Shown: positions 1 to 64,000 of the stretch, piece by piece | Layout: each line of letters opens with the position of its first letter | Numbering within the stretch: position 1 is the stretch's first letter | Assembly: GCF_029773605.1 (NCBI RefSeq) | Contig: NZ_CP103807.1 | Coordinates: forward strand, 930,001 to 994,000 | Source of the DNA: Actinobacillus genomosp. 2 | GTDB lineage: Bacteria > Pseudomonadota > Gammaproteobacteria > Enterobacterales > Pasteurellaceae | Reading direction: 5' to 3' | DNA length: 64,000 nt | Made by a program: the position numbers and the translations under genes | Notes under the pieces: model-generated | Told to the model about the DNA's origin: nothing | The model's database searches: none | What the model saw: only the letters and a program-made list of their open reading frames with translations

Positions 1-586
1 TTGCCGGTAAACTTTGAATATTTTCCGCCGTACCGATAATCGCTCTATCCGCATAACGAGAATCAGCTCGCACCGCTGAAATACGTTTCTGATTCATCAA
101 ATTACCGACACTTTGTGCCTGTTGCCAATCTTCCAAAATATATTTACGCTCATCATCCAAATCTTCTTGGGTTAATTTTGCTTGGAATAACATTTGACTT
201 AATAAATCAAAGCTCTTATCCAAATTTGAAGTTGACGGAGGAATCATTGTATAAGTGGTATGATCATAATTGGTTGTTACACTATAATTTTTATCTTTCT
301 TCCATTTCTGCTCATTGAGATATGTCGTTAAACCGTTTGGGTGAGCATTAGTGCCACGGAAAACAAGATACTTAAGTGTATTTGCTGCACTAAATTGTTC
401 ATTTGTTTCATCAATCGCTCCAGCATTGACTTTCATTCGGATTTCAACTCGGCCCTGCTCCGAATGTAATGGAAGTAAGGTATAACGTAAACCATTCTCA
501 AGTTGTCCTTGAATCGGCTCACTTTTTTCTGCATAACTTACTGCTGAAGTAGCCAGTAATACTAAAGAGGTTAAAACAACACGCAT
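1..586 (-). CDS. M16-family zinc-protease homologue with a degenerate active site, 5' part only
   Basis: The N-terminal 195 residues are present and the gene runs off the left edge. Residues 1-19 look like a signal peptide (hydrophobic core, then SYA before EKSEP), so the product is probably periplasmic. The sequence from NGLRY (31-35) onward follows the N-terminal domain of PqqL-like M16 peptidases, including F-x-GT at 76-79, the TNYDHTTY stretch and the DERxxILEDW segment near 145-154. The inverted zinc motif HxxEH aligns to residues 69-73, which read NTLKY, so both histidines and the catalytic glutamate are replaced, whereas the downstream glutamate (E152) remains. M16 proteins include catalytically dead members that act as partners or scaffolds, and this could be one. 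The start is ATG with AGGAAA upstream. Family assignment is firm; loss of activity is inferred. Confidence 0.8.
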   Translation of the reverse strand, partial: MRVVLTSLVLLATSAVSYAEKSEPIQGQLENGLRYTLLPLHSEQGRVEIRMKVNAGAIDETNEQFSAANTLKYLVFRGTNAHPNGLTTYLNEQKWKKDKNYSVTTNYDHTTYTMIPPSTSNLDKSFDLLSQMLFQAKLTQEDLDDERKYILEDWQQAQSVGNLMNQKRISAVRADSRYADRAIIGTAENIQSLPA

Positions 587-667
587 TTTTATTTTCCTAA
601 AATAGAAAATCCTCTCACTAAATATAAGAGGGGAATAAGTGATGACATTCTAACAAATAATTATAGC

Positions 668-709
668 AAGCGGTCTAATTTGCAAAATTTTTTACAAATT
701 AGACCGCTT
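668..709 (-). terminator. Uptake-sequence inverted pair, terminator of the DASS transporter gene
   Basis: Two perfect 15-base arms (668-682 and 695-709) each contain AAGCGGTC, the Apl-type uptake core, separated by 12 AT-rich bases. It lies just past the stop codon of the transporter gene at 771, where a terminator is expected. Confidence 0.7.
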
Positions 710-770
710 ATTCTTATTCCGTTACATTAGTAACATTCCAGTACAAATTTTAGTTTTCATTTTCCTTAAA

Positions 771-2231
771 CTACCACCAACCGAGTAGCTTCATCCAAAC
801 GCCACCGACAGTAAACCAAATAACTAACGAAGCAACCGAAATAATGAAACTTACGCCCCACCATTGCCCTGTTGTGTTGTAACCTGAACCGAATAATGCA
901 GGTCCCGGGCCACCGGCATATTGAGTTAAACTCATTGATAAAGTTGAGGTATAACCTAAACCGATTGCCGCTAACATCGGCGGAGTGCCGACTGCGATTG
1001 CCGCTGCAAGGAAAGCAAGATACATCGCTGAAATATGTGCCATTGCAGAGGCAAAGAAATAGCGGGTGTAGAAGTAAACCAGTACTAAAATACCAAATGC
1101 AATCGGCCAATCCAAACCGCCGACCGATTGTGAAATATGCGAAGAAATCCACGTGATTGCACCATATTTATTTAGCGCATTCGCCATCATCACTAACACT
1201 GCAAACCAGAACATCGTATCCCACGCTGATTTTTCAGAAATGATATTTTGCCAGTTCATAATGTTAGATAAGAGTAAAATGACTAAACCGATAAAAGCGG
1301 ATACGGTTGCAGGGATACCAAATGCAAGATCACCGACGGTCCAGAGGAACAGTAATAACACAAAATCTAATGCTAAAATCCATTCCGCTTTACTCATTTT
1401 GCCCATATTTTGTAATTCTTGACGAGCCATCTCCGCCATTTTAGGCGTATCTTTTAATTCAGGCGGATAAATCAAATAGAGTAAATACGGCAGAACGATT
1501 AAACAAACCACACCAGGAACTAATGCACCGATAAACCAAGTAATCCATGAAATCTCTACGCCTTGACCGCGAGCAAGTTCGGCAATCAAAGGGTTACCCG
1601 CCATAGCGGTTAAAAACATCGTACAAACAATCGTATCGATTTGCGATACGGCTAAAGCCAAAAACGCACCGGCACGTTTTGCTGTCGGACCAGGCTTAGA
1701 ATCGTATGCTTCGGCAATCGATTTCATAATCGGATACATAATACCACCACCTCGAGCCGAAGCAGATGGGATTCCTGGTCCGATAACCAAATCGGCAAGA
1801 GCAATACCGTAAGCCACGCCCATCATTCTCTTACCGAAGCGAGAAACGAAATAAAGCGCGATACGCTTACCCAGCCCCGTTTTAATTACCGCCTGCGATA
1901 AAAACATTGCGATCCCGATTAACCAAATCGTTGCATTGGAAAAACCGGATAACATCGCCACTTCGTCTTTACCCGCTTTAATCGGGGTTAATTCGGTCAC
2001 ACCGCTAATCACTAATGCGACTAAAGTAGCCGCGCCCATAGGCATTGCTTTTGCAATAATCGCCACAATCGTTGCAACGAATAAAGCTAACATTCCCCAT
2101 GCTCTTTCACTCAACCCTTCCGGGGTAGGAATTAATACGATACCAAATCCAACCACAACGGAAATCAGCAATCCCTGCCAATTAAAACCTAATTTAACCT
2201 CAACCGGAGGTGATTTTTGCTCTGCTGACAT
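771..2231 (-). CDS. DASS-family (SLC13-like) anion:sodium or anion-exchange transporter, dicarboxylate or citrate type
   Basis: This 486-residue polytopic inner-membrane protein has about 12 hydrophobic segments. It matches the divalent anion:Na+ symporter family: SNATIW near 98-103 and TQYAGGPGPALF near 438-449 correspond to the two substrate-binding SNT-like loops, and the glycine-rich PSASARGGG segment is typical of the CitT/TtdT branch. Likely substrates are C4 dicarboxylates, citrate or 2-oxoglutarate; the sequence does not distinguish among them. It is divergent from metR (221 bp apart), but a functional link to methionine is not evident. AGGAG sits about 8 bases before the ATG. A 17-base motif just upstream of this RBS recurs before the DUF302 gene at 23.85 kb. 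Confidence 0.85.
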   Translation of the reverse strand: MSAEQKSPPVEVKLGFNWQGLLISVVVGFGIVLIPTPEGLSERAWGMLALFVATIVAIIAKAMPMGAATLVALVISGVTELTPIKAGKDEVAMLSGFSNATIWLIGIAMFLSQAVIKTGLGKRIALYFVSRFGKRMMGVAYGIALADLVIGPGIPSASARGGGIMYPIMKSIAEAYDSKPGPTAKRAGAFLALAVSQIDTIVCTMFLTAMAGNPLIAELARGQGVEISWITWFIGALVPGVVCLIVLPYLLYLIYPPELKDTPKMAEMARQELQNMGKMSKAEWILALDFVLLLFLWTVGDLAFGIPATVSAFIGLVILLLSNIMNWQNIISEKSAWDTMFWFAVLVMMANALNKYGAITWISSHISQSVGGLDWPIAFGILVLVYFYTRYFFASAMAHISAMYLAFLAAAIAVGTPPMLAAIGLGYTSTLSMSLTQYAGGPGPALFGSGYNTTGQWWGVSFIISVASLVIWFTVGGVWMKLLGWW

Positions 2232-2249
2232 AACTTTTCTCCTAACTAA

Positions 2250-2266
2250 AATAGATTACAGTCTAA
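2250..2266. repeat. 17-base motif, copy 1 (upstream of the DASS transporter)
   Basis: AATAGATTACAGTCTAA occurs here and again at 23847-23863, both just upstream of the RBS of a gene. The core TAGA-TTACAG-TCTA has four-base inverted arms, which would fit a regulator site in the leader. No known regulator was recognised. Confidence 0.4.
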
Positions 2267-2387
2267 CCATAATTTCAGCTAAAGATGTCAAAAAATCACC
2301 ATATTTTGATTTTAATTAAACATTATTTTTTATTATGTGAAAAAAATATCAAATATAGCGAATTAACCTCTATTTTCATTTTAACTC

Positions 2388-2414
2388 TTGGCATAGAAAG
2401 CATTTATCTATAAT
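2388..2414 (+). promoter_or_regulatory. Putative metR promoter
   Basis: TTGGCA (2388-2393) and TATAAT (2409-2414) are separated by 15 bases, shorter than ideal; the -10 is a perfect match. The metR ATG follows 38 bases later. I found no clear TGAA-N5-TTCA MetR box in this intergenic region. Confidence 0.4.
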
Positions 2415-2452
2415 ATCTTTCATCATTTTTCTTCTTATAATGAATTATTTAC

Positions 2453-3382
2453 ATGAAACCGATATTTCTTGAATTACGTCACTTAAAAACGTTGGTCGCT
2501 TTAAAGGAAAGCGGGAGTGTTTCTCTTGCCGCTAAACGAGTACACCTTACACAATCCGCTCTCTCCCATCAGCTTAAATTATTGGAAGATCAATATGAAC
2601 TCACTTTATTTGAGCGTAAGACCCAACCGCTACGTTTTACACCCGCCGGAGATCGTCTAGTCAAATTGGCGCATGATATTCTGCCGAAAATCGTTGAAGC
2701 CGAGCTTGATCTCGCCCGTGTCAAACAAGGGGAAGCGGGAGAATTACGCATTGCGGTGGAATGTCATACCTGCTTTGACTGGCTGATGCCGGCAATGGAT
2801 ACTTTCCGTCAAAGTTGGCCACTAGTCGAATTGGATATTGTATCTGGTTTCCATACTGATACTGTCGGTCTACTCTTAACCCATCGCTCGGACTGGGCTG
2901 TTGTTGCCGAAGCTGAGGAAACAGAAGGCATTATTTACCGTCCACTATTTTCGTATGAAATGGTTGGTATTTGTGCTAAAGATCACCCATTAGCACAAAA
3001 AGAAGTGTGGGAAGCGGAAGATTTTATTGATGAAACTTGGATTACTTATCCGGTTCCAGATGATATGTTAGATTTATTGCGTAAAGTGTTACGCCCTGCC
3101 GGCATTAATCCGACACGCCGTACCAGCGAATTAACCATCGCAATTATTCAGTTAGTGGCAAGTAAACGAGGCATAGCGACTTTACCTTATTGGGCTGTCA
3201 AACCTTATTTGGATCGAGGCTATGTGGTTGCCAAGAAAATTACTCAGCAAGGGTTATACAGCAATCTTTACGGTGCATTTAGAGAATCGGATCAGCATTA
3301 TGCTTATCTTAATGATTTCCATAATACAGTTAAATCGCAAAGTTTCGCAACATTACCAGGGCTACTGGTGCTTGAAGAATAA
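2453..3382 (+). CDS. metR: LysR-type regulator of methionine biosynthesis MetR
   Basis: The 309-residue protein has an N-terminal winged HTH (about 7-66, with SLAAKRVHLTQSALSHQLKLLE spanning the recognition region) and a LysR substrate-binding domain. It follows E. coli MetR closely through QPLRFTPAG, the RIAVECHTCFDWLMPAM segment and the IQLVASKRGIATLPYWAV region, which singles out MetR from other LysR proteins. MetR senses homocysteine and activates metE, metH and related genes. It is transcribed away from the DASS transporter gene. It carries 3-4 extra residues before ELRHLK compared with E. coli, so the start could be slightly internal, but no other ATG is available. Confidence 0.92.
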   Translation: MKPIFLELRHLKTLVALKESGSVSLAAKRVHLTQSALSHQLKLLEDQYELTLFERKTQPLRFTPAGDRLVKLAHDILPKIVEAELDLARVKQGEAGELRIAVECHTCFDWLMPAMDTFRQSWPLVELDIVSGFHTDTVGLLLTHRSDWAVVAEAEETEGIIYRPLFSYEMVGICAKDHPLAQKEVWEAEDFIDETWITYPVPDDMLDLLRKVLRPAGINPTRRTSELTIAIIQLVASKRGIATLPYWAVKPYLDRGYVVAKKITQQGLYSNLYGAFRESDQHYAYLNDFHNTVKSQSFATLPGLLVLEE

Positions 3383-3404
3383 TCTTCTCGCAGTATGAAT
3401 AGAA

Positions 3405-3432
3405 AACGGTCGATTTTCTTAAACCGACCGTT
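3405..3432. terminator. Terminator between convergent metR and rluB
   Basis: AACGGTCG (3405-3412) pairs with CGACCGTT (3425-3432) across 12 AT-rich bases, with T-rich sequence following on the plus strand. It lies between two convergent genes and could serve both. Confidence 0.6.
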
Positions 3433-3443
3433 CTTATTTATCT

Positions 3444-4517
3444 TTATGCTACTGTACGATATTTAGCGTGTTGTTTTACCGCCTTACGAATTTGTCGAAC
3501 ATTAGTACGACGGCGATTTTTTGTTACATCCACTTTGGTCTCGGTTTCCGCCGGTAAGCCAACAAGCTCACGCAAATAGTTTACTTGCTCCAAGCCCATT
3601 TCTTCCCAACCGCCACGAGGTAAACCTTTTTCTAATTTGATATTACCGTAACGAATACGAATTAAACGACTTACTTCAACGCCTTGTGATTCCCATAAAC
3701 GACGTACTTCACGGTTACGTCCTTCAGTTAAAGTGACATCAAACCATTGGTTTAAACCTGTGCCACCAACGGTTTTAATCTGTTTAAAGTTTGCCGGACC
3801 GTCTTCTAACTGAACACCTTTACGTAAACGTTGTAACATTGCTTCATCAATATTACCGAACACACGCACCGAATATTCACGCTCTACTTCACGACTTGGG
3901 TGCATTAAACGATTCGCTAATTCGCCGTCTGTAGTAAACAGTAATAGACCTGACGTATTAATATCTAAACGACCAACTGCAATCCAACGTGCACCGGTTA
4001 AACGAGGTAAACGATCAAATACGGTTGCACGACCTTCCGGATCTGAACGAGTACATAATTCGCCTTCCGGTTTGTAGTACATCAACACACGACAAATTTC
4101 TTTTTGTGCCGGAATTAAGCTGATTAAATTACCGTCAATACGAATTTTAGTCGCACTACTTACTTGTACGCGATCGCCTAAACTTGCAATCTTACCGTCA
4201 ACACTTACACGCCCTGCCGCAATAATCTCTTCCAATTCACGACGAGATCCTTGACCGGCACGTGCTAGAATTTTCTGTAATTTTTCACCAGCTACTTTCG
4301 TTTTTTTCTCTGCTGTTTCAGCCACAGAAGCGGTCGGTTTTACGGATTTTTTTACTAATGGTTTAGATGTTAGGCGAACTCGTCTTTCCGATTGTTCATC
4401 AAATTTTTTAGATGATGTACGCTTATCTTCGCTACGTTTATCAAAACGCTTTTCGCCTTGCGAATGTTTAAAAGACGGTGAACGTTTATCAGTTGGTTTT
4501 TTTTGAAATGTTGTCAT
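3444..4517 (-). CDS. rluB: 23S rRNA pseudouridine(2605) synthase RluB
   Basis: This RsuA-family pseudouridine synthase modifies 23S rRNA helix 89. Residues 1-75 are a lysine/arginine/serine-rich, probably disordered extension. An S4 RNA-binding domain follows (about 78-130, [16 protein letters not shown]), then the catalytic domain, with aspartate D185 in [14 protein letters not shown] and [10 protein letters not shown] near 268-277. The C-terminal tail is again basic, as in E. coli RluB. Length (357) exceeds E. coli RluB (291) mainly because of the N-terminal extension. It lies 78 bases downstream of yciO on the same strand and is probably co-transcribed. Confidence 0.92.
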
Positions 4518-4595
4518 TAAAATTCCTTAAATTGTCGCTCTCACGAGCGTCTGAAATATAGATTTCTCCGCTGATACACAAGCAGAAAAACGCAA

Positions 4596-5213
4596 TTAGT
4601 TAAAAGGCGTAATATCGCCTGATCCTTCACGAATAATTCGAGGACTCTCTTCGGTTAAATCTATCACGCTGGTCGGCTCTTGACCTAAATAACCGCCATG
4701 AATAATTAAATCCACACGATGTTCCAAATGCTCTCGAATTTCATCCGGATCCGATTCGGTAATTTCCGTATCAGGTAACATTAGCGAACAAGATAAAATC
4801 GGCTCGCCTAACGCTGCAATTAATGCCAAAGCGATCGCATTATCCGGTACACGAATCCCAATCGTCTTACGTTTGGTCATTAATCTACGCGGTACATCTT
4901 TGGTTGCCGGTAAAATAAAGGTGTAAGGATTTGGCGTGTTATTTTTGATTAAGCGATAAGATTGATTAGTGACTAATGCGTAAGTGGAAAGCTCTGACAA
5001 ATCACTACATACCAAGGTAAAATTGTGATTTTCAGGTAATTTACGAATCGCAACAATGCGATCCATTGCGTGTTTTTCACCGATTGCACAGCCTAAAGCA
5101 TAACCTGAATCTGTCGGATAAATAATAACGCCACCATTTTTAATAATTTCTACCGCTTGATTAATCAAACGAGCCTGAGGATTATCAGGATGAATATAAA
5201 AAAATTGGCTCAT
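4596..5213 (-). CDS. yciO: YciO, Sua5/YciO/YrdC-family protein
   Basis: The 205 residues match the YrdC-like fold: GGVIIYPTDSGYALGC near 27-42 is the nucleotide and threonine pocket signature, and KRKTIGIRVPD near 114-124 is the second conserved block. The family includes threonylcarbamoyl-AMP synthases, but YciO is a paralogue whose cellular role is unsettled. A separate TsaC is encoded at 16.8 kb, so this is not the essential copy. It sits immediately upstream of rluB, as in E. coli, where yciO and rluB are also neighbours. Confidence 0.88.
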   Translation of the reverse strand: MSQFFYIHPDNPQARLINQAVEIIKNGGVIIYPTDSGYALGCAIGEKHAMDRIVAIRKLPENHNFTLVCSDLSELSTYALVTNQSYRLIKNNTPNPYTFILPATKDVPRRLMTKRKTIGIRVPDNAIALALIAALGEPILSCSLMLPDTEITESDPDEIREHLEHRVDLIIHGGYLGQEPTSVIDLTEESPRIIREGSGDITPFN

Positions 5214-5315
5214 AGCGTAATATCCTTCGAAAAAAATGTTGGTGCATTATACACCAACATTCTTATATTCTCTAAAGTAATTGTGCCGTTATAGAAATCA
5301 TCTCGTAAAAGAACA

Positions 5316-5642
5316 CTATAGATGAGATTTTTTAACACTACGTACAATAAAAAAAGCAAATGTAGATAAAAGCACAGCAACAATAACAAGTCCGATTGAT
5401 AATCCCATTGTTGATTCCTCCATCAAATTCTCTTTATTTTTACGTATAAAATCTGCCATAAATAAACATATATACATTGAAAATAAAAGCACGAAGCTAT
5501 TAAATAATTTATAAAACAAACCATTCGGGCTATATAGTACAACAGGAATTGCCAAAAGCTCAATTTTACTAATATCGTCCAAGATCTTACACCAAGAATC
5601 TAAGCTTTCTTTATTAAAAGGCTTCTTAAATATATTAAGCAT
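5316..5642 (-). CDS. Small membrane protein of unknown function
   Basis: I do not recognise this 108-residue protein. It has a polar start, a hydrophobic pair near 30-63 (IELLAIPVVLYS and FVLLFSMYICLFMADFI), a charged KNKENLMEE linker, and a final membrane span (about 79-101) followed by RSVKKSHL. By the positive-inside rule, both the K-rich linker and the C-terminus could be cytoplasmic. GGAGA precedes the ATG at a good distance, which supports a real gene. Its sequence is richer in A+T than its neighbours, suggesting a lineage-specific or acquired gene. It stands alone between yciO and yfeX. Confidence 0.6.
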   Translation of the reverse strand: MLNIFKKPFNKESLDSWCKILDDISKIELLAIPVVLYSPNGLFYKLFNSFVLLFSMYICLFMADFIRKNKENLMEESTMGLSIGLVIVAVLLSTFAFFIVRSVKKSHL

Positions 5643-5756
5643 TTATATCTCCATTTATCAGAAGATATAACCTTAAAAGAAAAAGCACTTCTAAGCAGTA
5701 AACCATGCTTATTTTTACGATTGAGATCGCAAAATAATCTACTTTTGTATCTATTA

Positions 5757-6653
5757 TCACACCATAGCCAATTGTTCTAACGACGGAGCAAAATAGTAAC
5801 TGCCTGAAACCGCTTTGGTAAAACCTAACAAGCGGTCAGTTTTGCCGTCTAATTCACCAAACATACTTTTAAGCTGCTGGTCGATATTGTGTAAATGTTT
5901 TGCAAAAGCAATGAAATATAGGCCATGCTCACCACTCGCTAAGCCGTATGGTAAACTGTGGCGTAGAATTTTTAGACCTTCGCCGTTTTCTTTTAAATCC
6001 ACACGACCTACGTGAGAATTTTCCGGCACATCATCAAGCTCAACGCTATCCGCTTTTGTTCTGCCGATCACCTGTTCTTGACGTTCGGTATTCATCTTAT
6101 GCCATTTAGCCAGTTGATGAACATAACGTTGGCTCAATACATAACTCCCACCGGCATCTTCACCGTCTTCAATTAAAGCAACTTCACGCAATTTTTCATC
6201 GGTTTGCGGATTCTCCGTACCATCAATAAAACCGGTTAAATCACGCTCTTCCACCCAACGAAAACCATGGGTTTCCTCTACAATTTCCGCCACCGCTTTT
6301 AATTGTTCCACCACCATTAAAGCGATAGAAAAATTAATATCCGGACGATTTGATTGAATATGCACTAAAAAATCACGTTGGGTTGCCGGTGCATACTCTC
6401 GTTCCGCTTTGCCTAGTGCAACAAAATCCTTTAATTCGGTAGCGGAATTAGCTTTTAACTGACTCCAAAGCGTTTTGCCGAAAGCAAGGGTAAGCCCTAA
6501 TGCCTCTGTTGCAAACTGCTGCTGAATTTCTTGAAATTGATGCTGAATGCTATGGATTCTAGAACGAAACGTTTCAATATTTAGCACATTCGCTTCAATA
6601 AAAATGCCTGATTTACGATGGGTTAATGTAATGCCGGATTGTGGAGTTGCCAT
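5757..6653 (-). CDS. yfeX: Dye-decolorizing-type heme peroxidase YfeX
   Basis: With the ATG at 6653 the product is 298 residues and aligns end to end with E. coli YfeX (start MATPQSG; an upstream in-frame ATG would add 19 hydrophobic residues with no family support). The Dyp signature GFIDG lies at 141-145 with catalytic D144, the proximal heme histidine is H214 in NSHVGR, and R231 is the distal arginine. The family is cytoplasmic and binds heme; proposed roles are peroxidase activity on porphyrinogens and, more controversially, heme deferrochelation. It is a single gene, divergent from trpE. Confidence 0.92.
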   Translation of the reverse strand: MATPQSGITLTHRKSGIFIEANVLNIETFRSRIHSIQHQFQEIQQQFATEALGLTLAFGKTLWSQLKANSATELKDFVALGKAEREYAPATQRDFLVHIQSNRPDINFSIALMVVEQLKAVAEIVEETHGFRWVEERDLTGFIDGTENPQTDEKLREVALIEDGEDAGGSYVLSQRYVHQLAKWHKMNTERQEQVIGRTKADSVELDDVPENSHVGRVDLKENGEGLKILRHSLPYGLASGEHGLYFIAFAKHLHNIDQQLKSMFGELDGKTDRLLGFTKAVSGSYYFAPSLEQLAMV

Positions 6654-6761
6654 AATGTATCCCGTAAATAAGAAAATAGGTAAGAAATAATGGCTATTGT
6701 ACAAAAGCAATTAAATCAAATCTGTCGTTTTAGTCAAATCTTGCACATTTAAAAAATATGC

Positions 6762-6795
6762 TTGACTTATTATTTTTATACTAGTTTAATAGTAC
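6762..6795 (+). promoter_or_regulatory. trpEGD promoter overlapped by a TrpR-type operator
   Basis: TTGACT (6762-6767) and TTTAAT (6785-6790) are 17 bases apart. The 18-base segment 6778-6795, ATACTAGTTTAATAGTAC, matches the palindromic E. coli TrpR operator core at 15 of 18 positions and covers the -10 hexamer, so repressor would block RNA polymerase. Transcription should start near 6797, only about 27 bases before the trpE ATG, which leaves no room for a leader peptide and attenuator. Confidence 0.75.
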
Positions 6796-6823
6796 ATAAA
6801 TAACTTAAACAAGGAATCGTGAA

Positions 6824-8374
6824 ATGAATCTCCATACTCAGCAAACACAACTTCCCTATTATGAAGATACAACCGTAGCGTTTTATCACTTATGTGATAA
6901 GAAACCGTATACGCTGTTATTGGATTCAGCAGAAATCCACAGTAAAAACAGCCTAAAAAGTCTATTGTTCGCCCAATCCGCCTTACATATTTATTGCGAT
7001 GCACAAACCGTCACTTTTGAAGCGTTAACTGAAAACGGTAAAGCCGTACTTCCCCATATTCAAGCAACGCTTGCTCAGTTATCTCCGGCTCCTAATTGCC
7101 AATTTTCAGCAGAATTTAACCGCTTGTCGGCTATCTTTCCGCCCATTGCCCAAAATTTAGATGAAGATAGCAAACTTAAAACCAGCACCGTGTTTGACGG
7201 CTTACGTTGTGTGAGCCTACTTTTTGCTGATAAAGCGGAGCCGATCTATTTAGGCGGTTTATTTAGCTACGATTTGGTCGCCCATTTTATTCCAATGGAC
7301 GGTATTCAACTACAAGATGATGGCTTACGTTGCCACGATTACAGCTTCTATCTTGCCGAACAATTAGTGTTTATTGACCATCAAAAACAGGAATCGGTGT
7401 TGCACACTTTCTGTTTTGATGAAACACAGCAAAGCCGCTTACAGCAACAAGCGGTCGAATTTAGCCAAATGCTTGCAAAATATCAACCTTGCGAATTACG
7501 TTTACCGATTCAAGCTGCAAGTGGTAAAGTAAAAACCAATATTGAAGATGAAGCCTTTAAACAAATCATTCAAAAACTCAAACATCATATTCATATCGGT
7601 GATGTGTTCCAAATTGTGCCTTCACGCCGTTTTAGCTTACCTTGCCCGAATATTTTAGCCGCTTATCGCCAGCTTAAAATGAATAATCCGAGCCCGTATA
7701 TGTTCTTTATGCAAGGCGAAAACTTTACTTTATTCGGTGCATCACCCGAAAGTGCGCTGAAATATTCACAAGCTAATCGTCAATTAGAAATCTATCCGAT
7801 TGCCGGCTCTCGTCCGCGTGGATTTGATGCTAATGGCAATATCGATCCGGAATTGGATTCACGCTTAGAATTGGAATTGCGTTTAGATCAAAAAGAATTG
7901 GCAGAACATTTAATGTTAGTCGATCTGGCTCGTAATGATGTCGCACGAGTCTGCCAAGCCGGTACACGTAAAGTGGTGGATCTGATGCAAATCGATCGCT
8001 ACTCACAAATTATGCACCTTGTCTCTCGAGTGGTTGGCACATTGCGTACCGATTTAGATGCTCTACACGCTTATCAGGCGTGTATGAATATGGGAACTTT
8101 AACCGGTGCACCAAAAATTAAAGCGATGCAATTAATCTATCAAGTAGAGCAACAAAAACGTCACAGCTACGGCGGTGCGGTCGGTTACTTAACTTCGCAC
8201 GGCGATTTAGATACCTGCATTGTGATTCGTTCCGCATTCGTACAAAACGGTATCGCTTACGTACAAGCCGGTTGCGGTGAAGTATTGGATTCGGATCCGC
8301 AATCGGAAGCGGATGAAACACGTCACAAAGCGAAAGCCGTATTAAAAGCAATCGCACAAGTTAATACCAAATAA
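6824..8374 (+). CDS. trpE: Anthranilate synthase component I TrpE
   Basis: The 516-residue TrpE converts chorismate plus ammonia or glutamine-derived ammonia to anthranilate, the first committed step to tryptophan. The N-terminal domain carries LLLDSAEIHSK near 31-41, equivalent to the LLES feedback-inhibition element that binds tryptophan. The chorismate-binding domain includes the IPSRR motif, the LVDLARNDVARVC block, the GTLTGAPKIKAM motif and the final AGCGEVLDSDPQSEADET catalytic stretch. AAGGA lies about 10 bases before the ATG. It heads the trpE-trpG-trpD operon behind a TrpR operator. Confidence 0.96.
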   Translation: MNLHTQQTQLPYYEDTTVAFYHLCDKKPYTLLLDSAEIHSKNSLKSLLFAQSALHIYCDAQTVTFEALTENGKAVLPHIQATLAQLSPAPNCQFSAEFNRLSAIFPPIAQNLDEDSKLKTSTVFDGLRCVSLLFADKAEPIYLGGLFSYDLVAHFIPMDGIQLQDDGLRCHDYSFYLAEQLVFIDHQKQESVLHTFCFDETQQSRLQQQAVEFSQMLAKYQPCELRLPIQAASGKVKTNIEDEAFKQIIQKLKHHIHIGDVFQIVPSRRFSLPCPNILAAYRQLKMNNPSPYMFFMQGENFTLFGASPESALKYSQANRQLEIYPIAGSRPRGFDANGNIDPELDSRLELELRLDQKELAEHLMLVDLARNDVARVCQAGTRKVVDLMQIDRYSQIMHLVSRVVGTLRTDLDALHAYQACMNMGTLTGAPKIKAMQLIYQVEQQKRHSYGGAVGYLTSHGDLDTCIVIRSAFVQNGIAYVQAGCGEVLDSDPQSEADETRHKAKAVLKAIAQVNTK

Positions 8375-8387
8375 GGACGGATAAGCT

Positions 8388-8975
8388 ATGGCATATATTC
8401 TTTTTGTTGATAATTTTGACTCGTTTACCTACAACCTTGTCGATCAATTTCGTGAATTAGGTCATCAAGTGACGATTTTCCGTAATGATTACCCGTTGGA
8501 AGATTTTTTGAAAAAAGCACAAACCACCGAAAATTGTATTGTAGCGCTTTCGCCCGGCCCTGGCACACCGGCAGAGGCAGGTAACCTGCTCACGATCATT
8601 AAACAGCTCAAAGGCGTTGTACCGATGATTGGCATTTGTTTGGGGCATCAAGCAATTATCGAAGCGTTAGGCGGACGTATCGTGCATACCGGTACCATTT
8701 TACACGGCAAAGTGTCTAAAATTGAACACGATAACCAAGCAATGTTCCACGGTATTAATAACCCGATGCCGGTTGCCCGTTACCATTCATTAATGGGTGA
8801 TAACCTACCGGAGGAGTTAGAAATCAATGCTCACTTCGATAATATCGTGATGGCGATTCGCCACAAACAATTACCGATTTGCGGTTTTCAATTTCACCCT
8901 GAATCAATCCTAACCGTAGAAGGCACTAAATTATTAAAACAATCGGTCGAATGGCTGCTTTCCACACAACATTAA
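8388..8975 (+). CDS. trpG: Anthranilate synthase component II TrpG (glutamine amidotransferase)
   Basis: This 195-residue class I glutamine amidotransferase supplies ammonia to TrpE. The nucleophile is C84 in GICLGHQAI, and FQFHPESI near 167-174 supplies the catalytic His-Glu pair. It is a free-standing subunit, not fused to TrpD as in E. coli. It begins 13 bases after trpE behind AAGGACGG. Position next to trpE assigns it to tryptophan rather than folate synthesis; the folate partner pabA is at 23.2 kb. Confidence 0.95.
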   Translation: MAYILFVDNFDSFTYNLVDQFRELGHQVTIFRNDYPLEDFLKKAQTTENCIVALSPGPGTPAEAGNLLTIIKQLKGVVPMIGICLGHQAIIEALGGRIVHTGTILHGKVSKIEHDNQAMFHGINNPMPVARYHSLMGDNLPEELEINAHFDNIVMAIRHKQLPICGFQFHPESILTVEGTKLLKQSVEWLLSTQH

Positions 8976-9031
8976 GCAAAAAAATTTAGAAAAATAACCG
9001 CTTATCAACATAACAAAAACAGGATAATACT

Positions 9032-10036
9032 ATGCAACTCGACAACATTCTTAGCCAATTATTTGAAAATCAAGCACTCACGAAAGCAGAATCGCAATAC
9101 TTTTTTGAACAAGTAATTCAAGGTAATATTTCTAACGAACAACTTTCCGCTGCGCTTATTGCATTAAAAGTACGGGGCGAGACAATTGAGGAAATTGCCG
9201 GAGCGGTTGAAGCTGCATTCTCAAACGCAACCGAATTTCCGACACCGGATTACGCCTTTGCGGATATTGTCGGCACCGGTGGTGACGGACAAAATACAAT
9301 CAACATTTCTACTGCTAGTGCGATTGTAGCAGCGACTTTAGGCTATAAAGTCGCAAAACACGGTAGCCTTAGTGTTTCCAGTAAAACCGGCGCAAGCGAT
9401 GTGCTATCCGCATTAGGAATTAATGTGGCGATTTCCCCCCAAACCGCACGCCAAGCGTTAGATGAAAATAATCTCTGTTTCTTATTTGCACCGCTTTATC
9501 ACGCTGGTTTTAAACACGCTGTACCGGTACGCCAAGCGCTGAAAACTCGCACACTATTTAATATTCTGGGGCCGTTGGTGAATCCGGCACACGCTAAACG
9601 CCAATTACTCGGCGTTTATTCACCGGATGTGTTAAAAATTTATGCAGAAACGGTACGCATCTTAAATCATCAACATTCGATTGTGGTGTACGGTTCCGGT
9701 TTAGATGAAGTGGCGGTACACGGCGAAACGTTAGTCGCTGAAATTGAACAAGGAGAGATCCATTATTTCACACTAACACCGGATGATTTCGGTATCCAAC
9801 GCCATTCAATTGAGGCGTTAAAAGGTGGGGAACCTGCAGAAAATGCCGAAAAAATTACCGCTTTATTAAAAGGCAAAGGCGAAGCGGCACATATTGATGC
9901 GGTTGCAGTAAATACTGCTATGCTTATGCGTACTTTCGGCGAACGAGATTTAAAAGCCAACGTACAACGTGTTAAAGATTTGCTCAGCACAGATAAAGCC
10001 TACCAGACCTTGCAAAAACTCGCCCAATACCAGTAA
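9032..10036 (+). CDS. trpD: Anthranilate phosphoribosyltransferase TrpD
   Basis: The 334-residue enzyme joins anthranilate and PRPP to form phosphoribosylanthranilate. The PRPP-binding GTGGDG loop is near 83-88, with NISTASA after it, and [21 protein letters not shown] is the conserved anthranilate/PRPP block. Length is typical of stand-alone TrpD. It ends the trpEGD unit, and a strong terminator follows 6 bases after the stop; trpC/F, trpB and trpA are not adjacent. Confidence 0.95.
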
Positions 10037-10042
10037 CATATC

Positions 10043-10065
10043 GCCCACATTTGTGGGCTTTTTTA
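10043..10065 (+). terminator. Intrinsic terminator of the trpEGD operon
   Basis: A perfect 7-bp stem GCCCACA/TGTGGGC (10043-10049 and 10052-10058) is followed by TTTTTT. The stem begins just after the trpD stop codon. Confidence 0.85.
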
Positions 10066-10076
10066 TAGGAAAATTT

Positions 10077-10685
10077 ATGTATCAGCTTTATATCAATCCG
10101 CCTAAATCGTCTTGGTCGCTTCGTCCTTGGATGCTACTGAAAATGCTGGATATTCCTTTCGAGCCAAAAATTGTCCGCTACCTCGCAGATATAAATGAGC
10201 AAAGACAACAATTTTCAACCTTTTCAGCAACAGCAAAAATTCCTGTTTTATATGATAATGAGGTACAAATTTGGGATAGTTTGGCGATTATTGAGTACGT
10301 TGCCGAAAGTTATCCGCAAGTTTGGCCAAAGGATAAAAAAGCTCGAGCATGGGCTCGTTCTGTTTGTGCCGAGATACATTCCGGTTTTGAGAATTTGCGA
10401 AATATTTGTGATTTTCGACCGCTTGAAAAAATTACGCTTACGGAAATTCCTCAACAATTAGAAGATGAGCTCAAACGCTTAAACACGATTTTTACACAAG
10501 GCTTACAACAATTTGGTGGCAAATATTTAACAGGTTCATTCTTCACTGCGGCAGATGCGTTTTTATTGCCGGTAGCGGCAAGAATTAATACTTACGGATT
10601 AGCCCACTATTTTGATGAAAATGTGCGGATATACCTGCAACAAATGTTAGCATTACCTGCATATCAAGAATGGTTAAAAGGATAA
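10077..10685 (+). CDS. Glutathione S-transferase family protein
   Basis: The 202-residue product has an N-terminal thioredoxin-like GST domain (YQLYINPPKSSWSLRPWMLLK, with KIPVL and the WDSLAIIEYVAE glutathione-contact block near 57-79) and an all-helical C-terminal domain with the typical FFTAADAFLLPV motif. Active-site serine candidates are S11 or S12. The ATG at 10077 follows AGGAAAATTT; longer in-frame readings would start inside trpD and cross the terminator. It probably acts in detoxification in the cytoplasm. It is followed one base later by a methyltransferase gene and is likely co-transcribed with it. Confidence 0.88.
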   Translation: MYQLYINPPKSSWSLRPWMLLKMLDIPFEPKIVRYLADINEQRQQFSTFSATAKIPVLYDNEVQIWDSLAIIEYVAESYPQVWPKDKKARAWARSVCAEIHSGFENLRNICDFRPLEKITLTEIPQQLEDELKRLNTIFTQGLQQFGGKYLTGSFFTAADAFLLPVAARINTYGLAHYFDENVRIYLQQMLALPAYQEWLKG

Positions 10686-10686
10686 A

Positions 10687-11442
10687 ATGAAAAAAAGTAT
10701 TTACGATACCCCGATTTTCTTTGAACGTTATCAACAATTACGTGAAAACCCAATCAGTATGAATGAAGTGGTGGAAAAGCCTACTATGTTTTCACTTTTA
10801 CCGGATCTTACCAAGAAAAAAGTGTTAGATTTGGGATGTGGTACCGGCGTGCATTTGGCGCATTATTTGAAAGCGGGTGCGAGTAAAGTTGTCGGACTGG
10901 ATTTATCGGAACTGATGCTGAAACAGGCGGAAAGTGATTTAGCAAAAAATTGGCAAAAATCGACCGCTTTCTCACTGCACTGCCTGCCAATGGAACAATT
11001 AGATAAAATTCCGGAAGATCATTTTGATGTGGTCACCAGCTCGTTTGCGTTCCATTATATTGAGGACTTTGCCGATTTACTTGCAAAAATTTCCGCAAAA
11101 ATGACCGCTTGCGGTACGCTGATTTTTTCCCAAGAACATCCGATCGTCACTTGCTATAAAGACGGCTATCGTTGGGAGAAAAATGAGCAAAAACAACAAG
11201 TTGCTTATCGTTTAAATTATTATCGAGAGGAGGGGGAGCGAGACAGAAGTTGGTTCCAACAAGCATTCAAAACCTATCATCGCACCATGGCAACAATTTG
11301 CAATCAGCTAATTCAAGCCGGTTTTGAAATCGTGCAAGTGGAAGAGCCGATGCTGGCGGAACAACCGCAATGGCATAACGAGTTTAACGATCTACAACAT
11401 CGTCCGCCGCTTTTGTTTATTAAAGCGATTAAAAAAAATTAA
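10687..11442 (+). CDS. Class I SAM-dependent methyltransferase
   Basis: The 251-residue protein has a Rossmann-type methyltransferase fold. Motif I, VLDLGCGTGVHLAHYL, is near 45-60, the acidic VVGLDLSELML follows near 69-79, and DVVTSSFAFHYIEDF near 119-133 is motif IV. It belongs to the Methyltransf_11/25 type, whose substrates range from ubiquinone precursors to small metabolites; nothing here fixes the substrate. It starts 1 base after the GST stop codon. Confidence 0.85.
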   Translation: MKKSIYDTPIFFERYQQLRENPISMNEVVEKPTMFSLLPDLTKKKVLDLGCGTGVHLAHYLKAGASKVVGLDLSELMLKQAESDLAKNWQKSTAFSLHCLPMEQLDKIPEDHFDVVTSSFAFHYIEDFADLLAKISAKMTACGTLIFSQEHPIVTCYKDGYRWEKNEQKQQVAYRLNYYREEGERDRSWFQQAFKTYHRTMATICNQLIQAGFEIVQVEEPMLAEQPQWHNEFNDLQHRPPLLFIKAIKKN

Positions 11443-11460
11443 GCAGCCAATCGGCTGCTT
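11431..11460 (-). terminator. Terminator between convergent genes
   Basis: AAGCAGCC (11441-11448) pairs perfectly with GGCTGCTT (11453-11460) around an AATC loop. On the minus strand it is followed by a run of eight T, so it chiefly terminates the chalcone-isomerase-like gene; its left arm overlaps the methyltransferase stop codon. Confidence 0.8.
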
Positions 11461-11470
11461 AATACTCTGC

Positions 11471-12613
11471 TTATGAAAGAGGAAGTTTATAATCCGGTGT
11501 CGGATCCATTTCCGGAATAATCTCTTTTTCTGGATTTTCTACTTCCTCTTTAGATTGTTTATCCGGAGAAGTCGTCGCCTCTTTTTCTTTAATTTCATCT
11601 TTTGCTTTAACAGCTTCTGCGTTTTTTTCTGACTCTAACTTTGTTCCTGTATCTGTATCAGTGGCTTTTACTTCTGTACTTTTGTTTTCAGTCACCGGAG
11701 ATTCTGACTTCACTTCTACAGCGGCTTTAACGTCAGTTACCTGTTGAACTTCAGGTTGCTTTTCTTGTGAAACCGCTTTTGTATCTACCGATTTATGTTC
11801 AGTATTTACCGCTTCTTTAGCTACCTCTGTGGCTTTAGTTTCTATAGTTTTCTCAGCATCTAAAGGTTTAGATTCCACCTTTTCTTTGACTTCCACTTTA
11901 TTCGGCTCTACAGACTTCGTAATTGGCGAAAGTAAACTTGGCACACCAATAGATTTTATTGGCTTGGTTGATTCTAATTTAGTTGATTGTTGTTCAGAAT
12001 CTACCGCTTGTTCTGTAGTTGCAATATCATCGCTCAGTTCAACGGTTAAAATACTTTCTTTATTAGGCTCAATAGATACTTCTTCTAAACTTTGTGGGTA
12101 ATCTAATGAGTGATGAACCTCCTGCTCTGCTCCTGCAATTTTTTTGGTAATTAATTTCTGGCTAAATTCCACTTTAGGATCCAACCAAATTGCAAGCATC
12201 GCATTATTAAACGCCTGATCAAACTCCTGTTCAATCACTTGATTATTTAATACAAAATAGCCTTTGTCTGCTAATGCAATATAACTTAATCTATCATCAG
12301 ATTTTATATCTGGTAAAATTTTACGCAGGCGATCAATCACTACATCTTGGTCCGATAATGTAATCCCTAAATTTGTCCAAGATTTTGCCACAGAAATCGC
12401 AAAGTCACGCCCATCAACCGGTTTACTATATTTCAAAGTTAACATGATCGGACGTGTACCCGCTTTATATTCGCCCGTTTCTGTAAAGAGGGAAATATTA
12501 TAAATTTTGAACGGCCCCCAAGTGTAATCAATATCATTGATTTTTTCCCACTTAGCGACAGCAGCCCCACTTAATAGAGCTAAGAAAAAAGATAAGAGAG
12601 CTTTGCAACGCAT
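11471..12613 (-). CDS. Exported chalcone-isomerase-like domain protein with a long charged tail
   Basis: Residues 1-20 form a signal peptide ending GAAVA before KWEKI. Residues about 25-170 resemble bacterial chalcone-isomerase-like proteins: WGPFKIYNISLFTETG at the start, an ILPDIKSDDRLSYIALADKGYFVLNN middle and an AMLAIWLDPK plus KKIAG end. Such proteins keep the fold but usually lack the plant catalytic function. From about residue 180 to 380 the sequence is a low-complexity tail rich in K, E, V, T, S and Q (repeated VE(V/A)K, TK and ESK units), probably disordered in the periplasm. No close functional assignment is possible. The start is ATG in a normal context. Confidence 0.65.
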   Translation of the reverse strand: MRCKALLSFFLALLSGAAVAKWEKINDIDYTWGPFKIYNISLFTETGEYKAGTRPIMLTLKYSKPVDGRDFAISVAKSWTNLGITLSDQDVVIDRLRKILPDIKSDDRLSYIALADKGYFVLNNQVIEQEFDQAFNNAMLAIWLDPKVEFSQKLITKKIAGAEQEVHHSLDYPQSLEEVSIEPNKESILTVELSDDIATTEQAVDSEQQSTKLESTKPIKSIGVPSLLSPITKSVEPNKVEVKEKVESKPLDAEKTIETKATEVAKEAVNTEHKSVDTKAVSQEKQPEVQQVTDVKAAVEVKSESPVTENKSTEVKATDTDTGTKLESEKNAEAVKAKDEIKEKEATTSPDKQSKEEVENPEKEIIPEMDPTPDYKLPLS

Positions 12614-12809
12614 TTATTATTGTCCCTACAAACAAAATGAGGCTGTATTATACCTGAGCTGGTATGAGAGTAAATTCATCTATTAACGCCAATGTAAATA
12701 TTTTGTGATCCACTTCAAAAAATCCAAACAAAATCAGCACGAAATAAATAAAAAGGAGTAGTATCAAATTAAACCTAAATGATTAACTAAGACATAATAG
12801 GAGTTGTAT

Positions 12810-13028
12810 ATGTTCCCTGAATTTCGTGAATTAATTACTCAATTAAAAAATAGTGATACTCACTTTTCTCGTTTATTTGATAAACATAATGAGTTAGACC
12901 AACGTATTAAAAATATGGAATCAAATATTGAGCTTGCAACCAATGATGAAATAGAGGTATTGAAAAAAGAAAAACTACATATTAAAGATGAGTTATACAC
13001 AATCTTAAAGAAAAAATCTGTAGAATAA
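12810..13028 (+). CDS. ydcH: YdcH-family small coiled-coil protein (DUF465)
   Basis: The 72-residue protein starts MFPEFRELI, with AGGAG six bases before the ATG at 12810 (a TTG two codons earlier is less likely). It is mostly one charged alpha-helical hairpin, with HFSRLFDKHNELDQRI and EVLKKEKLHIKDELY matching the DUF465/YdcH family. No reaction is known. It stands alone with its own terminator. Confidence 0.85.
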   Translation: MFPEFRELITQLKNSDTHFSRLFDKHNELDQRIKNMESNIELATNDEIEVLKKEKLHIKDELYTILKKKSVE

Positions 13029-13070
13029 AAATTCTGAATTAAGTAGTTAATTATCTAACCTAAATTAATC

Positions 13071-13102
13071 ATCCCTTTCAAAAATTTGGAAGGGATTTTT
13101 TT
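13071..13102 (+). terminator. Terminator of ydcH
   Basis: ATCCCTT (13071-13077) pairs with AAGGGAT (13090-13096), followed by a run of T on the plus strand. Confidence 0.8.
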
Positions 13103-13137
13103 ATGTATTCTAATAAATTAATCTGTTATTCACAAAA

Positions 13138-13180
13138 AAGCGGTTAAAATTTGTAATTTTCTTACAAAATTCAACCGCTT
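13138..13180 (-). terminator. Uptake-sequence inverted pair, terminator of pgi
   Basis: Arms 13138-13156 and 13162-13180 start with AAGCGGTT and end with AACCGCTT and pair at 17 of 19 positions. The element lies 20 bases beyond the pgi stop codon. Confidence 0.65.
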
Positions 13181-13200
13181 ATTTGTTCACGATAAAATCA

Positions 13201-14841
13201 TTAACGCCATGCTTTAAATTGATTAATTAAACCATTGGTAGAGCTATCATGGCTAGTAATTTGTTCCGCATTTTGTAACTCTGGCAAGATACGATTTGCG
13301 AGTTGTTTACCTAACTCTACACCCCATTGATCGAAGCTGTAGATATTGAAAATTACCCCTTGTACGAAGATTTTATGTTCATACATCGCAATTAATGCAC
13401 CTAAAGTGAATGGTGTAATTTTTTGCACTAAAATTGAGTTAGTCGGTTTATTGCCGGTAAATACTTTAAACGGAACAATTTCCGCAACATCTGCTAAATC
13501 CTTACCTGCCGCCACAAATTCTGCTTCAACAGCTTCTTTTGATTTACCGAACGCAAGTGCCTCTGTTTGTGCAAAGAAATTCGATAACAATTTGGCGTGG
13601 TGATCTCCTACCGGATTATGTGTTTGTGCCGGAGCGATAAAATCACAAGGAATCAGTTTCGTACCTTGGTGAATTAATTGGTAAAAAGCATGCTGACCAT
13701 TAGTACCTGGTTCACCCCATACAATCGGCCCGGTTTGATGCGTTACCGGCTTGCCGTCACGACCGACAAATTTACCGTTTGATTCCATATTCCCCTGTTG
13801 GAAATATGCCGCAAAGCGATGTAAATATTGATCGTAAGGTAATAATGCTTCTGTTTCCGCACCAAGGAAATTACTGTTCCAAATACCGATTAACGCTAAT
13901 GTTGCCGGAATATTTTGCTCAATAGGTGCAGTACGGAAATGTTTATCCATTGCATGAGCGCCTGAAAGCAATGCTTCAAAATTTTCGAAACCTACTGATA
14001 GAGCAATAGAAAGACCGATTGCAGACCATAAAGAATAACGGCCGCCTACCCAGTCCCAAAATTCGAACATATTTGCCGTATCAATTCCGAATTTTGCAAC
14101 TTCTTTTGCATTCGTTGATAATGCCGCAAAATGTTTTGCTACTGCCGATTCATCTTTCGCTGCTGCTAATAACCACTCACGTGCAGTTAACGCATTGGTC
14201 ATTGTTTCTTGAGTGGTAAACGTTTTTGAGGCAACTAAGACTAATGTTGTTTCAGGATTCACTTTTTTCAGCACTTCTGCAATATGCGTACCGTCTACAT
14301 TTGACACAAAGTGCATATTCAAATGATTTTTATATGGGCGTAACGCTTCAGTTACCATATAAGGACCTAAATCCGAACCGCCGATACCAATATTAATCAC
14401 ATCAGTAATCGCTTTACCGGTATAGCCTTTCCAACTGCCAGAAATAATACGCTCACAGAAATCTTTCATTTTAGCTAATACCGCATTTACTTCCGGCATC
14501 ACATCTTTGCCGTCAACCATTACAGGCGTATTTGAACGATTACGTAATGCGGTATGTAATACCGCACGATTCTCTGTACGATTGATTTTTTGACCTGAGA
14601 ACATTGCTTCAGTCGCAGAAGCTAAACCACATTCACTTGCTAACTGACGTAATAGCTCTAATGTTTTTTGATTAATCGCATTTTTAGAAAAATCAACTAG
14701 AATTTGTTCTTCAAAATTTAAGTGATATTTATCAAAACGGTTTGTATCTTCCGCAAATAATTGAGGAATATTTAAGTTATCCGCTTTATGTTGCTCTAAA
14801 GCAGACCAAGCTGCCGTTTGCGTTGGATTAATATTTTGCAT
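13201..14841 (-). CDS. pgi: Glucose-6-phosphate isomerase Pgi
   Basis: With the ATG at 14841 (start [17 protein letters not shown] upstream) the enzyme is 546 residues and is collinear with E. coli Pgi; the longer reading adds 23 unsupported residues. It interconverts glucose-6-phosphate and fructose-6-phosphate in the cytoplasm. Signatures are [14 protein letters not shown], the VSNVDGTH segment, [21 protein letters not shown] and QLIHQGTK, plus a C-terminal [10 protein letters not shown]. The neighbouring ubiK is 37 bases upstream on the same strand. Confidence 0.97.
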
Positions 14842-14878
14842 TTGAATTATCCTTTTGCTTGATAAAATTAAAAATAAA

Positions 14879-15130
14879 TTATTTTTCGGATTGACGATTT
14901 TCAAGCTCATTCAATCGTTTTTCTAATTCGTTGAGCTTTTCACGTGTACGTAATAAAACTTGCGATTGCACATCAAATTCTTCTCGAGTCACAATATCAA
15001 GTTTAGCTAATTGGGCTTGTAAAATTTGTCTGAATTTTTCTTCGAGATCATTACCGACGCTTTTTAGTGGTTGAGGTAATGCATTATGGAGTTGCTGAGC
15101 TAAGGACTCTAAATTCTTTGGATTTAACAT
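14879..15130 (-). CDS. ubiK: Ubiquinone biosynthesis accessory factor UbiK
   Basis: The 83-residue protein matches YqiC/UbiK: an N-terminal amphipathic region ([14 protein letters not shown]), then [31 protein letters not shown] and a heptad-rich C-terminal coiled coil ([12 protein letters not shown]). UbiK trimerises through this coiled coil and assists UbiJ and UbiI in aerobic ubiquinone synthesis. AGGAGA precedes the ATG. Confidence 0.9.
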
Positions 15131-15271
15131 TCATTTTCTCCTTATAGAATAAGAACCAATTCTAATGGGTTTTTCGTTAAATCTAAAGAAGAGAATAAGA
15201 ATAATTAGGAATAAATCAAAAATAGAAAATATTTTTAATAAGGCAAAATAAATTGGAAATAATTAATAGGA

Positions 15272-15346
15272 TGGCTGGGGTACTAGGATTCGAACCTAGG
15301 GATGCCGAGATCAAAACCCGGTGCCTTACCGCTTGGCGATACCCCA
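15272..15346 (-). tRNA. tRNA-Gln (anticodon TTG), copy 3 in transcription order
   Basis: The 75-nt cloverleaf on the minus strand starts TGGGGTATCGCC, has anticodon loop TTTTGAT, the GGTTCGAATCC T-arm, and ends CCA encoded. It is identical to the next two units upstream. Confidence 0.97.
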
Positions 15347-15394
15347 AAAGAAAAAAACTAACATAATGTTAGCTTATTTGATATGATAATTAGA

Positions 15395-15469
15395 TGGCTG
15401 GGGTACTAGGATTCGAACCTAGGGATGCCGAGATCAAAACCCGGTGCCTTACCGCTTGGCGATACCCCA
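15395..15469 (-). tRNA. tRNA-Gln (anticodon TTG), middle copy
   Basis: Sequence identical to the copies on either side, 75 nt with encoded CCA. Confidence 0.97.
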
Positions 15470-15517
15470 AAAGAAAAAAACTAACATAATGTTAGCTTAT
15501 TTGATATGATAATTAGA

Positions 15518-15592
15518 TGGCTGGGGTACTAGGATTCGAACCTAGGGATGCCGAGATCAAAACCCGGTGCCTTACCGCTTGGCGATACCCCA
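15518..15592 (-). tRNA. tRNA-Gln (anticodon TTG), first copy in transcription order
   Basis: Identical 75-nt gene, preceded (in transcription) by the tRNA-Leu with a 26-bp spacer that differs from the spacers between the Gln copies. Confidence 0.97.
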
Positions 15593-15618
15593 ACACTAAT
15601 TTTTTTATAAATCGATAA

Positions 15619-15703
15619 TGGTGCGGGAAGAGGGACTTGAACCCACACACCTCGCGGCGCCAGAACCTAAATCTGGTGCGTCTACCAATTTCGCCATTCC
15701 CGC
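15619..15703 (-). tRNA. tRNA-Leu (anticodon TAG)
   Basis: An 85-nt class II tRNA with long variable arm, starting GCGGGAATGGCGAAATTGG, anticodon loop with TAG, encoded CCA. It closely resembles E. coli leuW and occupies the same place between the Met and Gln genes. Confidence 0.97.
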
Positions 15704-15706
15704 AAA

Positions 15707-15783
15707 TGGTGGCTACAGCGAGATTCGAACTTGCGACCCCAACATTATGAGTGTTGTGCTCTAACCAGCTGAGCTATGTAGCC
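15707..15783 (-). tRNA. tRNA-Met (elongator, anticodon CAT)
   Basis: A 77-nt tRNA beginning GGCTACATAGCTCAG with anticodon CAT in a CTCATAA loop. The first base pair and D-arm are those of elongator Met (metT-like), not initiator. Only 3 bases separate it from tRNA-Leu, so the two must be processed from one transcript. Confidence 0.96.
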
Positions 15784-15821
15784 ATTTATTTTTGCGTTCA
15801 CCACATCGGTTTACGGGGTGT

Positions 15822-15850
15822 ATTATGCTGATTTTATTCAACCTCGTCAA
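15822..15850 (-). promoter_or_regulatory. Promoter of the tRNA cluster
   Basis: On the minus strand TTGACG (15845-15850) and CATAAT (15822-15827) are 17 bases apart, followed by a C-rich discriminator (ACACCCCG). GC-rich discriminators are typical of stringently controlled stable-RNA promoters. Confidence 0.65.
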
Positions 15851-15956
15851 ACACTTTTTTCAAAAAAGTTGATAAATCTGCTTGTTTGGCTATACATTGC
15901 ACATTTTGCCATAAAAACAGCTAATTTCTGTTTATTTTATAATAAGTTACAGATTC

Positions 15957-16781
15957 TTATTTTGCATTTTCCATTTCAATTTTTAACTGTTTAAGCACTT
16001 TTTCAACATCAGGAAATTCATTTTCCCAAAGTTTAAAGGAAAAACCGGCTTGACCAACCAACATTCCTAAGCCATCTTGATAACGTACAGCACCACACTC
16101 ACGAGCGTAATTTAAGAATGGTGTCTGCATATTTATAGCATACTGCATATCATAAACGGCTGCATTTTTTAAAAGGTGTGATGCAACAGGCACATATTTA
16201 CCCTGTAAGCCTAACGATGTTGCATTAATGATCAAATCAAATTTTTGTTCAGCAATCTGATCAAGTGAAGCGGTTTGAATTTGTCCATATTTTGCAAATT
16301 TTTCCGCTAAATCGACCGCTTTCTCTAAAGTTCGATTATAAAGCGTAATCTGCTGTTTAGCTGCTAATAAAGGGAAAAGCACACCTTTGGTTGCACCACC
16401 AGCCCCTAAAATAAGTACGCGTTGCTCAGGCATTAGCCAACCTAAACGATCCAAATCTGAACAGAGGCCGAAACCATCCGTATTATCCGCATATAAACGT
16501 CCATCTTCCAAACGTTTTAATGTATTACAGGCTTCGGCCAACAAACAACTTTCACTATATTCATCTGCGAGTACAAATGCACGCTCCTTAAACGGAGCAG
16601 TAATATTCGCCCCTTTTGCACCATTAGCAAAAAAGTTCAGTAACTCATTTTCAAAATGCTGTTCGCTACCTAGTTTTGCTACATAACTGATATCTTTACC
16701 CGTTTGTGCCGCAAAAAGTTGATGAATACGTGGCGACTTACTTTGAGAAATTGGGTTTCCCCAAACCGCATATTGATTCAT
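15957..16781 (-). CDS. aroE: Shikimate dehydrogenase AroE
   Basis: The 274-residue enzyme reduces 3-dehydroshikimate to shikimate with NADPH. Shikimate-binding SKS is at 14-16, catalytic lysine K65 in NITAPFKERA, D102 in NTDG, and the NADPH glycine loop GAGGATKG at 126-133. It is the last gene of the yrdD-tsaC-aroE set; its ATG lies 1 base after the tsaC stop. The same trio occurs in E. coli. Confidence 0.95.
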   Translation of the reverse strand: MNQYAVWGNPISQSKSPRIHQLFAAQTGKDISYVAKLGSEQHFENELLNFFANGAKGANITAPFKERAFVLADEYSESCLLAEACNTLKRLEDGRLYADNTDGFGLCSDLDRLGWLMPEQRVLILGAGGATKGVLFPLLAAKQQITLYNRTLEKAVDLAEKFAKYGQIQTASLDQIAEQKFDLIINATSLGLQGKYVPVASHLLKNAAVYDMQYAINMQTPFLNYARECGAVRYQDGLGMLVGQAGFSFKLWENEFPDVEKVLKQLKIEMENAK

Positions 16782-16782
16782 A

Positions 16783-17337
16783 TTATCCTTGTCTAAAAAT
16801 ATGTTGGGTAAAAATATCCCGAATTTCAGAAGGATTGATTTTTCCTCCTGTATTACCGTCTAATACCGGAAAATCCATTCCGAATTGTGATTTTACTTCG
16901 TCTGCCGTTCGGCATGGTTCTTGTCCAGTCAAATTGCAACTGGTCGATGTTAAAGCAAAACCGGTTGCCTGACACAGTTCTATAACTGCTGGCACACGGC
17001 ATAAACGTACCGCAATCGTATCAAACTGTCCGGTTAAATATTGAGGCACATCTTTTTTAGCCGGCATTACCCAAGTAATCGCACGTTCGGAAGGTGTTTC
17101 AAAAATTTGCCAATGCTCTGCCGTTAATTTGTACTCATCAATATACGGAAGTAATAGCTCTTTAGTAGGAGCGATAAGAATAAGCCCTTTTTCTTCTGGG
17201 CGTTTTTTTAATTTTAACAAAGCTCGCACAGCGGATTCACTATTAGGATTACAGCCTAAACCAAATACCGCTTCCGTAGGATAAGCAACCACTCTATTCT
17301 GTTTTAATTGCTCAACAATATTTTCTAAATTATTCAT
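16783..17337 (-). CDS. tsaC: Threonylcarbamoyl-AMP synthase TsaC
   Basis: With the ATG at 17337 the protein is 184 residues, starting [26 protein letters not shown] (16-31) and [13 protein letters not shown] near 44-56 are the YrdC/TsaC nucleotide and KxR/S motifs, and [14 protein letters not shown] is the conserved distal block. It makes L-threonylcarbamoyladenylate for t6A37 of tRNAs reading ANN codons. The longer reading would add 20 residues inside yrdD. It overlaps yrdD by 8 bases. Confidence 0.92.
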
Positions 17338-17863
17338 TTTCTTCACTAAATAGATATTGGCATGACTTATTTGCACAAAGATACATTGATTTTCCACGCT
17401 GTTTCTTGAGCGTTACGATTGAACACTGGCATTGAGGACACGTTTTTACTATAGGTTTGGATGCCAAAGTAAACTTACAACTAGGAAACCCGCTACAGCC
17501 ATAAAACGTTTTTCCTGAACGTCCTTTCCGAGCGACTAATTTATGCGTTTTGCACTCTGGGCAATCAAATTCTTCTTGTTCTTCCGCCTCATCATGTACA
17601 GTAAAATGACACTCTGGGTAATGACTACAGCCAATAAAAATGCCAAAATTACCCTGTTTTAATTGCAGCAAATGTCCGCACTCAGGGCAGATTTCTGTTA
17701 AATCTTTGATTACACGGTTAGTTTGATGTAACGGTTTTATATAATCACATTGCGGATAACTACTACAACCTAAAAATAAACCTTGTTTCCCTCGTTTAAT
17801 TTGTAATGCAGATCCACAATCAGGACAAAGTTCTACTTGTTTCGTAGATTTAAAAATACTCAT
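17330..17863 (-). CDS. Topoisomerase-type C4 zinc-finger protein (YrdD-like)
   Basis: The 177-residue protein consists of four C-terminal topoisomerase I-type zinc-finger repeats, each with CPxC at one end and GCSxYPxC (or a variant) at the other: CPDCG...CSSYPQC, CPECG...CSHYPEC, CPECK...CSGFPSC, and a last unit CPQCQ...CANKSC lacking the YP core. These bind single-stranded DNA in TopA; here they are free-standing. Likely role is nucleic-acid binding; no enzymatic domain is present. It overlaps tsaC (8 bases) and yqfB (4 bases), so translation is probably coupled. Confidence 0.88.
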
Positions 17864-18180
17864 TCAATTAATTCAAACTCAATCACAAAAAAGTCATTGT
17901 CATTCGGATAAATCTCTCTGATGACTTGCTTCAGCTCTGCTAACAACATATTTTCTTGTTTAGCATGCTGTTCATTTAATTGCTCAAAATGGATTGGTGT
18001 AACGGAAATCACTCGAATATTAGCAAAGAAACGATCAGTTTCATTGGTAAAAACCGCTAGTTGTTGCTGAGGCTGAAAATCAGACTCGGATTTATCTCGA
18101 ATGGTAATAGTTTTCTTACCGGCTAAAATATCTGCCTCGAAACGGCTAAAAAAAGTAATCTTATTCATATTCTGCATCAT
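17860..18180 (-). CDS. yqfB: ASCH-domain N4-acetylcytidine amidohydrolase YqfB
   Basis: The 106-residue protein is collinear with E. coli Yqf[23 protein letters not shown] near 8-29 carries the catalytic Lys/Thr region, and [19 protein letters not shown] near 74-92 carries the catalytic Glu. The family hydrolyses N4-acetylcytidine in nucleoside salvage. The start is uncertain: ATG codons lie at 18180, 18177 and 18168, none with a convincing ribosome site; all overlap the end of recX, suggesting coupling. Confidence 0.88.
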
Positions 18181-18616
18181 TGTAATCTATGTCCATTAGA
18201 TGGCTAAAGTGATCATTATAAAAGCCTCTGCTAAGCATAAAACGCCACATTTTCTGTTTGGCTTTAATATCCCATACAAGCGGTCGTTTTTTCTCAAAAA
18301 CTTGTTCCGCTAATGCAAACCAATCCGTTTCCGCATTATCCAACTCTTGGCTAATCAACCAATCTTTAATACCTTTCAGTTTTAATTCTTGCTTCAAACG
18401 GCGAGGACCAATTCCTTGCTGAGAACGATAACGGATAAAACTAGCACAAAATCGCTCATCACTTTGCCAATGATTAGATTGTGCCTTTTCTATTGCCTCA
18501 TCAACTTCCGTTTCAGTATACTCTTTTTGTAATAATTTACGTCTTAATTCTTGCTCACTATAATCACGTTTAGAAAGTAAATATAGCAGATAATTTGTTG
18601 CAGTATATTTTGTCAT
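18161..18616 (-). CDS. recX: RecA regulatory protein RecX
   Basis: The 151-residue product from the ATG at 18616 ([20 protein letters not shown]) has the three-helix repeats typical of RecX, including [13 protein letters not shown] and [11 protein letters not shown] motifs. It inhibits RecA filament growth. A longer reading of 170 residues would start within the recA terminator stem, so the shorter start is preferred. It is 68 bases downstream of recA. Confidence 0.92.
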
Positions 18617-18636
18617 TATCTTATCTATTAAATACA

Positions 18637-18676
18637 AAATGCGGTTTCCACATTTGAGATGTAGAAACCGCATTTT
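18637..18676 (-). terminator. Stem-loop between recA and recX
   Basis: Arms AAATGCGGTTTC (18637-18648) and GAAACCGCATTT (18664-18675) pair perfectly over 12 bases with T residues following on the minus strand. It sits in the short recA-recX gap and probably lowers recX expression relative to recA, as an intercistronic terminator does in E. coli. Confidence 0.7.
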
Positions 18677-18684
18677 TATCTTAC

Positions 18685-19824
18685 TTATAACTCTTCGTCA
18701 TTAAATGAATCATCAGAAAAACTCTCCACATCATCTGATTCTGACGACTCATCATCAGATGATGAAGCTAAATGTTTTTCCGGATTAGCAATTAATAATT
18801 GTCGAATCTCTTGTTCAATTTTTTCTGCAATCTCAGGATTTTCTTTTAACCATTTAATCGCATTATTTTTACCTTGACCGATTTTTGTTCCTTCATAAGA
18901 GAACCATGCACCGGCTTTCTGAATAAAACCATTTTTCTCCGCAAGGATAAGTAACTCGTTCATACGAGCGATACCTTCGCCGTACATAATATCAAATTGT
19001 ACTTCACGGAATGGCGGAGCAACTTTATTCTTCACGATTTTCACTTTCGTTTCGCTACCGATAACCTCATCACCGTCTTTTACCACACCTGAACGGCGAA
19101 TATCTAAACGTACCGAAGCATAGAATTTAAGTGCGTTACCACCAGTTGTCGTTTCTGGATTACCGAACATCACACCAATTTTCATACGAATTTGGTTGAT
19201 GAACACCACTAAACAGTTAGTCGCTTTAATATTTGCTGTTAATTTACGTAATGCTTGTGACATTAAACGCGCTTGTAAGCCCATATGAGAATCACCCATA
19301 TCGCCTTCAATTTCCGCTTTCGGTGTTAATGCAGCAACCGAGTCCACAATAATTAAATCAACCGCACCAGAACGCACTAACGCGTCACAGATTTCTAAAG
19401 CCTGTTCACCGTTATCAGGTTGTGAAATTAATAACGCATCGGTATCCACACCTAATTTACGTGCATAAACAGGATCTAATGCGTGTTCCGCATCGATAAA
19501 TGCACAAGTTTTACCGTTTTTTTGTGCCTGAGCAATGACAGAAAGCGTTAACGTTGTTTTACCTGATGATTCCGGGCCATAGATTTCTACAATACGTCCC
19601 ATCGGTAAACCACCGATACCTAATGCGGCATCCAAACCGATTGAACCGGTTGAAACCGCTTCAATATCAAGTGCTTGCGTATCGCCTAAACGCATAATGG
19701 AACCTTTACCAAATTGTTTTTCAATTTGAGCAAGCGCGGCAGCTAATGCCTTTTCTTTTTGTTCTGGATCTGTTTGTTTTACTGCTGTTGTATTTTTTTG
19801 ACTCTTTTTGTTGTCCGCTGCCAT
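18685..19824 (-). CDS. recA: Recombinase RecA
   Basis: The 379-residue protein has Walker A GPESSGKT at 83-90, Walker [11 protein letters not shown], loop L1 with [20 protein letters not shown], loop L2 with [20 protein letters not shown], and an acidic C-terminal tail ([23 protein letters not shown] region). It forms nucleoprotein filaments for homologous recombination and stimulates LexA self-cleavage. It also serves natural transformation, relevant to a genome rich in uptake sequences. The tail is longer than in E. coli (353 residues). Confidence 0.98.
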
Positions 19825-19886
19825 AATTTTGTCCTTTGCAAACTTTTTCGATAAAACGACCGCTTGTCGTCAATTAACTGTGTATT

Positions 19887-19914
19887 ATTATAGTGTTTAC
19901 TTATACAGTTTCAA
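19887..19914 (-). promoter_or_regulatory. recA promoter with embedded SOS (LexA) box
   Basis: On the minus strand TTGAAA (19909-19914) and TATAAT (19887-19892) are 16 bases apart, and the whole spacer is CTGTATAAGTAAACAC, matching CTGT-N8-ACAG except for the last base. E. coli recA has exactly this layout, with the LexA box filling the spacer. A deviation in one half-site predicts somewhat weaker LexA binding. Confidence 0.8.
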
Positions 19915-19944
19915 GTGTTTTTTTACTGTTTTTCGATCCATATC

Positions 19945-20544
19945 CTAAAATTTAATCGCCGATACTGGCAAAGATCGTTCTGGATCAAACGGATTTAGTG
20001 CATTTACCATCATTACACGTTCATATTGCGACAGATCCTCTACTGAAATTTTGGTTAAAAATACTTGCTGACGCTCAACTAATACGGTTAATTGCGTCCC
20101 TTTAAGCAAATAATCTTGTGAGCTAAACCACTGTCCTTGTTTTAAAAACAGTAAATTTCCAATTGTGCAATCACTCACTTTGCCATTATTGATAATAATC
20201 ACTTCATCCGCTTGCGATGTTTTAAGCGAATCCAACCGCTTGCGATCACTATATTTAAAACGGTAGTCCAAGTCCTCAACATAAACACATTGAAAAGATC
20301 CGATCTTACGTGGCGTATAATGGAAAAATTTCTGCTGAAATTCATTAGCATTGTAATCAATACGGCAACGAACTCTTCCCTGCTGAAATTCATTTGGCAC
20401 ACAAATTATCTCAGCTAATTGTCGTTGTGATGTCACATTAAAATATTGCTCCATCGCACTTTCAAAGCGTTGCTGATGATAAGCTAAATTTTGTGGTTCG
20501 CCATCAATAATTGCAATCGTTTCAAACAATGGAAATCGGCACAT
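19945..20544 (-). CDS. pabC: Class IV aminotransferase-fold protein, probable aminodeoxychorismate lyase PabC
   Basis: From the ATG at 20544 (MCRFPLFETIAI) the protein is 199 residues, overlapping pabB by 23 bases. PLFETIAI, YHQQRFESAM, SDRKRLDSLK and the DEVIIINNGKVSDCTIGNL block are class IV PLP-fold signatures; K in the SDRKRLDSLK segment is the likely PLP lysine. It is much shorter than E. coli PabC (269), mainly at the C-terminus. Coupling to pabB argues for conversion of aminodeoxychorismate to 4-aminobenzoate. Assignment by context more than by sequence. Confidence 0.75.
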   Translation of the reverse strand: MCRFPLFETIAIIDGEPQNLAYHQQRFESAMEQYFNVTSQRQLAEIICVPNEFQQGRVRCRIDYNANEFQQKFFHYTPRKIGSFQCVYVEDLDYRFKYSDRKRLDSLKTSQADEVIIINNGKVSDCTIGNLLFLKQGQWFSSQDYLLKGTQLTVLVERQQVFLTKISVEDLSQYERVMMVNALNPFDPERSLPVSAIKF

Positions 20545-21490
20545 ACACTTTCTCCAATAGTTCATTATATTCATCGTTCAGTACGCTTTTTGCAGTAATG
20601 CCACCACCGCTACGGAAAAGCAGTCGCTCATTATTCTGTTCGATAAAACGAATCGCCACCGCACTCTCTAAATTCTCGCCGTCAAAATAACCGAAAATAC
20701 CGGTGTAATAGCCTCTTTGACCAATTTCTGCTTGTTGAATAATCTCTAAGGTTTTTTCTTTCGGCGCACCGCTAATTGAGCCTGCCGGCAGGAGCTTAGA
20801 TAATAGTGAACCCACACTCGCTTGCCAATTTTCGTTTAACTCGCCGCAAATTTCTGAACTGGTTTGGTAAATCGCACCACGGTAGGTATTCACTTTTTCT
20901 AAATAACGATATTTCGTCACCTGAATATTTTGTGAAACTAACGCCAAATCATTACGAATCAAATCCACAATTGTGTTGTGTTCGGTAAATTCTTTATCCG
21001 ATTGCATCAGCTTTTCCGCCGCATTCGCTTCATTCGCATTAATCGTGCCTTTCATCGGGTAAGAGTAGATTTTATTTTGCTGAATCCGCACAAAAGTTTC
21101 CGGCGAAAAACAGACAAACTGCCCTTTTAGCCACAATTTATATTTTGCCGAACTGGCGAAAAACAGCTCTTCTAAACTGTAATTGGTTTGAATTTCAGTC
21201 GGATAAGTCAAATTCAATAAATAGCTGTTACCGGCTTGGATTTCCTTTTGAACAAGCTCAAAACCTCGCTGATAAGTTTCAAATGAGATAGGATTGATTT
21301 GAAATTCAAAAGGTTTACTAACGTTTTGCGGCTGAACATTCGATTTGCAAAAAAAATCAAAAAATAAACCGCTTTCCGCCGCCTTTTCCAGCGGGCAAAT
21401 AATCGGTTTTTGCTGTTCAAAATCAATTAAAAAGAAAAACGGACTTTTCTGTTGCCCGAGTTGATTGGCGATTTGGATAAAATGTTGCAT
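20522..21490 (-). CDS. pabB: Aminodeoxychorismate synthase component I PabB
   Basis: The 322-residue protein contains only the chorismate-binding domain (the N-terminal subdomain of E. coli PabB is mostly absent). Signatures are YPMKGTI, TIVDLIRNDLA, LLPAGSISGAPKEKTLEII and the catalytic FRSGGGITAKS stretch. PMKGT has lysine, the residue that separates aminodeoxychorismate synthases from anthranilate synthase. Product is 4-amino-4-deoxychorismate for folate. It is divergent from rmuC-pabA with 134 bp between, so PabA, its glutamine amidotransferase partner, is encoded close by but in another operon. Confidence 0.9.
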   Translation of the reverse strand: MQHFIQIANQLGQQKSPFFFLIDFEQQKPIICPLEKAAESGLFFDFFCKSNVQPQNVSKPFEFQINPISFETYQRGFELVQKEIQAGNSYLLNLTYPTEIQTNYSLEELFFASSAKYKLWLKGQFVCFSPETFVRIQQNKIYSYPMKGTINANEANAAEKLMQSDKEFTEHNTIVDLIRNDLALVSQNIQVTKYRYLEKVNTYRGAIYQTSSEICGELNENWQASVGSLLSKLLPAGSISGAPKEKTLEIIQQAEIGQRGYYTGIFGYFDGENLESAVAIRFIEQNNERLLFRSGGGITAKSVLNDEYNELLEKVYVPISIV

Positions 21491-21624
21491 AAACTCAAAA
21501 TGTGACGAATATTGCCGTTATTCTAGGGGAATTTCTGCCAATTTAGCAACGTTCTTTCACTTTTCATTTTTCGCCGGATTGCTATAATACTGTATATTTT
21601 TCTATTAGATTCAGGTTTACCTTT

Positions 21625-23259
21625 ATGATTATTGATGAAATATGGTTTTATGTAGCGATTGCCGTGTTATTGGTTATCGCTGTGTTTCTATTTTTTCTGC
21701 AATCACGCTACCAACGTGATGCGTTTGAACTTTCACAAGATTTAGCCAAAGCACAAACCGATCTCTGCCAAATGAATCAAAAACTTGAGCAACTTTCTGC
21801 TGAAAAAAATCAAATCGAACAATGGGCAATTCAATATAAAACACAAGCCCAAGCGGGGATTGAACGAATTAACGAAAAAGAAGCACAAATCAACCGCTTA
21901 CACAGCAAAATTGAAGAAGCGGAACAGCAAGAACAACAATTAGAACGCTATATCAATGAGCTAAAAGAGCGTATCGGTGCATTCCAAGCTAAATCGGAAA
22001 GTTTAGAAGAACAATTACAATTTAATCAAAATTCACTTTCGCATAAAGAGCATGAAAACCAATCACTTGTTACCCAACTTAGCCAAACGCAAAATGAATT
22101 AACTGAATTGCGAACCTCACTTTCAGAAAAACAAGCGAATTTTGAATCGCAACAACGCAATTTTATCGAGGTAAAACAACAACTTAATGCTGAGTTTCAA
22201 CATTTAGCACAGCAAATTTTGGAAGAAAAAACCAAAAGTTTTACCGCCAGCAATCAATCTTCATTAGATGCCCTGTTAAAACCGTTTAAAGAACAAATTG
22301 AAGGCTTCCAAAAACGGGTCAATGAAGTGCATAGTGAGTCGCTGAAAGGCACAGCAAGTTTAGAAGCTGAACTGAAAAGGGTGCTACAAATCGGTGTGTC
22401 AATGTCGGAAGAAGCACAAAACCTAACTAATGCGTTAAAAGGTAACAATAAAATCGCCGGTAATTGGGGCGAAGTACAGCTTGAATCGGCACTACAGGCG
22501 GCGGGATTATTAGCCGGTGAGCATTATGTAGCTCAAGAAAGTTTCCGAGATCAGGAAGGCAAACGCTTTGCACCTGACTTTGTGGTACATTTACCCGATC
22601 AAAAACACTTAATTATTGATAGTAAAGTATCGCTGCTGGCTTACGATCAAGCGGTCAGATCCGAAGAAAATTTTGCAATTGCCCAAGCTTTAGATCAGCA
22701 TTGCAAATCGCTCCGCTCGCACATTGACGGCTTATCGAAAAAGAATTACAGCAGTTTGCAAGGAGTAAGAAGTCCGGATTTCGTGTTGATGTTTGTACCG
22801 ATTGAGCCGGCTTATATTGAAGCGATGAAACACGATCCGCAACTGTTTAATTACGGTTATGAACGTAATGTCATTTTGGTTTCATATACCACCTTAATGC
22901 CGATTTTGCGTACCGTTGCAAATTTATGGCGAATTGAGCGAGGCAATGCCGAAGCACGTGAAATCAGCGAAAAAGCGGGTGAAATTTATAATCAAGTGTG
23001 TGCCGTTGCCGACCGTTTGGCGAAATTGGGCAATACACTGAATACGGTCAATAACCAATATAATCAGACGGTAACCTCATTGGTTGGACGCCAAGGCTTG
23101 GTCGGTAAGGTGGAACGCTTCCAGCAACTTTCCGCCAAAGCGAGCCAAATGATGCCGGCGGTTGAGATGCTCACCAATGATTTTGAAACCAATAAACTCA
23201 CCCTAATTGCAGAAAAGATTGAAGATAGTAATGCAGCAAATAATGAAGAAAGCCACTAA
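21625..23259 (+). CDS. rmuC: DNA recombination protein RmuC
   Basis: The 544-residue protein starts with one membrane span (about 7-25, FYVAIAVLLVIAVFLFFLQ), continues with about 200 residues of coiled coil (LEQLSAEK, LERYINELKERIGAFQ and similar heptads) and ends with the RmuC domain containing GNWGEVQLE, FAPDFVVHLPDQKHLIIDSKV and VSYTTLMPILRTVANLW. RmuC limits inversions at short inverted repeats; the C-terminal domain resembles restriction-type nucleases. Its last 17 bases overlap pabA. Confidence 0.93.
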   Translation: MIIDEIWFYVAIAVLLVIAVFLFFLQSRYQRDAFELSQDLAKAQTDLCQMNQKLEQLSAEKNQIEQWAIQYKTQAQAGIERINEKEAQINRLHSKIEEAEQQEQQLERYINELKERIGAFQAKSESLEEQLQFNQNSLSHKEHENQSLVTQLSQTQNELTELRTSLSEKQANFESQQRNFIEVKQQLNAEFQHLAQQILEEKTKSFTASNQSSLDALLKPFKEQIEGFQKRVNEVHSESLKGTASLEAELKRVLQIGVSMSEEAQNLTNALKGNNKIAGNWGEVQLESALQAAGLLAGEHYVAQESFRDQEGKRFAPDFVVHLPDQKHLIIDSKVSLLAYDQAVRSEENFAIAQALDQHCKSLRSHIDGLSKKNYSSLQGVRSPDFVLMFVPIEPAYIEAMKHDPQLFNYGYERNVILVSYTTLMPILRTVANLWRIERGNAEAREISEKAGEIYNQVCAVADRLAKLGNTLNTVNNQYNQTVTSLVGRQGLVGKVERFQQLSAKASQMMPAVEMLTNDFETNKLTLIAEKIEDSNAANNEESH

Positions 23260-23821
23260 TTTATTAATTATCGATAACCACGATTCGTTTACTTTCAATC
23301 TGGTGGATCTGCTACGCAAAATCGGTGTACCGATGAAAGTGGTGTTAGTAGAACAATTAGTGCTGGATGAAGTGGAAAACTTTAGCCACATTTTGATTTC
23401 ACCCGGTCCGGATGTACCACGAGCTTATCCGCAAACTTTTGCAATGTTGGAACGTTTTCAGCAAACCAAATCGATTTTAGGCGTGTGCTTAGGTCATCAG
23501 ACGCTGTGTGAATTTTTTGGTGGTGAGCTATACAATTTGCATGAAGTCAGACATGGACAACAACGCCCTTTAATTCAGCTTTGCGATAATCCGATTTTTG
23601 ACGGTTTACCCGAGCATTTTAAGATTGGTCTGTATCATTCATGGGCAATTTCGCAAAAATCGTTGGAAAATACACCGCTTGTTGCCACGGCAGTTTGTGA
23701 TCAAAATGTGTTAATGGCTTTTAAGCATCAGCATTTACCGATTTACGGCGTGCAGTTCCACCCCGAATCATTTATTACTGAGTATGGCGAGCAAATGTTA
23801 CGAAACTGGCTAAATGCCTAG
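23243..23821 (+). CDS. pabA: Aminodeoxychorismate synthase component II PabA
   Basis: The 192-residue class I glutamine amidotransferase starts at the ATG at 23243 (MKKATNLLIIDNHDSFT), inside the 3' end of rmuC; ATG at 23231 is an alternative. The catalytic cysteine is C82 in GVCLGHQTL, and VQFHPESF supplies His-Glu. It is less similar to the TrpG at 8.4 kb than two recent duplicates would be, and its neighbourhood (pabB-pabC across a divergent promoter) assigns it to folate synthesis. Confidence 0.86.
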   Translation: MKKATNLLIIDNHDSFTFNLVDLLRKIGVPMKVVLVEQLVLDEVENFSHILISPGPDVPRAYPQTFAMLERFQQTKSILGVCLGHQTLCEFFGGELYNLHEVRHGQQRPLIQLCDNPIFDGLPEHFKIGLYHSWAISQKSLENTPLVATAVCDQNVLMAFKHQHLPIYGVQFHPESFITEYGEQMLRNWLNA

Positions 23822-23846
23822 CGTGAAATTTTGGTGTAATGGCAAT

Positions 23847-23863
23847 AATAGATTACAGTCTAA
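23847..23863. repeat. 17-base motif, copy 2 (upstream of the DUF302 gene)
   Basis: Exact copy of the 17-mer at 2250-2266. It lies 31 bases before the ATG of the DUF302 gene, on the opposite strand relative to its gene compared with copy 1. Confidence 0.4.
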
Positions 23864-23893
23864 TATTAGCTTATTTTAACTGAGGACAATCCA

Positions 23894-24345
23894 ATGAAAT
23901 TAAAGCTCTATTACTAGCATCTTTATTCGCTATAACCGGTTATGCAAATGCACAAACAGACCTAAAACCGGCAGTATTCAAAAGCAAGTTTAGTTTTCAA
24001 CAAACAGTTGATACATTAGAAAACACCTTGAAAAGTAAAGGAATGACGATCTTCGCTAAAGTTGATCACCAAGCAGCGGCAAAAGCTGCCGGCCTTGAAA
24101 TGCAACCGGCAACCGTAATTATTTACGGTACACCAAAAGCCGGAACACCTTTGATGGTGAAAGATCCTAGCTTAGCATTACAGTTGCCTTTAAAAGTGTT
24201 AGTAACGGAGCCGAAAGCAGGAGAGGTTGAAGTGATGCTAAATCGTGCGGAACAAGTTGTAGTCCATTCAAATACGCCATATCAAGCAATTGAAAACAAC
24301 TTAGCCAAAGCGGAAAAACTAATTGAAACCACCGTCACCAAATAG
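23894..24345 (+). pseudogene. DUF302 family exported protein, frameshifted in the signal peptide
   Basis: An ATG at 23894 with GAGGA upstream opens MKLKLYY and stops after 7 codons. Reading one frame over from 23899 gives KALLLASLFAITGYANA, a perfect signal peptide, then QTDLKPAVFKSKFSFQQTV and the DUF302 domain, with FAKVDHQAAAKAAGLEM and FGTPKAGTPLM-like motifs, ending at 24345. One extra A in the AAA run at about 23902-23904 would restore a 150-residue reading frame. Thus the gene is either inactivated by a one-base deletion, controlled by slippage, or affected by a sequencing error. Without repair only a TTG or internal ATG start would make a cytoplasmic fragment. Confidence 0.75.
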
Positions 24346-24362
24346 CCTCTGACTTATAAATG

Positions 24363-24409
24363 ACAAGCGGTCAAATCTTGCAAAAAATTTGCGAAATTTG
24401 ACCGCTTGT
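24363..24409. terminator. Uptake-sequence inverted pair between convergent genes
   Basis: Both arms are full ACAAGCGGTC cores with perfect pairing over 14 bases (ACAAGCGGTCAAAT at 24363 and its complement ending at 24409). It lies between the DUF302 gene and lpxM. Confidence 0.7.
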
Positions 24410-24438
24410 TTGGGCTTAAAACGAGATAAATAGATCAG

Positions 24439-25395
24439 TTAACGCTTATAAATATCCTCACCGTTTCGGCGGGTTTTAAGTAAACGTAAAATCCACACGT
24501 ATTGTTCCGGATTTTTCGTCACGAAATACTCAATCACTTTATTCATTTCTCGGGCGGATTGCACCGGATCGCCGGAAAATTCCAATGCTGGTAAGATTTC
24601 CATTTGATATATCCCCTGTTCCGCATTGTAAATTGGAAACATTGGAATCACGACCGCATTAGCCACTTTCGCCATTTTATTCAGCCCTGGTAACGTTGCT
24701 TTTTCCGTCGCAAAGAAATCGGCATAAACGCTAAGATCTTCCCCATAATCTTCATCCGGAAGGAAATAACCGACATCGCCTTTGCGTACATCATTTAAGA
24801 ATTTCTTAATACCGTTTTGACGCGTGTGCATTTTGCCGCCGAATCGCTCACGGGTAATATTCCAAAGCCAATCGACAAGTGCGTTTCGATGCGGATTATA
24901 CATTGAGGTCATCGGGAAACCGTGGGTGTACATCGCAACGCCTGCAGCATCAATCGACCAAGTATGCGGCACGAGCAAGATGACGTTTTTACCCTTTTCT
25001 CGAGCTTCTCTCACATATTCAAAGCCACTAAACTCACAACGTTTTTGTAAATATGCAGTTGAACGTAATGCGGTTTCGCCGATTGCCAGCATTGTTTGAG
25101 AAACGGTAATAAACATTTTCTCAATCACTTCCTCACGTTTTTGTTCCGACCATTCAGGAAAACAATAACGCAAATTCACATCGGCGCGATGATACTGTTT
25201 TTTACCTTTACGTTTTAAATGATTGGCAACGATTCGCCCAATCCATACTCCCAATTTATCACGCAGACGAACTGGCACATAAGCTAGAATAACCAGTGCA
25301 AGAACGCCCAACCATACGCCCCAATATTTCGGATACAAAAATTCCGTTAAAAATTTATGCTCATACCCTTGTCGGGCTGTAATTCGCTCTGTCAT
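24439..25395 (-). CDS. lpxM: Lipid A acyltransferase LpxM (MsbB-type)
   Basis: The 318-residue protein has a membrane anchor near 27-43 (VWLGVLALVILAYVPVR) and the acyltransferase HX4D motif at H144-D149 (HTWSID), with PMTSMYNPHRNALVDWLW after it. The motif setting resembles LpxM rather than LpxL. It adds the last secondary acyl chain to lipid A at the inner face of the membrane. Its ATG is 8 bases after the rnfE stop codon, so it may be transcribed as the last gene of the rnf operon; E. coli has nth there. Confidence 0.9.
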   Translation of the reverse strand: MTERITARQGYEHKFLTEFLYPKYWGVWLGVLALVILAYVPVRLRDKLGVWIGRIVANHLKRKGKKQYHRADVNLRYCFPEWSEQKREEVIEKMFITVSQTMLAIGETALRSTAYLQKRCEFSGFEYVREAREKGKNVILLVPHTWSIDAAGVAMYTHGFPMTSMYNPHRNALVDWLWNITRERFGGKMHTRQNGIKKFLNDVRKGDVGYFLPDEDYGEDLSVYADFFATEKATLPGLNKMAKVANAVVIPMFPIYNAEQGIYQMEILPALEFSGDPVQSAREMNKVIEYFVTKNPEQYVWILRLLKTRRNGEDIYKR

Positions 25396-25403
25396 TCGGT
25401 TCT

Positions 25404-26090
25404 CTATTTCTTATCAATCATATTCTTTACCGCCAAAATTACCCCAAGCCCTATAAAAGCACCGGGAGGTAAAATTGCCAACAATAAACCGGAATCTAAG
25501 TGTAACACATCAACACGCAAAGATTTTGCCCAATCGCCCAGCAATAAATCCAAACCGTCAAATAAAGTGCCGTTGCCAATCAGTTCACGCATTGCACCTA
25601 ATACGACCAGACTGAACGTCATACCAAGTCCCATTGCAAAACCGTCAAAGGCGGAATGTGCTACCGAGTTTTTAGACGCAAAAGCTTCTGCTCGACCGAT
25701 GACAATACAGTTAGTCACAATCAACGGAATAAAAATCCCAAGCGATTGATAAACCGGATAGGCAAAAGCATTCATTAGGAGCTGCACTGCCGTCACGACA
25801 GTCGCAATAACCATCACATAAATCGGGATACGAATATCATTTGGGGTAAATTTACGAAATAACGATACCATTGTGTTAGTACAAACCAATACTAATAAGG
25901 TCGCTAATCCTAAACCAAGGGCGTTAGTCACATTACTAGACACCGCCAATAACGGACAAAGCCCTAATAATTGCACTAAAGCACCGTTATTTTTCCATAC
26001 GCCTTCAGCCAGTAAGTTACGCCAAATTGACGGTTCTGCCTGTTTTGTCGTATCGATTTCCGTCACCGGAATTTGATTTTCAGTATTCAT
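25404..26090 (-). CDS. rnfE: Ion-translocating oxidoreductase subunit RnfE
   Basis: A 228-residue membrane subunit with six hydrophobic segments. [22 protein letters not shown] and [20 protein letters not shown] are conserved in RnfE/NqrD, and [18 protein letters not shown] is the family signature. It contributes conserved cysteines near C26 and C109-type positions for the membrane iron-sulfur site. It lies 11 bases after rnfG. Confidence 0.93.
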
Positions 26091-26101
26091 ACGATAATTT
26101 C

Positions 26102-26734
26102 TTATTTACAGCTCGCAAAAGTTTCTAATTGTTCAGGAGATTTTGCTAGCTCCGTCACCACCCATTTTGCACTTTGACGTACATTATTCACTACTGCACG
26201 AGGCGTAATCGTCGCACCGGTAAATTGATCAAACTGACCACCGTCTTTTTTGACTGCCCATAACGATTCATTTTCTAGGCTAAATAACTTACCACTAAAG
26301 GACAAAATCCAATCCGAAATACGCGTTTCAATTTTATCGCCTAATCCTGGTGTTTCTTTATGTTCTAGTGTTCGTACGCCAAGTACTTTCCCATCCGGCT
26401 GAATCCCGATTAATAATACGATATTACCCGAATAGCCATCCGGAGCGGTTGCTTGAATCGCATAAGCGGTCAAATTTTCCGATTTTTTTGCCATATAGAT
26501 GCGATTTAAATAGGGTGCATTCGGCAGATTCACTATTTTACAAGAACCGAGCAAATCATTATCAAAATGGCTCTCAGGCACAACTTCTTGTAAAAATTGG
26601 CGTTGTTGAGCCGCCGTGACTTCATCAATCCGCCCTTTAGTGAGCAAATAAACACCGGTCGAAACAGCGGTACAAATCAGGGCAATCACACCTAATAATA
26701 AGGCATATTTAGTCGTAATTTTGGATGTATTCAT
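26102..26734 (-). CDS. rnfG: Ion-translocating oxidoreductase subunit RnfG
   Basis: A 210-residue protein with one N-terminal membrane span (about 9-32) and a periplasmic flavin domain. The FMN attachment motif is TGATITPRA with threonine T175. ETPGLGDKI near 127-135 is conserved in the RnfG/NqrC family. FMN attachment is by ApbE, which is encoded at 42.6 kb. Its stop overlaps the rnfD start region by sharing the ATG junction at 26734. Confidence 0.94.
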
Positions 26735-27780
26735 TATCTTCCGGTTCCATATAATCGTGGTTGAGTGTAATGATCAATGAGTGGTACGCAAATATTTGCC
26801 AGTAATACAGAAAATGCCACCGCATCAGGATAATTGCCGTAATAACGAATCAAATACACAAATAAACCGATTAAGCCGCCAAAGATCAATTTGCCACGAG
26901 GTGTAATCGAAGCAGTAACTGGATCGGTTGCAATAAAGAAAGCTCCAAACATCATTGCACCGCTAACAAGTTGACTCACAACATTTAAGTGAGTATGCGG
27001 TAACAATAAATCGGTTAGTCCACTTAATAAAGCAAATATCGCCAACATTGCCACCGGAATTTGCCAATGAATAATACGTTTATAAATTAGCAATAAGCCA
27101 CCGGCAAGAAAGGCTAAATTAATTTGTAACCAACCATTTGCGAACATACCGCTAAAAATCGGTGATTGTAATATGCCCTCAATCCCTAATTTCTGCATAC
27201 TGGTTTTGGCACTATCGAGCGGTGTTGCCTGTGCGATACCGTCAACACTCCCCAATAATTGATGCACACTAAAACCATCACTAGTGACGCCAGAAAAGAC
27301 CAATGAAATTGCATCAGCGAATGTCGGCGGTTCATTTAACAAATTAATCGGCACTAACCAACCGGTCATTTGCACCGGAAAAGAAACCAATAATAACGCA
27401 TAAGCAACCATTGCCGGATTAAATAAATTCTGTCCTAAGCCACCGTAACTATGTTTTGCGAGTAATAAAGCTACTATCACACCTATCACCATAATCCAAT
27501 AGGGTGCATAAGGCGGAATTGACATCGCTAAAATCGCAGCTGTTAATAGCCCACTTAGATCAGCGACATAAAAAGCGGTCGGTTTTTTACGTAATTTTGC
27601 TAATGTCACTTCAATAAGAATCGCAAGAAAAATGGCAATAACGAGTTGAATAATCACACCATAGCCAAAAAAATAAACTTGCATACCTAGTGCCGGTAAC
27701 ATTGCCACCATAACCCATAGCATAAATTTCGCCGTTAAATTGGACGAATGAGTATGGGGAGAACTGACCATTTTAAACAT
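26734..27780 (-). CDS. rnfD: Ion-translocating oxidoreductase subunit RnfD
   Basis: The 348-residue polytopic membrane subunit shows [19 protein letters not shown] near 113-131 and the covalent-FMN motif [10 protein letters not shown] with T186. [18 protein letters not shown] near the C-terminus is the second family block. Start at 27780 has AAGGA seven bases upstream. In most gammaproteobacteria rnfD follows rnfC directly; here a TRIC-family gene intervenes. Confidence 0.94.
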
Positions 27781-27798
27781 TAAATTATTCCTTTCCGT

Positions 27799-28443
27799 TT
27801 AAATTCTCGGTAAATTTAAATTAAATCGAATCGCTAATAAGCGTATTACAATCACCGTACCAACCGTAGCAATATCGACCCAACGACTTTCCACACCGGA
27901 GGCATAGAACAAGACAAAAATCACACCGCCAATAAGGCTTGCCGTAACATAAATCTCTTTTTGCAATACGATGGGGACTTCATTGCGTAAAATATCCCGA
28001 ATAACTCCACCAAAACAGCCGGTCATTCCACCTAATGCAATAGCTATCAATGGATGCAAACCGAAATCTAAACCTTTCTGTACGCCAATTACGGTAAATA
28101 CACCTAAACCAATCGCATCAAAAATCAGCAGCCCTGTTTGCCATTCTTTTTTGCTGATATTATTCTTAAAAACAGCCGTAAGAATAACTGCCAGAGCAAT
28201 CATCAGTACATAAATCGGTTGTTTCATCCAAAATACAGGTGTGCTACCGATCATCACATCACGCAACGTACCTCCGCCAACTCCAGTCACAAACGCCAAA
28301 ATGAACATACCGAATATATCCATTTTATGCTGACGAGCTGCCATTGCCCCCGATACGGCAAACACGATAGTGCCGATCAAATCTTGAATAAATAAGAATG
28401 ACCAAGGCAACTGTGGCAATAGACTGTCAAATAAATTCGTCAT
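27799..28443 (-). CDS. TRIC-family (UPF0126, YicG-like) membrane protein inserted in the rnf operon
   Basis: The 214-residue protein has seven hydrophobic segments in two internally similar halves. Each carries a glycine-rich loop followed by a charged turn, GGGTLRDVMIG near 56-66 and GGVIRDILRNEVP near 142-154, the hallmark of bacterial TRIC-type cation channels (UPF0126). Family members are trimeric, K+-permeable in some cases; natural roles in bacteria are little known. It starts 4 bases after the rnfC stop and ends 18 bases before rnfD, so it must be co-transcribed. The link might be charge balance during ion pumping, which is inference only. Confidence 0.88.
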   Translation of the reverse strand: MTNLFDSLLPQLPWSFLFIQDLIGTIVFAVSGAMAARQHKMDIFGMFILAFVTGVGGGTLRDVMIGSTPVFWMKQPIYVLMIALAVILTAVFKNNISKKEWQTGLLIFDAIGLGVFTVIGVQKGLDFGLHPLIAIALGGMTGCFGGVIRDILRNEVPIVLQKEIYVTASLIGGVIFVLFYASGVESRWVDIATVGTVIVIRLLAIRFNLNLPRI

Positions 28444-28447
28444 TTGG

Positions 28448-30748
28448 TCACTCTAATCCTATTTTCTTCGCTTTAGCCCTAGCAATTGCCGCTGCAACCG
28501 CCGCTTTGCGTGGGTCTTCCGCTTCTGTTTCGGTTGCAACTTCTTCAGTATTTTCAACCGCTTGCGCTGGTGATTGCTGCGCCGCTTTTTTCGCTTTCGC
28601 TCTGGCTAATGCTGCCGCAACCGCCGCTTTGCGTGGGTCTTCTGCTTCTGTTGCCGTTACAACTTTTTCAGTATTTTCGACCGCTTGTTCCAAGGCTTGC
28701 TGAGCCGCTTTTTTCGCTTTTGCACGAGCTAACACTGCCGCAACCGCCGCTTTGCTAGGGTCTTCCGCTTCTGTTGCGGTTGCAACTTCTTCAGTATTTT
28801 CAACCGCTTGCGCTGGTGATTGCTGCGCCGCTTTTTTCGCTTTTGCACGAGCTAACGCTGCCGCAACCGCTGCTTTACGTGGGTCTTCTGCTTCTGTTGC
28901 CGTTGCAACTTCTTCAGTATTTTCAACCGCTTGCGCTGGTGCTTGCTGAGCTGCTTTTTTTGCTCTTGCACGAGCTAACGCTGCCTCGACTGCCGCTTTC
29001 TTAGAATCGGTTTGTTTATCCTGTTGTACGGTATTGATTGATAAATTTTCGTCACTTGCATCAGTTACAGCCTCAGCTTGTTTTGCCAAACGTCTTGCTC
29101 TACGTTGTGCCATTAATTCGCTATTATCCGGCTCACCATTAGCTTTTGCATGGACTGCTTCCACCTGTGTTTCGGTTTCTGCTTTTTTCGCTTTGATACG
29201 AGCGAGTGCGGCTGCCACCGGATCTTCTCCGGCAGAATTTGCTATTTCTTCTCGGCGTTTATCCGCGGCTTGAGCAATTCGTGCAGTACGAGCCTCTTTT
29301 TCCTTTTGTAAACGAGCTTCTCTCGCTTCAAAACGAATTTTCGCTTCTTCCGCTTTTTTCGCTTTTTCCTCAATTTCCGCTATTTTGGCTTTTTCTTGAC
29401 GGAAATATTGAATCAACGGAATGTAACTTGGACAAACATACGCACAAACACCACATTCGATACAAGCGTCTAAATGATATTCCTTCGATTTATCATGATC
29501 ATCCGAACGAGCAAACCAATAAAGCTGTTGCGGCAATAGGCTGACTGGGCAGGCATCCGAGCAACTTGAACAGCGAATACAGCTACGTTCCGGCTCCGGC
29601 GGTGCATATTCAAAATGATCTGGGGCAATAATACAGTTTGCGGTTTTTGTAATCGGCGCTTGTAAGGATGGTAAAATAAAACCGGTCATTGGTCCGCCTA
29701 AAAAGACCGGAAAACGACTATCCGCTTGATAATCCACTTGCTCCAATAAATGTTGAATCGGTGTACCAAGTCTTGCCCACACATTGCCTTTATTGCGAAT
29801 TTTATCACCGGTCAGCGTTACCACGCGTTCAATCAAAGGTTCATCATCCATCACCGCACGTTTAACCGCAAATGCCGTACCGACATTGTGCATCACAATG
29901 CCCATTTCAATGGTACGTTTTCCTTGAGGGATCTCTAAACCGGTTAAGACTTGTACCAGTTGATCACTTGCACCAGACGGATAAATGGTCGGAATCACAC
30001 GTAAAGTAATATCATTGGAACCTTTTAATGCTTTTTCTATCGCTTTAATCGCTTGTGGTTTATTATCTTCAATCGCTAATACCACTTCTTCCGGACGTAG
30101 CACATAACGCAAAATTCGGATCCCTTCGAGAAATTCGTGGGTATAATCCTGCATTAAGCGGTCATCACAAGTAATATAAGGCTCGCACTCCGCACCATTG
30201 ATAATCAATACTTTGCAACGCTTATCCGCCAAACTGAGTTTTGAAGCGGTGGGGAACACCGCACCGCCTAAACCGGCGATACCGTATTGGTAAACTTTTT
30301 CGATAATTTGACCGCTTGTCAGCGTTAAGAAATCTTCAATCGGCTGATGTTCAATCCATTCATCTTTACCGTCTGTTTCAAGAATCACGGTAATTTCAGG
30401 CAAGCCGGACGGATGTGCAGATACATAAGGCTCAATACCGATAACCGTTCCTGATGTTGGTGCGTGTACCGGTAACTGGCGATAATTATCGCCTTTAGTG
30501 AGTGGTTGCCCTTTTAATACATGATCGCCAACCTTAACCAACAGCTCGCCTGCCCAACCTGAATGTTGTACTACTGGCACATAGAAAAATTTGGGTAAAT
30601 GCAAACTGCGAATCGGCTTTTGATTCGATTGTTTTTTATTCTGCATTGGGTGAATACCGCCCGGAAAGTGCCATAGCTTACCGGATTGGTTGCCTTGGCG
30701 AATACGATCCAATACGTCTATCGCATTACTCATGTTTACCTCCGCCAA
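28448..30748 (-). CDS. rnfC: Ion-translocating oxidoreductase subunit RnfC with C-terminal repeats
   Basis: The 766-residue soluble subunit accepts electrons from NADH or ferredoxin. An N-terminal barrel-sandwich region is followed by an NADH/FMN domain like that of complex I ([15 protein letters not shown] near 156-170, [16 protein letters not shown] near 183-198), then two 4Fe-4S clusters ([12 protein letters not shown] and [12 protein letters not shown]). A coiled, charged tail starts near residue 450 and ends in four full 41-residue repeats plus a partial fifth, rich in alanine and lysine. E. coli RsxC has a related tail. The tail makes this one of the larger RnfC proteins. Confidence 0.95.
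28451..29008 (-). repeat. Tandem 123-bp repeats in rnfC (41 residues each)
   Basis: Four complete copies and a 22-codon partial copy encode D-x-x-KAAVxAALARA(K/R)AKKAAQQ, an [19 protein letters not shown]-type linker, and so on. The second and fourth copies are nearly identical, which points to recent unequal exchange, so copy number probably varies among strains. This is protein-coding and in frame. Confidence 0.95.
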
Positions 30749-31337
30749 TTACCAGCTTTTTCTGTAAATCCGTTGTATTCACTACCGGAATCACTAAATT
30801 CTCATCAAATTGCCAATTCCATGTTCTCGTAGTCGTCTGCTGTTTAACCATTTCAATACAATTGGTCGGGCAAGGTGCAACACATAATTCACAACCGGTA
30901 CATAAATCTGGAATAACCGTATGCATCGCTTTATTTGTACCAATAATCGCATCGACCGGACAGGCTTGAATACATTTAGTACAGCCGATACACATATCTT
31001 CGTGAATTAATGCCACTTTCACTTCCGGCTCTTCCACGCCGTCCATTGCCGGTACATCTACACCAAGCAGATCCGCAATTTTTACCACCAAAGGCTGGCC
31101 ACCCGGTACACATTTAGTAATTTGATCACCATTAGCAATCGCTTCTGCATATGGCTTGCAACCGGGATAACCGCATTGTCCGCATTGGCTCTGTGGTAGC
31201 AAGGCATCAATTTGTTCAACGATAGGATCGGCTTCAACTTTTAATTTAATTGAAGAATAGCCTAAAACCGCACCAAAAATCAGGGCGATCACAGCAATAG
31301 CGATAACGATATAAACAATGATAGGAAATGTTAACAT
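30726..31337 (-). CDS. rnfB: Ion-translocating oxidoreductase subunit RnfB
   Basis: The 203-residue protein has an N-terminal membrane anchor (4-28), a 4Fe-4S domain [16 protein letters not shown] near 50-65, and two ferredoxin-type clusters [14 protein letters not shown] and [15 protein letters not shown]. It shuttles electrons from RnfC to the membrane subunits. It overlaps rnfC by 23 bases and abuts rnfA by one base. Confidence 0.95.
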
Positions 31338-31927
31338 TAGATTTTTACCAAACCGGTGAAGCCCATAAAAGCAAGTGACATTAATCCAGCCGTAATTAAC
31401 GCAATAGAAGCGCCTTGAAACGGACGAGGCACATCCGCAGCGGCTAAACGCTCACGTAGCGCCGCAAATAAGACAAGTACAAGTGAAAAACCTAGTGCCG
31501 CACCAAACCCATAAAGTACTGATTCAACAAGATTATTAGCTAAATTCACATTTAATAACGCCACACCCAAAACCGCACAGTTAGTCGTGATTAACGGCAA
31601 ATAAATCCCCAATAAACGATATAAAGTCGGACTGGTTTTATGCACAATCATTTCTGTTAATTGCACAATGACTGCAATCACTAAAATAAATACGAGAGTA
31701 CGTAAAAATTGTGCATCTAAAGGAATTAAGACATAAGTTTCAACCAAATATGCCGATAACGAAGCGACCGTCAGAACGAAGGTTGTCGCCATTCCCATAC
31801 CGATTGCGGTTTCTACTTTTTTCGACACACCCATAAACGGACAAAGCCCTAAAAACTTCACAAGCACAAAGTTATTTATAAGTGCGGTACTAATAATTAA
31901 CAGAATATAATCGACCATAGTATCCAC
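31337..31927 (-). CDS. rnfA: Ion-translocating oxidoreductase subunit RnfA
   Basis: The 196-residue membrane subunit has six spans and is the RnfE/NqrE-type partner: [20 protein letters not shown] near the start and [14 protein letters not shown] near 111-124 carry the conserved cysteines of the membrane cluster. It is the first gene of the rnf operon; its promoter lies within 31928-32050, shared with nrdG. Confidence 0.95.
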
Positions 31928-31948
31928 AATAAAAAGACAAAATAAAAA

Positions 31949-32004
31949 TAAGCGGTTGTTTTCATTTAAGATTTTGCAAAAATTTTACTAAATCCCACCG
32001 CTTA
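31949..32004. repeat. Uptake-sequence inverted pair upstream of rnfA
   Basis: TAAGCGGT (31949-31956) and ACCGCTTA (31997-32004) face each other across an AT-rich spacer. Unlike most pairs here it is located between divergent genes, so it is not obviously a terminator. Confidence 0.5.
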
Positions 32005-32240
32005 TTCTTTAGAAATCATTCATAAAAATGGTGCCTATTATCCTGTTTTTTAGCCTTTCTCACAATAAAAAAGATTAGGTATATATTGTCTTCCTTAACA
32101 CTCATTACCGCTACTCTACAAAATAGAATGTAAGAAAAATTTACAATCCGTTATCCGCTTTATTTTTCCATTAGTTAGAAAATTGCAAGTCTTCATCTAA
32201 AAATTTTTTGATTTTATTTTCCAAAAACAATAATTAGAAT

Positions 32241-32287
32241 GCACAACATCTTGTGCTTAACAACAAAACAAACACAATATATAGTAA
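32241..32287 (+). promoter_or_regulatory. Two NrdR-like boxes upstream of nrdG-nrdD
   Basis: GCACAACATCTTGTGC (32241-32256) and ACACAATATATAGTAA (32272-32287) match the 16-base NrdR consensus at 12 and 14 positions and start exactly 31 bp apart, three helical turns, the usual tandem spacing. The second ends 14 bases before the nrdG ATG and covers a likely -10 (CAATAT). The remainder of the 374-bp rnfA-nrdG gap (31928-32301) is AT-rich, with an uptake-core pair and nothing else I can assign. Confidence 0.75.
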
Positions 32288-32301
32288 CAATTTTATAACA
32301 A

Positions 32302-32769
32302 ATGGAAAAACTCAGATTCTGTTCCGAACAGATTGTTTGGCAAGAAGTACCGAACGAAACTTCGCTCGCTTTTATGATGACAGGCTGTCCGATCGGCTGT
32401 AAAGGGTGTCATAGCACTGAAAGTTGGAAAGCTGGAAGCGGTCAAATTTTGACTGAAACTTACCTACATCAACAACTCGAAAAATATGATGGCTTAATCA
32501 GTTGTGTCTTATTTTTAGGGGGCGAATGGCAAGCCGAATCTTTATTAACATTATTGAAATTTGTCAAAGCCAAAGGGCTAAATACTTGCCTTTATACAGG
32601 GCTAGAAAAAAACGAGTTACCCGAGGCCTTATTGGCTGAATTAACCTATCTAAAAACAGGGCGATGGCTCGCTGAGCGAGGGGGATTAGATAGCCTCACA
32701 ACCAATCAACGTTTTATTGATTTACGCACAAACGAAAACCTTAACCACTTATTTCTCAAAGGAGTTTAA
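32302..32769 (+). CDS. nrdG: Anaerobic ribonucleotide reductase activase NrdG
   Basis: The 155-residue radical SAM protein has the cluster motif at C29-C33-C36 (CPIGCKGC) and the following HSTESW typical of NrdG. It generates the glycyl radical on NrdD using SAM. It precedes nrdD by 5 bases, the reverse of the order in E. coli. No good ribosome site is visible before the ATG, so translation may start inefficiently. Confidence 0.93.
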   Translation: MEKLRFCSEQIVWQEVPNETSLAFMMTGCPIGCKGCHSTESWKAGSGQILTETYLHQQLEKYDGLISCVLFLGGEWQAESLLTLLKFVKAKGLNTCLYTGLEKNELPEALLAELTYLKTGRWLAERGGLDSLTTNQRFIDLRTNENLNHLFLKGV

Positions 32770-32774
32770 TCATT

Positions 32775-34556
32775 ATGATCCGCTTAACACCGAATCAAGT
32801 TGAAGGAAAATTAGACTTTATCCATCATTATTTACACGCCAAAAATGCAGCTGACGGCTCAAAAATGGATGCAAATGCCAATGTTACGCAAAAAAATATT
32901 GCGACAATGGAAAATGAAATGATGAAAGACTTCTTTGTGCAAATTAACCGAGCAAAAGTAAGCAACAAAATTGCCGAATTATTTGATGAAGAACTTTCGG
33001 GCGAATACTTACGTCAAATTGAATCACACGAGATCTATGTACACGATGAAACGAGCCTCAAACCATATTGTGTTTCTGTCACAATGTATCCTTTCTTGCG
33101 TGACGGACTCACCAAATTAGGTGGTGAATCTAAAGCACCAAAACACCTTGCCTCATTTTGTGGTTCGTTTGTGAATTTCGTGTTTGCCGTTAGCTCACAA
33201 TTCGCTGGAGCAGTCGCTACCGTTGAATTTCTCACCTATTTTGACTATTTTGCCCGTAAAGATTTTGGTGATAACTATTTAGAAACCCACCGTAGTGAAA
33301 TCGAAAATCACTTACAGCAAGTGGTTTACAGCATTAACCAACCGGCAGCTGCACGTGGTTATCAAAGCGTGTTCTGGAATATTTCGCTGTATGACAAACA
33401 CTATTTCGATGCAATGTTTGGCAATTTTGTGTTCCCTGATTTTGAACGTCCAAATTGGGAAACGACTTCTGCCTTACAAATTTTCTTTATGAAATGGTTT
33501 AACCAAGAACGCACTAAAGCGATTTTAACTTTCCCAGTAGTAACGGCAGCAATGCTGACCGAAAACGGCAAATGCAAAGATAATCAATTTGCCGATCAAA
33601 TGGCAGAAGAGCTTTCGCAAGGTAATTCATTCTTTATTTATCAATCAGATAATCCTGATTCACTTGCTTCTTGCTGCCGTTTACGTAATGAAATCTCGGA
33701 TCACACTTTCTCTTATTCATTAGGCGCAGGCGGTGTGGCGACCGGTTCGATTAACGTCATTACTATTAATATGAACCGTTTAGTGCAAGATGGGCGCAAT
33801 TTAGAAGAAGAAGTCGGCAAAATTCATAAATACCAATATGCTTACCGTAAATTAATGGAAGAATATTTAGAAGCAGGAATGCTACCGGTTTATGATGCGG
33901 GATTTATCTCTTTAGATAAGCAATTCCTCACGATTGGTATTAATGGAATGGCGGAAGCGGCCGAATCACAAGGGCTAACTGTCGGTTATAATCCGGATTA
34001 TATGCAGTTTGTACAAAGCCGTTTAAAAGTGATTTTTGAAGCAAATCAGACCGCTTCTAAAAAATATGGCGTGAAATTCAATACCGAATTTGTACCGGCA
34101 GAAAATCTTGGTGTGAAAAACGCAAAATGGGATAAACAAGACGGCTATTTTGTGTCCCGTGACTGTTACAACTCCTATTTCTATGTGGTTGAAGACGAAA
34201 ACACTAATGCTTTGGATAAATTCTTGCTCCACGGAAAAGAACTCATTGAGTGGCTAGATGGCGGCTCAGCACTTCACCTTAATTTAGATGAAGCACTTAC
34301 TCAAAGCGGCTATCGATCATTACTTGATATTGCGGCAAAAACCGGCTGCAACTATTTCTGTATTAACGTGAAAATCACCATTTGTAACGAATGTGCACAT
34401 ATTGATAAACGCACCTTATGCAGTTGCTCAAAATGCGGTTCACAAAATATCGACTATGGTACACGCGTGATCGGCTACTTAAAACGCGTATCCGCTTTCA
34501 GTTCCGCCCGCCAAAAAGAACACAGTTTGCGTTTTTATCATCGGGAAGCGGCTTGA
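32775..34556 (+). CDS. nrdD: Anaerobic ribonucleoside-triphosphate reductase NrdD, short form without ATP cone
   Basis: The 593-residue class III enzyme reduces ribonucleoside triphosphates when oxygen is absent. It starts directly in the catalytic barrel (E. coli NrdD has about 100 more N-terminal residues forming the ATP cone). A zinc site is formed by CNEC and CSKC near 538-558, and the glycyl radical glycine is G567 in RVIGYLKRVSAFS. The rest, including SCCRLRNE and SLGAGGVATGSINVITINMNR, follows the family. Lacking the cone, it should not be switched off by dATP at an overall-activity site. Confidence 0.92.
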   Translation: MIRLTPNQVEGKLDFIHHYLHAKNAADGSKMDANANVTQKNIATMENEMMKDFFVQINRAKVSNKIAELFDEELSGEYLRQIESHEIYVHDETSLKPYCVSVTMYPFLRDGLTKLGGESKAPKHLASFCGSFVNFVFAVSSQFAGAVATVEFLTYFDYFARKDFGDNYLETHRSEIENHLQQVVYSINQPAAARGYQSVFWNISLYDKHYFDAMFGNFVFPDFERPNWETTSALQIFFMKWFNQERTKAILTFPVVTAAMLTENGKCKDNQFADQMAEELSQGNSFFIYQSDNPDSLASCCRLRNEISDHTFSYSLGAGGVATGSINVITINMNRLVQDGRNLEEEVGKIHKYQYAYRKLMEEYLEAGMLPVYDAGFISLDKQFLTIGINGMAEAAESQGLTVGYNPDYMQFVQSRLKVIFEANQTASKKYGVKFNTEFVPAENLGVKNAKWDKQDGYFVSRDCYNSYFYVVEDENTNALDKFLLHGKELIEWLDGGSALHLNLDEALTQSGYRSLLDIAAKTGCNYFCINVKITICNECAHIDKRTLCSCSKCGSQNIDYGTRVIGYLKRVSAFSSARQKEHSLRFYHREAA

Positions 34557-34597
34557 CCCCTCCCTCTGCGGAAATTGCTTGACGCAATTTTCGCTGT

Positions 34598-34620
34598 CTC
34601 TCTCCCGCAAGGGGAGAGAG
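34598..34620. terminator. Terminator between convergent nrdD and lysR
   Basis: CTCTCTCCC (34598-34606) pairs perfectly with GGGAGAGAG (34612-34620) around GCAAG. It is a GC-rich hairpin shared with the one at 36976 and lies between two convergent genes; a second stem around GCAATTT precedes it. Confidence 0.6.
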
Positions 34621-34658
34621 TGCATTTCCTTTTTCTCTTAAAAATTTAACCGCTTGTA

Positions 34659-35549
34659 TCACCAATCTTGGTTGGCAAAACGTTCGACTAAAAAGTCCAC
34701 AAACTGCCGAACATTAGGCGACAATTTATGGCGTGAAGCATAAAGAGCATAAATCGAATAAGTTGGTAATTGCCAGTCAGTGAGTATCGCAGTCAGACGA
34801 TTTTCCGCTAAATGTTCACTAGTCAAATACTTCGGCAGCATTGCTATACCGCCGTCTGAAAGAGTAAAGTTCAATAATGCCAATGTATCATTGGTCGTAA
34901 AGGTGCTGGTTAATTCTAAATGGACTTCCTGATCAGCTTGGCTAAATTTCCATTCCTTTTTATTAATATTGGCATGAGCTAAATAGCGATGCTGACTTAG
35001 ATCTTCCGGTCGTTTTGGCGTTCCGTATCGTGCTAAATAGTTCGGGCTTGCGACAATCAAGGAATGACACTTCGCCAATGGGCGAGCAATTAAACTCGGA
35101 TCCGGATTATTGGTAATCCGAATCGCAACATCAATCGCTTCTTCCACCAAATTCACTACTTTATCTCCCAACTGCATTTGCACATTAAGTTGCGGATGTA
35201 TTTCCATAAATGTTTGAATTGCGTCCAATAAATGCGAACTGCCAAAGGTAGTATTCGAAGCAATACGCAATGTGCCGTGCAAACTATTTTGTTGCTGATG
35301 AAAATCCTGCTCAATCGAATCGGTTATATTTGCAATTTTTCGGCAATATTCGACCGCTTGTCTGCCTGCATCCGTTAGCGAAACGTGGCGAGTAGTACGA
35401 TGTAATAATCGGGCATTAAACCACTCTTCCACTAACGCAACCGCTCTGGTTACCATTGGACGAGAAAGTTCCATTCTCTCCGCCGCTGCTGTAAAACTAT
35501 GAGTTTCCGCCACATTTAAAAATACTTGAATCGCTGTAATTCTGTCCAT
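34659..35549 (-). CDS. LysR-family regulator of unknown target
   Basis: The 296-residue protein has the N-terminal winged HTH (about 1-60, SFTAAAERMELSRPMVTRAVALVEE) and a substrate-binding domain of the DsdC/AaeR-type subfamily (TLRIASNTTFGSSHLLDAI, HANINKKEWKF). It is divergent from a DsbA-like gene and an NAD(P)-binding gene, which suggests these as targets. Inducer unknown. Confidence 0.85.
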   Translation of the reverse strand: MDRITAIQVFLNVAETHSFTAAAERMELSRPMVTRAVALVEEWFNARLLHRTTRHVSLTDAGRQAVEYCRKIANITDSIEQDFHQQQNSLHGTLRIASNTTFGSSHLLDAIQTFMEIHPQLNVQMQLGDKVVNLVEEAIDVAIRITNNPDPSLIARPLAKCHSLIVASPNYLARYGTPKRPEDLSQHRYLAHANINKKEWKFSQADQEVHLELTSTFTTNDTLALLNFTLSDGGIAMLPKYLTSEHLAENRLTAILTDWQLPTYSIYALYASRHKLSPNVRQFVDFLVERFANQDW

Positions 35550-35617
35550 TTTTCATTCTTCTAACATTTTAAATTGAAACAATTATAATTTAAAATTCAT
35601 TATTTTCACCAAATTTA

Positions 35618-35632
35618 TTTCAAATAATGAAA
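35618..35632. promoter_or_regulatory. LysR-type operator candidate
   Basis: TTTCAAATAATGAAA has perfect five-base arms around a five-base centre and fits the T-N11-A pattern of LysR boxes. It lies between the regulator and the divergent DsbA-like gene. TATAAT for the plus-strand genes is near 35680. Confidence 0.45.
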
Positions 35633-35726
35633 CAAACTTTTGCTAAAGAGATTCTTTTTCACTGGATTCATTTACGTATAATGCAGCTCATCTACTGATG
35701 AAGAAATAAGATTTCAAGGAAATAAA

Positions 35727-36305
35727 ATGCAAAAAATTTATTATCTTTTCGACCCTTTATGTGGCTGGTGCTATGCCGTCTCCAACGGCTTGGCAGAATT
35801 ATCGGAAAATGCCGAAATTGAACTGATACCAACCGGCTTATTTAGTTATGACCGTTTGATTGATGCCGATTGGGCAGAACACGCTTGGACAAATGACCAA
35901 CGTATTCATCAACTTACCGGACTATCTTTTAGTGAAACTTACCGACAAAATATCTTGCTTGGAGCGAAAAACTTTAATTCTTTCGCACTGGTGCAAGCCT
36001 TAACGGCGGTACGACAAGTAGAACCCACTCAAGAATTAAACGTGCTTCGCCTATTCCAAAAAGCTCGCTATGAAAACGGTCTAGATACGGCGGATATTAA
36101 CGTACTCAGCCAAATTTTAACTGAGAATGGTTTTACACAAGCGGTCAATATTTTGCAAAATTCTGCCACGATAGATCTTGCTAAGGAACGCATTACCCAA
36201 GGGGCGGCATTAGCGGCAGAACTTGGTGTACGTGGAGTACCGCAAATTTTTAAACAAACCGAACAAGGTTTGATTCAACTCAATACTCAAACATTTATCA
36301 AATAG
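35727..36305 (+). CDS. DsbA/FrnE-family thioredoxin-fold protein
   Basis: The 192-residue protein begins with the active-site CGWC at residues 12-15 (DPLCGWCYAVSN) and has no signal peptide, so it acts in the cytoplasm. The helical insertion and the C-terminal GVRGVPQIF cis-proline motif are typical of DsbA-like oxidoreductases. It could protect thiols or isomerise an aromatic substrate (FrnE, HCCA isomerase relatives). AAGGA precedes the ATG. It is likely in an operon with the next gene. Confidence 0.85.
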   Translation: MQKIYYLFDPLCGWCYAVSNGLAELSENAEIELIPTGLFSYDRLIDADWAEHAWTNDQRIHQLTGLSFSETYRQNILLGAKNFNSFALVQALTAVRQVEPTQELNVLRLFQKARYENGLDTADINVLSQILTENGFTQAVNILQNSATIDLAKERITQGAALAAELGVRGVPQIFKQTEQGLIQLNTQTFIK

Positions 36306-36314
36306 GAGCATAAA

Positions 36315-36968
36315 ATGAAAATTGCAGTTATCGGAGCAACAGGATTAGTCGGAAATACAACTGTACAAGAATTAGCTGAGCGTGGTCATCAGGTCATCGG
36401 CTTTGCACGTAACATTGAGAAAGTATTCCAAGCGGACAATGTAACGGCAGTACAAGCAGACGTAAATGCCGCTGATTTTGCCGAAAAATTAAAAGGCTTT
36501 GATGCCGTAGTAGCCGCATTTAACGGCGGTTGGGACAATCCAAACTTAGCAGCGGATACCGAGCGAGGTTGGAAGGCTATTTTAGCTGCGGCTAAAACCG
36601 CTCAAGTGCCGTATTTATTGGTCATCGGCGGAGCAGGTAGCCTATATGTTGCCCCGAATCTTCAGTTAGTTGATACGGCGGAATTCCCTGCGGAAATTTA
36701 TCCGGCGGCAAATGTGGTGCGTAATTTACTGACTGAATTACAAGCTCGCCGAGATATTAACTGGGCATTTTTATCGCCTGCCGCAATGTTTGCCGTCTTA
36801 CCGTTATCTTTCGATAAAACCGGCACTTATCGTTTAGGTAAAGATGATATGTTGCTGAACACAGACGGCAGCCCAGCTAATATTACTGTGCCGGATCTCG
36901 CCGCCGCGATTGCTGATGATGTCGAACAGAAAGCTCATTTATTTGAGCGTTTTACCGTGGCGAACTAG
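36315..36968 (+). CDS. NAD(P)-binding Rossmann-fold oxidoreductase
   Basis: A 217-residue atypical short-chain dehydrogenase with GATGLVG at 7-13 for the dinucleotide, a GFARN second strand end that suggests NADP(H) preference, and GGAGSLYVAP in the middle. It resembles YwnB-like and NmrA-like proteins, some of which reduce quinones or act as redox sensors. It follows the DsbA-like gene by 9 bases. Confidence 0.85.
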   Translation: MKIAVIGATGLVGNTTVQELAERGHQVIGFARNIEKVFQADNVTAVQADVNAADFAEKLKGFDAVVAAFNGGWDNPNLAADTERGWKAILAAAKTAQVPYLLVIGGAGSLYVAPNLQLVDTAEFPAEIYPAANVVRNLLTELQARRDINWAFLSPAAMFAVLPLSFDKTGTYRLGKDDMLLNTDGSPANITVPDLAAAIADDVEQKAHLFERFTVAN

Positions 36969-36975
36969 AAAATAG

Positions 36976-36997
36976 CTCTCTCCCGCAAGGGAGAGAG
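36976..36997. terminator. Terminator between convergent genes
   Basis: CTCTCTCCC-GCAA-GGGAGAGAG (36976-36997) is a perfect 9-bp stem with a GNRA-like tetraloop, nearly identical to the one at 34598. It separates the oxidoreductase gene from the HAD phosphatase gene. Confidence 0.7.
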
Positions 36998-37001
36998 TTA
37001 A

Positions 37002-37607
37002 TTATCGTGCCTTTGTAATCTGATTGGTTCTCACATCAAACACATCCATTCCGCCGGCAAGGGCGGCTTGGATACCGAGATCGGCATCTTCAAATACCAG
37101 ACAATGTTTAGGCTCTACCCTCAAACGCTCAGCACAGAGTAAAAAGGTTTCTGGTGACGGCTTATGTTGTTTCACATCGTCCGCATCGACAATCGTGTTG
37201 AAATACGGGCGTAGGTTAAATTTATCGAGTAATTTATACGCCTGCACACGGTGAGCGCCTGTACCGACCGCTAACGGCTTTTTGCCCGAATAGTGTTGGA
37301 TAATCTCAAATGCCGGTAGCAACGAGGAATGTTCGTAAGTGAGATCCATCGCAATTTTACGTTTCATTTGCACCACCTCTTCCAGTAATTCCATCGGCAT
37401 ATTCGCTCGTTGCATAATTTCACGCCCAATGGTGTAAGTGGTTGCCCCACCCAATTCATACATTACCGAGCTATCCACTTGATAACCGAAATGTTCGCCG
37501 GTAATTTCCCACGCTTTGGCGTGGCTTGGCATAGTATCAATAATGGTACCGTCCATATCAAAAATAAGTGCCTGATATTGCTCCAAAATTTCTGCACTGA
37601 CTAACAT
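37002..37607 (-). CDS. HAD-superfamily phosphatase, YqaB-like
   Basis: The 201-residue protein has HAD motif I DMDGTIIDT with D17 and D19, cap residues near 35-80, motif II VGTGAHR, motif III K in KHKPSPETF and motif IV EDADLGIQAAL. It fits the YqaB group (fructose-1-phosphate and 6-phosphogluconate phosphatases), though exact substrate cannot be read. It is 9 bases downstream of rdgC. Confidence 0.88.
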   Translation of the reverse strand: MLVSAEILEQYQALIFDMDGTIIDTMPSHAKAWEITGEHFGYQVDSSVMYELGGATTYTIGREIMQRANMPMELLEEVVQMKRKIAMDLTYEHSSLLPAFEIIQHYSGKKPLAVGTGAHRVQAYKLLDKFNLRPYFNTIVDADDVKQHKPSPETFLLCAERLRVEPKHCLVFEDADLGIQAALAGGMDVFDVRTNQITKAR

Positions 37608-37616
37608 AATGCTCTC

Positions 37617-38525
37617 CTAAATACGCTCTTTAATACCGCCAAATTCTTCAATCATTTTTTGAGTAAATAATTTAAGTTCTTCGGTCATCAATAAGAAATC
37701 CGCATCGAAACGTTGAGCAATATCTTCCTTTAAAATATCGTCATTCTTTTCACGCACTTCATCAGCAAATTTCACACGAGAAAGTGTTGCATCTTCATTC
37801 AATACGCACGAGAAATGGTTATCCCAATCAATTGCAAGTTTTGTGACAAATTTGCCCGCTTGTAAATGTTGGGCGATCTCGTCACTTTCCAGATCTTGGC
37901 GTTTACAGCGGATCACGCTGTCTGTATCAAACGATTTCAATTCTGCTTCTTCTAATAAATTTAACCAATTAGGTGTATGTCCTTTGGCAATCCAGTTCGT
38001 CATTACTTCACTTGGTAATAAAGCAAATGAAATCGGCACAACAGGTAATGATCCTAATGTTTTACGCAACAAGGCAAGTGTATCTTCCGCTCGTTTGCTT
38101 GAACCTGCATCGACATAAACTAGCTGTGCATCCAAATCCAACCAAATTGCGGTAAATTGGTGCTTACTAAATGCTCGAGGCAACAACATTGCCACCACAT
38201 CATCTTTGATCGCTTGTTTTTCAGTTTTCTTAAGCTTACGAGCTTCTTTTTCTTCTAAAACGGCAATACGTTCTTCCGTTTCTTTTTTAACCACATTCGC
38301 TGGTAATAACTTATCTTCTTTATGTGAAACCAGTAAAAACTGTTTGCCCTGCGAAAAATGTAATAATTCTGAACCAGAAAGCGGACTCGACCAGCCGAAT
38401 TTACTCATATCGCTTTGTGAACAAGGGGTAAATTTGGTTTGTTGCAGTTGCTCTTCCAGTGAATGACTTTCCAACGAAAGCGGCGAAGTCAGGCGATAAA
38501 TCATGACATTTTTGAACCAGAACAT
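37617..38525 (-). CDS. rdgC: Recombination-associated protein RdgC
   Basis: The 302-residue protein begins MFWFKNVMIYRLT and contains WSSPLSGSELLHFSQGK, YVDAGSSKRAEDTLALLRKTLG and IAQHLQAGKFVTKLAIDWDNHFSCVL, all characteristic of RdgC. It forms a ring-shaped dimer on duplex DNA and inhibits RecA. Same strand as the HAD gene. Confidence 0.94.
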   Translation of the reverse strand: MFWFKNVMIYRLTSPLSLESHSLEEQLQQTKFTPCSQSDMSKFGWSSPLSGSELLHFSQGKQFLLVSHKEDKLLPANVVKKETEERIAVLEEKEARKLKKTEKQAIKDDVVAMLLPRAFSKHQFTAIWLDLDAQLVYVDAGSSKRAEDTLALLRKTLGSLPVVPISFALLPSEVMTNWIAKGHTPNWLNLLEEAELKSFDTDSVIRCKRQDLESDEIAQHLQAGKFVTKLAIDWDNHFSCVLNEDATLSRVKFADEVREKNDDILKEDIAQRFDADFLLMTEELKLFTQKMIEEFGGIKERI

Positions 38526-38683
38526 TTTTATGATCCTTTTAGGGTGTTAGAATGGGCAAAATTCTAACAGATTTCTCTTTTAGGCTCTAATCAAATCTCC
38601 CTAGCACCTCTTTTCTAAAGAGAGGCAGCTTGGGATAGATAAATGATTTATCCCCCCTATTTTCCGCCGAAGCGGTTGCGTAA

Positions 38684-38844
38684 ACTTTTGAAGGCAACTT
38701 TTCGTGTTTGAGTTTACTTGCAAACGAGTTTGAAAAGTTCGCCTCAAAAGTTAGCAATAAGCGTAGGGAGAAGGAAAATCTGGGGTCGCCTTTCTTCAGT
38801 TACTTTTTGATGGTTACTTTCCTTGGTGACGCAAAGAAAGTAAC
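38684..38844. repeat. Intergenic stem-loop repeat between rdgC and proC
   Basis: An imperfect inverted pair (38684-38703 with 38732-38751, each ACTTTTGA...AACTTTTC) encloses GTTTG...CAAAC, and a second perfect 9-bp stem GTTACTTTC/GAAAGTAAC (38813-38821 and 38836-38844) follows. This resembles interspersed non-coding repeats common between Pasteurellaceae genes. The remainder of 38526-38885 has a short hairpin near 38607-38630 and nothing else I can assign; no gene is present. Confidence 0.6.
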
Positions 38845-38885
38845 AAAAAACAGATAATTTATTAACATCAGCTGGAAATATAATA

Positions 38886-39707
38886 ATGAAACACTACCCA
38901 CTTCTAAGCTTTATCGGCACCGGCAATATGGCATACGCCATCATTCAAGGCTTACTCAAAAGCCATTATCCTGCCTCGCAAATTATCGCTTGCAACAAAA
39001 GTAATTTAGATCGCCGAGCGGAATTACAAGCGGTCGGAATTGTGACAAATTTTACCAATCGTGAAGCAGTTGAACAGGCGGAAGTGGTTGTGTTAGCGGT
39101 CAAACCGCAAATGATGGTGGAGGTTTGTAGTGAATTTTCCAACGTAGATTTTTCCAATAAAACCGTAATTTCTGTTGCAGCAGGGATTTCTGTTGCACGT
39201 TTAGAACAGCTTTTACCGAGTGCAAAAAATATTATCCGCACCATGCCGAATACCCCTTCGCTGATTGGTGAAGGAATGACTGGGTTATTTGCCAAAAAAT
39301 CGGTAAATTCAACCGCTTGTCAATTTGCCGAGAGCTTAATGTCAGCGGTCGGAAAATGCTATTGGGTTGAGCAAGAGCAACAAATCAATCATATTATTGC
39401 CGTGACCGGTTCCAGCCCTGCCTATTTCTTCCGTTTTATGGAAGTGATGCAACAAAGTGCAATACAAATGGGATTCAGCGAAGCTGATGCTCGTTTACTG
39501 GTGCAACAAGCCGCATTAGGCGCAGCAAAATTAGTCGAAGCGAATCCAAATACCCCTCTTGCAACATTGCGAGAAAACGTTACTTCAAAAGGTGGAACAA
39601 CGGCTAAAGCATTGGAAGTTTTTGAACAACACGCATTAGCGGAAACAGTCGATCAAGCAATGTGGGCAGCCATTCACCGTGCAGAAGAAATGGAGCAACA
39701 ACTATGA
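38886..39707 (+). CDS. proC: Pyrroline-5-carboxylate reductase ProC
   Basis: The 273-residue enzyme makes proline from pyrroline-5-carboxylate with NAD(P)H. GTGNMA at 11-16 is the dinucleotide-binding start, and SSPAYFFRFME near 178-188 with VTSKGGTTAKALEVFE near 234-249 form the family signature. Its TGA overlaps the ATG of the next gene (ATGA), so the two are coupled. Confidence 0.95.
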   Translation: MKHYPLLSFIGTGNMAYAIIQGLLKSHYPASQIIACNKSNLDRRAELQAVGIVTNFTNREAVEQAEVVVLAVKPQMMVEVCSEFSNVDFSNKTVISVAAGISVARLEQLLPSAKNIIRTMPNTPSLIGEGMTGLFAKKSVNSTACQFAESLMSAVGKCYWVEQEQQINHIIAVTGSSPAYFFRFMEVMQQSAIQMGFSEADARLLVQQAALGAAKLVEANPNTPLATLRENVTSKGGTTAKALEVFEQHALAETVDQAMWAAIHRAEEMEQQL

Positions 39708-40858
39708 TAAAACCAACCCCATTCCAATGGGCAGCATTTAACTTCTTTGGCTTCTTTTGTGCCTATGGCGTTTTTTTACCCTTTATGCCTGTATGGCTAA
39801 AACAGTATGGCTATAGTACCGAGATGATCGGTTTACTCGCTTCATTCGGCTATCTATTCCGTTTTGTCGGCGGAATGTTGTCATCACAACAGGTTAAATC
39901 CTCCAATCAATTAATTCCAACCGCACGTATACTCACGTTATTAAATCTGCTTGCGATTATTCTCATTGTGTGGTCGGTAGATTCTATTTGGTTGCTATTC
40001 CCTGCGTTGATGCTTTTCCATATTTTTAACGCCGGTGCAATGCCGATTGGTGACAGTATCGCTTCGCTTTGGCAACAACAAGTCGGCATTGATTACGGCA
40101 AAGCCCGTTTATTCGGCTCAATCGCTTTTGTGGTTGGCTCATTGAGTACAGGCTATTTAAGCAGCTGGCTAGGAGAAGATTCGATTATTTGGATTATGTT
40201 CAGTTTCTTTATCTTATTAGGTTGTGGGCAATTACTTACACCTAAAGTTAGCTTTGAAAATCAACAAGATAAGAAATCCTCCTCAAATCTCAGCTATTGG
40301 CAAATACTCAAAGAACCGACTACATTACGAATGATGCTAGCGATTTCGTTAATCCTTGGTTCACACGCCGCTTACTATATTTATAGTACGATTCATTGGT
40401 CGGCAGCCGGTATTTCCACTCAAACCAGCAGCTTGTTATGGGGTTTTGCGGTATGTGCCGAAATTTTATTTTTCTTATTTTCTAACCGTTTATTTAAATC
40501 GTGGCGTATTTCTCACTTAATGATCATTGCGAGTGTGATTGCGATTATTCGCTGGTCAATTTTAGCGTCAACCACTGAAATTAGCCTATTGGCGATCTCA
40601 CAAACATTTCATGCCATCACATTCGGTATGGCTCACTATGCAATGATTCGCTATATTTCTGCTCAAGATCCGGAAAAAATCACCAAATTACAAGGCTTAT
40701 ATTTTGCGTTATCGAATTGTGGCTTTACAGCAATCTTTACCTTTATATCAGGTATGCTGTACCAAGATAATCCAAATTTTGTCTTCTGGTTGATGGCGAT
40801 TATCGTTATACCGGCAATTTTAATCGTACCGAAAAAATTTAATGCCACATTGCGTTAA
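39704..40858 (+). CDS. MFS transporter, HcaT-like (phenylpropionate/nucleoside permease type)
   Basis: From the ATG at 39704 the product is 384 residues with 12 hydrophobic segments. FFGFFCAYGVFLPFMPVWLKQYGYS and GDSIASLWQQQVGIDYGKARLFGSIAFVVGS are typical of the HcaT/LacY-related permeases. Substrate not predicted. Start chosen because the reading overlapping proC by 14 further codons lacks family support and the ATGA junction is a usual coupling. Confidence 0.85.
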   Translation: MIKPTPFQWAAFNFFGFFCAYGVFLPFMPVWLKQYGYSTEMIGLLASFGYLFRFVGGMLSSQQVKSSNQLIPTARILTLLNLLAIILIVWSVDSIWLLFPALMLFHIFNAGAMPIGDSIASLWQQQVGIDYGKARLFGSIAFVVGSLSTGYLSSWLGEDSIIWIMFSFFILLGCGQLLTPKVSFENQQDKKSSSNLSYWQILKEPTTLRMMLAISLILGSHAAYYIYSTIHWSAAGISTQTSSLLWGFAVCAEILFFLFSNRLFKSWRISHLMIIASVIAIIRWSILASTTEISLLAISQTFHAITFGMAHYAMIRYISAQDPEKITKLQGLYFALSNCGFTAIFTFISGMLYQDNPNFVFWLMAIIVIPAILIVPKKFNATLR

Positions 40859-40868
40859 TCAAAAAATA

Positions 40869-40909
40869 AGCGGTCATTTTTTGCTAAAAATTAACAAGAA
40901 ATGACCGCT
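40869..40909. terminator. Uptake-sequence inverted pair between convergent genes
   Basis: AGCGGTCATTT (40869-40879) and AAATGACCGCT (40899-40909) pair perfectly; the element lies between the MFS gene and mnmA. Confidence 0.65.
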
Positions 40910-40928
40910 ATTTATTGTAAATAATGAC

Positions 40929-42098
40929 TTACTTTAATTGCTCTTCAATGACTCCACCGCCTAAGCAAACCTCACCTTGATAGAAAACCGCCGATTGTCC
41001 TGGTGTTACTGCAATTTGCGGTTCATCAAAAATTACTCGAATCGTATCATCATCTATCGGTTGAATTTCACAGGCGATATCCGTTTGGCGATAACGTGTT
41101 TTAACCGTGCAACGTAGATTTTCACGAATCGGTTGACGCTCCACCCAATGTAACTGAGTTGCGATTAAACCGCTTGAAAGTAATGCCGAATTATCATGAC
41201 CTTGTGCCACAACTAACACATTATTGATGAGGTCTTTTTCGACTACATAAAACGGCTCTTCGCTCAAGCCTTTCACGCCGCCAATCCCTAAACCTTTACG
41301 CTGACCGAGCGTGTGATACATTAAACCGTCATGGCGACCGACTACTTTACCGTCCACCGTTCTGATCTCACCCGGTTGTGCCGGTAAATAACGTGCTAAG
41401 AAATCTTTAAATTTACGTTCACCGATAAAACAAATACCGGTTGAATCTTTTTTCTTCGCTGTCGCTAAGCCAAGATCTTCAGCAATTTGACGGACAATCG
41501 GTTTCTCAATATCACCCACCAGGAATAGGCTCTGCCCTACTTGCTTATGGCTTAGTGTGTAAAGGAAATAACTTTGATCTTTATTTGCATCTAAACCACG
41601 TAATAATTGAGCATTATTATCATTACCGCTACGGCGTACATAATGACCGGTCGCAATATAATCCGCACCTAAATCTTCCGCCGCATATTCTAAAAAGGCT
41701 TTAAATTTGATTTCTTTATTACAAAGAATATCCGGATTTGGTGTACGACCTGCTTTATATTCGTTTAAGAAATGCTCGAAAACATTATCCCAATACTCTG
41801 CGGCAAAGTTGATTTTATGCAGTTTCATACCCAGTTTATCTGCCACCGCTTGAGCATCGGCTAAATCTGCCGCTGCGGTACAATAATCAGTATCATCGTC
41901 TTCTTCCCAGTTTTTCATAAACAGGCCTTCAACTTGATAACCTTGTTGTTGCAGAATAAAAGCGGATACTGATGAATCTACGCCACCGGACATTCCAATA
42001 ATCACTTTCTTTTTCGCATTCTCCGCTAATTGCTCAGCGGTTAATTTAGCAAAGTGAGTATCATAAGTTTTTGAGCTAAGTTGAGTTTGATTTGTCAT
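40929..42098 (-). CDS. mnmA: tRNA-specific 2-thiouridylase MnmA
   Basis: From the ATG at 42098 ([17 protein letters not shown] upstream) the enzyme is 389 residues. The ATP-binding PP-loop SGGVDSS is at 37-43, catalytic cysteines are C126 ([12 protein letters not shown]) and C223 (TGICFIG), and the C-terminal barrel follows. It thiolates U34 of tRNA-Lys, Glu and Gln, so the Gln(TTG) tRNAs above are among its substrates. About 20 residues precede [11 protein letters not shown] relative to E. coli. Confidence 0.95.
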
Positions 42099-42154
42099 AA
42101 TTCTCCCGTAACTTCGGTTAAGGCGAAGCACATTGGTTAATGTTAAATAAAATA

Positions 42155-42196
42155 CAAGCGGTGAAAAAATCAAAAATTTTTGCTTTTCACCGCTTG
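42155..42196 (-). terminator. Uptake-sequence inverted pair after nqrM
   Basis: CAAGCGGTGAAAA (42155-42167) and TTTTCACCGCTTG (42184-42196) pair perfectly over 13 bases; located downstream of nqrM and upstream of mnmA, both on the minus strand. Confidence 0.7.
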
Positions 42197-42201
42197 CTAT
42201 G

Positions 42202-42320
42202 AATCTCCCTAACCCCTCTTTGCAAAAGAGGGGGACTATAACTGAGCATAAATAAACAACAAAGCTATCATCAATTAAAAGAAAACTCCCCTCTTTAATA
42301 AAGAGGGGATGGGGGAGATT
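42202..42320. repeat. Intergenic repeat with nested CCCCTCTTT/AAAGAGGGG hairpins
   Basis: Outer arms AATCTCCCT-aaccCCTCTTT and AAAGAGGGG-atggGGGAGATT face each other, with two internal hairpins (42213-42233 and 42288-42308). A related copy is at about 38596-38630. Function could be termination or RNA processing of the nqr transcript. Confidence 0.55.
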
Positions 42321-42326
42321 TTAAAA

Positions 42327-42572
42327 TTATTTTACTTCATAAAATTGCGGTTCTTTACTAAAGCGTGCAACTTCTTCGGGATCCGCCGTACCGTCCGCCA
42401 TTTTAGCTTTTAGATTGTCACAAGGCTCTTCACAGTCACACATTTTTTTCATCCCTAATGCGGTAATTCCACCACAGCTGCCTTTAATTGTTTTGCCTTT
42501 TACGATAAAACCAATCGACATTGCAAAAATCACGGCAACAAAAAAGCCGAAAGTAATTAATAATGTTTCCAT
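42327..42572 (-). CDS. nqrM: Na+-NQR maturation protein NqrM
   Basis: The 81-residue protein has an N-terminal membrane segment (4-24) and a cysteine-rich tail (GSCGG, MCDCEEPCDN) typical of NqrM (DUF539). It is needed for maturation of the Na+-NQR, probably for delivery of iron to the NqrD/E cysteines. It is the last gene of the nqr cluster, 12 bases after apbE. Confidence 0.92.
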   Translation of the reverse strand: METLLITFGFFVAVIFAMSIGFIVKGKTIKGSCGGITALGMKKMCDCEEPCDNLKAKMADGTADPEEVARFSKEPQFYEVK

Positions 42573-42584
42573 TGTTTACTCCAA

Positions 42585-43616
42585 TTATTTTTGGTTAATT
42601 AATTTTTCAAATTCGCTCGACATTTTGGTTTCAAACGTCTCGCCGTTCTTGATGATTAGAAATACCGCTAGCTTTTCACGTTCAGCCACTTCTAACGCTT
42701 TTTCCGGTCCTAACACGAATAAACCAGTTGATAAACCGTCCGCTGTCATTGTAGTCGGGGCAAATACGGTAATCGAAGCTAATTTATGGCTAACCGGGCG
42801 TAATTCTTTCGGATTGATAATATGAGAAAGGCGATTACCTTGTTCGTCTTCGAAATAATTGCGGTAATTACCGGATGTCGCCATACCTAGATTGTGTAAC
42901 GGTACGGTAATCTGTGCTGCCTGCCCTTGTGCTAGCGTTGGCTGCTCAATCGCAATACGCCAATCAACACCCTGTAAATTTTTCCCTTTACCTCGCAACT
43001 CACCACCGATTTCCACCAAATAATTGGCTAAACCGAGGCTTTCCAAATGTTCCGCCAATTTATCTACACCAAAACCTTTTGCGATCGAAGAAAGATCTAA
43101 ATAAAGGTTTGGTACTGATTTCATCAATACGTTACCGCTTACGCTTAATTTCTCAATTCCGACACTCGAGGCAAACTCGGCAATCTGTGCTGCACTCGGT
43201 GCCTTATTTAAGCGTTTATCCGGACCAAATCCCCATAAATTTACTAGCTTACCAACCGTGACATCTAATGCCCCTTCGGTTACCTTATTTAATCGGATAG
43301 CTTCACGCACAACTTTAGCAAAATCCGGTGAAATTTGTACCGCTTTATCTGCTTCTTGCATCGCATTAAAGCGACTGATCTGCGAATCCGGTTGATAAGT
43401 GGACATTTCATTATTCACTTGCTTAAGCAGAGTGTCTAACGTCTTTTGTACTTCCTCCGATTTGGGAAGATTTTGTAACTTACCGTCATCAATATATTTA
43501 ACCGTATAAGTTGTACCCATTGTTTTACCTTGTAAGGTAACCTGCTCCGGAGCTTTGTTACAAGCGGTTAAAAAAATTGCCGATATTGCAAAAATTAAAA
43601 TAGATTTAAGTTTCAA
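42585..43616 (-). CDS. apbE: FAD:protein FMN transferase ApbE
   Basis: The start is a TTG at 43616 with AGAGG six bases upstream; this gives 343 residues that begin with a lipoprotein signal (MKLKSILIFAISAIFLTAC, cysteine at 19). ApbE attaches FMN to threonines of NqrB, NqrC, RnfD and RnfG. TMGTTYTVKY, GALDVTVGKLVNLWGFGP, LYLDLSSIAKGFGVDKLAEHL and EIGGELRGKG are its signatures. A longer TTG reading to 43661 has no ribosome site. Confidence 0.92.
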   Translation of the reverse strand: MKLKSILIFAISAIFLTACNKAPEQVTLQGKTMGTTYTVKYIDDGKLQNLPKSEEVQKTLDTLLKQVNNEMSTYQPDSQISRFNAMQEADKAVQISPDFAKVVREAIRLNKVTEGALDVTVGKLVNLWGFGPDKRLNKAPSAAQIAEFASSVGIEKLSVSGNVLMKSVPNLYLDLSSIAKGFGVDKLAEHLESLGLANYLVEIGGELRGKGKNLQGVDWRIAIEQPTLAQGQAAQITVPLHNLGMATSGNYRNYFEDEQGNRLSHIINPKELRPVSHKLASITVFAPTTMTADGLSTGLFVLGPEKALEVAEREKLAVFLIIKNGETFETKMSSEFEKLINQK

Positions 43617-43741
43617 ATTAAACCTCTTTATTTTGGTACGTAAGATTTTTAAACAAGCCAATCTGCTCGCCCTTATAAATTAAAATTACTATTGAAAAAG
43701 ACTGCACTAGCAAACTTTTTCACTAACAATTTAAAGCACTT

Positions 43742-43785
43742 CAAGCGGTGTAATTTACAAAAGACTTTGCAAATCACACCGCTTG
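43742..43785 (-). terminator. Uptake-sequence inverted pair between nqrF and apbE
   Basis: CAAGCGGTGT (43742-43751) and ACACCGCTTG (43776-43785) pair perfectly in the gap between nqrF and apbE. It could reduce transcription of apbE and nqrM relative to nqrABCDEF. Confidence 0.6.
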
Positions 43786-43824
43786 TAAATCAGGGAGCAT
43801 TTACCCCCTGTGTTCTATTTGGTA

Positions 43825-45054
43825 TTAACCACCAAAATCATCTAATAAGATGTTTTCGTCCTCAACACCTAAGCTCTTCAGCATACCGATTACCGCTGCA
43901 TTCATTACTGGTGGACCACACATATAGTATTCACAGTCTTCCGGTGCTTCATGATTTTTCAGATAGTTTTCATAAAGTACGTTGTGAATAAAGCCTGTGT
44001 AACCAGTCCAGTTATCTTCCGGTAACGCATCTGAAAGTGCTACATGCCATACGAAGTTATCGTTTTCAGCTGCTAATTGGTCAAAGTCTTCTTGGTAGAA
44101 GATTTCACGTTTAGAACGAGCACCATACCAGAACGACATTTTACGTTTAGATTTTAAACGTTTTAATTGGTCAAAGATATGTGAACGCATTGGTGCCATA
44201 CCTGCACCACCACCGATAAATACCATTTCATTGTCGGTTTCTTTCGCGAAGAATTCACCGAACGGACCAGAAATCGTTACTTTATCACCTGCTTTTAATG
44301 ACCAAATGTATGAAGACATTTGACCTGGTGGAACATCAGGATTACGTGGTGGAGGTGTTGCGATACGCACATTTAGCATAATAATGCCTTTCTCTTCCGG
44401 ATATGAAGCCATTGAGTAAGCACGAATAATATGCTCATCCACTTTTGACACATAACGCCATAAGTTAAATTTATCCCAGTCTTCGTGATACTCTTTCGGA
44501 ATATCGAAGTCTTTATAATTAACTGTATGAGGTTCCGCTTCGATTTGGATATAACCACCCGCACGGAAAGGCACTTCTTCGCCTTCAGGAATTTGAAGTT
44601 TAAGCTCTTTGATGAAGGTTGCTTTGTTATCGTTAGAAATAACAGTACATTCCCATTTTTTCACACCAAAGATTTCTTCCGGAAGTTCAACATCCATTGA
44701 AGATTTCACATTTACCTGACACGCTAAACGCCAACCTTCTTTCGCTTCTTTCTTCGAAATATGCGATAACTCGGTTGGAAGAATTTCACCGCCACCAGAT
44801 TTTACTTGTACTCGACATTGACCACATGAGCCACCACCGCCACAAGCTGACGATACGAAAATACCTTTGCTCGCTAAAGCACCAAGTAATTTACCACCCG
44901 CCGGAAGCGTAATACCTTTTGCAGGATCGTTGTTGATTGAGATGGTAATATCACCTGAATCGACTAATTTTGATTTAGCGAAAAGAATAATCACCGCAAG
45001 CACTAATACCAGAGCAGTAAATGCGATAATACCGAAAATAAAATTACTATCCAC
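43825..45054 (-). CDS. nqrF: Na+-translocating NADH:quinone reductase subunit NqrF
   Basis: The 409-residue subunit is the NADH entry point. It has an N-terminal span (3-25), a 2Fe-2S ferredoxin domain with C71, C77, C80 and C112, and a ferredoxin-reductase domain: [13 protein letters not shown] for [15 protein letters not shown] near 278-289 for NADH and a C-terminal FGG. Electrons then pass to NqrD/E and NqrC. Confidence 0.97.
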
Positions 45055-45064
45055 GATATGCTCC

Positions 45065-45661
45065 TTATAATTGAATGCCTGAGAATGACATAAAGCCTAA
45101 TGCCATTAAGCCTACAGTAATAAAGGTAATACCTAAACCACGTAAACCAGCCGGCACATCAGAATATTTCATTTTTTCAGTTAAACCTGCTAATGCGACG
45201 ATGGCTAACATCCAGCCCGTACCTGCACCGATACCATAAACTACCGATTCTGTGAAGTTATATTCACGTTGAACCATGAATGATACGCCACCAAAAATCG
45301 CACAGTTTACGGTAATTAGTGGTAAGAAGATACCTAATGCACTATATAATGCAGGGAAAAACTTATCCAATACCATTTCTAAGATTTGGACAAGTGCTGC
45401 AATCACACCAATGAATGTGATGAAGTTTAAGAAACTTAAATCTACACCTTCAACTAGTGCACCGTCTTTTAATACATGCGTATAAACTAATTGGTTTGCC
45501 GGTACGGAAATACCCAATACCACGATTACCGCAACACCTAAACCAAAAGCAGTTGAAACTTTCTTAGACACCGCAAGGAATGTACACATACCAAGGAAGA
45601 AAGAAAGTGCCATATTCTCAATGAATACAGACTTAACAAATAGACTTAAATAATGTTCCAT
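45065..45661 (-). CDS. nqrE: Na+-NQR subunit NqrE
   Basis: A 198-residue membrane subunit with six spans; [11 protein letters not shown] near the start and [13 protein letters not shown] near 111-123 carry the cysteines that hold the intramembrane iron site. It is homologous to RnfA at 31.3 kb. Confidence 0.96.
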
Positions 45662-45662
45662 C

Positions 45663-46286
45663 TTATTTCTCCACTTGCTCTGGTTTCCATGTACGAATAC
45701 CCCAAATCACAAAACCGATAATGAAGAACGCACTTGGTGCTAATAAGAATAAACCGTTTGCTTGATACCAGCCACCGTCTTGGATCGTTTGTAGAATGGT
45801 GACACCGAATAATTTACCTGAACCGATTAATTCACGTAAAAATGCAACGATGAGCAACATCGCACCGTAACCTAAACCATTACCGATACCGTCAACAAAA
45901 CTTTCTACTGGGCTTGATTTCATTGCAAATGCTTCAGCACGACCCATTACGATACAGTTAGTAATGATAAGACCTACGAATACAGAAAGCTGTTTTGATA
46001 AGTCATATGCATATGCACGTAAAATTTGGTCAACTAAGATTACAAGTGATGCAATGATAGCCATTTGTACAATGATACGGATACTATTTGGAATATAGTT
46101 GCGAATCATTGAAATAAACATACTAGAGAAAGCAGTAACTAAACTTACTGCAATCGCCATTACTACCGCTGTTTGTAACTGAGTCGTTACCGCTAATGCA
46201 GAACAGATACCTAAGATCTGTAATGCAATCGGGTTGTTATCCGCGATTGGAGATAACAATAACTTTTTAAGATTGTTACTCGCCAT
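45663..46286 (-). CDS. nqrD: Na+-NQR subunit NqrD
   Basis: A 207-residue six-span subunit, the NqrE partner: [20 protein letters not shown] near the start and [15 protein letters not shown] in the middle carry the paired cysteine. It is homologous to RnfE. One base separates it from nqrE and it abuts nqrC. Confidence 0.96.
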
Positions 46287-47059
46287 TAGTTAGCTCCCAT
46301 TGCTGCTTTGAATTTCGCTAAATATGGACCGAAACCGTTAGCACCGAACCAATATTTGAATGAGCCATCAACACCGTTTGAAGTTAATGTCGCACCAGAT
46401 AAGCCATCAACACCGTGATCTTTATCTGCTGACGCACCTTTACCTACGGTTAATGCTACTTCATTGTTTGCGTTGAATAATTTCTTACCTACAAAGTTTT
46501 TCTGCCAGTTAGGGTTAGCAATTTCACCACCAAGACCGGCCGTTTCACCTTGTTCATAATAAGTAATACCATTTACCGTATTCGCATCCGGTTGAACCGC
46601 AACAAAGCCGTACATAATTGACCATAAACCGTTACCGTACATAGGAAGTACCACTTGGCTTACTTTACCTGCTTCGTCTTTTACTAAATAAACTTCTGCA
46701 TATTTAGCACGTACTTTGATATTCGCTTTATCATCAGCCGGATTGATCGCTACATTTTGTGCAGGATCTTTCGCCGCTACTTTCGCATCAAAGTTAGTTA
46801 CACCTTCAACATAATCGCCGCTTGCTAAATCAACAATTTTCGGCTCAATGAATTTAGCGTAGGTTTCTTGCACATTGGTATTTTCTTGCATTAAACCTGC
46901 CGCTTGTAAGATGTTTTTCTGTTTATCAAGTTGTTTCTGAATATCTTGTGTTGGTTTTAATAACACAGCAGCACCTGCTACGATAAGAGAACAGATTAAA
47001 CTTAATAACACAACAACGGTTAGAGTACCGCTTACGCTATCTTTATTAAATTTAGCCAT
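46286..47059 (-). CDS. nqrC: Na+-NQR subunit NqrC
   Basis: The 257-residue subunit has one N-terminal span (13-33) and a periplasmic domain with covalent FMN on T224 in [25 protein letters not shown] near 172-187 is conserved. ApbE encoded downstream attaches the flavin. Confidence 0.96.
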
Positions 47060-47061
47060 TT

Positions 47062-48294
47062 TTATGCCGCCTTCGCTTTTCTACGTTTGATGTTGCCTTG
47101 AACGACTAAGTAGTCGAAGATCGGAGCAAATAAGTTAGCGAATAAAATTGCTAACATCATACCTTCTGGATATGCTGGGTTTGCTACACGGATAACAACA
47201 CACATAAAACCGATTAACGCACCGTACCACCATTTACCTTTATTAGTAAATGCCGCAGATACTGGGTCTGTCGCCATAAAGAACATACCTAATGCGAAAC
47301 CACCTAATACTAAGTGCCAATGCCATGGCATTGAGAATAGAGGGTTTGTGTTTGAACCGATTAGATTAAATACAGTCGCAGTCGCAGCCATACCAACCAT
47401 TACACCGGCAATAATTCGCCATGAAGCAATGCGAGTGAATACGATAATTGCAGCACCAATGATTAACATAAGTGTTGAAACTTCACCGATTGATCCCGGA
47501 ATATTACCTAAGAAGGCATCCATCCAAGTAATTTCTTGACCGGTTACAACGTGTTTTAACGCACCTTGTCCGCCTTGTGCCCATTGTGAAAGAGCTGTCG
47601 CACCAGAGAATCCGTCTGCTGCTGTCCACACTAAATCACCAGAGATTTGACCCGGATATGCAAAGAATAAAAACGCACGACCCGCTAATGCTGGGTTCAT
47701 AAAGTTTTTACCTACACCACCGAATACTTCTTTTGCAACAACAACACCGAATGTCGCAGCAAGTGCTGCTTGCCATAGAGGTAATGTTGGCGGAACAATT
47801 AATGCTAATAAAATAGAGGTAACGAAGAAACCTTCATTAATTTCATGCTTACGCACCATTGCAAATACAACTTCCCAGAAACCACCTACTAAGAAAATCG
47901 TTAAGTAGATTGGAAGGAAATAAGTTGCACCAAGTAACATTTTACTGCCCCAGCCTGCATCAGCAGTTAAGGTCGCACCTAACGCATCAGCAAAACCATA
48001 ATGCCAGTTATTTGCAATCGTATCGGCTAATGTACCTAAATGATTCGTAGCTAATAATGCTTGATGACCAACGTTATACATCCCCCAAAACATTGCTGGG
48101 AATAATGCTAACCATACGATAATCATCATACGTTTAGAATCTAACGCATCACGTACGTGTGAATCTTTACGAGTCACCGTACCCGGTGTATAAAGAATAG
48201 TATATGTTGCTTCAAAAAGCGTATACCATTTCTCATATTTTCCACCTTTGTGAAACGCAGGTTCCATCTTTTCAAAAAGATTTTTTAAACCCAT
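47062..48294 (-). CDS. nqrB: Na+-NQR subunit NqrB
   Basis: The 410-residue polytopic subunit carries riboflavin and the second covalent FMN, at T233 in [29 protein letters not shown] near 195-214 and [14 protein letters not shown] near 342-355 are signatures. It forms the sodium channel with NqrD and NqrE and reduces ubiquinone. Confidence 0.96.
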
Positions 48295-48298
48295 TTTC

Positions 48299-49648
48299 TT
48301 AACCTTCCTTCTCGATCTTCTCTAACGCAGCACGTAACATCGGACCGTAGTTATTTTTACCCGGGCAAACATAAGTACATAATGCTAAATCTTCTTCATC
48401 TAGCTCTAAGCAACCTAAGTTTTGTGCAGAATCGGTATCGCCGGCAGCTAAATCACGAAGTAACAACGTAGGAATAATATCTAACGGCATTACACGTTCA
48501 TATGCACCAATTGGCACCATTGCACGCTCACCACCGTGAACAGCTGTCGTGAAGTTAAATAGTTTTTTACTAAAGTGACCTAACACGGTACGAGTAATAG
48601 AGAATTTATCCGAACCCGGCATAATCCAACCGATGAACTCTTTCTCACGACCTTCCGCAAGTACGGAAACTTGTAACGCATAGCGACCTAAATAATCAAC
48701 CGGACCGGTTGCCGTTGCACCGCTTAATACCGAACCTGAAATCACACGATTTTCACCTGCATTCAACTCGTTCGCAGTTAACTGAGAAATGTTAGCACCA
48801 AGACGAGTACGCACTAAACGAGGATTTTTCACTTGCGGGCCTGCAAGAGAAATAATACGGTCAGTAAATAATTCACCAGTAGTAAATAATTTACCGATAG
48901 CAATTACATCTTGATAATTTAAATGCCAAACTTGTTTAGTTGCACTGACAGGATCAACGAAATGGATATGGGTACCAACTAAACCAGCAGGATGTACACC
49001 ACTGAATGATTTAATTGTGATACCTTCGATAGCCGGACTTAATGGAATATTACTGTCCGCATCTTTACATAAATAAACCGGTTTTTGACCGTCAAATAGA
49101 CGGGTTAACACTGTTAAACCGGACTTAAAATCAGTTTCGTATTCTTTTAAAACAATTTCCGGATCTGCCGCTAATGGATTTGTGTCCATTGCATTAACGA
49201 AAATTGATGACGGAATTGCATCTACCGCAGGAACCTTACTGAACGGACGAGTACGGAATGCAGTCCATAAGCCTGATGCAATAAGGTTTCGTTTCACTTG
49301 TTCTGCTGATAAAGACGCTAATTGCGTAGCTTCATAGCAGTCAAAGGTAATTTGCTCATCACCCTCAACTTTAATCACGACTGACTGAAGAACACGTTTT
49401 TCACCACGGTTAATTGCAACCACAGTACCACTTGCAGGAGCAGTAAATACTACGCCCGGATTCTTTTTATCTTCAAAAAGAACCTGACCTTTTTTTACTG
49501 AATCGCCTTCACGAACTTTCATAGAAGGACGCATACCCACATATTCTTCGCCAAGCATCGCAACTTCATTAACGGTATTGCCGTTATGGATTACTTGTGC
49601 CGGTGTACCTGCGATAGGTAAATCCAAGCCTTTTTTGATTGTAATCAT
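48299..49648 (-). CDS. nqrA: Na+-NQR subunit NqrA
   Basis: The 449-residue peripheral subunit, first of the operon, starts [14 protein letters not shown], followed by an RnfC-like barrel ([24 protein letters not shown]). It helps bind ubiquinone at the membrane face. The C-terminal [23 protein letters not shown] has cysteines in an iron-sulfur-like arrangement without the full motif. Confidence 0.96.
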
Positions 49649-49682
49649 ATTATTTGCACTACTTTTGTTGGGTTAAAAATAT

Positions 49683-49702
49683 GATTGCGAAACATCGCAA
49701 TC
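49683..49702 (-). promoter_or_regulatory. Hairpin in the nqr leader
   Basis: GATTGCGA-AACA-TCGCAATC (49683-49702) is a perfect 8-bp stem 34 bases before the nqrA ATG. It would fold in the 5' leader. The rest of the 452-bp gap (49649-50101) is AT-rich, has one single uptake core near 49962 and the candidate IscR site close to nfuA; otherwise I see nothing. Confidence 0.5.
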
Positions 49703-50054
49703 GCTTCTCTTGAGCCGTAATCGATACAGAAATAAACGAATTCCCCCACCTATTTCTCACGTTACATAAAGTTCTCAAATCTGATTTAATTTGTTTTTTT
49801 CACAAACTAAAATAAACGAGCTATTTTAACTTAAAAAGCAGTCAAATATCCATAAGAAGACCATTTTTTTGTCCCTTAGCCCTTGAAAATTTGAAATAAA
49901 TCAATATTTATTGTACAAATTTTTAACAAATAACTCTTAAGAGTTAAATGCTTTACTCGCATAAGCGGTACAATTTTCTGAACTTTTTGTAAACTTCGTA
50001 ACAATTTAGATTTGTAAAATATTTGGCTAGAAAAAACAGTTAGTAAGGCGTAGA

Positions 50055-50079
50055 ATACCTGATAGATTTAGTCAATTTA
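50055..50079 (+). promoter_or_regulatory. Candidate type 1 IscR site upstream of nfuA
   Basis: The 25-base segment 50055-50079, beginning ATACCTGATAG and ending TAGTCAATTTA, matches 20 of 25 positions of the type 1 IscR consensus. It ends 22 bases before the nfuA ATG. IscR control of nfuA would match its role in iron-sulfur supply. No clear -35/-10 pair was found. Confidence 0.45.
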
Positions 50080-50101
50080 ATGATCAATTTGGAAAGTAAT
50101 C

Positions 50102-50701
50102 ATGGAACAACAAGACACAATTCATATCTCGATTTCCGATGCGGCACAAGCTCATTTCCGCCGTCTTTTAGAACAACAAGAAGAAAACACCAATATCCGC
50201 ATTTTCGTCGTCAATCCGGGAACACCTAATGCTGAATGTGGTGTATCTTATTGTCCGCCGAATGCCGTTGAAGAAACCGATACTCAATTTGAATATAACG
50301 GTTTTTCTGCTTTTGTGGATGAAATCAGTTTACCGTTCTTAGATGAAGCTGAAATTGATTACGTAACGGATCCAATGGGCTCTCAATTAACGTTAAAAGC
50401 ACCAAATGCAAAAATGCGTAAAGTGGCAGATGATGCACCTTTTATTGAGCGTCTAGATTATGTGATTCAAACTCAAGTTAATCCGCAATTAGCCAGCCAT
50501 GGTGGTCGAGTAACGTTAATTGAAGTGACTGAAGACAAATATGCAATTCTGCAATTTGGCGGTGGTTGTAACGGTTGCTCAATGGTAGATGTCACCTTAA
50601 AAGAAGGGATCGAAAAACAACTACTGGCGATGTTCCCTGATGAACTGGCTGGTGTAAAAGACGTGACTGAACACCAACACGGTGAACATTCTTACTACTA
50701 A
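50102..50701 (+). CDS. nfuA: Iron-sulfur cluster carrier NfuA
   Basis: The 199-residue protein has an N-terminal degenerate A-type domain (1-100) and a C-terminal Nfu domain with C156-x-x-C159 ([14 protein letters not shown]), which holds a 4Fe-4S cluster between two subunits. It passes clusters to acceptors such as aconitase and lipoyl synthase. GGAAAG precedes the ATG. Confidence 0.95.
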
Positions 50702-50711
50702 ATAGCACAAA

Positions 50712-50741
50712 AAAGCACGAGTAATTGCTCGTGCTTTTTTT
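50712..50741 (+). terminator. Terminator of nfuA
   Basis: AAAGCACGAG (50712-50721) pairs with CTCGTGCTTT (50728-50737) around TAATTG and is followed by T residues. Confidence 0.85.
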
Positions 50742-50775
50742 ACAACTTTTCAGTCAAAGTTAACCGCTTGCTAAA

Positions 50776-51810
50776 CTAAAGTAATGCTGGATAACGTTGT
50801 TGAATTTCGTTCAATAAAGCTGTTTTATCTTGCTTATAAAGAAAAGCCGCTTCTATCACATTACATAAAAGCTGCTGTGCTTCTTCTTTGGTAAGTTGAT
50901 AATCGCTTTCCAATAATTGAAATTCATTTTTCACATTGGTTTGCGAAACCGTCATATTGTCGCTATTTAGCGTTGCTACCACATTACGCTTCAAAAAAGT
51001 ACGTAGCGGATAATCTTTCAAATGCTGAACCGTTTTAGTTTGCAAATTACTACATGGACACATTTCTAGCGGTGTTCGAGTATTAATTAATTGACACATT
51101 ACCGTTTCCGACTGAATTGAGCGAACACCATGTCCAATACGTAATGCACCGAAGTTAAGTGCTTGCTCGACACTTTCCGCTCCGGCAGCTTCTCCGGCAT
51201 GAAGAGTAAACGGCACACCTAATTGATTCGCATAACTAAATTCTACTGCAAACTTTTCCGTTGGATACAACCCTTCCGCTCCAGCTAAATCTACTGCCAC
51301 TACTCCGGCTTCACCTTTACTTAAATATTTATGGGCTAAGCGTACAGTTTCTAAATTTTCTGCCTGATTATCCGCTGCTCGCATACAACACAAAATTAAA
51401 TTCGCTTTAAACAAACGTGTTTTTGCTAAACCGTCCCGTAAACCTTTGAGTGCTGCTTGTACCGCTTGCTCTTGATTCATATCTCTTTGGGTATGAAATT
51501 GTGGTGCAAAACGGATTTCCACATATAGCAATCCCATTTGATCCAATCGCTGTAATAAATCAGTCACGGATGAAGCTAAAGATTCGGGTGTTTGTAATAA
51601 AGAAATTGGTAGTTCAAAACAACGTAAATATTGATTTAAATCACTACAATCTTGTGGAACAGAAATAAAAGGAAGTAAGGTTTTAGGGTCATAGGATGGG
51701 AGTTGAATTTGCTGTTTAACAGCCCATTCGATCATCCACTCCGGTGATAGAGATCCATCTAAGTGCAGATGTAAATCGATTACCCCGTATTTTGCTAAAT
51801 TTGAAGTCAT
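50776..51810 (-). CDS. add: Adenosine deaminase Add
   Basis: The 344-residue enzyme converts adenosine to inosine. Zinc ligands are H14 and H16 in HLHLDG, H near 204 in TLHAGE and D in LNSDN near 283; HAGE supplies the catalytic Glu, and HGVRS the catalytic His. The usual SDDP reads SDNMT, as in several Gram-positive Add proteins, so activity should be retained. It belongs to nucleoside salvage. Confidence 0.9.
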   Translation of the reverse strand: MTSNLAKYGVIDLHLHLDGSLSPEWMIEWAVKQQIQLPSYDPKTLLPFISVPQDCSDLNQYLRCFELPISLLQTPESLASSVTDLLQRLDQMGLLYVEIRFAPQFHTQRDMNQEQAVQAALKGLRDGLAKTRLFKANLILCCMRAADNQAENLETVRLAHKYLSKGEAGVVAVDLAGAEGLYPTEKFAVEFSYANQLGVPFTLHAGEAAGAESVEQALNFGALRIGHGVRSIQSETVMCQLINTRTPLEMCPCSNLQTKTVQHLKDYPLRTFLKRNVVATLNSDNMTVSQTNVKNEFQLLESDYQLTKEEAQQLLCNVIEAAFLYKQDKTALLNEIQQRYPALL

Positions 51811-51932
51811 ATTGTCTCCTTAACTGTTATTAATATTTTATATATAGCCATCGAAAGATTACATAAATTTACCCAAAACAACAATAAATAAAAATCATAA
51901 GCGGTTTAATTTCCGAGAAATATTACAGATAA

Positions 51933-51960
51933 AAAAACACCACCTTACGGTGGTGTTTTT
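51933..51960 (-). terminator. Terminator of nrdB-nrdA
   Basis: ACACCACC (51937-51944) and GGTGGTGT (51949-51956) form a perfect stem around TTAC, flanked by A and T runs, 12 bases beyond the nrdA stop codon. Confidence 0.9.
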
Positions 51961-51971
51961 AATGCTTCTAA

Positions 51972-53636
51972 TTAACCTTCACAGCTAGAACAACTTAATA
52001 AGTTACGGTTAAATACTTGTGCCGCACTCATTGAGTATTGGTAATAAATTGATTTTAAACCAAGTTCTTCTGCGGTTAAGTATAATTGATTCAAGTCACG
52101 CGCTGGTGTTGCCGGATGAACCATAATATTAATACTTTGACCTTGGTCGATATATTTCTGACGTTGTGCCGCTTGTTGAATCACGCTTAACTGGCTGATT
52201 TCAGAGAAAGTTTTGAATACTTCTTTTTCTTCATCGGTTAGTTGTTCTAAGTGCTGTACAGAACCGTCATTATGTAAAATCGATTCCCAAATCTCTTCCG
52301 TATCTAAACCTTTTTCTTGGAGTAATTTCTCTAAGAACGGGTTTTTATACACGGTTTTAATCTTCGCTAAATCTTTAACATAGTAGTTAGATTTAAACGG
52401 TTCAACCGATGGCGATACGCTACCTAAAATAAAACTACTTGATTTAGTCGGTGCAATACTCATTAAAGTGGTATTACGGCGACCGTAGCCTTTTAAGATT
52501 TCCGGCTCACCAAAACGTTTTGCTAACTCTTGTGATGCTTTTAAGGTTTTTTCTTGTAATGTTTTAAAGATTAAATTGTTTTTTTGCATTGCTTGAAAGC
52601 TATCAAACGCAATGTTATTCGCTTGTAAATAGCTATGCCAGCCTAAAACACCTAAACCTAATGCACGATGGCGAGTGGCAAAGCGATTTGCTCGTTCTAA
52701 GAACGGCATATTTTGGCTTTTCTCGATAAACTCACTCATGACCACATCTAAGAAGTAAGTTAACACTTCAGGTGCATCCGTATCCTTCCACTCATCAAAA
52801 TAGAGTAAGTTCATTGAAGACAAGCAGCAAACGAAACTCTCGTCAGAATTAGACGGAAGCATAATTTCGGTACATAAGTTTGATGCGTGTACCGTCATAT
52901 TTTTATCTTTATACACGTCCGGGCGACCAGCATTCGCATTATCTTTAAAGAATAAATACGGAATACCCGTTTCCGTTTTACGTTGTAAAAGTTTTGCCCA
53001 AAGTTGACGTTTATATGGGTCACCCGCTTTCATTGATTCTAACCAATCATGACCGACACATACGCCGTAATACATTAATTGGATTGGGTTACCTTCGGTA
53101 TGAATATCTAACCATTCGTCAATATCGCCGTGTTCAATATCGATATAACCGGCAAATTGGCCTTTACGTGACGTACCTTGAGAAATAACGTCAATCACCG
53201 TATCAAACAATTTACTAAAGTTGAACGAACCGTCTGATTTACCGTTATTTTTAATTGCCGAACCACGCGGACGAATATCACCGAAATAAGCGGAAGTACC
53301 ACCACCGATTTTACTCATCATCCCCACTTCAGCAGTCGTCACCATAATTTCGTGGATTGAGTCACCGATGTAGCTACCAAAACAAGAAATCGGTAAACCA
53401 CGATCTAAACCGAAATTCGACCAAATCGGAGAAGAAAGTGAGAAATAACCACGTGCCATATAGTGATAGAATTTATCCGCATAACCTTCGATACCGAGTT
53501 TATGCTCCGCATGTTCAGCGATAAAACGAATACGCTCTAATGCGGTTGTTCCTTCAAGTAAGTAACCACGTTGTAAAAATAAGCGGCTATCTTCATTTAG
53601 CCATTCAAAATCAGGGCGAGTATTAGAATAAGTCAT
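51972..53636 (-). CDS. nrdA: Ribonucleoside-diphosphate reductase large subunit, compact type without ATP cone
   Basis: The 554-residue catalytic subunit is much shorter than E. coli NrdA (761). It begins straight in the catalytic barrel domain, so the N-terminal ATP cone is missing. Catalytic residues are present: C85 (PISCFG), N253, C255 and E257 (NLCTEI), C270 (FVCCLSS), Y531-Y532 for radical transfer, and C549/C552 as the reducing tail (CSSCEG). Sequence features (FSLSSPIWSNFGL, GMMSKIGGGTSAYFG) resemble the NrdA of Bacteroidetes and class Id systems. It overlaps nrdB by 14 bases. Reduces ribonucleoside diphosphates aerobically. Confidence 0.9.
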   Translation of the reverse strand: MTYSNTRPDFEWLNEDSRLFLQRGYLLEGTTALERIRFIAEHAEHKLGIEGYADKFYHYMARGYFSLSSPIWSNFGLDRGLPISCFGSYIGDSIHEIMVTTAEVGMMSKIGGGTSAYFGDIRPRGSAIKNNGKSDGSFNFSKLFDTVIDVISQGTSRKGQFAGYIDIEHGDIDEWLDIHTEGNPIQLMYYGVCVGHDWLESMKAGDPYKRQLWAKLLQRKTETGIPYLFFKDNANAGRPDVYKDKNMTVHASNLCTEIMLPSNSDESFVCCLSSMNLLYFDEWKDTDAPEVLTYFLDVVMSEFIEKSQNMPFLERANRFATRHRALGLGVLGWHSYLQANNIAFDSFQAMQKNNLIFKTLQEKTLKASQELAKRFGEPEILKGYGRRNTTLMSIAPTKSSSFILGSVSPSVEPFKSNYYVKDLAKIKTVYKNPFLEKLLQEKGLDTEEIWESILHNDGSVQHLEQLTDEEKEVFKTFSEISQLSVIQQAAQRQKYIDQGQSINIMVHPATPARDLNQLYLTAEELGLKSIYYQYSMSAAQVFNRNLLSCSSCEG

Positions 53637-54603
53637 CTGCGGTAATCTGCTTCATTTTTTTGCTGTAATCAGTACTACGTTTGTTAAAGAAATCTGTTTC
53701 TTTCGTTGACAGGATTTCAATATCAAACCACTCAGTTTCTTTTAGTAATTCAGGATTTACATCGTATGGCGGCTCTAAACCTAGCGTCATTAACGAGTTG
53801 TTATAACGGCTACGAATATAGTTTTCTACCGCTTCACGACTAATAAAGCTTAAATCGCCTTCTTCAAAAATCCAATCTAAAATGCCACATTCCGCCTCAA
53901 ACGCTTGAGTAGATAGGGTCTTTAATTCTTCAAAAAATTCCGGAGTGAAAAGCTCACTGTGTTCATCACGTAAAATTTCGTATAACGCAATACCGAATTT
54001 ACCATGAATCTCTTCTTCTTTTGACGTTGCTTCAACCGCATTAGAAATCCCTTTAAACAGGTTTTTATGCTTATTGAACGACATCATAATTAAGAACTGA
54101 CCGAATAATGAAATATGTTCTACGAAAAGAGAGAATAAAACGAGTGAAAGCACAAATTCACCTTTACCCGCATCTTTATCTTTCATGAACGATTCCATAT
54201 AACGAATACGGTTCATTAACGGCTCAATGTCTTGGATTTGGCTAAACATTTCGTTTAAGCCTAATTTTTCTAATAAAAACGAGTATGCATCTTTGTGACG
54301 AACTTCCGACTCTGCGAATGTACCGCCGACATCATCCATTTCCGGTTTCGGGAAATAGCGATATAGTTCACCCCAGAAACGTTTTACGTTTACTTCCACC
54401 TGAGAAATCGCCAACATCGCTCGTGTTAAAACGTGACGTTCATGATCATTAATATCAATACGATAGTTCTGAATATCACCAGTAAAATTAAACTCTGTAT
54501 GTAGCCAATAGGAATGGCGAATCGCATCTTTAAATTCTAATAATTCAGGATATTCATACGGCTTGATATTCAAGCGTCTTTCAAAGAGATTTCTTTTTGA
54601 CAT
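53623..54603 (-). CDS. nrdB: Ribonucleoside-diphosphate reductase small subunit, class Id-like
   Basis: The 326-residue radical-generating subunit has a complete metal site: E70 (AISQVEV), E100 and H103 (ESEVRH), E162 (FVEH), E197 and H200 (EEEIH), with Y107 at the radical-tyrosine position. The first ligand is Glu in place of the usual Asp, and spacing throughout equals that of the Flavobacterium johnsoniae class Id subunit shifted by three residues (as I recall, Y104 there). Class Id enzymes use a dimanganese cofactor activated by superoxide without NrdI. No nrdI or nrdH is adjacent here. It has no ATP cone. It is first in the operon, ahead of nrdA. Confidence 0.88.
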   Translation of the reverse strand: MSKRNLFERRLNIKPYEYPELLEFKDAIRHSYWLHTEFNFTGDIQNYRIDINDHERHVLTRAMLAISQVEVNVKRFWGELYRYFPKPEMDDVGGTFAESEVRHKDAYSFLLEKLGLNEMFSQIQDIEPLMNRIRYMESFMKDKDAGKGEFVLSLVLFSLFVEHISLFGQFLIMMSFNKHKNLFKGISNAVEATSKEEEIHGKFGIALYEILRDEHSELFTPEFFEELKTLSTQAFEAECGILDWIFEEGDLSFISREAVENYIRSRYNNSLMTLGLEPPYDVNPELLKETEWFDIEILSTKETDFFNKRSTDYSKKMKQITADDLF

Positions 54604-54736
54604 AATTCTCTAGCTCAAAGTAAGGTAACAATAGGCGGCGATTTTAGGGAAATTTTTTTGCAATCACAAGTCTTGACAAACGCGCTTTTTAGTTAGTCTT
54701 TTGATTTATAAAGAAAAAATTTTTTGTCAATTTATA

Positions 54737-54783
54737 AATCAATATCTAGTGTTTTCTTAATAAAAATTTACTAGATATTGTAT
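54737..54783 (-). promoter_or_regulatory. Two NrdR-like boxes upstream of nrdB-nrdA
   Basis: On the minus strand ACACTAGATATTGATT (54737-54752) and on the plus strand TTACTAGATATTGTAT (54768-54783) match the NrdR consensus at 13 and 12 of 16 positions and start exactly 31 bp apart, as in front of nrdG. The core CTAGATATTG is the same in both. Within the 353-bp gap (54604-54956) I also see TTGACA at 54725-54730 on the minus strand, an uptake-core pair at 54878-54931 and nothing else. Confidence 0.7.
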
Positions 54784-54877
54784 TGTTCTAATTATAGCCA
54801 AATGTCCGATAAGCCTGATAAAACCGTGAATTTACAGGCGTTTTATAGTATGATGAAGGAAATTTTTATCCTTTTAT

Positions 54878-54931
54878 AAGCGGTTAAATTTAGCGAAAAT
54901 TTTACAAAAGATCAGCTAAATGACACCGCTT
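54878..54931. repeat. Uptake-sequence inverted pair upstream of dusA
   Basis: Arms 54878-54894 (AAGCGGTTAAATTTAGC) and 54915-54931 pair at 14 of 17 positions. Lies before dusA, so it is not at the end of a gene. Confidence 0.55.
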
Positions 54932-54956
54932 GTTATTTTTATTCGTGAATAACTTT

Positions 54957-55928
54957 ATGCAAAATCAATTTTATCGCGGACGTTTTTCCGTTGCACCAAT
55001 GTTGGATTGGACCACTCGCCATTGTCGCTATTTTCATCGCCAATTTAGTCAACACGCTTTGCTTTATACCGAAATGATCACCGCACCGGCGATCATTCAC
55101 GCAAAATACGATCTGCTTGAATACGATCCGAGTGAAAATCCGGTTGCGTTACAACTCGGCGGCAGCGATCCGGTACAGCTTGCACATTGTGCTAAATTAG
55201 TTGAAGAACGTGGCTATGCCGAAATCAATTTAAATGTCGGCTGTCCTTCCGACCGTGTGCAAAACGGGATGTTCGGTGCTTGTTTAATGGCAAAAGCCGA
55301 TTTGGTTGCCGACTGTATCAAAGCAATGCAAGATACGGTGCAAATTCCGGTGACGGTTAAACATCGTATCGGTATCGATGACTTGGATAGCTACGAATTT
55401 TTGTGTGATTTTATTGAGAAAGTACAGCCGTACAGTAACGATTTTATCGTTCATGCTCGTAAAGCGTGGTTATCCGGTTTAAGTCCAAAACAAAATCGTG
55501 AAATTCCACCGCTTGATTACGAGCGTGTTTATCAACTGAAACGTGATTTTCCGCACTTAAATATTTCAATTAACGGTGGCATTAAAACCGTTGAGGAAAT
55601 CAAACAACACTTGGTATTTGTCGATGGTGTAATGGTGGGGCGTGAAGCCTATCAAAACCCGTCATTATTAGGTGAAATCGATTCGCAAATTTTCGATGAA
55701 AATCGACCGCTTGTCACCGCTCGTGAAGCGGTGGAAAAAATGTTGCCTTATATTGAAGCACAAACGCAAAAAGGGGTTTATTTAAACCACATTGTTCGAC
55801 ATATGTTAGGCACATTCCAGAACTGCAAAGGCGCACGTCAATGGCGTCGTCATTTAAGCGAGAACGCCACCAAGCAAGGTGCCGGCGTTGAAGTCGTTGA
55901 ACAAGCACTCAGCTTCGTGCAGGAATAA
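54957..55928 (+). CDS. dusA: tRNA-dihydrouridine(20/20a) synthase DusA
   Basis: The 323-residue protein starts at the ATG at 54957 ([25 protein letters not shown]). SVAPMLDWT binds FMN, C95 (NVGCPSDR) is the catalytic cysteine, and [17 protein letters not shown] is the DusA-specific stretch. It reduces U20 and U20a in the D-loop of tRNA. The ribosome-binding site is weak. Confidence 0.93.
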
Positions 55929-55991
55929 TTAAATTTGCTATTTCTCCCTTAAATTCAGATAATGTTTTTATTTGGATTTAAGGGAAAATTT

Positions 55992-57365
55992 ATGAGCGTT
56001 CATTGCGTCAATCCCAAAGGTAGCTTAGACCAATTATCTCACCTAGAGATGGAATTACTCACCAAAAATGCCCAAGGCAATCTCTATTCTCTCTATCGAA
56101 ATTGTTCACTCGCCGTACTTAATTCCGGTGCAATTACTGATGACAGTCGTGCGTTACTCAATCAATATCCTGACTTTGAAATCAATCTACTTACCAAAGA
56201 AAAAGGTGTGTCGCTTGAATTACATAATCCACCGGAATCCGCTTTTGTAGACGGTAAAATGATCATCAATATCCAATATCATTTATTTGCGGTATTACGA
56301 GATATTGTATTTGTAAATGCACTTTATCAATATATTGGGCAACACGCTTCTCCACAAGACAATAATAAATACATTACCAATCTTGTCTTTTCCATTTTAC
56401 GTAACGCTAAAGCATTAGAAATCGGTTCGGATCCGAACCTAATCGTGTGCTGGGGTGGACATTCGATTAATCAAACCGAATATCAATATTGCCGTGCAGT
56501 CGGTACGGAACTTGGGTTACGTCAATTCAATATCGTTACCGGTTGCGGCACGGGTGTAATGGAAGCACCGATGAAAGGGGCAACAATCGGTCACGCAAAT
56601 CAACGTTATAAGCATAGTCGTTTTATCGGAATCACCGAGCCGTCCATTATTGCCTCCGAGCCACCAAATCCGATCGTAACGGAATTAATCATTATGCCGG
56701 ATATTGAAAAGCGTTTAGAGGCATTTGTACGAATGGGACACGGTATTGTGATCTTCCCTGGCGGACCAGGAACATTGGAAGAATTGCTCTACATTCTTGG
56801 CATCAAGCTCAATCCGGCAAATAAAGCACAAAAACTACCGGTCATTCTTACCGCACCAAAAGAAAGTGCCGCTTATTTTACCGCTATCGATCAATTTATC
56901 GGAGAAACCTTAGGTAAAGAAGCACAGCAAATGTATGAGATTATTATTGATAATCCGACATTGGTAGCACAAAAGATGGCAAAATCGATGAAAGAGATTA
57001 AACAGCAACGTCTTGAGCTTGCCGATTCATATAGTTTTAACTGGTCTTTACATATTGCGGAAGAATTTACGCATCCGTTTGAGCCGACTCATCATAATAT
57101 GAGTCATTTAAATTTGCATTTTGAGCAACCAACCGAACAGCTAGCCGCTAACTTACGGCGAGCATTCTCCGGTATTGTAGCTGGTAATATTAAACCTGCT
57201 ACTCAAGATTTGATAGAGCAATTCGGCCCGTTCCAATTACAAGGTGATCACAAATTATTGGATAAAATCGACCTCTTGTTACAAACGTTCATTACTCAGC
57301 ATAGAATGAAATTACCGACCGGCGAAGCCTATACACCTTGTTATCAAATCGTACCAAATAAATAG
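55992..57365 (+). CDS. ppnN: Pyrimidine/purine nucleotide 5'-monophosphate nucleosidase PpnN
   Basis: From the ATG at 55992 ([22 protein letters not shown] upstream) the product is 457 residues. The central LOG-type domain has [14 protein letters not shown] and [15 protein letters not shown]. PpnN hydrolyses nucleoside monophosphates to base and ribose-5-phosphate and is stimulated by (p)ppGpp in E. coli. Downstream is the ybjD-like gene, 11 bases later. Confidence 0.92.
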
Positions 57366-57376
57366 GGGATTTAGGT

Positions 57377-58927
57377 ATGTATTTACAACAAATTGAGATT
57401 TCCGGCTTTCGAGGTATTAACTACCTATCTCTTGCATTACATCCTAATATGGTACTGATCGGCGAAAATGCGTGGGGAAAATCCAGTTTATTGGATGCAC
57501 TTAGCCATATTTTCAATTTAAAAGATGAACTGTATCAGTTTCAAGAAGACGACTTTCATCTTAAAAACCAGCAACAAGCACAATCAATTAAATTGTGTTT
57601 TACCTTTTGTGAAGAAGAATCCGATGCTTCTTCACAAAATGAGCTGCAATATCGAGATATACTGCACTTAACAGAGGAAGGGTTACAAAAAGTATATTTA
57701 CAAGTTATCGGTATATTGACTGAACAAGGTGTGCAAACAACATACCAATTTTTAGATAGTCACGGAGCAGTATTAAATATTGATAATCTGGAACAAATTG
57801 TCCGTATTATTATCAATCAAACGCCGGTATATCGTTTCCGTGACGTGCAATTAAATCCATTTGCTAACTTAGCCGCACTCTCTCAGCCCAATAATCTCAC
57901 ACAACACGAATTATCGAATGAATTGGCAGCACTTTCACTATTGTTGAAATATTACTTCTTTAACGATGATATACACTCAGTCGATACTACGCTTGATACG
58001 ACCCAGCTATGGAATCAAGTTAAAGCGCTTTGCCAACATCTAAAACAAAATCAAGATCCTAAGCTCATTCAACAAGTTCGTACTCAGCTTTCATCATTAT
58101 TTGTACTTAATCAAAAACATAAACAAATCAAAACGCCGATTATCCTATTTGAGGATCTTGAAGCCCGTTTACATCCTCGCATGATTGCGATCTTTTGGGA
58201 ATTGGTCAGTTATCTTCCGATACAACGTATTACCACGACTAATTCGATGGAATTACTTTCTCAAGTGCCGCTACGCGAAATCAGTCGTTTAGTACGTTAT
58301 CAAGATCGTACCGAAGCTTTTTCACTGACTCACAGCCGTTTAGGTAAAGAAGATCTGCGTAAATTGACCTTTCATATTCACTACAATCGAGGTTTAGCCT
58401 TATTTTCTCGAGCATGGATTTTAGTCGAAGGTGAAACGGAAGTTTGGATTCTAACCGAGCTGGCAAATTTACTAGATATTAACTTGGAAATGGAAGGGAT
58501 TCGGATTGTAGAATTTGCCCAATGCGGTTTACGTCCGTTAATTAAATATGCCAAGGCGATGGGCATTGAATGGTATGTGTTAACCGATGGCGATCAAGCG
58601 GGCGAAAAATATGCCGATATTGCCAAAAGTATGTTACAAGAAGATGAACATCCAAGTAAGCATTTGACTGTCATTCCACGCCAAGATATTGAGCATTTTT
58701 TCTATCACGAAGGACTAAGAGAAGTATTTGTGCGTCTTGCCCGTTGGCAGCCGAGAGATCATAAATACCCGACCAAAACCATTATCAAACGAGCGATTCA
58801 GTACACCTCAAAACCGGATTTAGCGATTGCGATTTCAACTGAAATTAAACAAAGAGGCAACCAAGCGATTCCTCACTTATTCAAAAAGTTGTTTATTAAA
58901 GTCCTACAACTTATCAAAGAGCAATAA
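57377..58927 (+). CDS. ybjD: OLD-family ATP-dependent endonuclease, YbjD-like
   Basis: The 516-residue protein has an ABC-type ATPase with Walker A GENAWGKS at 29-36, a Walker B region with FEDLEARLHPRM near 257-268, and a C-terminal TOPRIM nuclease domain (WILVEGETEVWIL near 345-357, VLTDGDQAGEKYADIA near 399-414). It matches YbjD/DUF2813 OLD proteins. Biological role unknown, proposed in DNA repair or phage defence by analogy. No partner UvrD-like helicase (Gajiae pattern) is adjacent. Confidence 0.85.
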   Translation: MYLQQIEISGFRGINYLSLALHPNMVLIGENAWGKSSLLDALSHIFNLKDELYQFQEDDFHLKNQQQAQSIKLCFTFCEEESDASSQNELQYRDILHLTEEGLQKVYLQVIGILTEQGVQTTYQFLDSHGAVLNIDNLEQIVRIIINQTPVYRFRDVQLNPFANLAALSQPNNLTQHELSNELAALSLLLKYYFFNDDIHSVDTTLDTTQLWNQVKALCQHLKQNQDPKLIQQVRTQLSSLFVLNQKHKQIKTPIILFEDLEARLHPRMIAIFWELVSYLPIQRITTTNSMELLSQVPLREISRLVRYQDRTEAFSLTHSRLGKEDLRKLTFHIHYNRGLALFSRAWILVEGETEVWILTELANLLDINLEMEGIRIVEFAQCGLRPLIKYAKAMGIEWYVLTDGDQAGEKYADIAKSMLQEDEHPSKHLTVIPRQDIEHFFYHEGLREVFVRLARWQPRDHKYPTKTIIKRAIQYTSKPDLAIAISTEIKQRGNQAIPHLFKKLFIKVLQLIKEQ

Positions 58928-58930
58928 ATA

Positions 58931-58976
58931 ACAAGCGGTTAAATTTACAAGATTTTTTGCAAATTTAACCGCTTGT
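58931..58976. terminator. Uptake-sequence inverted pair between convergent ybjD and acyP
   Basis: ACAAGCGGTTAAATTT (58931-58946) and AAATTTAACCGCTTGT (58961-58976) are perfect 16-base arms with 14-base loop; both carry the full uptake core. Confidence 0.75.
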
Positions 58977-58997
58977 CTGATTCCAAATCCGCCATGG

Positions 58998-59270
58998 CTA
59001 GCGTCGAATTTCAAAGCGTTCGAATTGTTCCGAGCCTTGATAACTTTGTTCAATTAAATTACGCACAGCAGATGTCGGAGGGCCTTTTTGTAGCCAGTTT
59101 CTGAACGCTGCCATTTGCGCTTCACTCCCCATTGCAACCACTTCCACCGAGCCTTCAGGGCGATTTTTCACATAACCTTTAATGCCGAGTTTTCCTGCCT
59201 CTTGTAGCGTGAAAAATCGAAAACCGACACCTTGTACATGTCCGGTCACAATAAACTGTTTCTGTTGCAT
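58998..59270 (-). CDS. acyP: Acylphosphatase
   Basis: The 90-residue protein has the acylphosphatase signature VTGHVQGVGFRFF with catalytic arginine R18, and GYVKNRPEGSVEV with asparagine N36. It hydrolyses carboxyl-phosphate bonds. It is 17 bases after the glycerate kinase stop, probably last in that operon. Confidence 0.95.
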   Translation of the reverse strand: MQQKQFIVTGHVQGVGFRFFTLQEAGKLGIKGYVKNRPEGSVEVVAMGSEAQMAAFRNWLQKGPPTSAVRNLIEQSYQGSEQFERFEIRR

Positions 59271-59287
59271 AAGCCCTCCGCCAATTT

Positions 59288-60421
59288 CTACATTTTCAAT
59301 TTAATTAAACGTGCGACATTTTCTGCGCTAGACTCCAAGTTTTCTCGTCCTTGTTTTAAGGTTTCTTCGAGTGAATTTAATTGACGAATAATCGGGAATA
59401 CCGCATCAATGCCGTGCTGATAAACCACATTGTAATCTTCTCGTAAGCAACCGACAATCGCAATCACCGGCACATCAAATTGTTTTGCCGTTTTTGCCAC
59501 ACCCACCGGTGTTTTGCCAGCAATACTTTGTGCGTCCATACGCCCCTCGCCGGTAATCACTAAATCCGCATCTTGAATATGTTCTGCCAGACGAGTCGCT
59601 TCGATAATGATTTGTACACCTGCTTTAAGCTGCACGTTCGGCAGTAATAATAAACCGCCGCCCATACCGCCTGCCGCACCTGCGCCGGCATGATTAGCAA
59701 TCGCAATCCCTTGTTGAGCTAATGCTATATCCGCAAAATGCGCCAAAGCATTATCCAAGGTTTGCACCATCTCCGGCGTTGCGCCTTTTTGTGGGCCAAA
59801 CACTGCCGAAGCGCCACGCTCGCCGCATAACGGGTTATTTACATCGCACGCCACTTCAAACTCAACACTTTGTAAACGAGGCTCTAAATTTTCTAACGAA
59901 ATCTGGCTGATTTGTTGTAGCTGTTCGCCCCCAAAATCAATTTCCTCACCGACTGCATTTTTAAAAGAAGCACCGAGCGCTTGCAACATACCGACACCGC
60001 CGTCATTGGTCGCACTACCGCCAATACCCAACAGAATTTTCTTCACACCCAGATCTAACGCTTTTTTGATTAATTCGCCGGTGCCGAAACTGGTGGTTTT
60101 AAGCGGATTACGTTGTTCAAAAGGCACAAGATGTAAACCGGAAGCCGCTGCCATTTCAATAAAAGCGGTCTGTTTATCGCCTGAAATGCCTAAAAAGCCG
60201 GTCACTTTATTACCAAGCGGCGCAGTCACTTCAACTTCTAATAATTCGCCTTTAGTCGCATCAATTAATGACTGAACCGAACCTTCACCACCGTCTGCCA
60301 TTGGCACTTTAATATATTCCGCATCAGGGAAAATACGTCTGAAACCACCTTCGATTGATTGTGCTACTTCAAGCGCTGTAAGACTTTCTTTAAATGAATC
60401 GGGAGCAATAACAATTTTCAT
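59288..60421 (-). CDS. glxK: Glycerate kinase
   Basis: From the ATG at 60421 (MKIVIAPDSFKESLTA) the enzyme is 377 residues, the type I glycerate kinase family (GarK/GlxK). PMADGGEGS near 43-51 and GIGGSATNDGGVGMLQALG near 136-154 bind ATP and glycerate; VITGEGRMDAQSIAGK is at the catalytic cleft. It phosphorylates glycerate to 2-phosphoglycerate. The upstream permease overlaps within 10 bases of it, and CdaR lies beyond. Confidence 0.92.
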   Translation of the reverse strand: MKIVIAPDSFKESLTALEVAQSIEGGFRRIFPDAEYIKVPMADGGEGSVQSLIDATKGELLEVEVTAPLGNKVTGFLGISGDKQTAFIEMAAASGLHLVPFEQRNPLKTTSFGTGELIKKALDLGVKKILLGIGGSATNDGGVGMLQALGASFKNAVGEEIDFGGEQLQQISQISLENLEPRLQSVEFEVACDVNNPLCGERGASAVFGPQKGATPEMVQTLDNALAHFADIALAQQGIAIANHAGAGAAGGMGGGLLLLPNVQLKAGVQIIIEATRLAEHIQDADLVITGEGRMDAQSIAGKTPVGVAKTAKQFDVPVIAIVGCLREDYNVVYQHGIDAVFPIIRQLNSLEETLKQGRENLESSAENVARLIKLKM

Positions 60422-60431
60422 ATTTGACCTC

Positions 60432-61694
60432 TTAGAATAATTTAAACACACCAAATACTAAGGTTGACACGATCGTCATAATTAAACCGACTGCGGTTTC
60501 ATATGGAATTAATTTTAGACGTTCTTTCATCTCCATATTGACGCTACCACCGGTGGCGTGGAAGAAAGAACCGTGCGGCATATGGTCAAATACAGTCGCA
60601 CCGGCGTGAATCATTGCCGCACCAGCCAATGCACTTACACCTAACTCGATTAAAGTTGCACTAAATACATTTGACGCTACTACGGTACCCGCTGTGGTTG
60701 AAGCAGTTGCCAGTGACATTAACGCCCCTGAAATCGGTGCAAGTAAATAAGATGGCAAGCCGGAAGCAGTTAACGCTTCAATTAATACATCTTTTAAACC
60801 TGAATTGGCAATAATGCCGGCTAATGCCCCTGTACCTAATAACATCACAGCAACCGGTGACATTTTTAATAAACCTGAAGTGGCAAATTGATTCACTTGT
60901 TTTAATTTACCCATTGCCAATGCACCAACTAAACCACCAAGCGGTAATGCGATCAACGGGTCAATTTTAATATCCGCAATAGGGCGTAATGCTAATAAGA
61001 TAATCGCACAAAGCGGTGCAGCAATTGCCGGTAGGAAAGCGGGTAAATTTTGCAGATTATTTGCAGAAACTTCGCTATCCGTAACTTTTGAACCTTTATT
61101 GATCAGGCGTTTTGCTAAAAAATAAGTCAGAATAATACCGAAAATTGCCGGAATGATGCCTGCAGCCATTACAGACGTGAGTGGTAAATGAAAAGCGTCT
61201 GAAGCCGCAATCGCATTTGGATTCGGTGACATTAAATTACCGGCTTTACCACCACCAATCATTGCCAATAAGATTGCCGGTTTGGATAAATTACCACGTT
61301 TCGCTAACGCTAATGCGATTGGTGAAACAGTAATAACTGCCACATCCACAAATACCCCAACAGCAGTTAAAATCATAGTGGAAAGCACTAAAGCAAGTAA
61401 TGCACGGGTTTCGCCTAATTTTTTCACGATGGTTTCTGCAATGGTACTTGCCGCACCGGATTCAATTAACACACCGGCTAATACACCCGCAGCTAAGATA
61501 CGCATTACCGCAGTAGTAATTCCTTGTGCACCGCCGATCATTAAGCTCACGGTTTGCGACAGATCCGCCCCACCGATTAAACCGCCGACCAATGCCCCGA
61601 TTAACATACCATATGCCGGCGGCACTTTTTTCAAGATAAGAACAATTGCCACAGAAAGGGCAACGACTGCTCCAATTGCTGTTACTGTTACCAT
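60432..61694 (-). CDS. GntP-family permease, probable glycerate or gluconate transporter
   Basis: The 420-residue protein has about 12 spans and GntP signatures: GLIGGADLSQTVSLMIGGAQGITTAVMRI, LMSPNPNAIAASDAF and AMIHAGATVFDHMPHGSFFHA. Start taken at the ATG at 61694 with ATAGG upstream; a GTG three codons earlier is possible. Neighbouring glycerate kinase points to glycerate as the substrate. H. influenzae has the same order kinase-permease-regulator. Confidence 0.88.
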   Translation of the reverse strand: MVTVTAIGAVVALSVAIVLILKKVPPAYGMLIGALVGGLIGGADLSQTVSLMIGGAQGITTAVMRILAAGVLAGVLIESGAASTIAETIVKKLGETRALLALVLSTMILTAVGVFVDVAVITVSPIALALAKRGNLSKPAILLAMIGGGKAGNLMSPNPNAIAASDAFHLPLTSVMAAGIIPAIFGIILTYFLAKRLINKGSKVTDSEVSANNLQNLPAFLPAIAAPLCAIILLALRPIADIKIDPLIALPLGGLVGALAMGKLKQVNQFATSGLLKMSPVAVMLLGTGALAGIIANSGLKDVLIEALTASGLPSYLLAPISGALMSLATASTTAGTVVASNVFSATLIELGVSALAGAAMIHAGATVFDHMPHGSFFHATGGSVNMEMKERLKLIPYETAVGLIMTIVSTLVFGVFKLF

Positions 61695-61768
61695 AATAAA
61701 CACCTATACGTTCATTAAAAAAGAATAATGTGTATTATCAATATTTAACACGAAAAGTCTTTAGTAAA

Positions 61769-61810
61769 AATAACAAAAAATAAACTTATTTACTCTATAT
61801 TTTTGTTATT
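61769..61810 (-). terminator. AT-rich inverted repeat after cdaR
   Basis: AATAACAAAAA (61769-61779) and TTTTTGTTATT (61800-61810) are perfect 11-base arms. It may end the cdaR transcript or act as an operator for the permease gene; sequence alone cannot decide. Confidence 0.4.
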
Positions 61811-61819
61811 TCATACAAA

Positions 61820-62932
61820 TTATTTAAGCAATGATGCACCTAAATAAAGCATAAATTTATCTTCTATCTTATTGAAAGATAAGGAAGTAATTTCTTCAAT
61901 CTTTTCTAAGCGATAACGTAATGTATTTGGATGAATAAATAGTTTCTCAGAAGCGTGAGCAAGATCACAATTTGACAAAAAATATTGTTGCAAACTCTTA
62001 AATAAAACCGCTTTGTTATCTTGTGCAAAGAGAGCATTAAACGGCGACAATAATTCGCTACATTGCCAAGTTTGAGCAAAATCAGCTAAGAGCGCCGGTA
62101 ATTTATAATCTGAAAAAAGCAGTATTTGTTTTTTTAATCGCATTTTTTCGGCATAGGCTAAGGTATGTAATGCAGTTTGATACGAAAAATGAACTTGATG
62201 AAAGTAGTCTACTTTTGCTCCAACAACAATTTTATATTCAGTATTACGCGTAATATCCGGTAATAATGACAATAAATTCCGTTCTTTATAGAGATGGTTA
62301 AATTCATCTTCGCTCATCAAAACAACCAATTTATCTAAATCAACTACGGCAAGTGCAAGATGTCTTGTATTTGCTTCTATATGGTTAAGCAAGCGTTGCA
62401 GTTTTTCAGAATCCGGCTGGTTTATCTTAACCATCAAGGTTATCGGTGCGTGACAAAAATCTAATTGAAAAAAGACCGCTTGTTGCTTAACTTCTGCTTC
62501 GCTTAAATTACCTCGCAAAAGTTGACGAATAAATTCTTCTTTATAACGCTGTTGCCAACGTTCCTGAGCGAGTAATACTGACTGCTCTACAATGAGTTCC
62601 GCTGCCATTTTGACTAACTCACCATACTGACGCACCTCATTAGGTTTACCGGAGATACCGATAACCCCGATAATATTTCCCAAATAAGAAATTGGTAAAT
62701 TAAATCCCTCTCTTGCCTCATAATTCCACTGCTTTACAAGATGTTCATCAATTTCAACCGCCTGTTTATTACGTAGTACGATAATGGCTCCAGTATGACG
62801 CTCGCCTAAACGAGAGGGATTGCCCGATGCGATAATTATTCCATTCTCATCCATAACATTCACGGAATTAGGAATAATCTGCATAGTACGTTTTACAATC
62901 GCTTGTGCGGTAGGAATATCAAGTTTTAACAT
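61820..62932 (-). CDS. cdaR: Sugar diacid/glycerate regulator CdaR
   Basis: The 370-residue regulator has an N-terminal sugar-diacid recognition domain (VNVMDENGIIIASGNPSRLGERHTGA), a linker and a C-terminal PucR-type HTH (KLFIHPNTLRYRLEKIEEITSL). CdaR of E. coli activates galactarate, glucarate and glycerate genes in response to glycerate; here it lies directly upstream of the permease and kinase it would control, on the same strand. Confidence 0.9.
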   Translation of the reverse strand: MLKLDIPTAQAIVKRTMQIIPNSVNVMDENGIIIASGNPSRLGERHTGAIIVLRNKQAVEIDEHLVKQWNYEAREGFNLPISYLGNIIGVIGISGKPNEVRQYGELVKMAAELIVEQSVLLAQERWQQRYKEEFIRQLLRGNLSEAEVKQQAVFFQLDFCHAPITLMVKINQPDSEKLQRLLNHIEANTRHLALAVVDLDKLVVLMSEDEFNHLYKERNLLSLLPDITRNTEYKIVVGAKVDYFHQVHFSYQTALHTLAYAEKMRLKKQILLFSDYKLPALLADFAQTWQCSELLSPFNALFAQDNKAVLFKSLQQYFLSNCDLAHASEKLFIHPNTLRYRLEKIEEITSLSFNKIEDKFMLYLGASLLK

Positions 62933-63279
62933 GGTTTTATGATCCTCTAATGATAGGAATTACCTTTTATTGTAACTAAATCAAAAGAAAAATGATTTAG
63001 GGCATCACGCTATAAAGTGGAATAAAGCATAGATAAGCGTCTATATATTCCTAAAACTTTAGAATAATATTCTACCTTATAGCAAAAACAAGCATTTTCC
63101 AGCTTCTTAAACAGCATAAAACACGCCATTTTTTATAAAAATAGCATTTTACATTCAAATAGTTAACGGTTATATTCCTTTACACCAGCGGTTGCTTTAC
63201 ACAAAAAGTAACAAATGTAACCGCACTTAATTCAAAATTAATTGCATTCACAATATTCATTTTAGAGTTGGACAATATT
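62933..63279. other. Intergenic region between cdaR and leuC
   Basis: The 347 bp are AT-rich. A degenerate inverted pair GCGGTT/AACCGC (63188-63193, 63219-63224) is present, and 63220-63228 reads ACCGCACTT, the Haemophilus-type uptake core in reverse. I see no leader peptide, attenuator or open reading frame of note before leuC. Confidence 0.5.
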
Positions 63280-64000
63280 ATGGCAAAAACACTATACGAA
63301 AAACTATTTGACGCACACGTGGTATATGAAGCTGCAGGTGAAACGCCGATTCTTTATATTAACCGCCATTTAATCCACGAAGTTACTAGCCCACAAGCGT
63401 TTGACGGTTTACGTGTAGCTGGTCGCCAAGTACGCCAAATTGGAAAAACTTTCGGTACAATGGATCACAGCATTTCAACCCAAGTACGAGATGTTAATAA
63501 ACTAGAAGGTCAGGCGAAAATCCAAGTTTTAGAATTAGCCAAAAACTGTGAAGCAAGCGGTATTTCGTTATTCGATATGCAAACCAAAGAACAGGGTATT
63601 GTCCACGTAATGGGACCGGAGCAAGGCTTAACCTTACCTGGTATGACCATTGTATGCGGTGACTCGCATACTGCCACACACGGTGCATTTGGTGCATTAG
63701 CTTTCGGTATCGGTACTTCTGAAGTGGAACACGTACTTGCAACGCAAACCTTAAAACAAGCACGTGCGAAAAGTATGAAAGTGGAAGTGCGTGGTAAAGT
63801 AAACTCGGGTATTACCGCCAAAGATATTGTATTAGCGATTATCGGCAAAACTACTATGGCAGGTGGTACTGGTTATGTGGTGGAGTTCTGCGGTGAAGCG
63901 ATCCGTGATTTATCCATGGAAGGTCGTATGACGGTATGTAATATGGCAATCGAATTTGGTGCAAAAGCCGGTCTAGTTGCACCGGATGAAACCACATTCG
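63280..64000 (+). CDS. leuC: 3-isopropylmalate dehydratase large subunit LeuC, 5' part
   Basis: The first 240 residues are present and the gene runs off the right edge. It starts [15 protein letters not shown], with [54 protein letters not shown] and [12 protein letters not shown] typical of LeuC and the aconitase fold. The 4Fe-4S cysteines begin with the C in CGDSHT. The leucine pathway isomerase pairs with LeuD, expected downstream. It lies alone here, with a 347-bp upstream gap and no leuA or leuB before it. Confidence 0.95.

Follow-up and report, generated by a model that had tools for sequence, protein, structure and literature searches.

A class Id ribonucleotide reductase operon in Actinobacillus genomosp. 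2 and the distribution of its relatives in the Pasteurellaceae

The closest described relative of the operon analyzed here is the class Id ribonucleotide reductase (RNR) of Actinobacillus ureae, whose catalytic subunit (PDB 6DQX) reportedly stems from Rose et al. 2019, to judge from the papers that cite it. In PMC8350387, PDB 6dqx is given as the class Id NrdA of A. ureae, and the presence of class Id in this species had already been noted in a 2023 review (PMC9936198). The class is defined by a glutamate as the first metal ligand, combined with a second-sphere tyrosine (PMC8463856), and its Lys subgroup by a lysine four residues and a tryptophan seven residues after that ligand (PMC6754362). 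In the members studied so far, superoxide oxidizes a Mn(II)2 center to Mn(IV)Mn(III), H2O2 doing so with lower efficiency, and the resulting cluster itself serves as the radical starter, while a threonine keeps the tyrosine away and the lysine marks an open channel (PMC8463856, PMC6754362). According to the same two sources, the radical-generating subunit (NrdB) carries an N-terminal ATP cone in Leeuwenhoekiella blandensis and Facklamia ignava and has none in Flavobacterium johnsoniae.

The nrdBA operon and its class Id signatures

The operon lies on the minus strand of the window, by which we mean the whole stretch of 64,000 nucleotides that was analyzed. It consists of nrdB (53623..54603), encoding a radical-generating subunit of the class Id type (NrdBi, 326 amino acids), and nrdA (51972..53636), encoding the catalytic subunit (NrdAi, 554 amino acids), the same two reading frames that an earlier sequence-only reading had proposed. 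The genes overlap by 14 bases in a compact two-gene arrangement, and a probable intrinsic terminator with a 12-pair stem and a T tail is found 3' of nrdA (51933..51960, minus strand). A Dus-type gene is located upstream and genes for adenosine deaminase (Add) and NfuA downstream (all three named by sequence reading). The operons of A. capsulatus and A. ureae are bordered by homologues of these genes, and no functional difference from the A. ureae enzyme is expected.

NrdA, which has a CSSCEG cysteine pair at its C terminus, has the same residue as PDB 6dqx at 547 of 554 aligned positions (the seven differences were counted by eye) and shares with it the lack of an ATP cone. NrdB, a PF00268 member, is 100% identical (rounded) to the proteins of A. 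ureae and A. capsulatus. Its best PDB match was 8dq3 (76.0% identity), followed by the proteins of L. blandensis (54.0%) and F. johnsoniae (40.6%). The sequence of 8dq3 is letter-identical to that of our Aggregatibacter actinomycetemcomitans locus (L066), and from this identity we infer its organism. It has all the signature residues of the Actinobacillus protein, although the gene order in the five Aggregatibacter loci is nrdA-nrdB, unlike the nrdB-nrdA of Actinobacillus. Because a near-identical class Id subunit has already been described from A. ureae, the enzyme is known down to the genus; it is an ordinary member of class Id and not a new one.

The sequence-only reading had described NrdB as having a full metal site with glutamate as the first ligand and a tyrosine at position 107, and direct reading confirmed E70, E100, H103, Y107, E162, E197 and H200. 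Three residues that it did not list, K74, W77 and T193, are present as well, which makes the class Id set complete. E70 is the first ligand and Y107 the second-sphere tyrosine, K74 and W77 follow E70 at four and seven residues, and T193 corresponds to the threonine that keeps the tyrosine off the metals. None of the ten positions, T193 included, varied in an alignment of 73 rows, made up of the window, the 3 PDB sequences and 69 loci (of 70 loci, L106 was left out for its shorter match, and L097 was included despite three internal stops). The metal site and the Lys, Trp and Thr signatures are those of L. blandensis and F. ignava, from which the Actinobacillus NrdB differs in having no cone, while F. 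johnsoniae shares the site, the mechanism marks and the missing cone but is only 40.6% identical and groups elsewhere in the trees (see below). The constant offset of three that had been suggested relative to F. johnsoniae is correct at the first sites (K71/K74 and Y104/Y107) and drops to two at T191/T193, after a one-residue gap (F. johnsoniae numbers from PMC8463856).

No ATP cone (PF03477) was found in NrdA or NrdB at E values up to 1, as the sequence-only reading had proposed for both subunits. NrdA is thus a short cone-free catalytic subunit of 554 amino acids, the median length of NrdAi being 564 amino acids (PMC9669993), and its score with the NCBIfam equivalog TIGR02510 was 851.5 bits, above the cut-off of 602.25. 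NrdB rose above no NCBIfam cut-off, class Ia and Ib models included; its best score was 155.9 of 237 bits with a general beta-subunit model, and it reached 19.1 of 346 bits with PRK09101 (class Ia beta) and 42.3 of 355 bits with NrdF (class Ib beta). A search for nrdI, one of the checks suggested beforehand, gave no match in the genome itself or in any of 140 Pasteurellaceae genomes; among 14 controls, 3 were positive. The other suggested check, for a second nrdAB, did find one: the genome (a single 1,883,708-base contig with a completeness rating of 81.9%) has a class Ia pair at C1:764170-766922, with a 761-amino-acid nrdA open frame bearing an ATP cone. The window also contains, on the plus strand, nrdD of a class III RNR (32775-34556; open frame with a PF13597 match), preceded by nrdG (32302-32769; open frame named from position and sequence rather than from a family match). 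With class Ia and class III present, class Id is not the only option of this cell.

Taken together, the signature residues, the TIGR02510 score and the absence of cones and of NrdI support the class Id assignment that had been made at first sight. That NrdB could instead be a class Ia or Ib enzyme merely resembling class Id, with a di-iron or an NrdI-activated tyrosyl-radical cofactor, is barely credible. The tyrosine retained at the radical position (Y107) would suit such an enzyme, but the glutamate in place of an aspartate as first ligand, K74 and W77 are invariant class Id marks, no class Ia or Ib cut-off is reached, NrdI is not matched and the class Ia pair of the genome sits at a separate locus.

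As all signature residues are present, the mechanism of the studied class Id enzymes is the best inference here too. We put at roughly 0.9 the probability that the Actinobacillus operon encodes a class Id RNR (NrdAi/NrdBi) whose NrdB has a Mn(II)2 center oxidized by superoxide, with no NrdI and with probable repression by NrdR; the metal, oxidant, radical route and repression are predicted, and the manganese and superoxide chemistry is carried over from the studied relatives. NrdB would most likely bind two Mn(II) ions, and superoxide (or, less efficiently, H2O2) would reach the exposed site past K74 to produce a Mn(IV)Mn(III) cluster. This cluster would start radical transfer directly to the active-site cysteine of NrdA, with T193 holding Y107 off the metals. 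Activation of NrdB would require no NrdI, and the enzyme itself would have no on/off switch responding to dATP. Coupling to deoxynucleotide levels would be provided by NrdR, which probably represses transcription of this operon jointly with those of classes Ia and III.

A class Id fold working in the Pasteurellaceae with another cofactor (Mn/Fe, or one assembled with H2O2), so that superoxide would not be the physiological oxidant, seems unlikely. H2O2 does build the class Id cofactor in vitro, less efficiently (PMC6754362), and an Fe/Mn superoxide dismutase, which would compete for superoxide, was matched in 138 of the 140 genomes of the family. How class Id relies on scavenged superoxide in the face of dismutases in vivo was considered uncertain in the 2023 review (PMC9936198). 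Against another cofactor stands the presence of every class Id signature residue, including the lysine said to attract superoxide; class Id is also found in each of the two genomes without the Fe/Mn dismutase profile (G114 and G115), although two cases prove nothing.

Distribution and origin of the operon

Class Id NrdB was found in 51 of the 140 Pasteurellaceae genomes, belonging to 22 of 43 genera. PF00268 and PF02867 were each matched in 139 genomes and NrdD in 131. Combining the searches for class Id NrdB, PF00268 and PF02867, 31 genomes have class Ia and class Id, 20 have class Id only and 88 have another class I enzyme without class Id; the remaining one (G047) has NrdD and no match to either PF00268 or PF02867.

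In two trees, the NrdB sequences of Pasteurellaceae and Cardiobacteriaceae formed one clade with 100/100 support, the Cardiobacteriaceae being nested inside. The first tree had 72 rows; the second had 59 of 73, without two Trueperaceae rows, L097 and eleven near-copies. The stem of this gammaproteobacterial clade is long (1.26 and 1.87 changes per site), which indicates that the acquisition was not recent. Relatives found outside the Gammaproteobacteria were 42 to 56% identical, most of them 52 to 56% (Bacillota, Mycoplasmatota and Patescibacteria), with Niabella at 42%. All nine outside relatives examined, which had been picked for a long open N-terminal extension, carry an N-terminal ATP cone on NrdB, so that the gammaproteobacterial lineage has probably lost one. 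A sister-group relationship with Trueperaceae (97/86 in the first tree) was discarded, as it was flagged as a meeting of long branches and the tree without those rows resolved no sister group. There was no sign of recent transfer by phages either: tblastn matched 760 phage records, all at identities below 60%, the best listed being 53 to 54% with Staphylococcus phages; the trees were built without phages.

The sequence-only reading had seen in the pair a Bacteroidetes type acquired horizontally. A part of this stands, in that a joint clade of the gammaproteobacterial sequences with F. johnsoniae and Niabella, which group together and apart from them in the trees, was not rejected (p-AU 0.276). 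The remainder fits less well with the 40.6% identity to F. johnsoniae versus 52 to 56% to other bacteria, the spread through the family or the single clade. Acquisition from Bacteroidota is, in our estimation, very unlikely. The patchy distribution (51 of 140 genomes), the position of L. blandensis as the closest solved NrdB outside the Pasteurellaceae and that same p-AU value speak for it, but a single gammaproteobacterial clade with 100/100 support extends over 22 of 43 genera, and the nearest outside sequences found are mostly from Bacillota and Patescibacteria, well above Niabella in identity. L. blandensis was the only cone-bearing row from Bacteroidota, a phylum sampled by 3 rows, and Flavobacteriales are said to predominate among such cone-bearing sequences (PMC5794259), which leaves room for a donor in that phylum.

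Upstream elements and transcriptional control

The NrdR regulon is characterized by a pair of boxes of about 16 bp, some three helical turns apart, upstream of the regulated genes. Using this generally known consensus, we found such a pair upstream of nrdB on the minus strand, with box 1 (ATACAATATCTAGTAA) at 54768..54783 and box 2 (ACACTAGATATTGATT) at 54737..54752, that is, 180 and 149 bases upstream of the gene and offset by 31 bases. Shuffling within 20-base blocks, repeated 300 times, never reached the pair score of 27 of 32 (p=0.003). Upstream of nrdGD, a pair with the same offset and score is found at 32241..32287, including an 11-base core match with one mismatch at 32275-32285, and the class Ia operon is preceded by a pair with the 31-base offset and a score of 29 (both scores unshuffled). 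Paired NrdR-like boxes thus precede all three RNR operons of the genome.

In 26 genomes of the family, a box pair was counted as present at a score of 24 of 32 or more. Of the 18 genomes that have an ATP-cone frame of NrdR length, 17 have such a pair; of the 8 that lack the frame, 1 does (Fisher p=0.00009, kinship ignored). These 26 genomes are an initial set of 25 plus G089 (score 28), added afterwards; in the initial set, 16 of 17 genomes with NrdR were positive, and Fisher p was 0.00013, rising to 0.0005 with a threshold of 25 and to 0.03 with one of 26. The correlation is weaker at the stricter thresholds. The ATP-cone search covered 28 genomes that carry class Id, and two of these are not among the 26: G138, for which no locus was retrieved, and G013, an Aggregatibacter, a genus whose named loci have nrdA ahead of nrdB and no boxes in the stretch upstream of nrdB. 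Scans were run on oriented loci, with nrdB sought on both strands, and the unoriented whole-genome rows (L009-L037) were disregarded. The NrdR-positive exception was G135, with a score of 23, and the positives G085, G087 and G088 have one strong and one weak box. The only genome with boxes and without an NrdR match was that of the window itself; given its 81.9% completeness, the NrdR gene may lie in the missing sequence, and an NrdR-length ATP-cone frame was found in its congener G002. The loss of boxes along with NrdR supports a real control by this repressor. The proposal that dATP exerts no overall-activity control therefore holds for the enzyme, which has no cone, but perhaps not for the operon: transcriptional control by NrdR may make up for the missing switch, except in the genomes without NrdR.

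Downstream from the boxes, a consensus scan supported by a conserved -10 gave a likely sigma-70 promoter, TTGTGA-17-TAAAAT (54641..54669, minus strand), although shuffled versions of the region gave more promoter-like matches (a mean of 11.7) than the region itself (6). In 15 aligned Pasteurellaceae promoters, chosen for having the TTGTCAAG element, two features stand out between the boxes and the start codon, both on the minus strand of the window. One is a CTTTwwAAATCAA block, largely conserved, which reads CTTTATAAATCAA here (54701..54713); the other is the conserved element TTTGTCAAG (54672..54680), located just upstream of the -35 and present in only this exact copy in the window. When 36 named gammaproteobacterial loci were compared with no preselection, exact TTTGTCAAG stood near the same position in 23 of them (21 of the 30 from Pasteurellaceae and 2 of the 6 from Cardiobacteriaceae); in a set of 43 loci, 13 lacked it. 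All 30 promoters with the element have a TANAAT -10, at 33 bases in 20, 32 in 9 and 31 in 1, which refuted the fixed spacing of 33 bases initially seen by eye in two promoters. Comparison by eye with the consensus sites for SoxR, FNR, CRP, OxyR, Fur, IscR and Rex gave no fit, and the 1.8-kb stretch around an Fe/Mn sod gene (L114) had no exact copy and one match with one mismatch, at chance level. Leaving aside the genome of the window, TTTGTCAAG is kept in 6 of 7 genomes without NrdR, being absent in G111 (L062), and it may mark a regulator that persists in most genomes that lack NrdR.

Genomes with class Id as the only class I enzyme

The 20 genomes (among 51) in which class Id was the only class I enzyme are G046, G048, G049, G054-G056, G067-G069, G083-G089, G098, G102, G115 and G137. 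Each has a single PF00268 match, at the class Id place, and is matched three times by PF02867, the best E values lying between 1e-34 and 1e-37 as for class Id NrdA (match places listed for 10 of the 20); class Ia gives about 1e-135 to 1e-142. Six of them, G083, G084, G086, G102, G115 and G137, also lack an NrdD match, and no class II or III enzyme was detected in these six. NrdD is also missing in three genomes with class Ia (G027, G135 and G136), so that its loss is not peculiar to genomes with class Id only. The ATP-cone profile, searched in 31 chosen genomes, had no match in G083, G086, G102 or G115; in G084 and G137, it matched only frames of NrdR length, and this lack of any cone-bearing reductase agrees with class Id being the sole RNR of the six. 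By matching locus position, G102 corresponds to Nicoletella semolina DSM 16380 (L059), G086 to Pasteurellaceae bacterium Macca (L053), and G083 and G084 to metagenome bins (L058 and L050); G115 is the candidate that also lacks the Fe/Mn dismutase profile. Pasteurellaceae are facultatively anaerobic (PMC13076348), which fits oddly with an oxygen-derived enzyme as the only RNR and makes these six genomes worth checking.

We consider it somewhat better than an even bet that class Id has replaced the iron-dependent class Ia enzyme in about 20 Pasteurellaceae species and is the sole RNR of any class in about six, including Nicoletella semolina, four of them without an ATP-cone protein or NrdR boxes, and that TTTGTCAAG may mark an unknown regulator. 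The titles and opening abstract lines of the papers found yielded no report of class Id as the sole RNR in Pasteurellaceae, although RNRdb or Rose 2018/2019 may hold one. The species with class Id alone and the conserved promoter element are the fresh points of this analysis, and the family-wide tallies should be useful in themselves. If this reading is true, there are cells that make all their DNA precursors with a superoxide-dependent manganese enzyme and without any known sensor of dATP. Such species would be natural hosts in which to test whether cellular superoxide sustains an RNR, and their growth could answer the question of superoxide versus dismutases, while species with class Ia and class Id would allow either one to be deleted.

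Genomes with class Id as the sole detectable ribonucleotide reductase

In six Pasteurellaceae genomes of the 140-genome survey, class Id was the only ribonucleotide reductase (RNR) detectable by profile searches, namely, G083, G084, G086, G102, G115, and G137 (class Id loci L058, L050, L053, L059, L110, and L111, respectively). Each contained a single match to PF00268, the NrdB-type profile, and the same searches found neither a class Ia/II NrdA pattern nor NrdD. Four of the six had no ATP-cone match.

One survey genome, G047 (a single contig, 99% complete), gave zero matches to PF00268 and to the NrdA-type profile PF02867. The genome did yield NrdD, together with an ATP-cone frame of NrdR length, and class Id was found in its congener G046.

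The class Ia nrdA matches of G001 (G001:C1:1148303-1149597) were split over two frames, one with an internal stop. This genome has a contamination rating of 5%, and the broken frame is likely a sequence error.

Two kinds of NrdD

Pasteurellaceae NrdD sequences were of two kinds, a short one of ca. 600 amino acids (PF13597 E values of ca. 1e-105 to 1e-112), to which the NrdD of the window (32775-34556, + strand) belongs, and a long one of ca. 710 amino acids (E value of ca. 1e-190). The NrdD proteins concerned are those of the window, G000 (its own genome), G002-G008, G046-G049, G054-G056, G067-G070, G089-G095, G103, and G104. Among the short-kind proteins scanned, the ATP cone was absent.

Gene order and promoter elements of class Id

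The nrdA-nrdB order was found in five Aggregatibacter class Id loci (L066 and L068-L071) and in two from Trueperaceae (L099 and L100), and nrdB-nrdA in the remaining Pasteurellaceae loci examined. The conserved promoter elements of the operon in the window, TTTGTCAAG (54672-54680) and CTTTATAAATCAA (54701-54713), are kept in many Pasteurellaceae class Id promoters.
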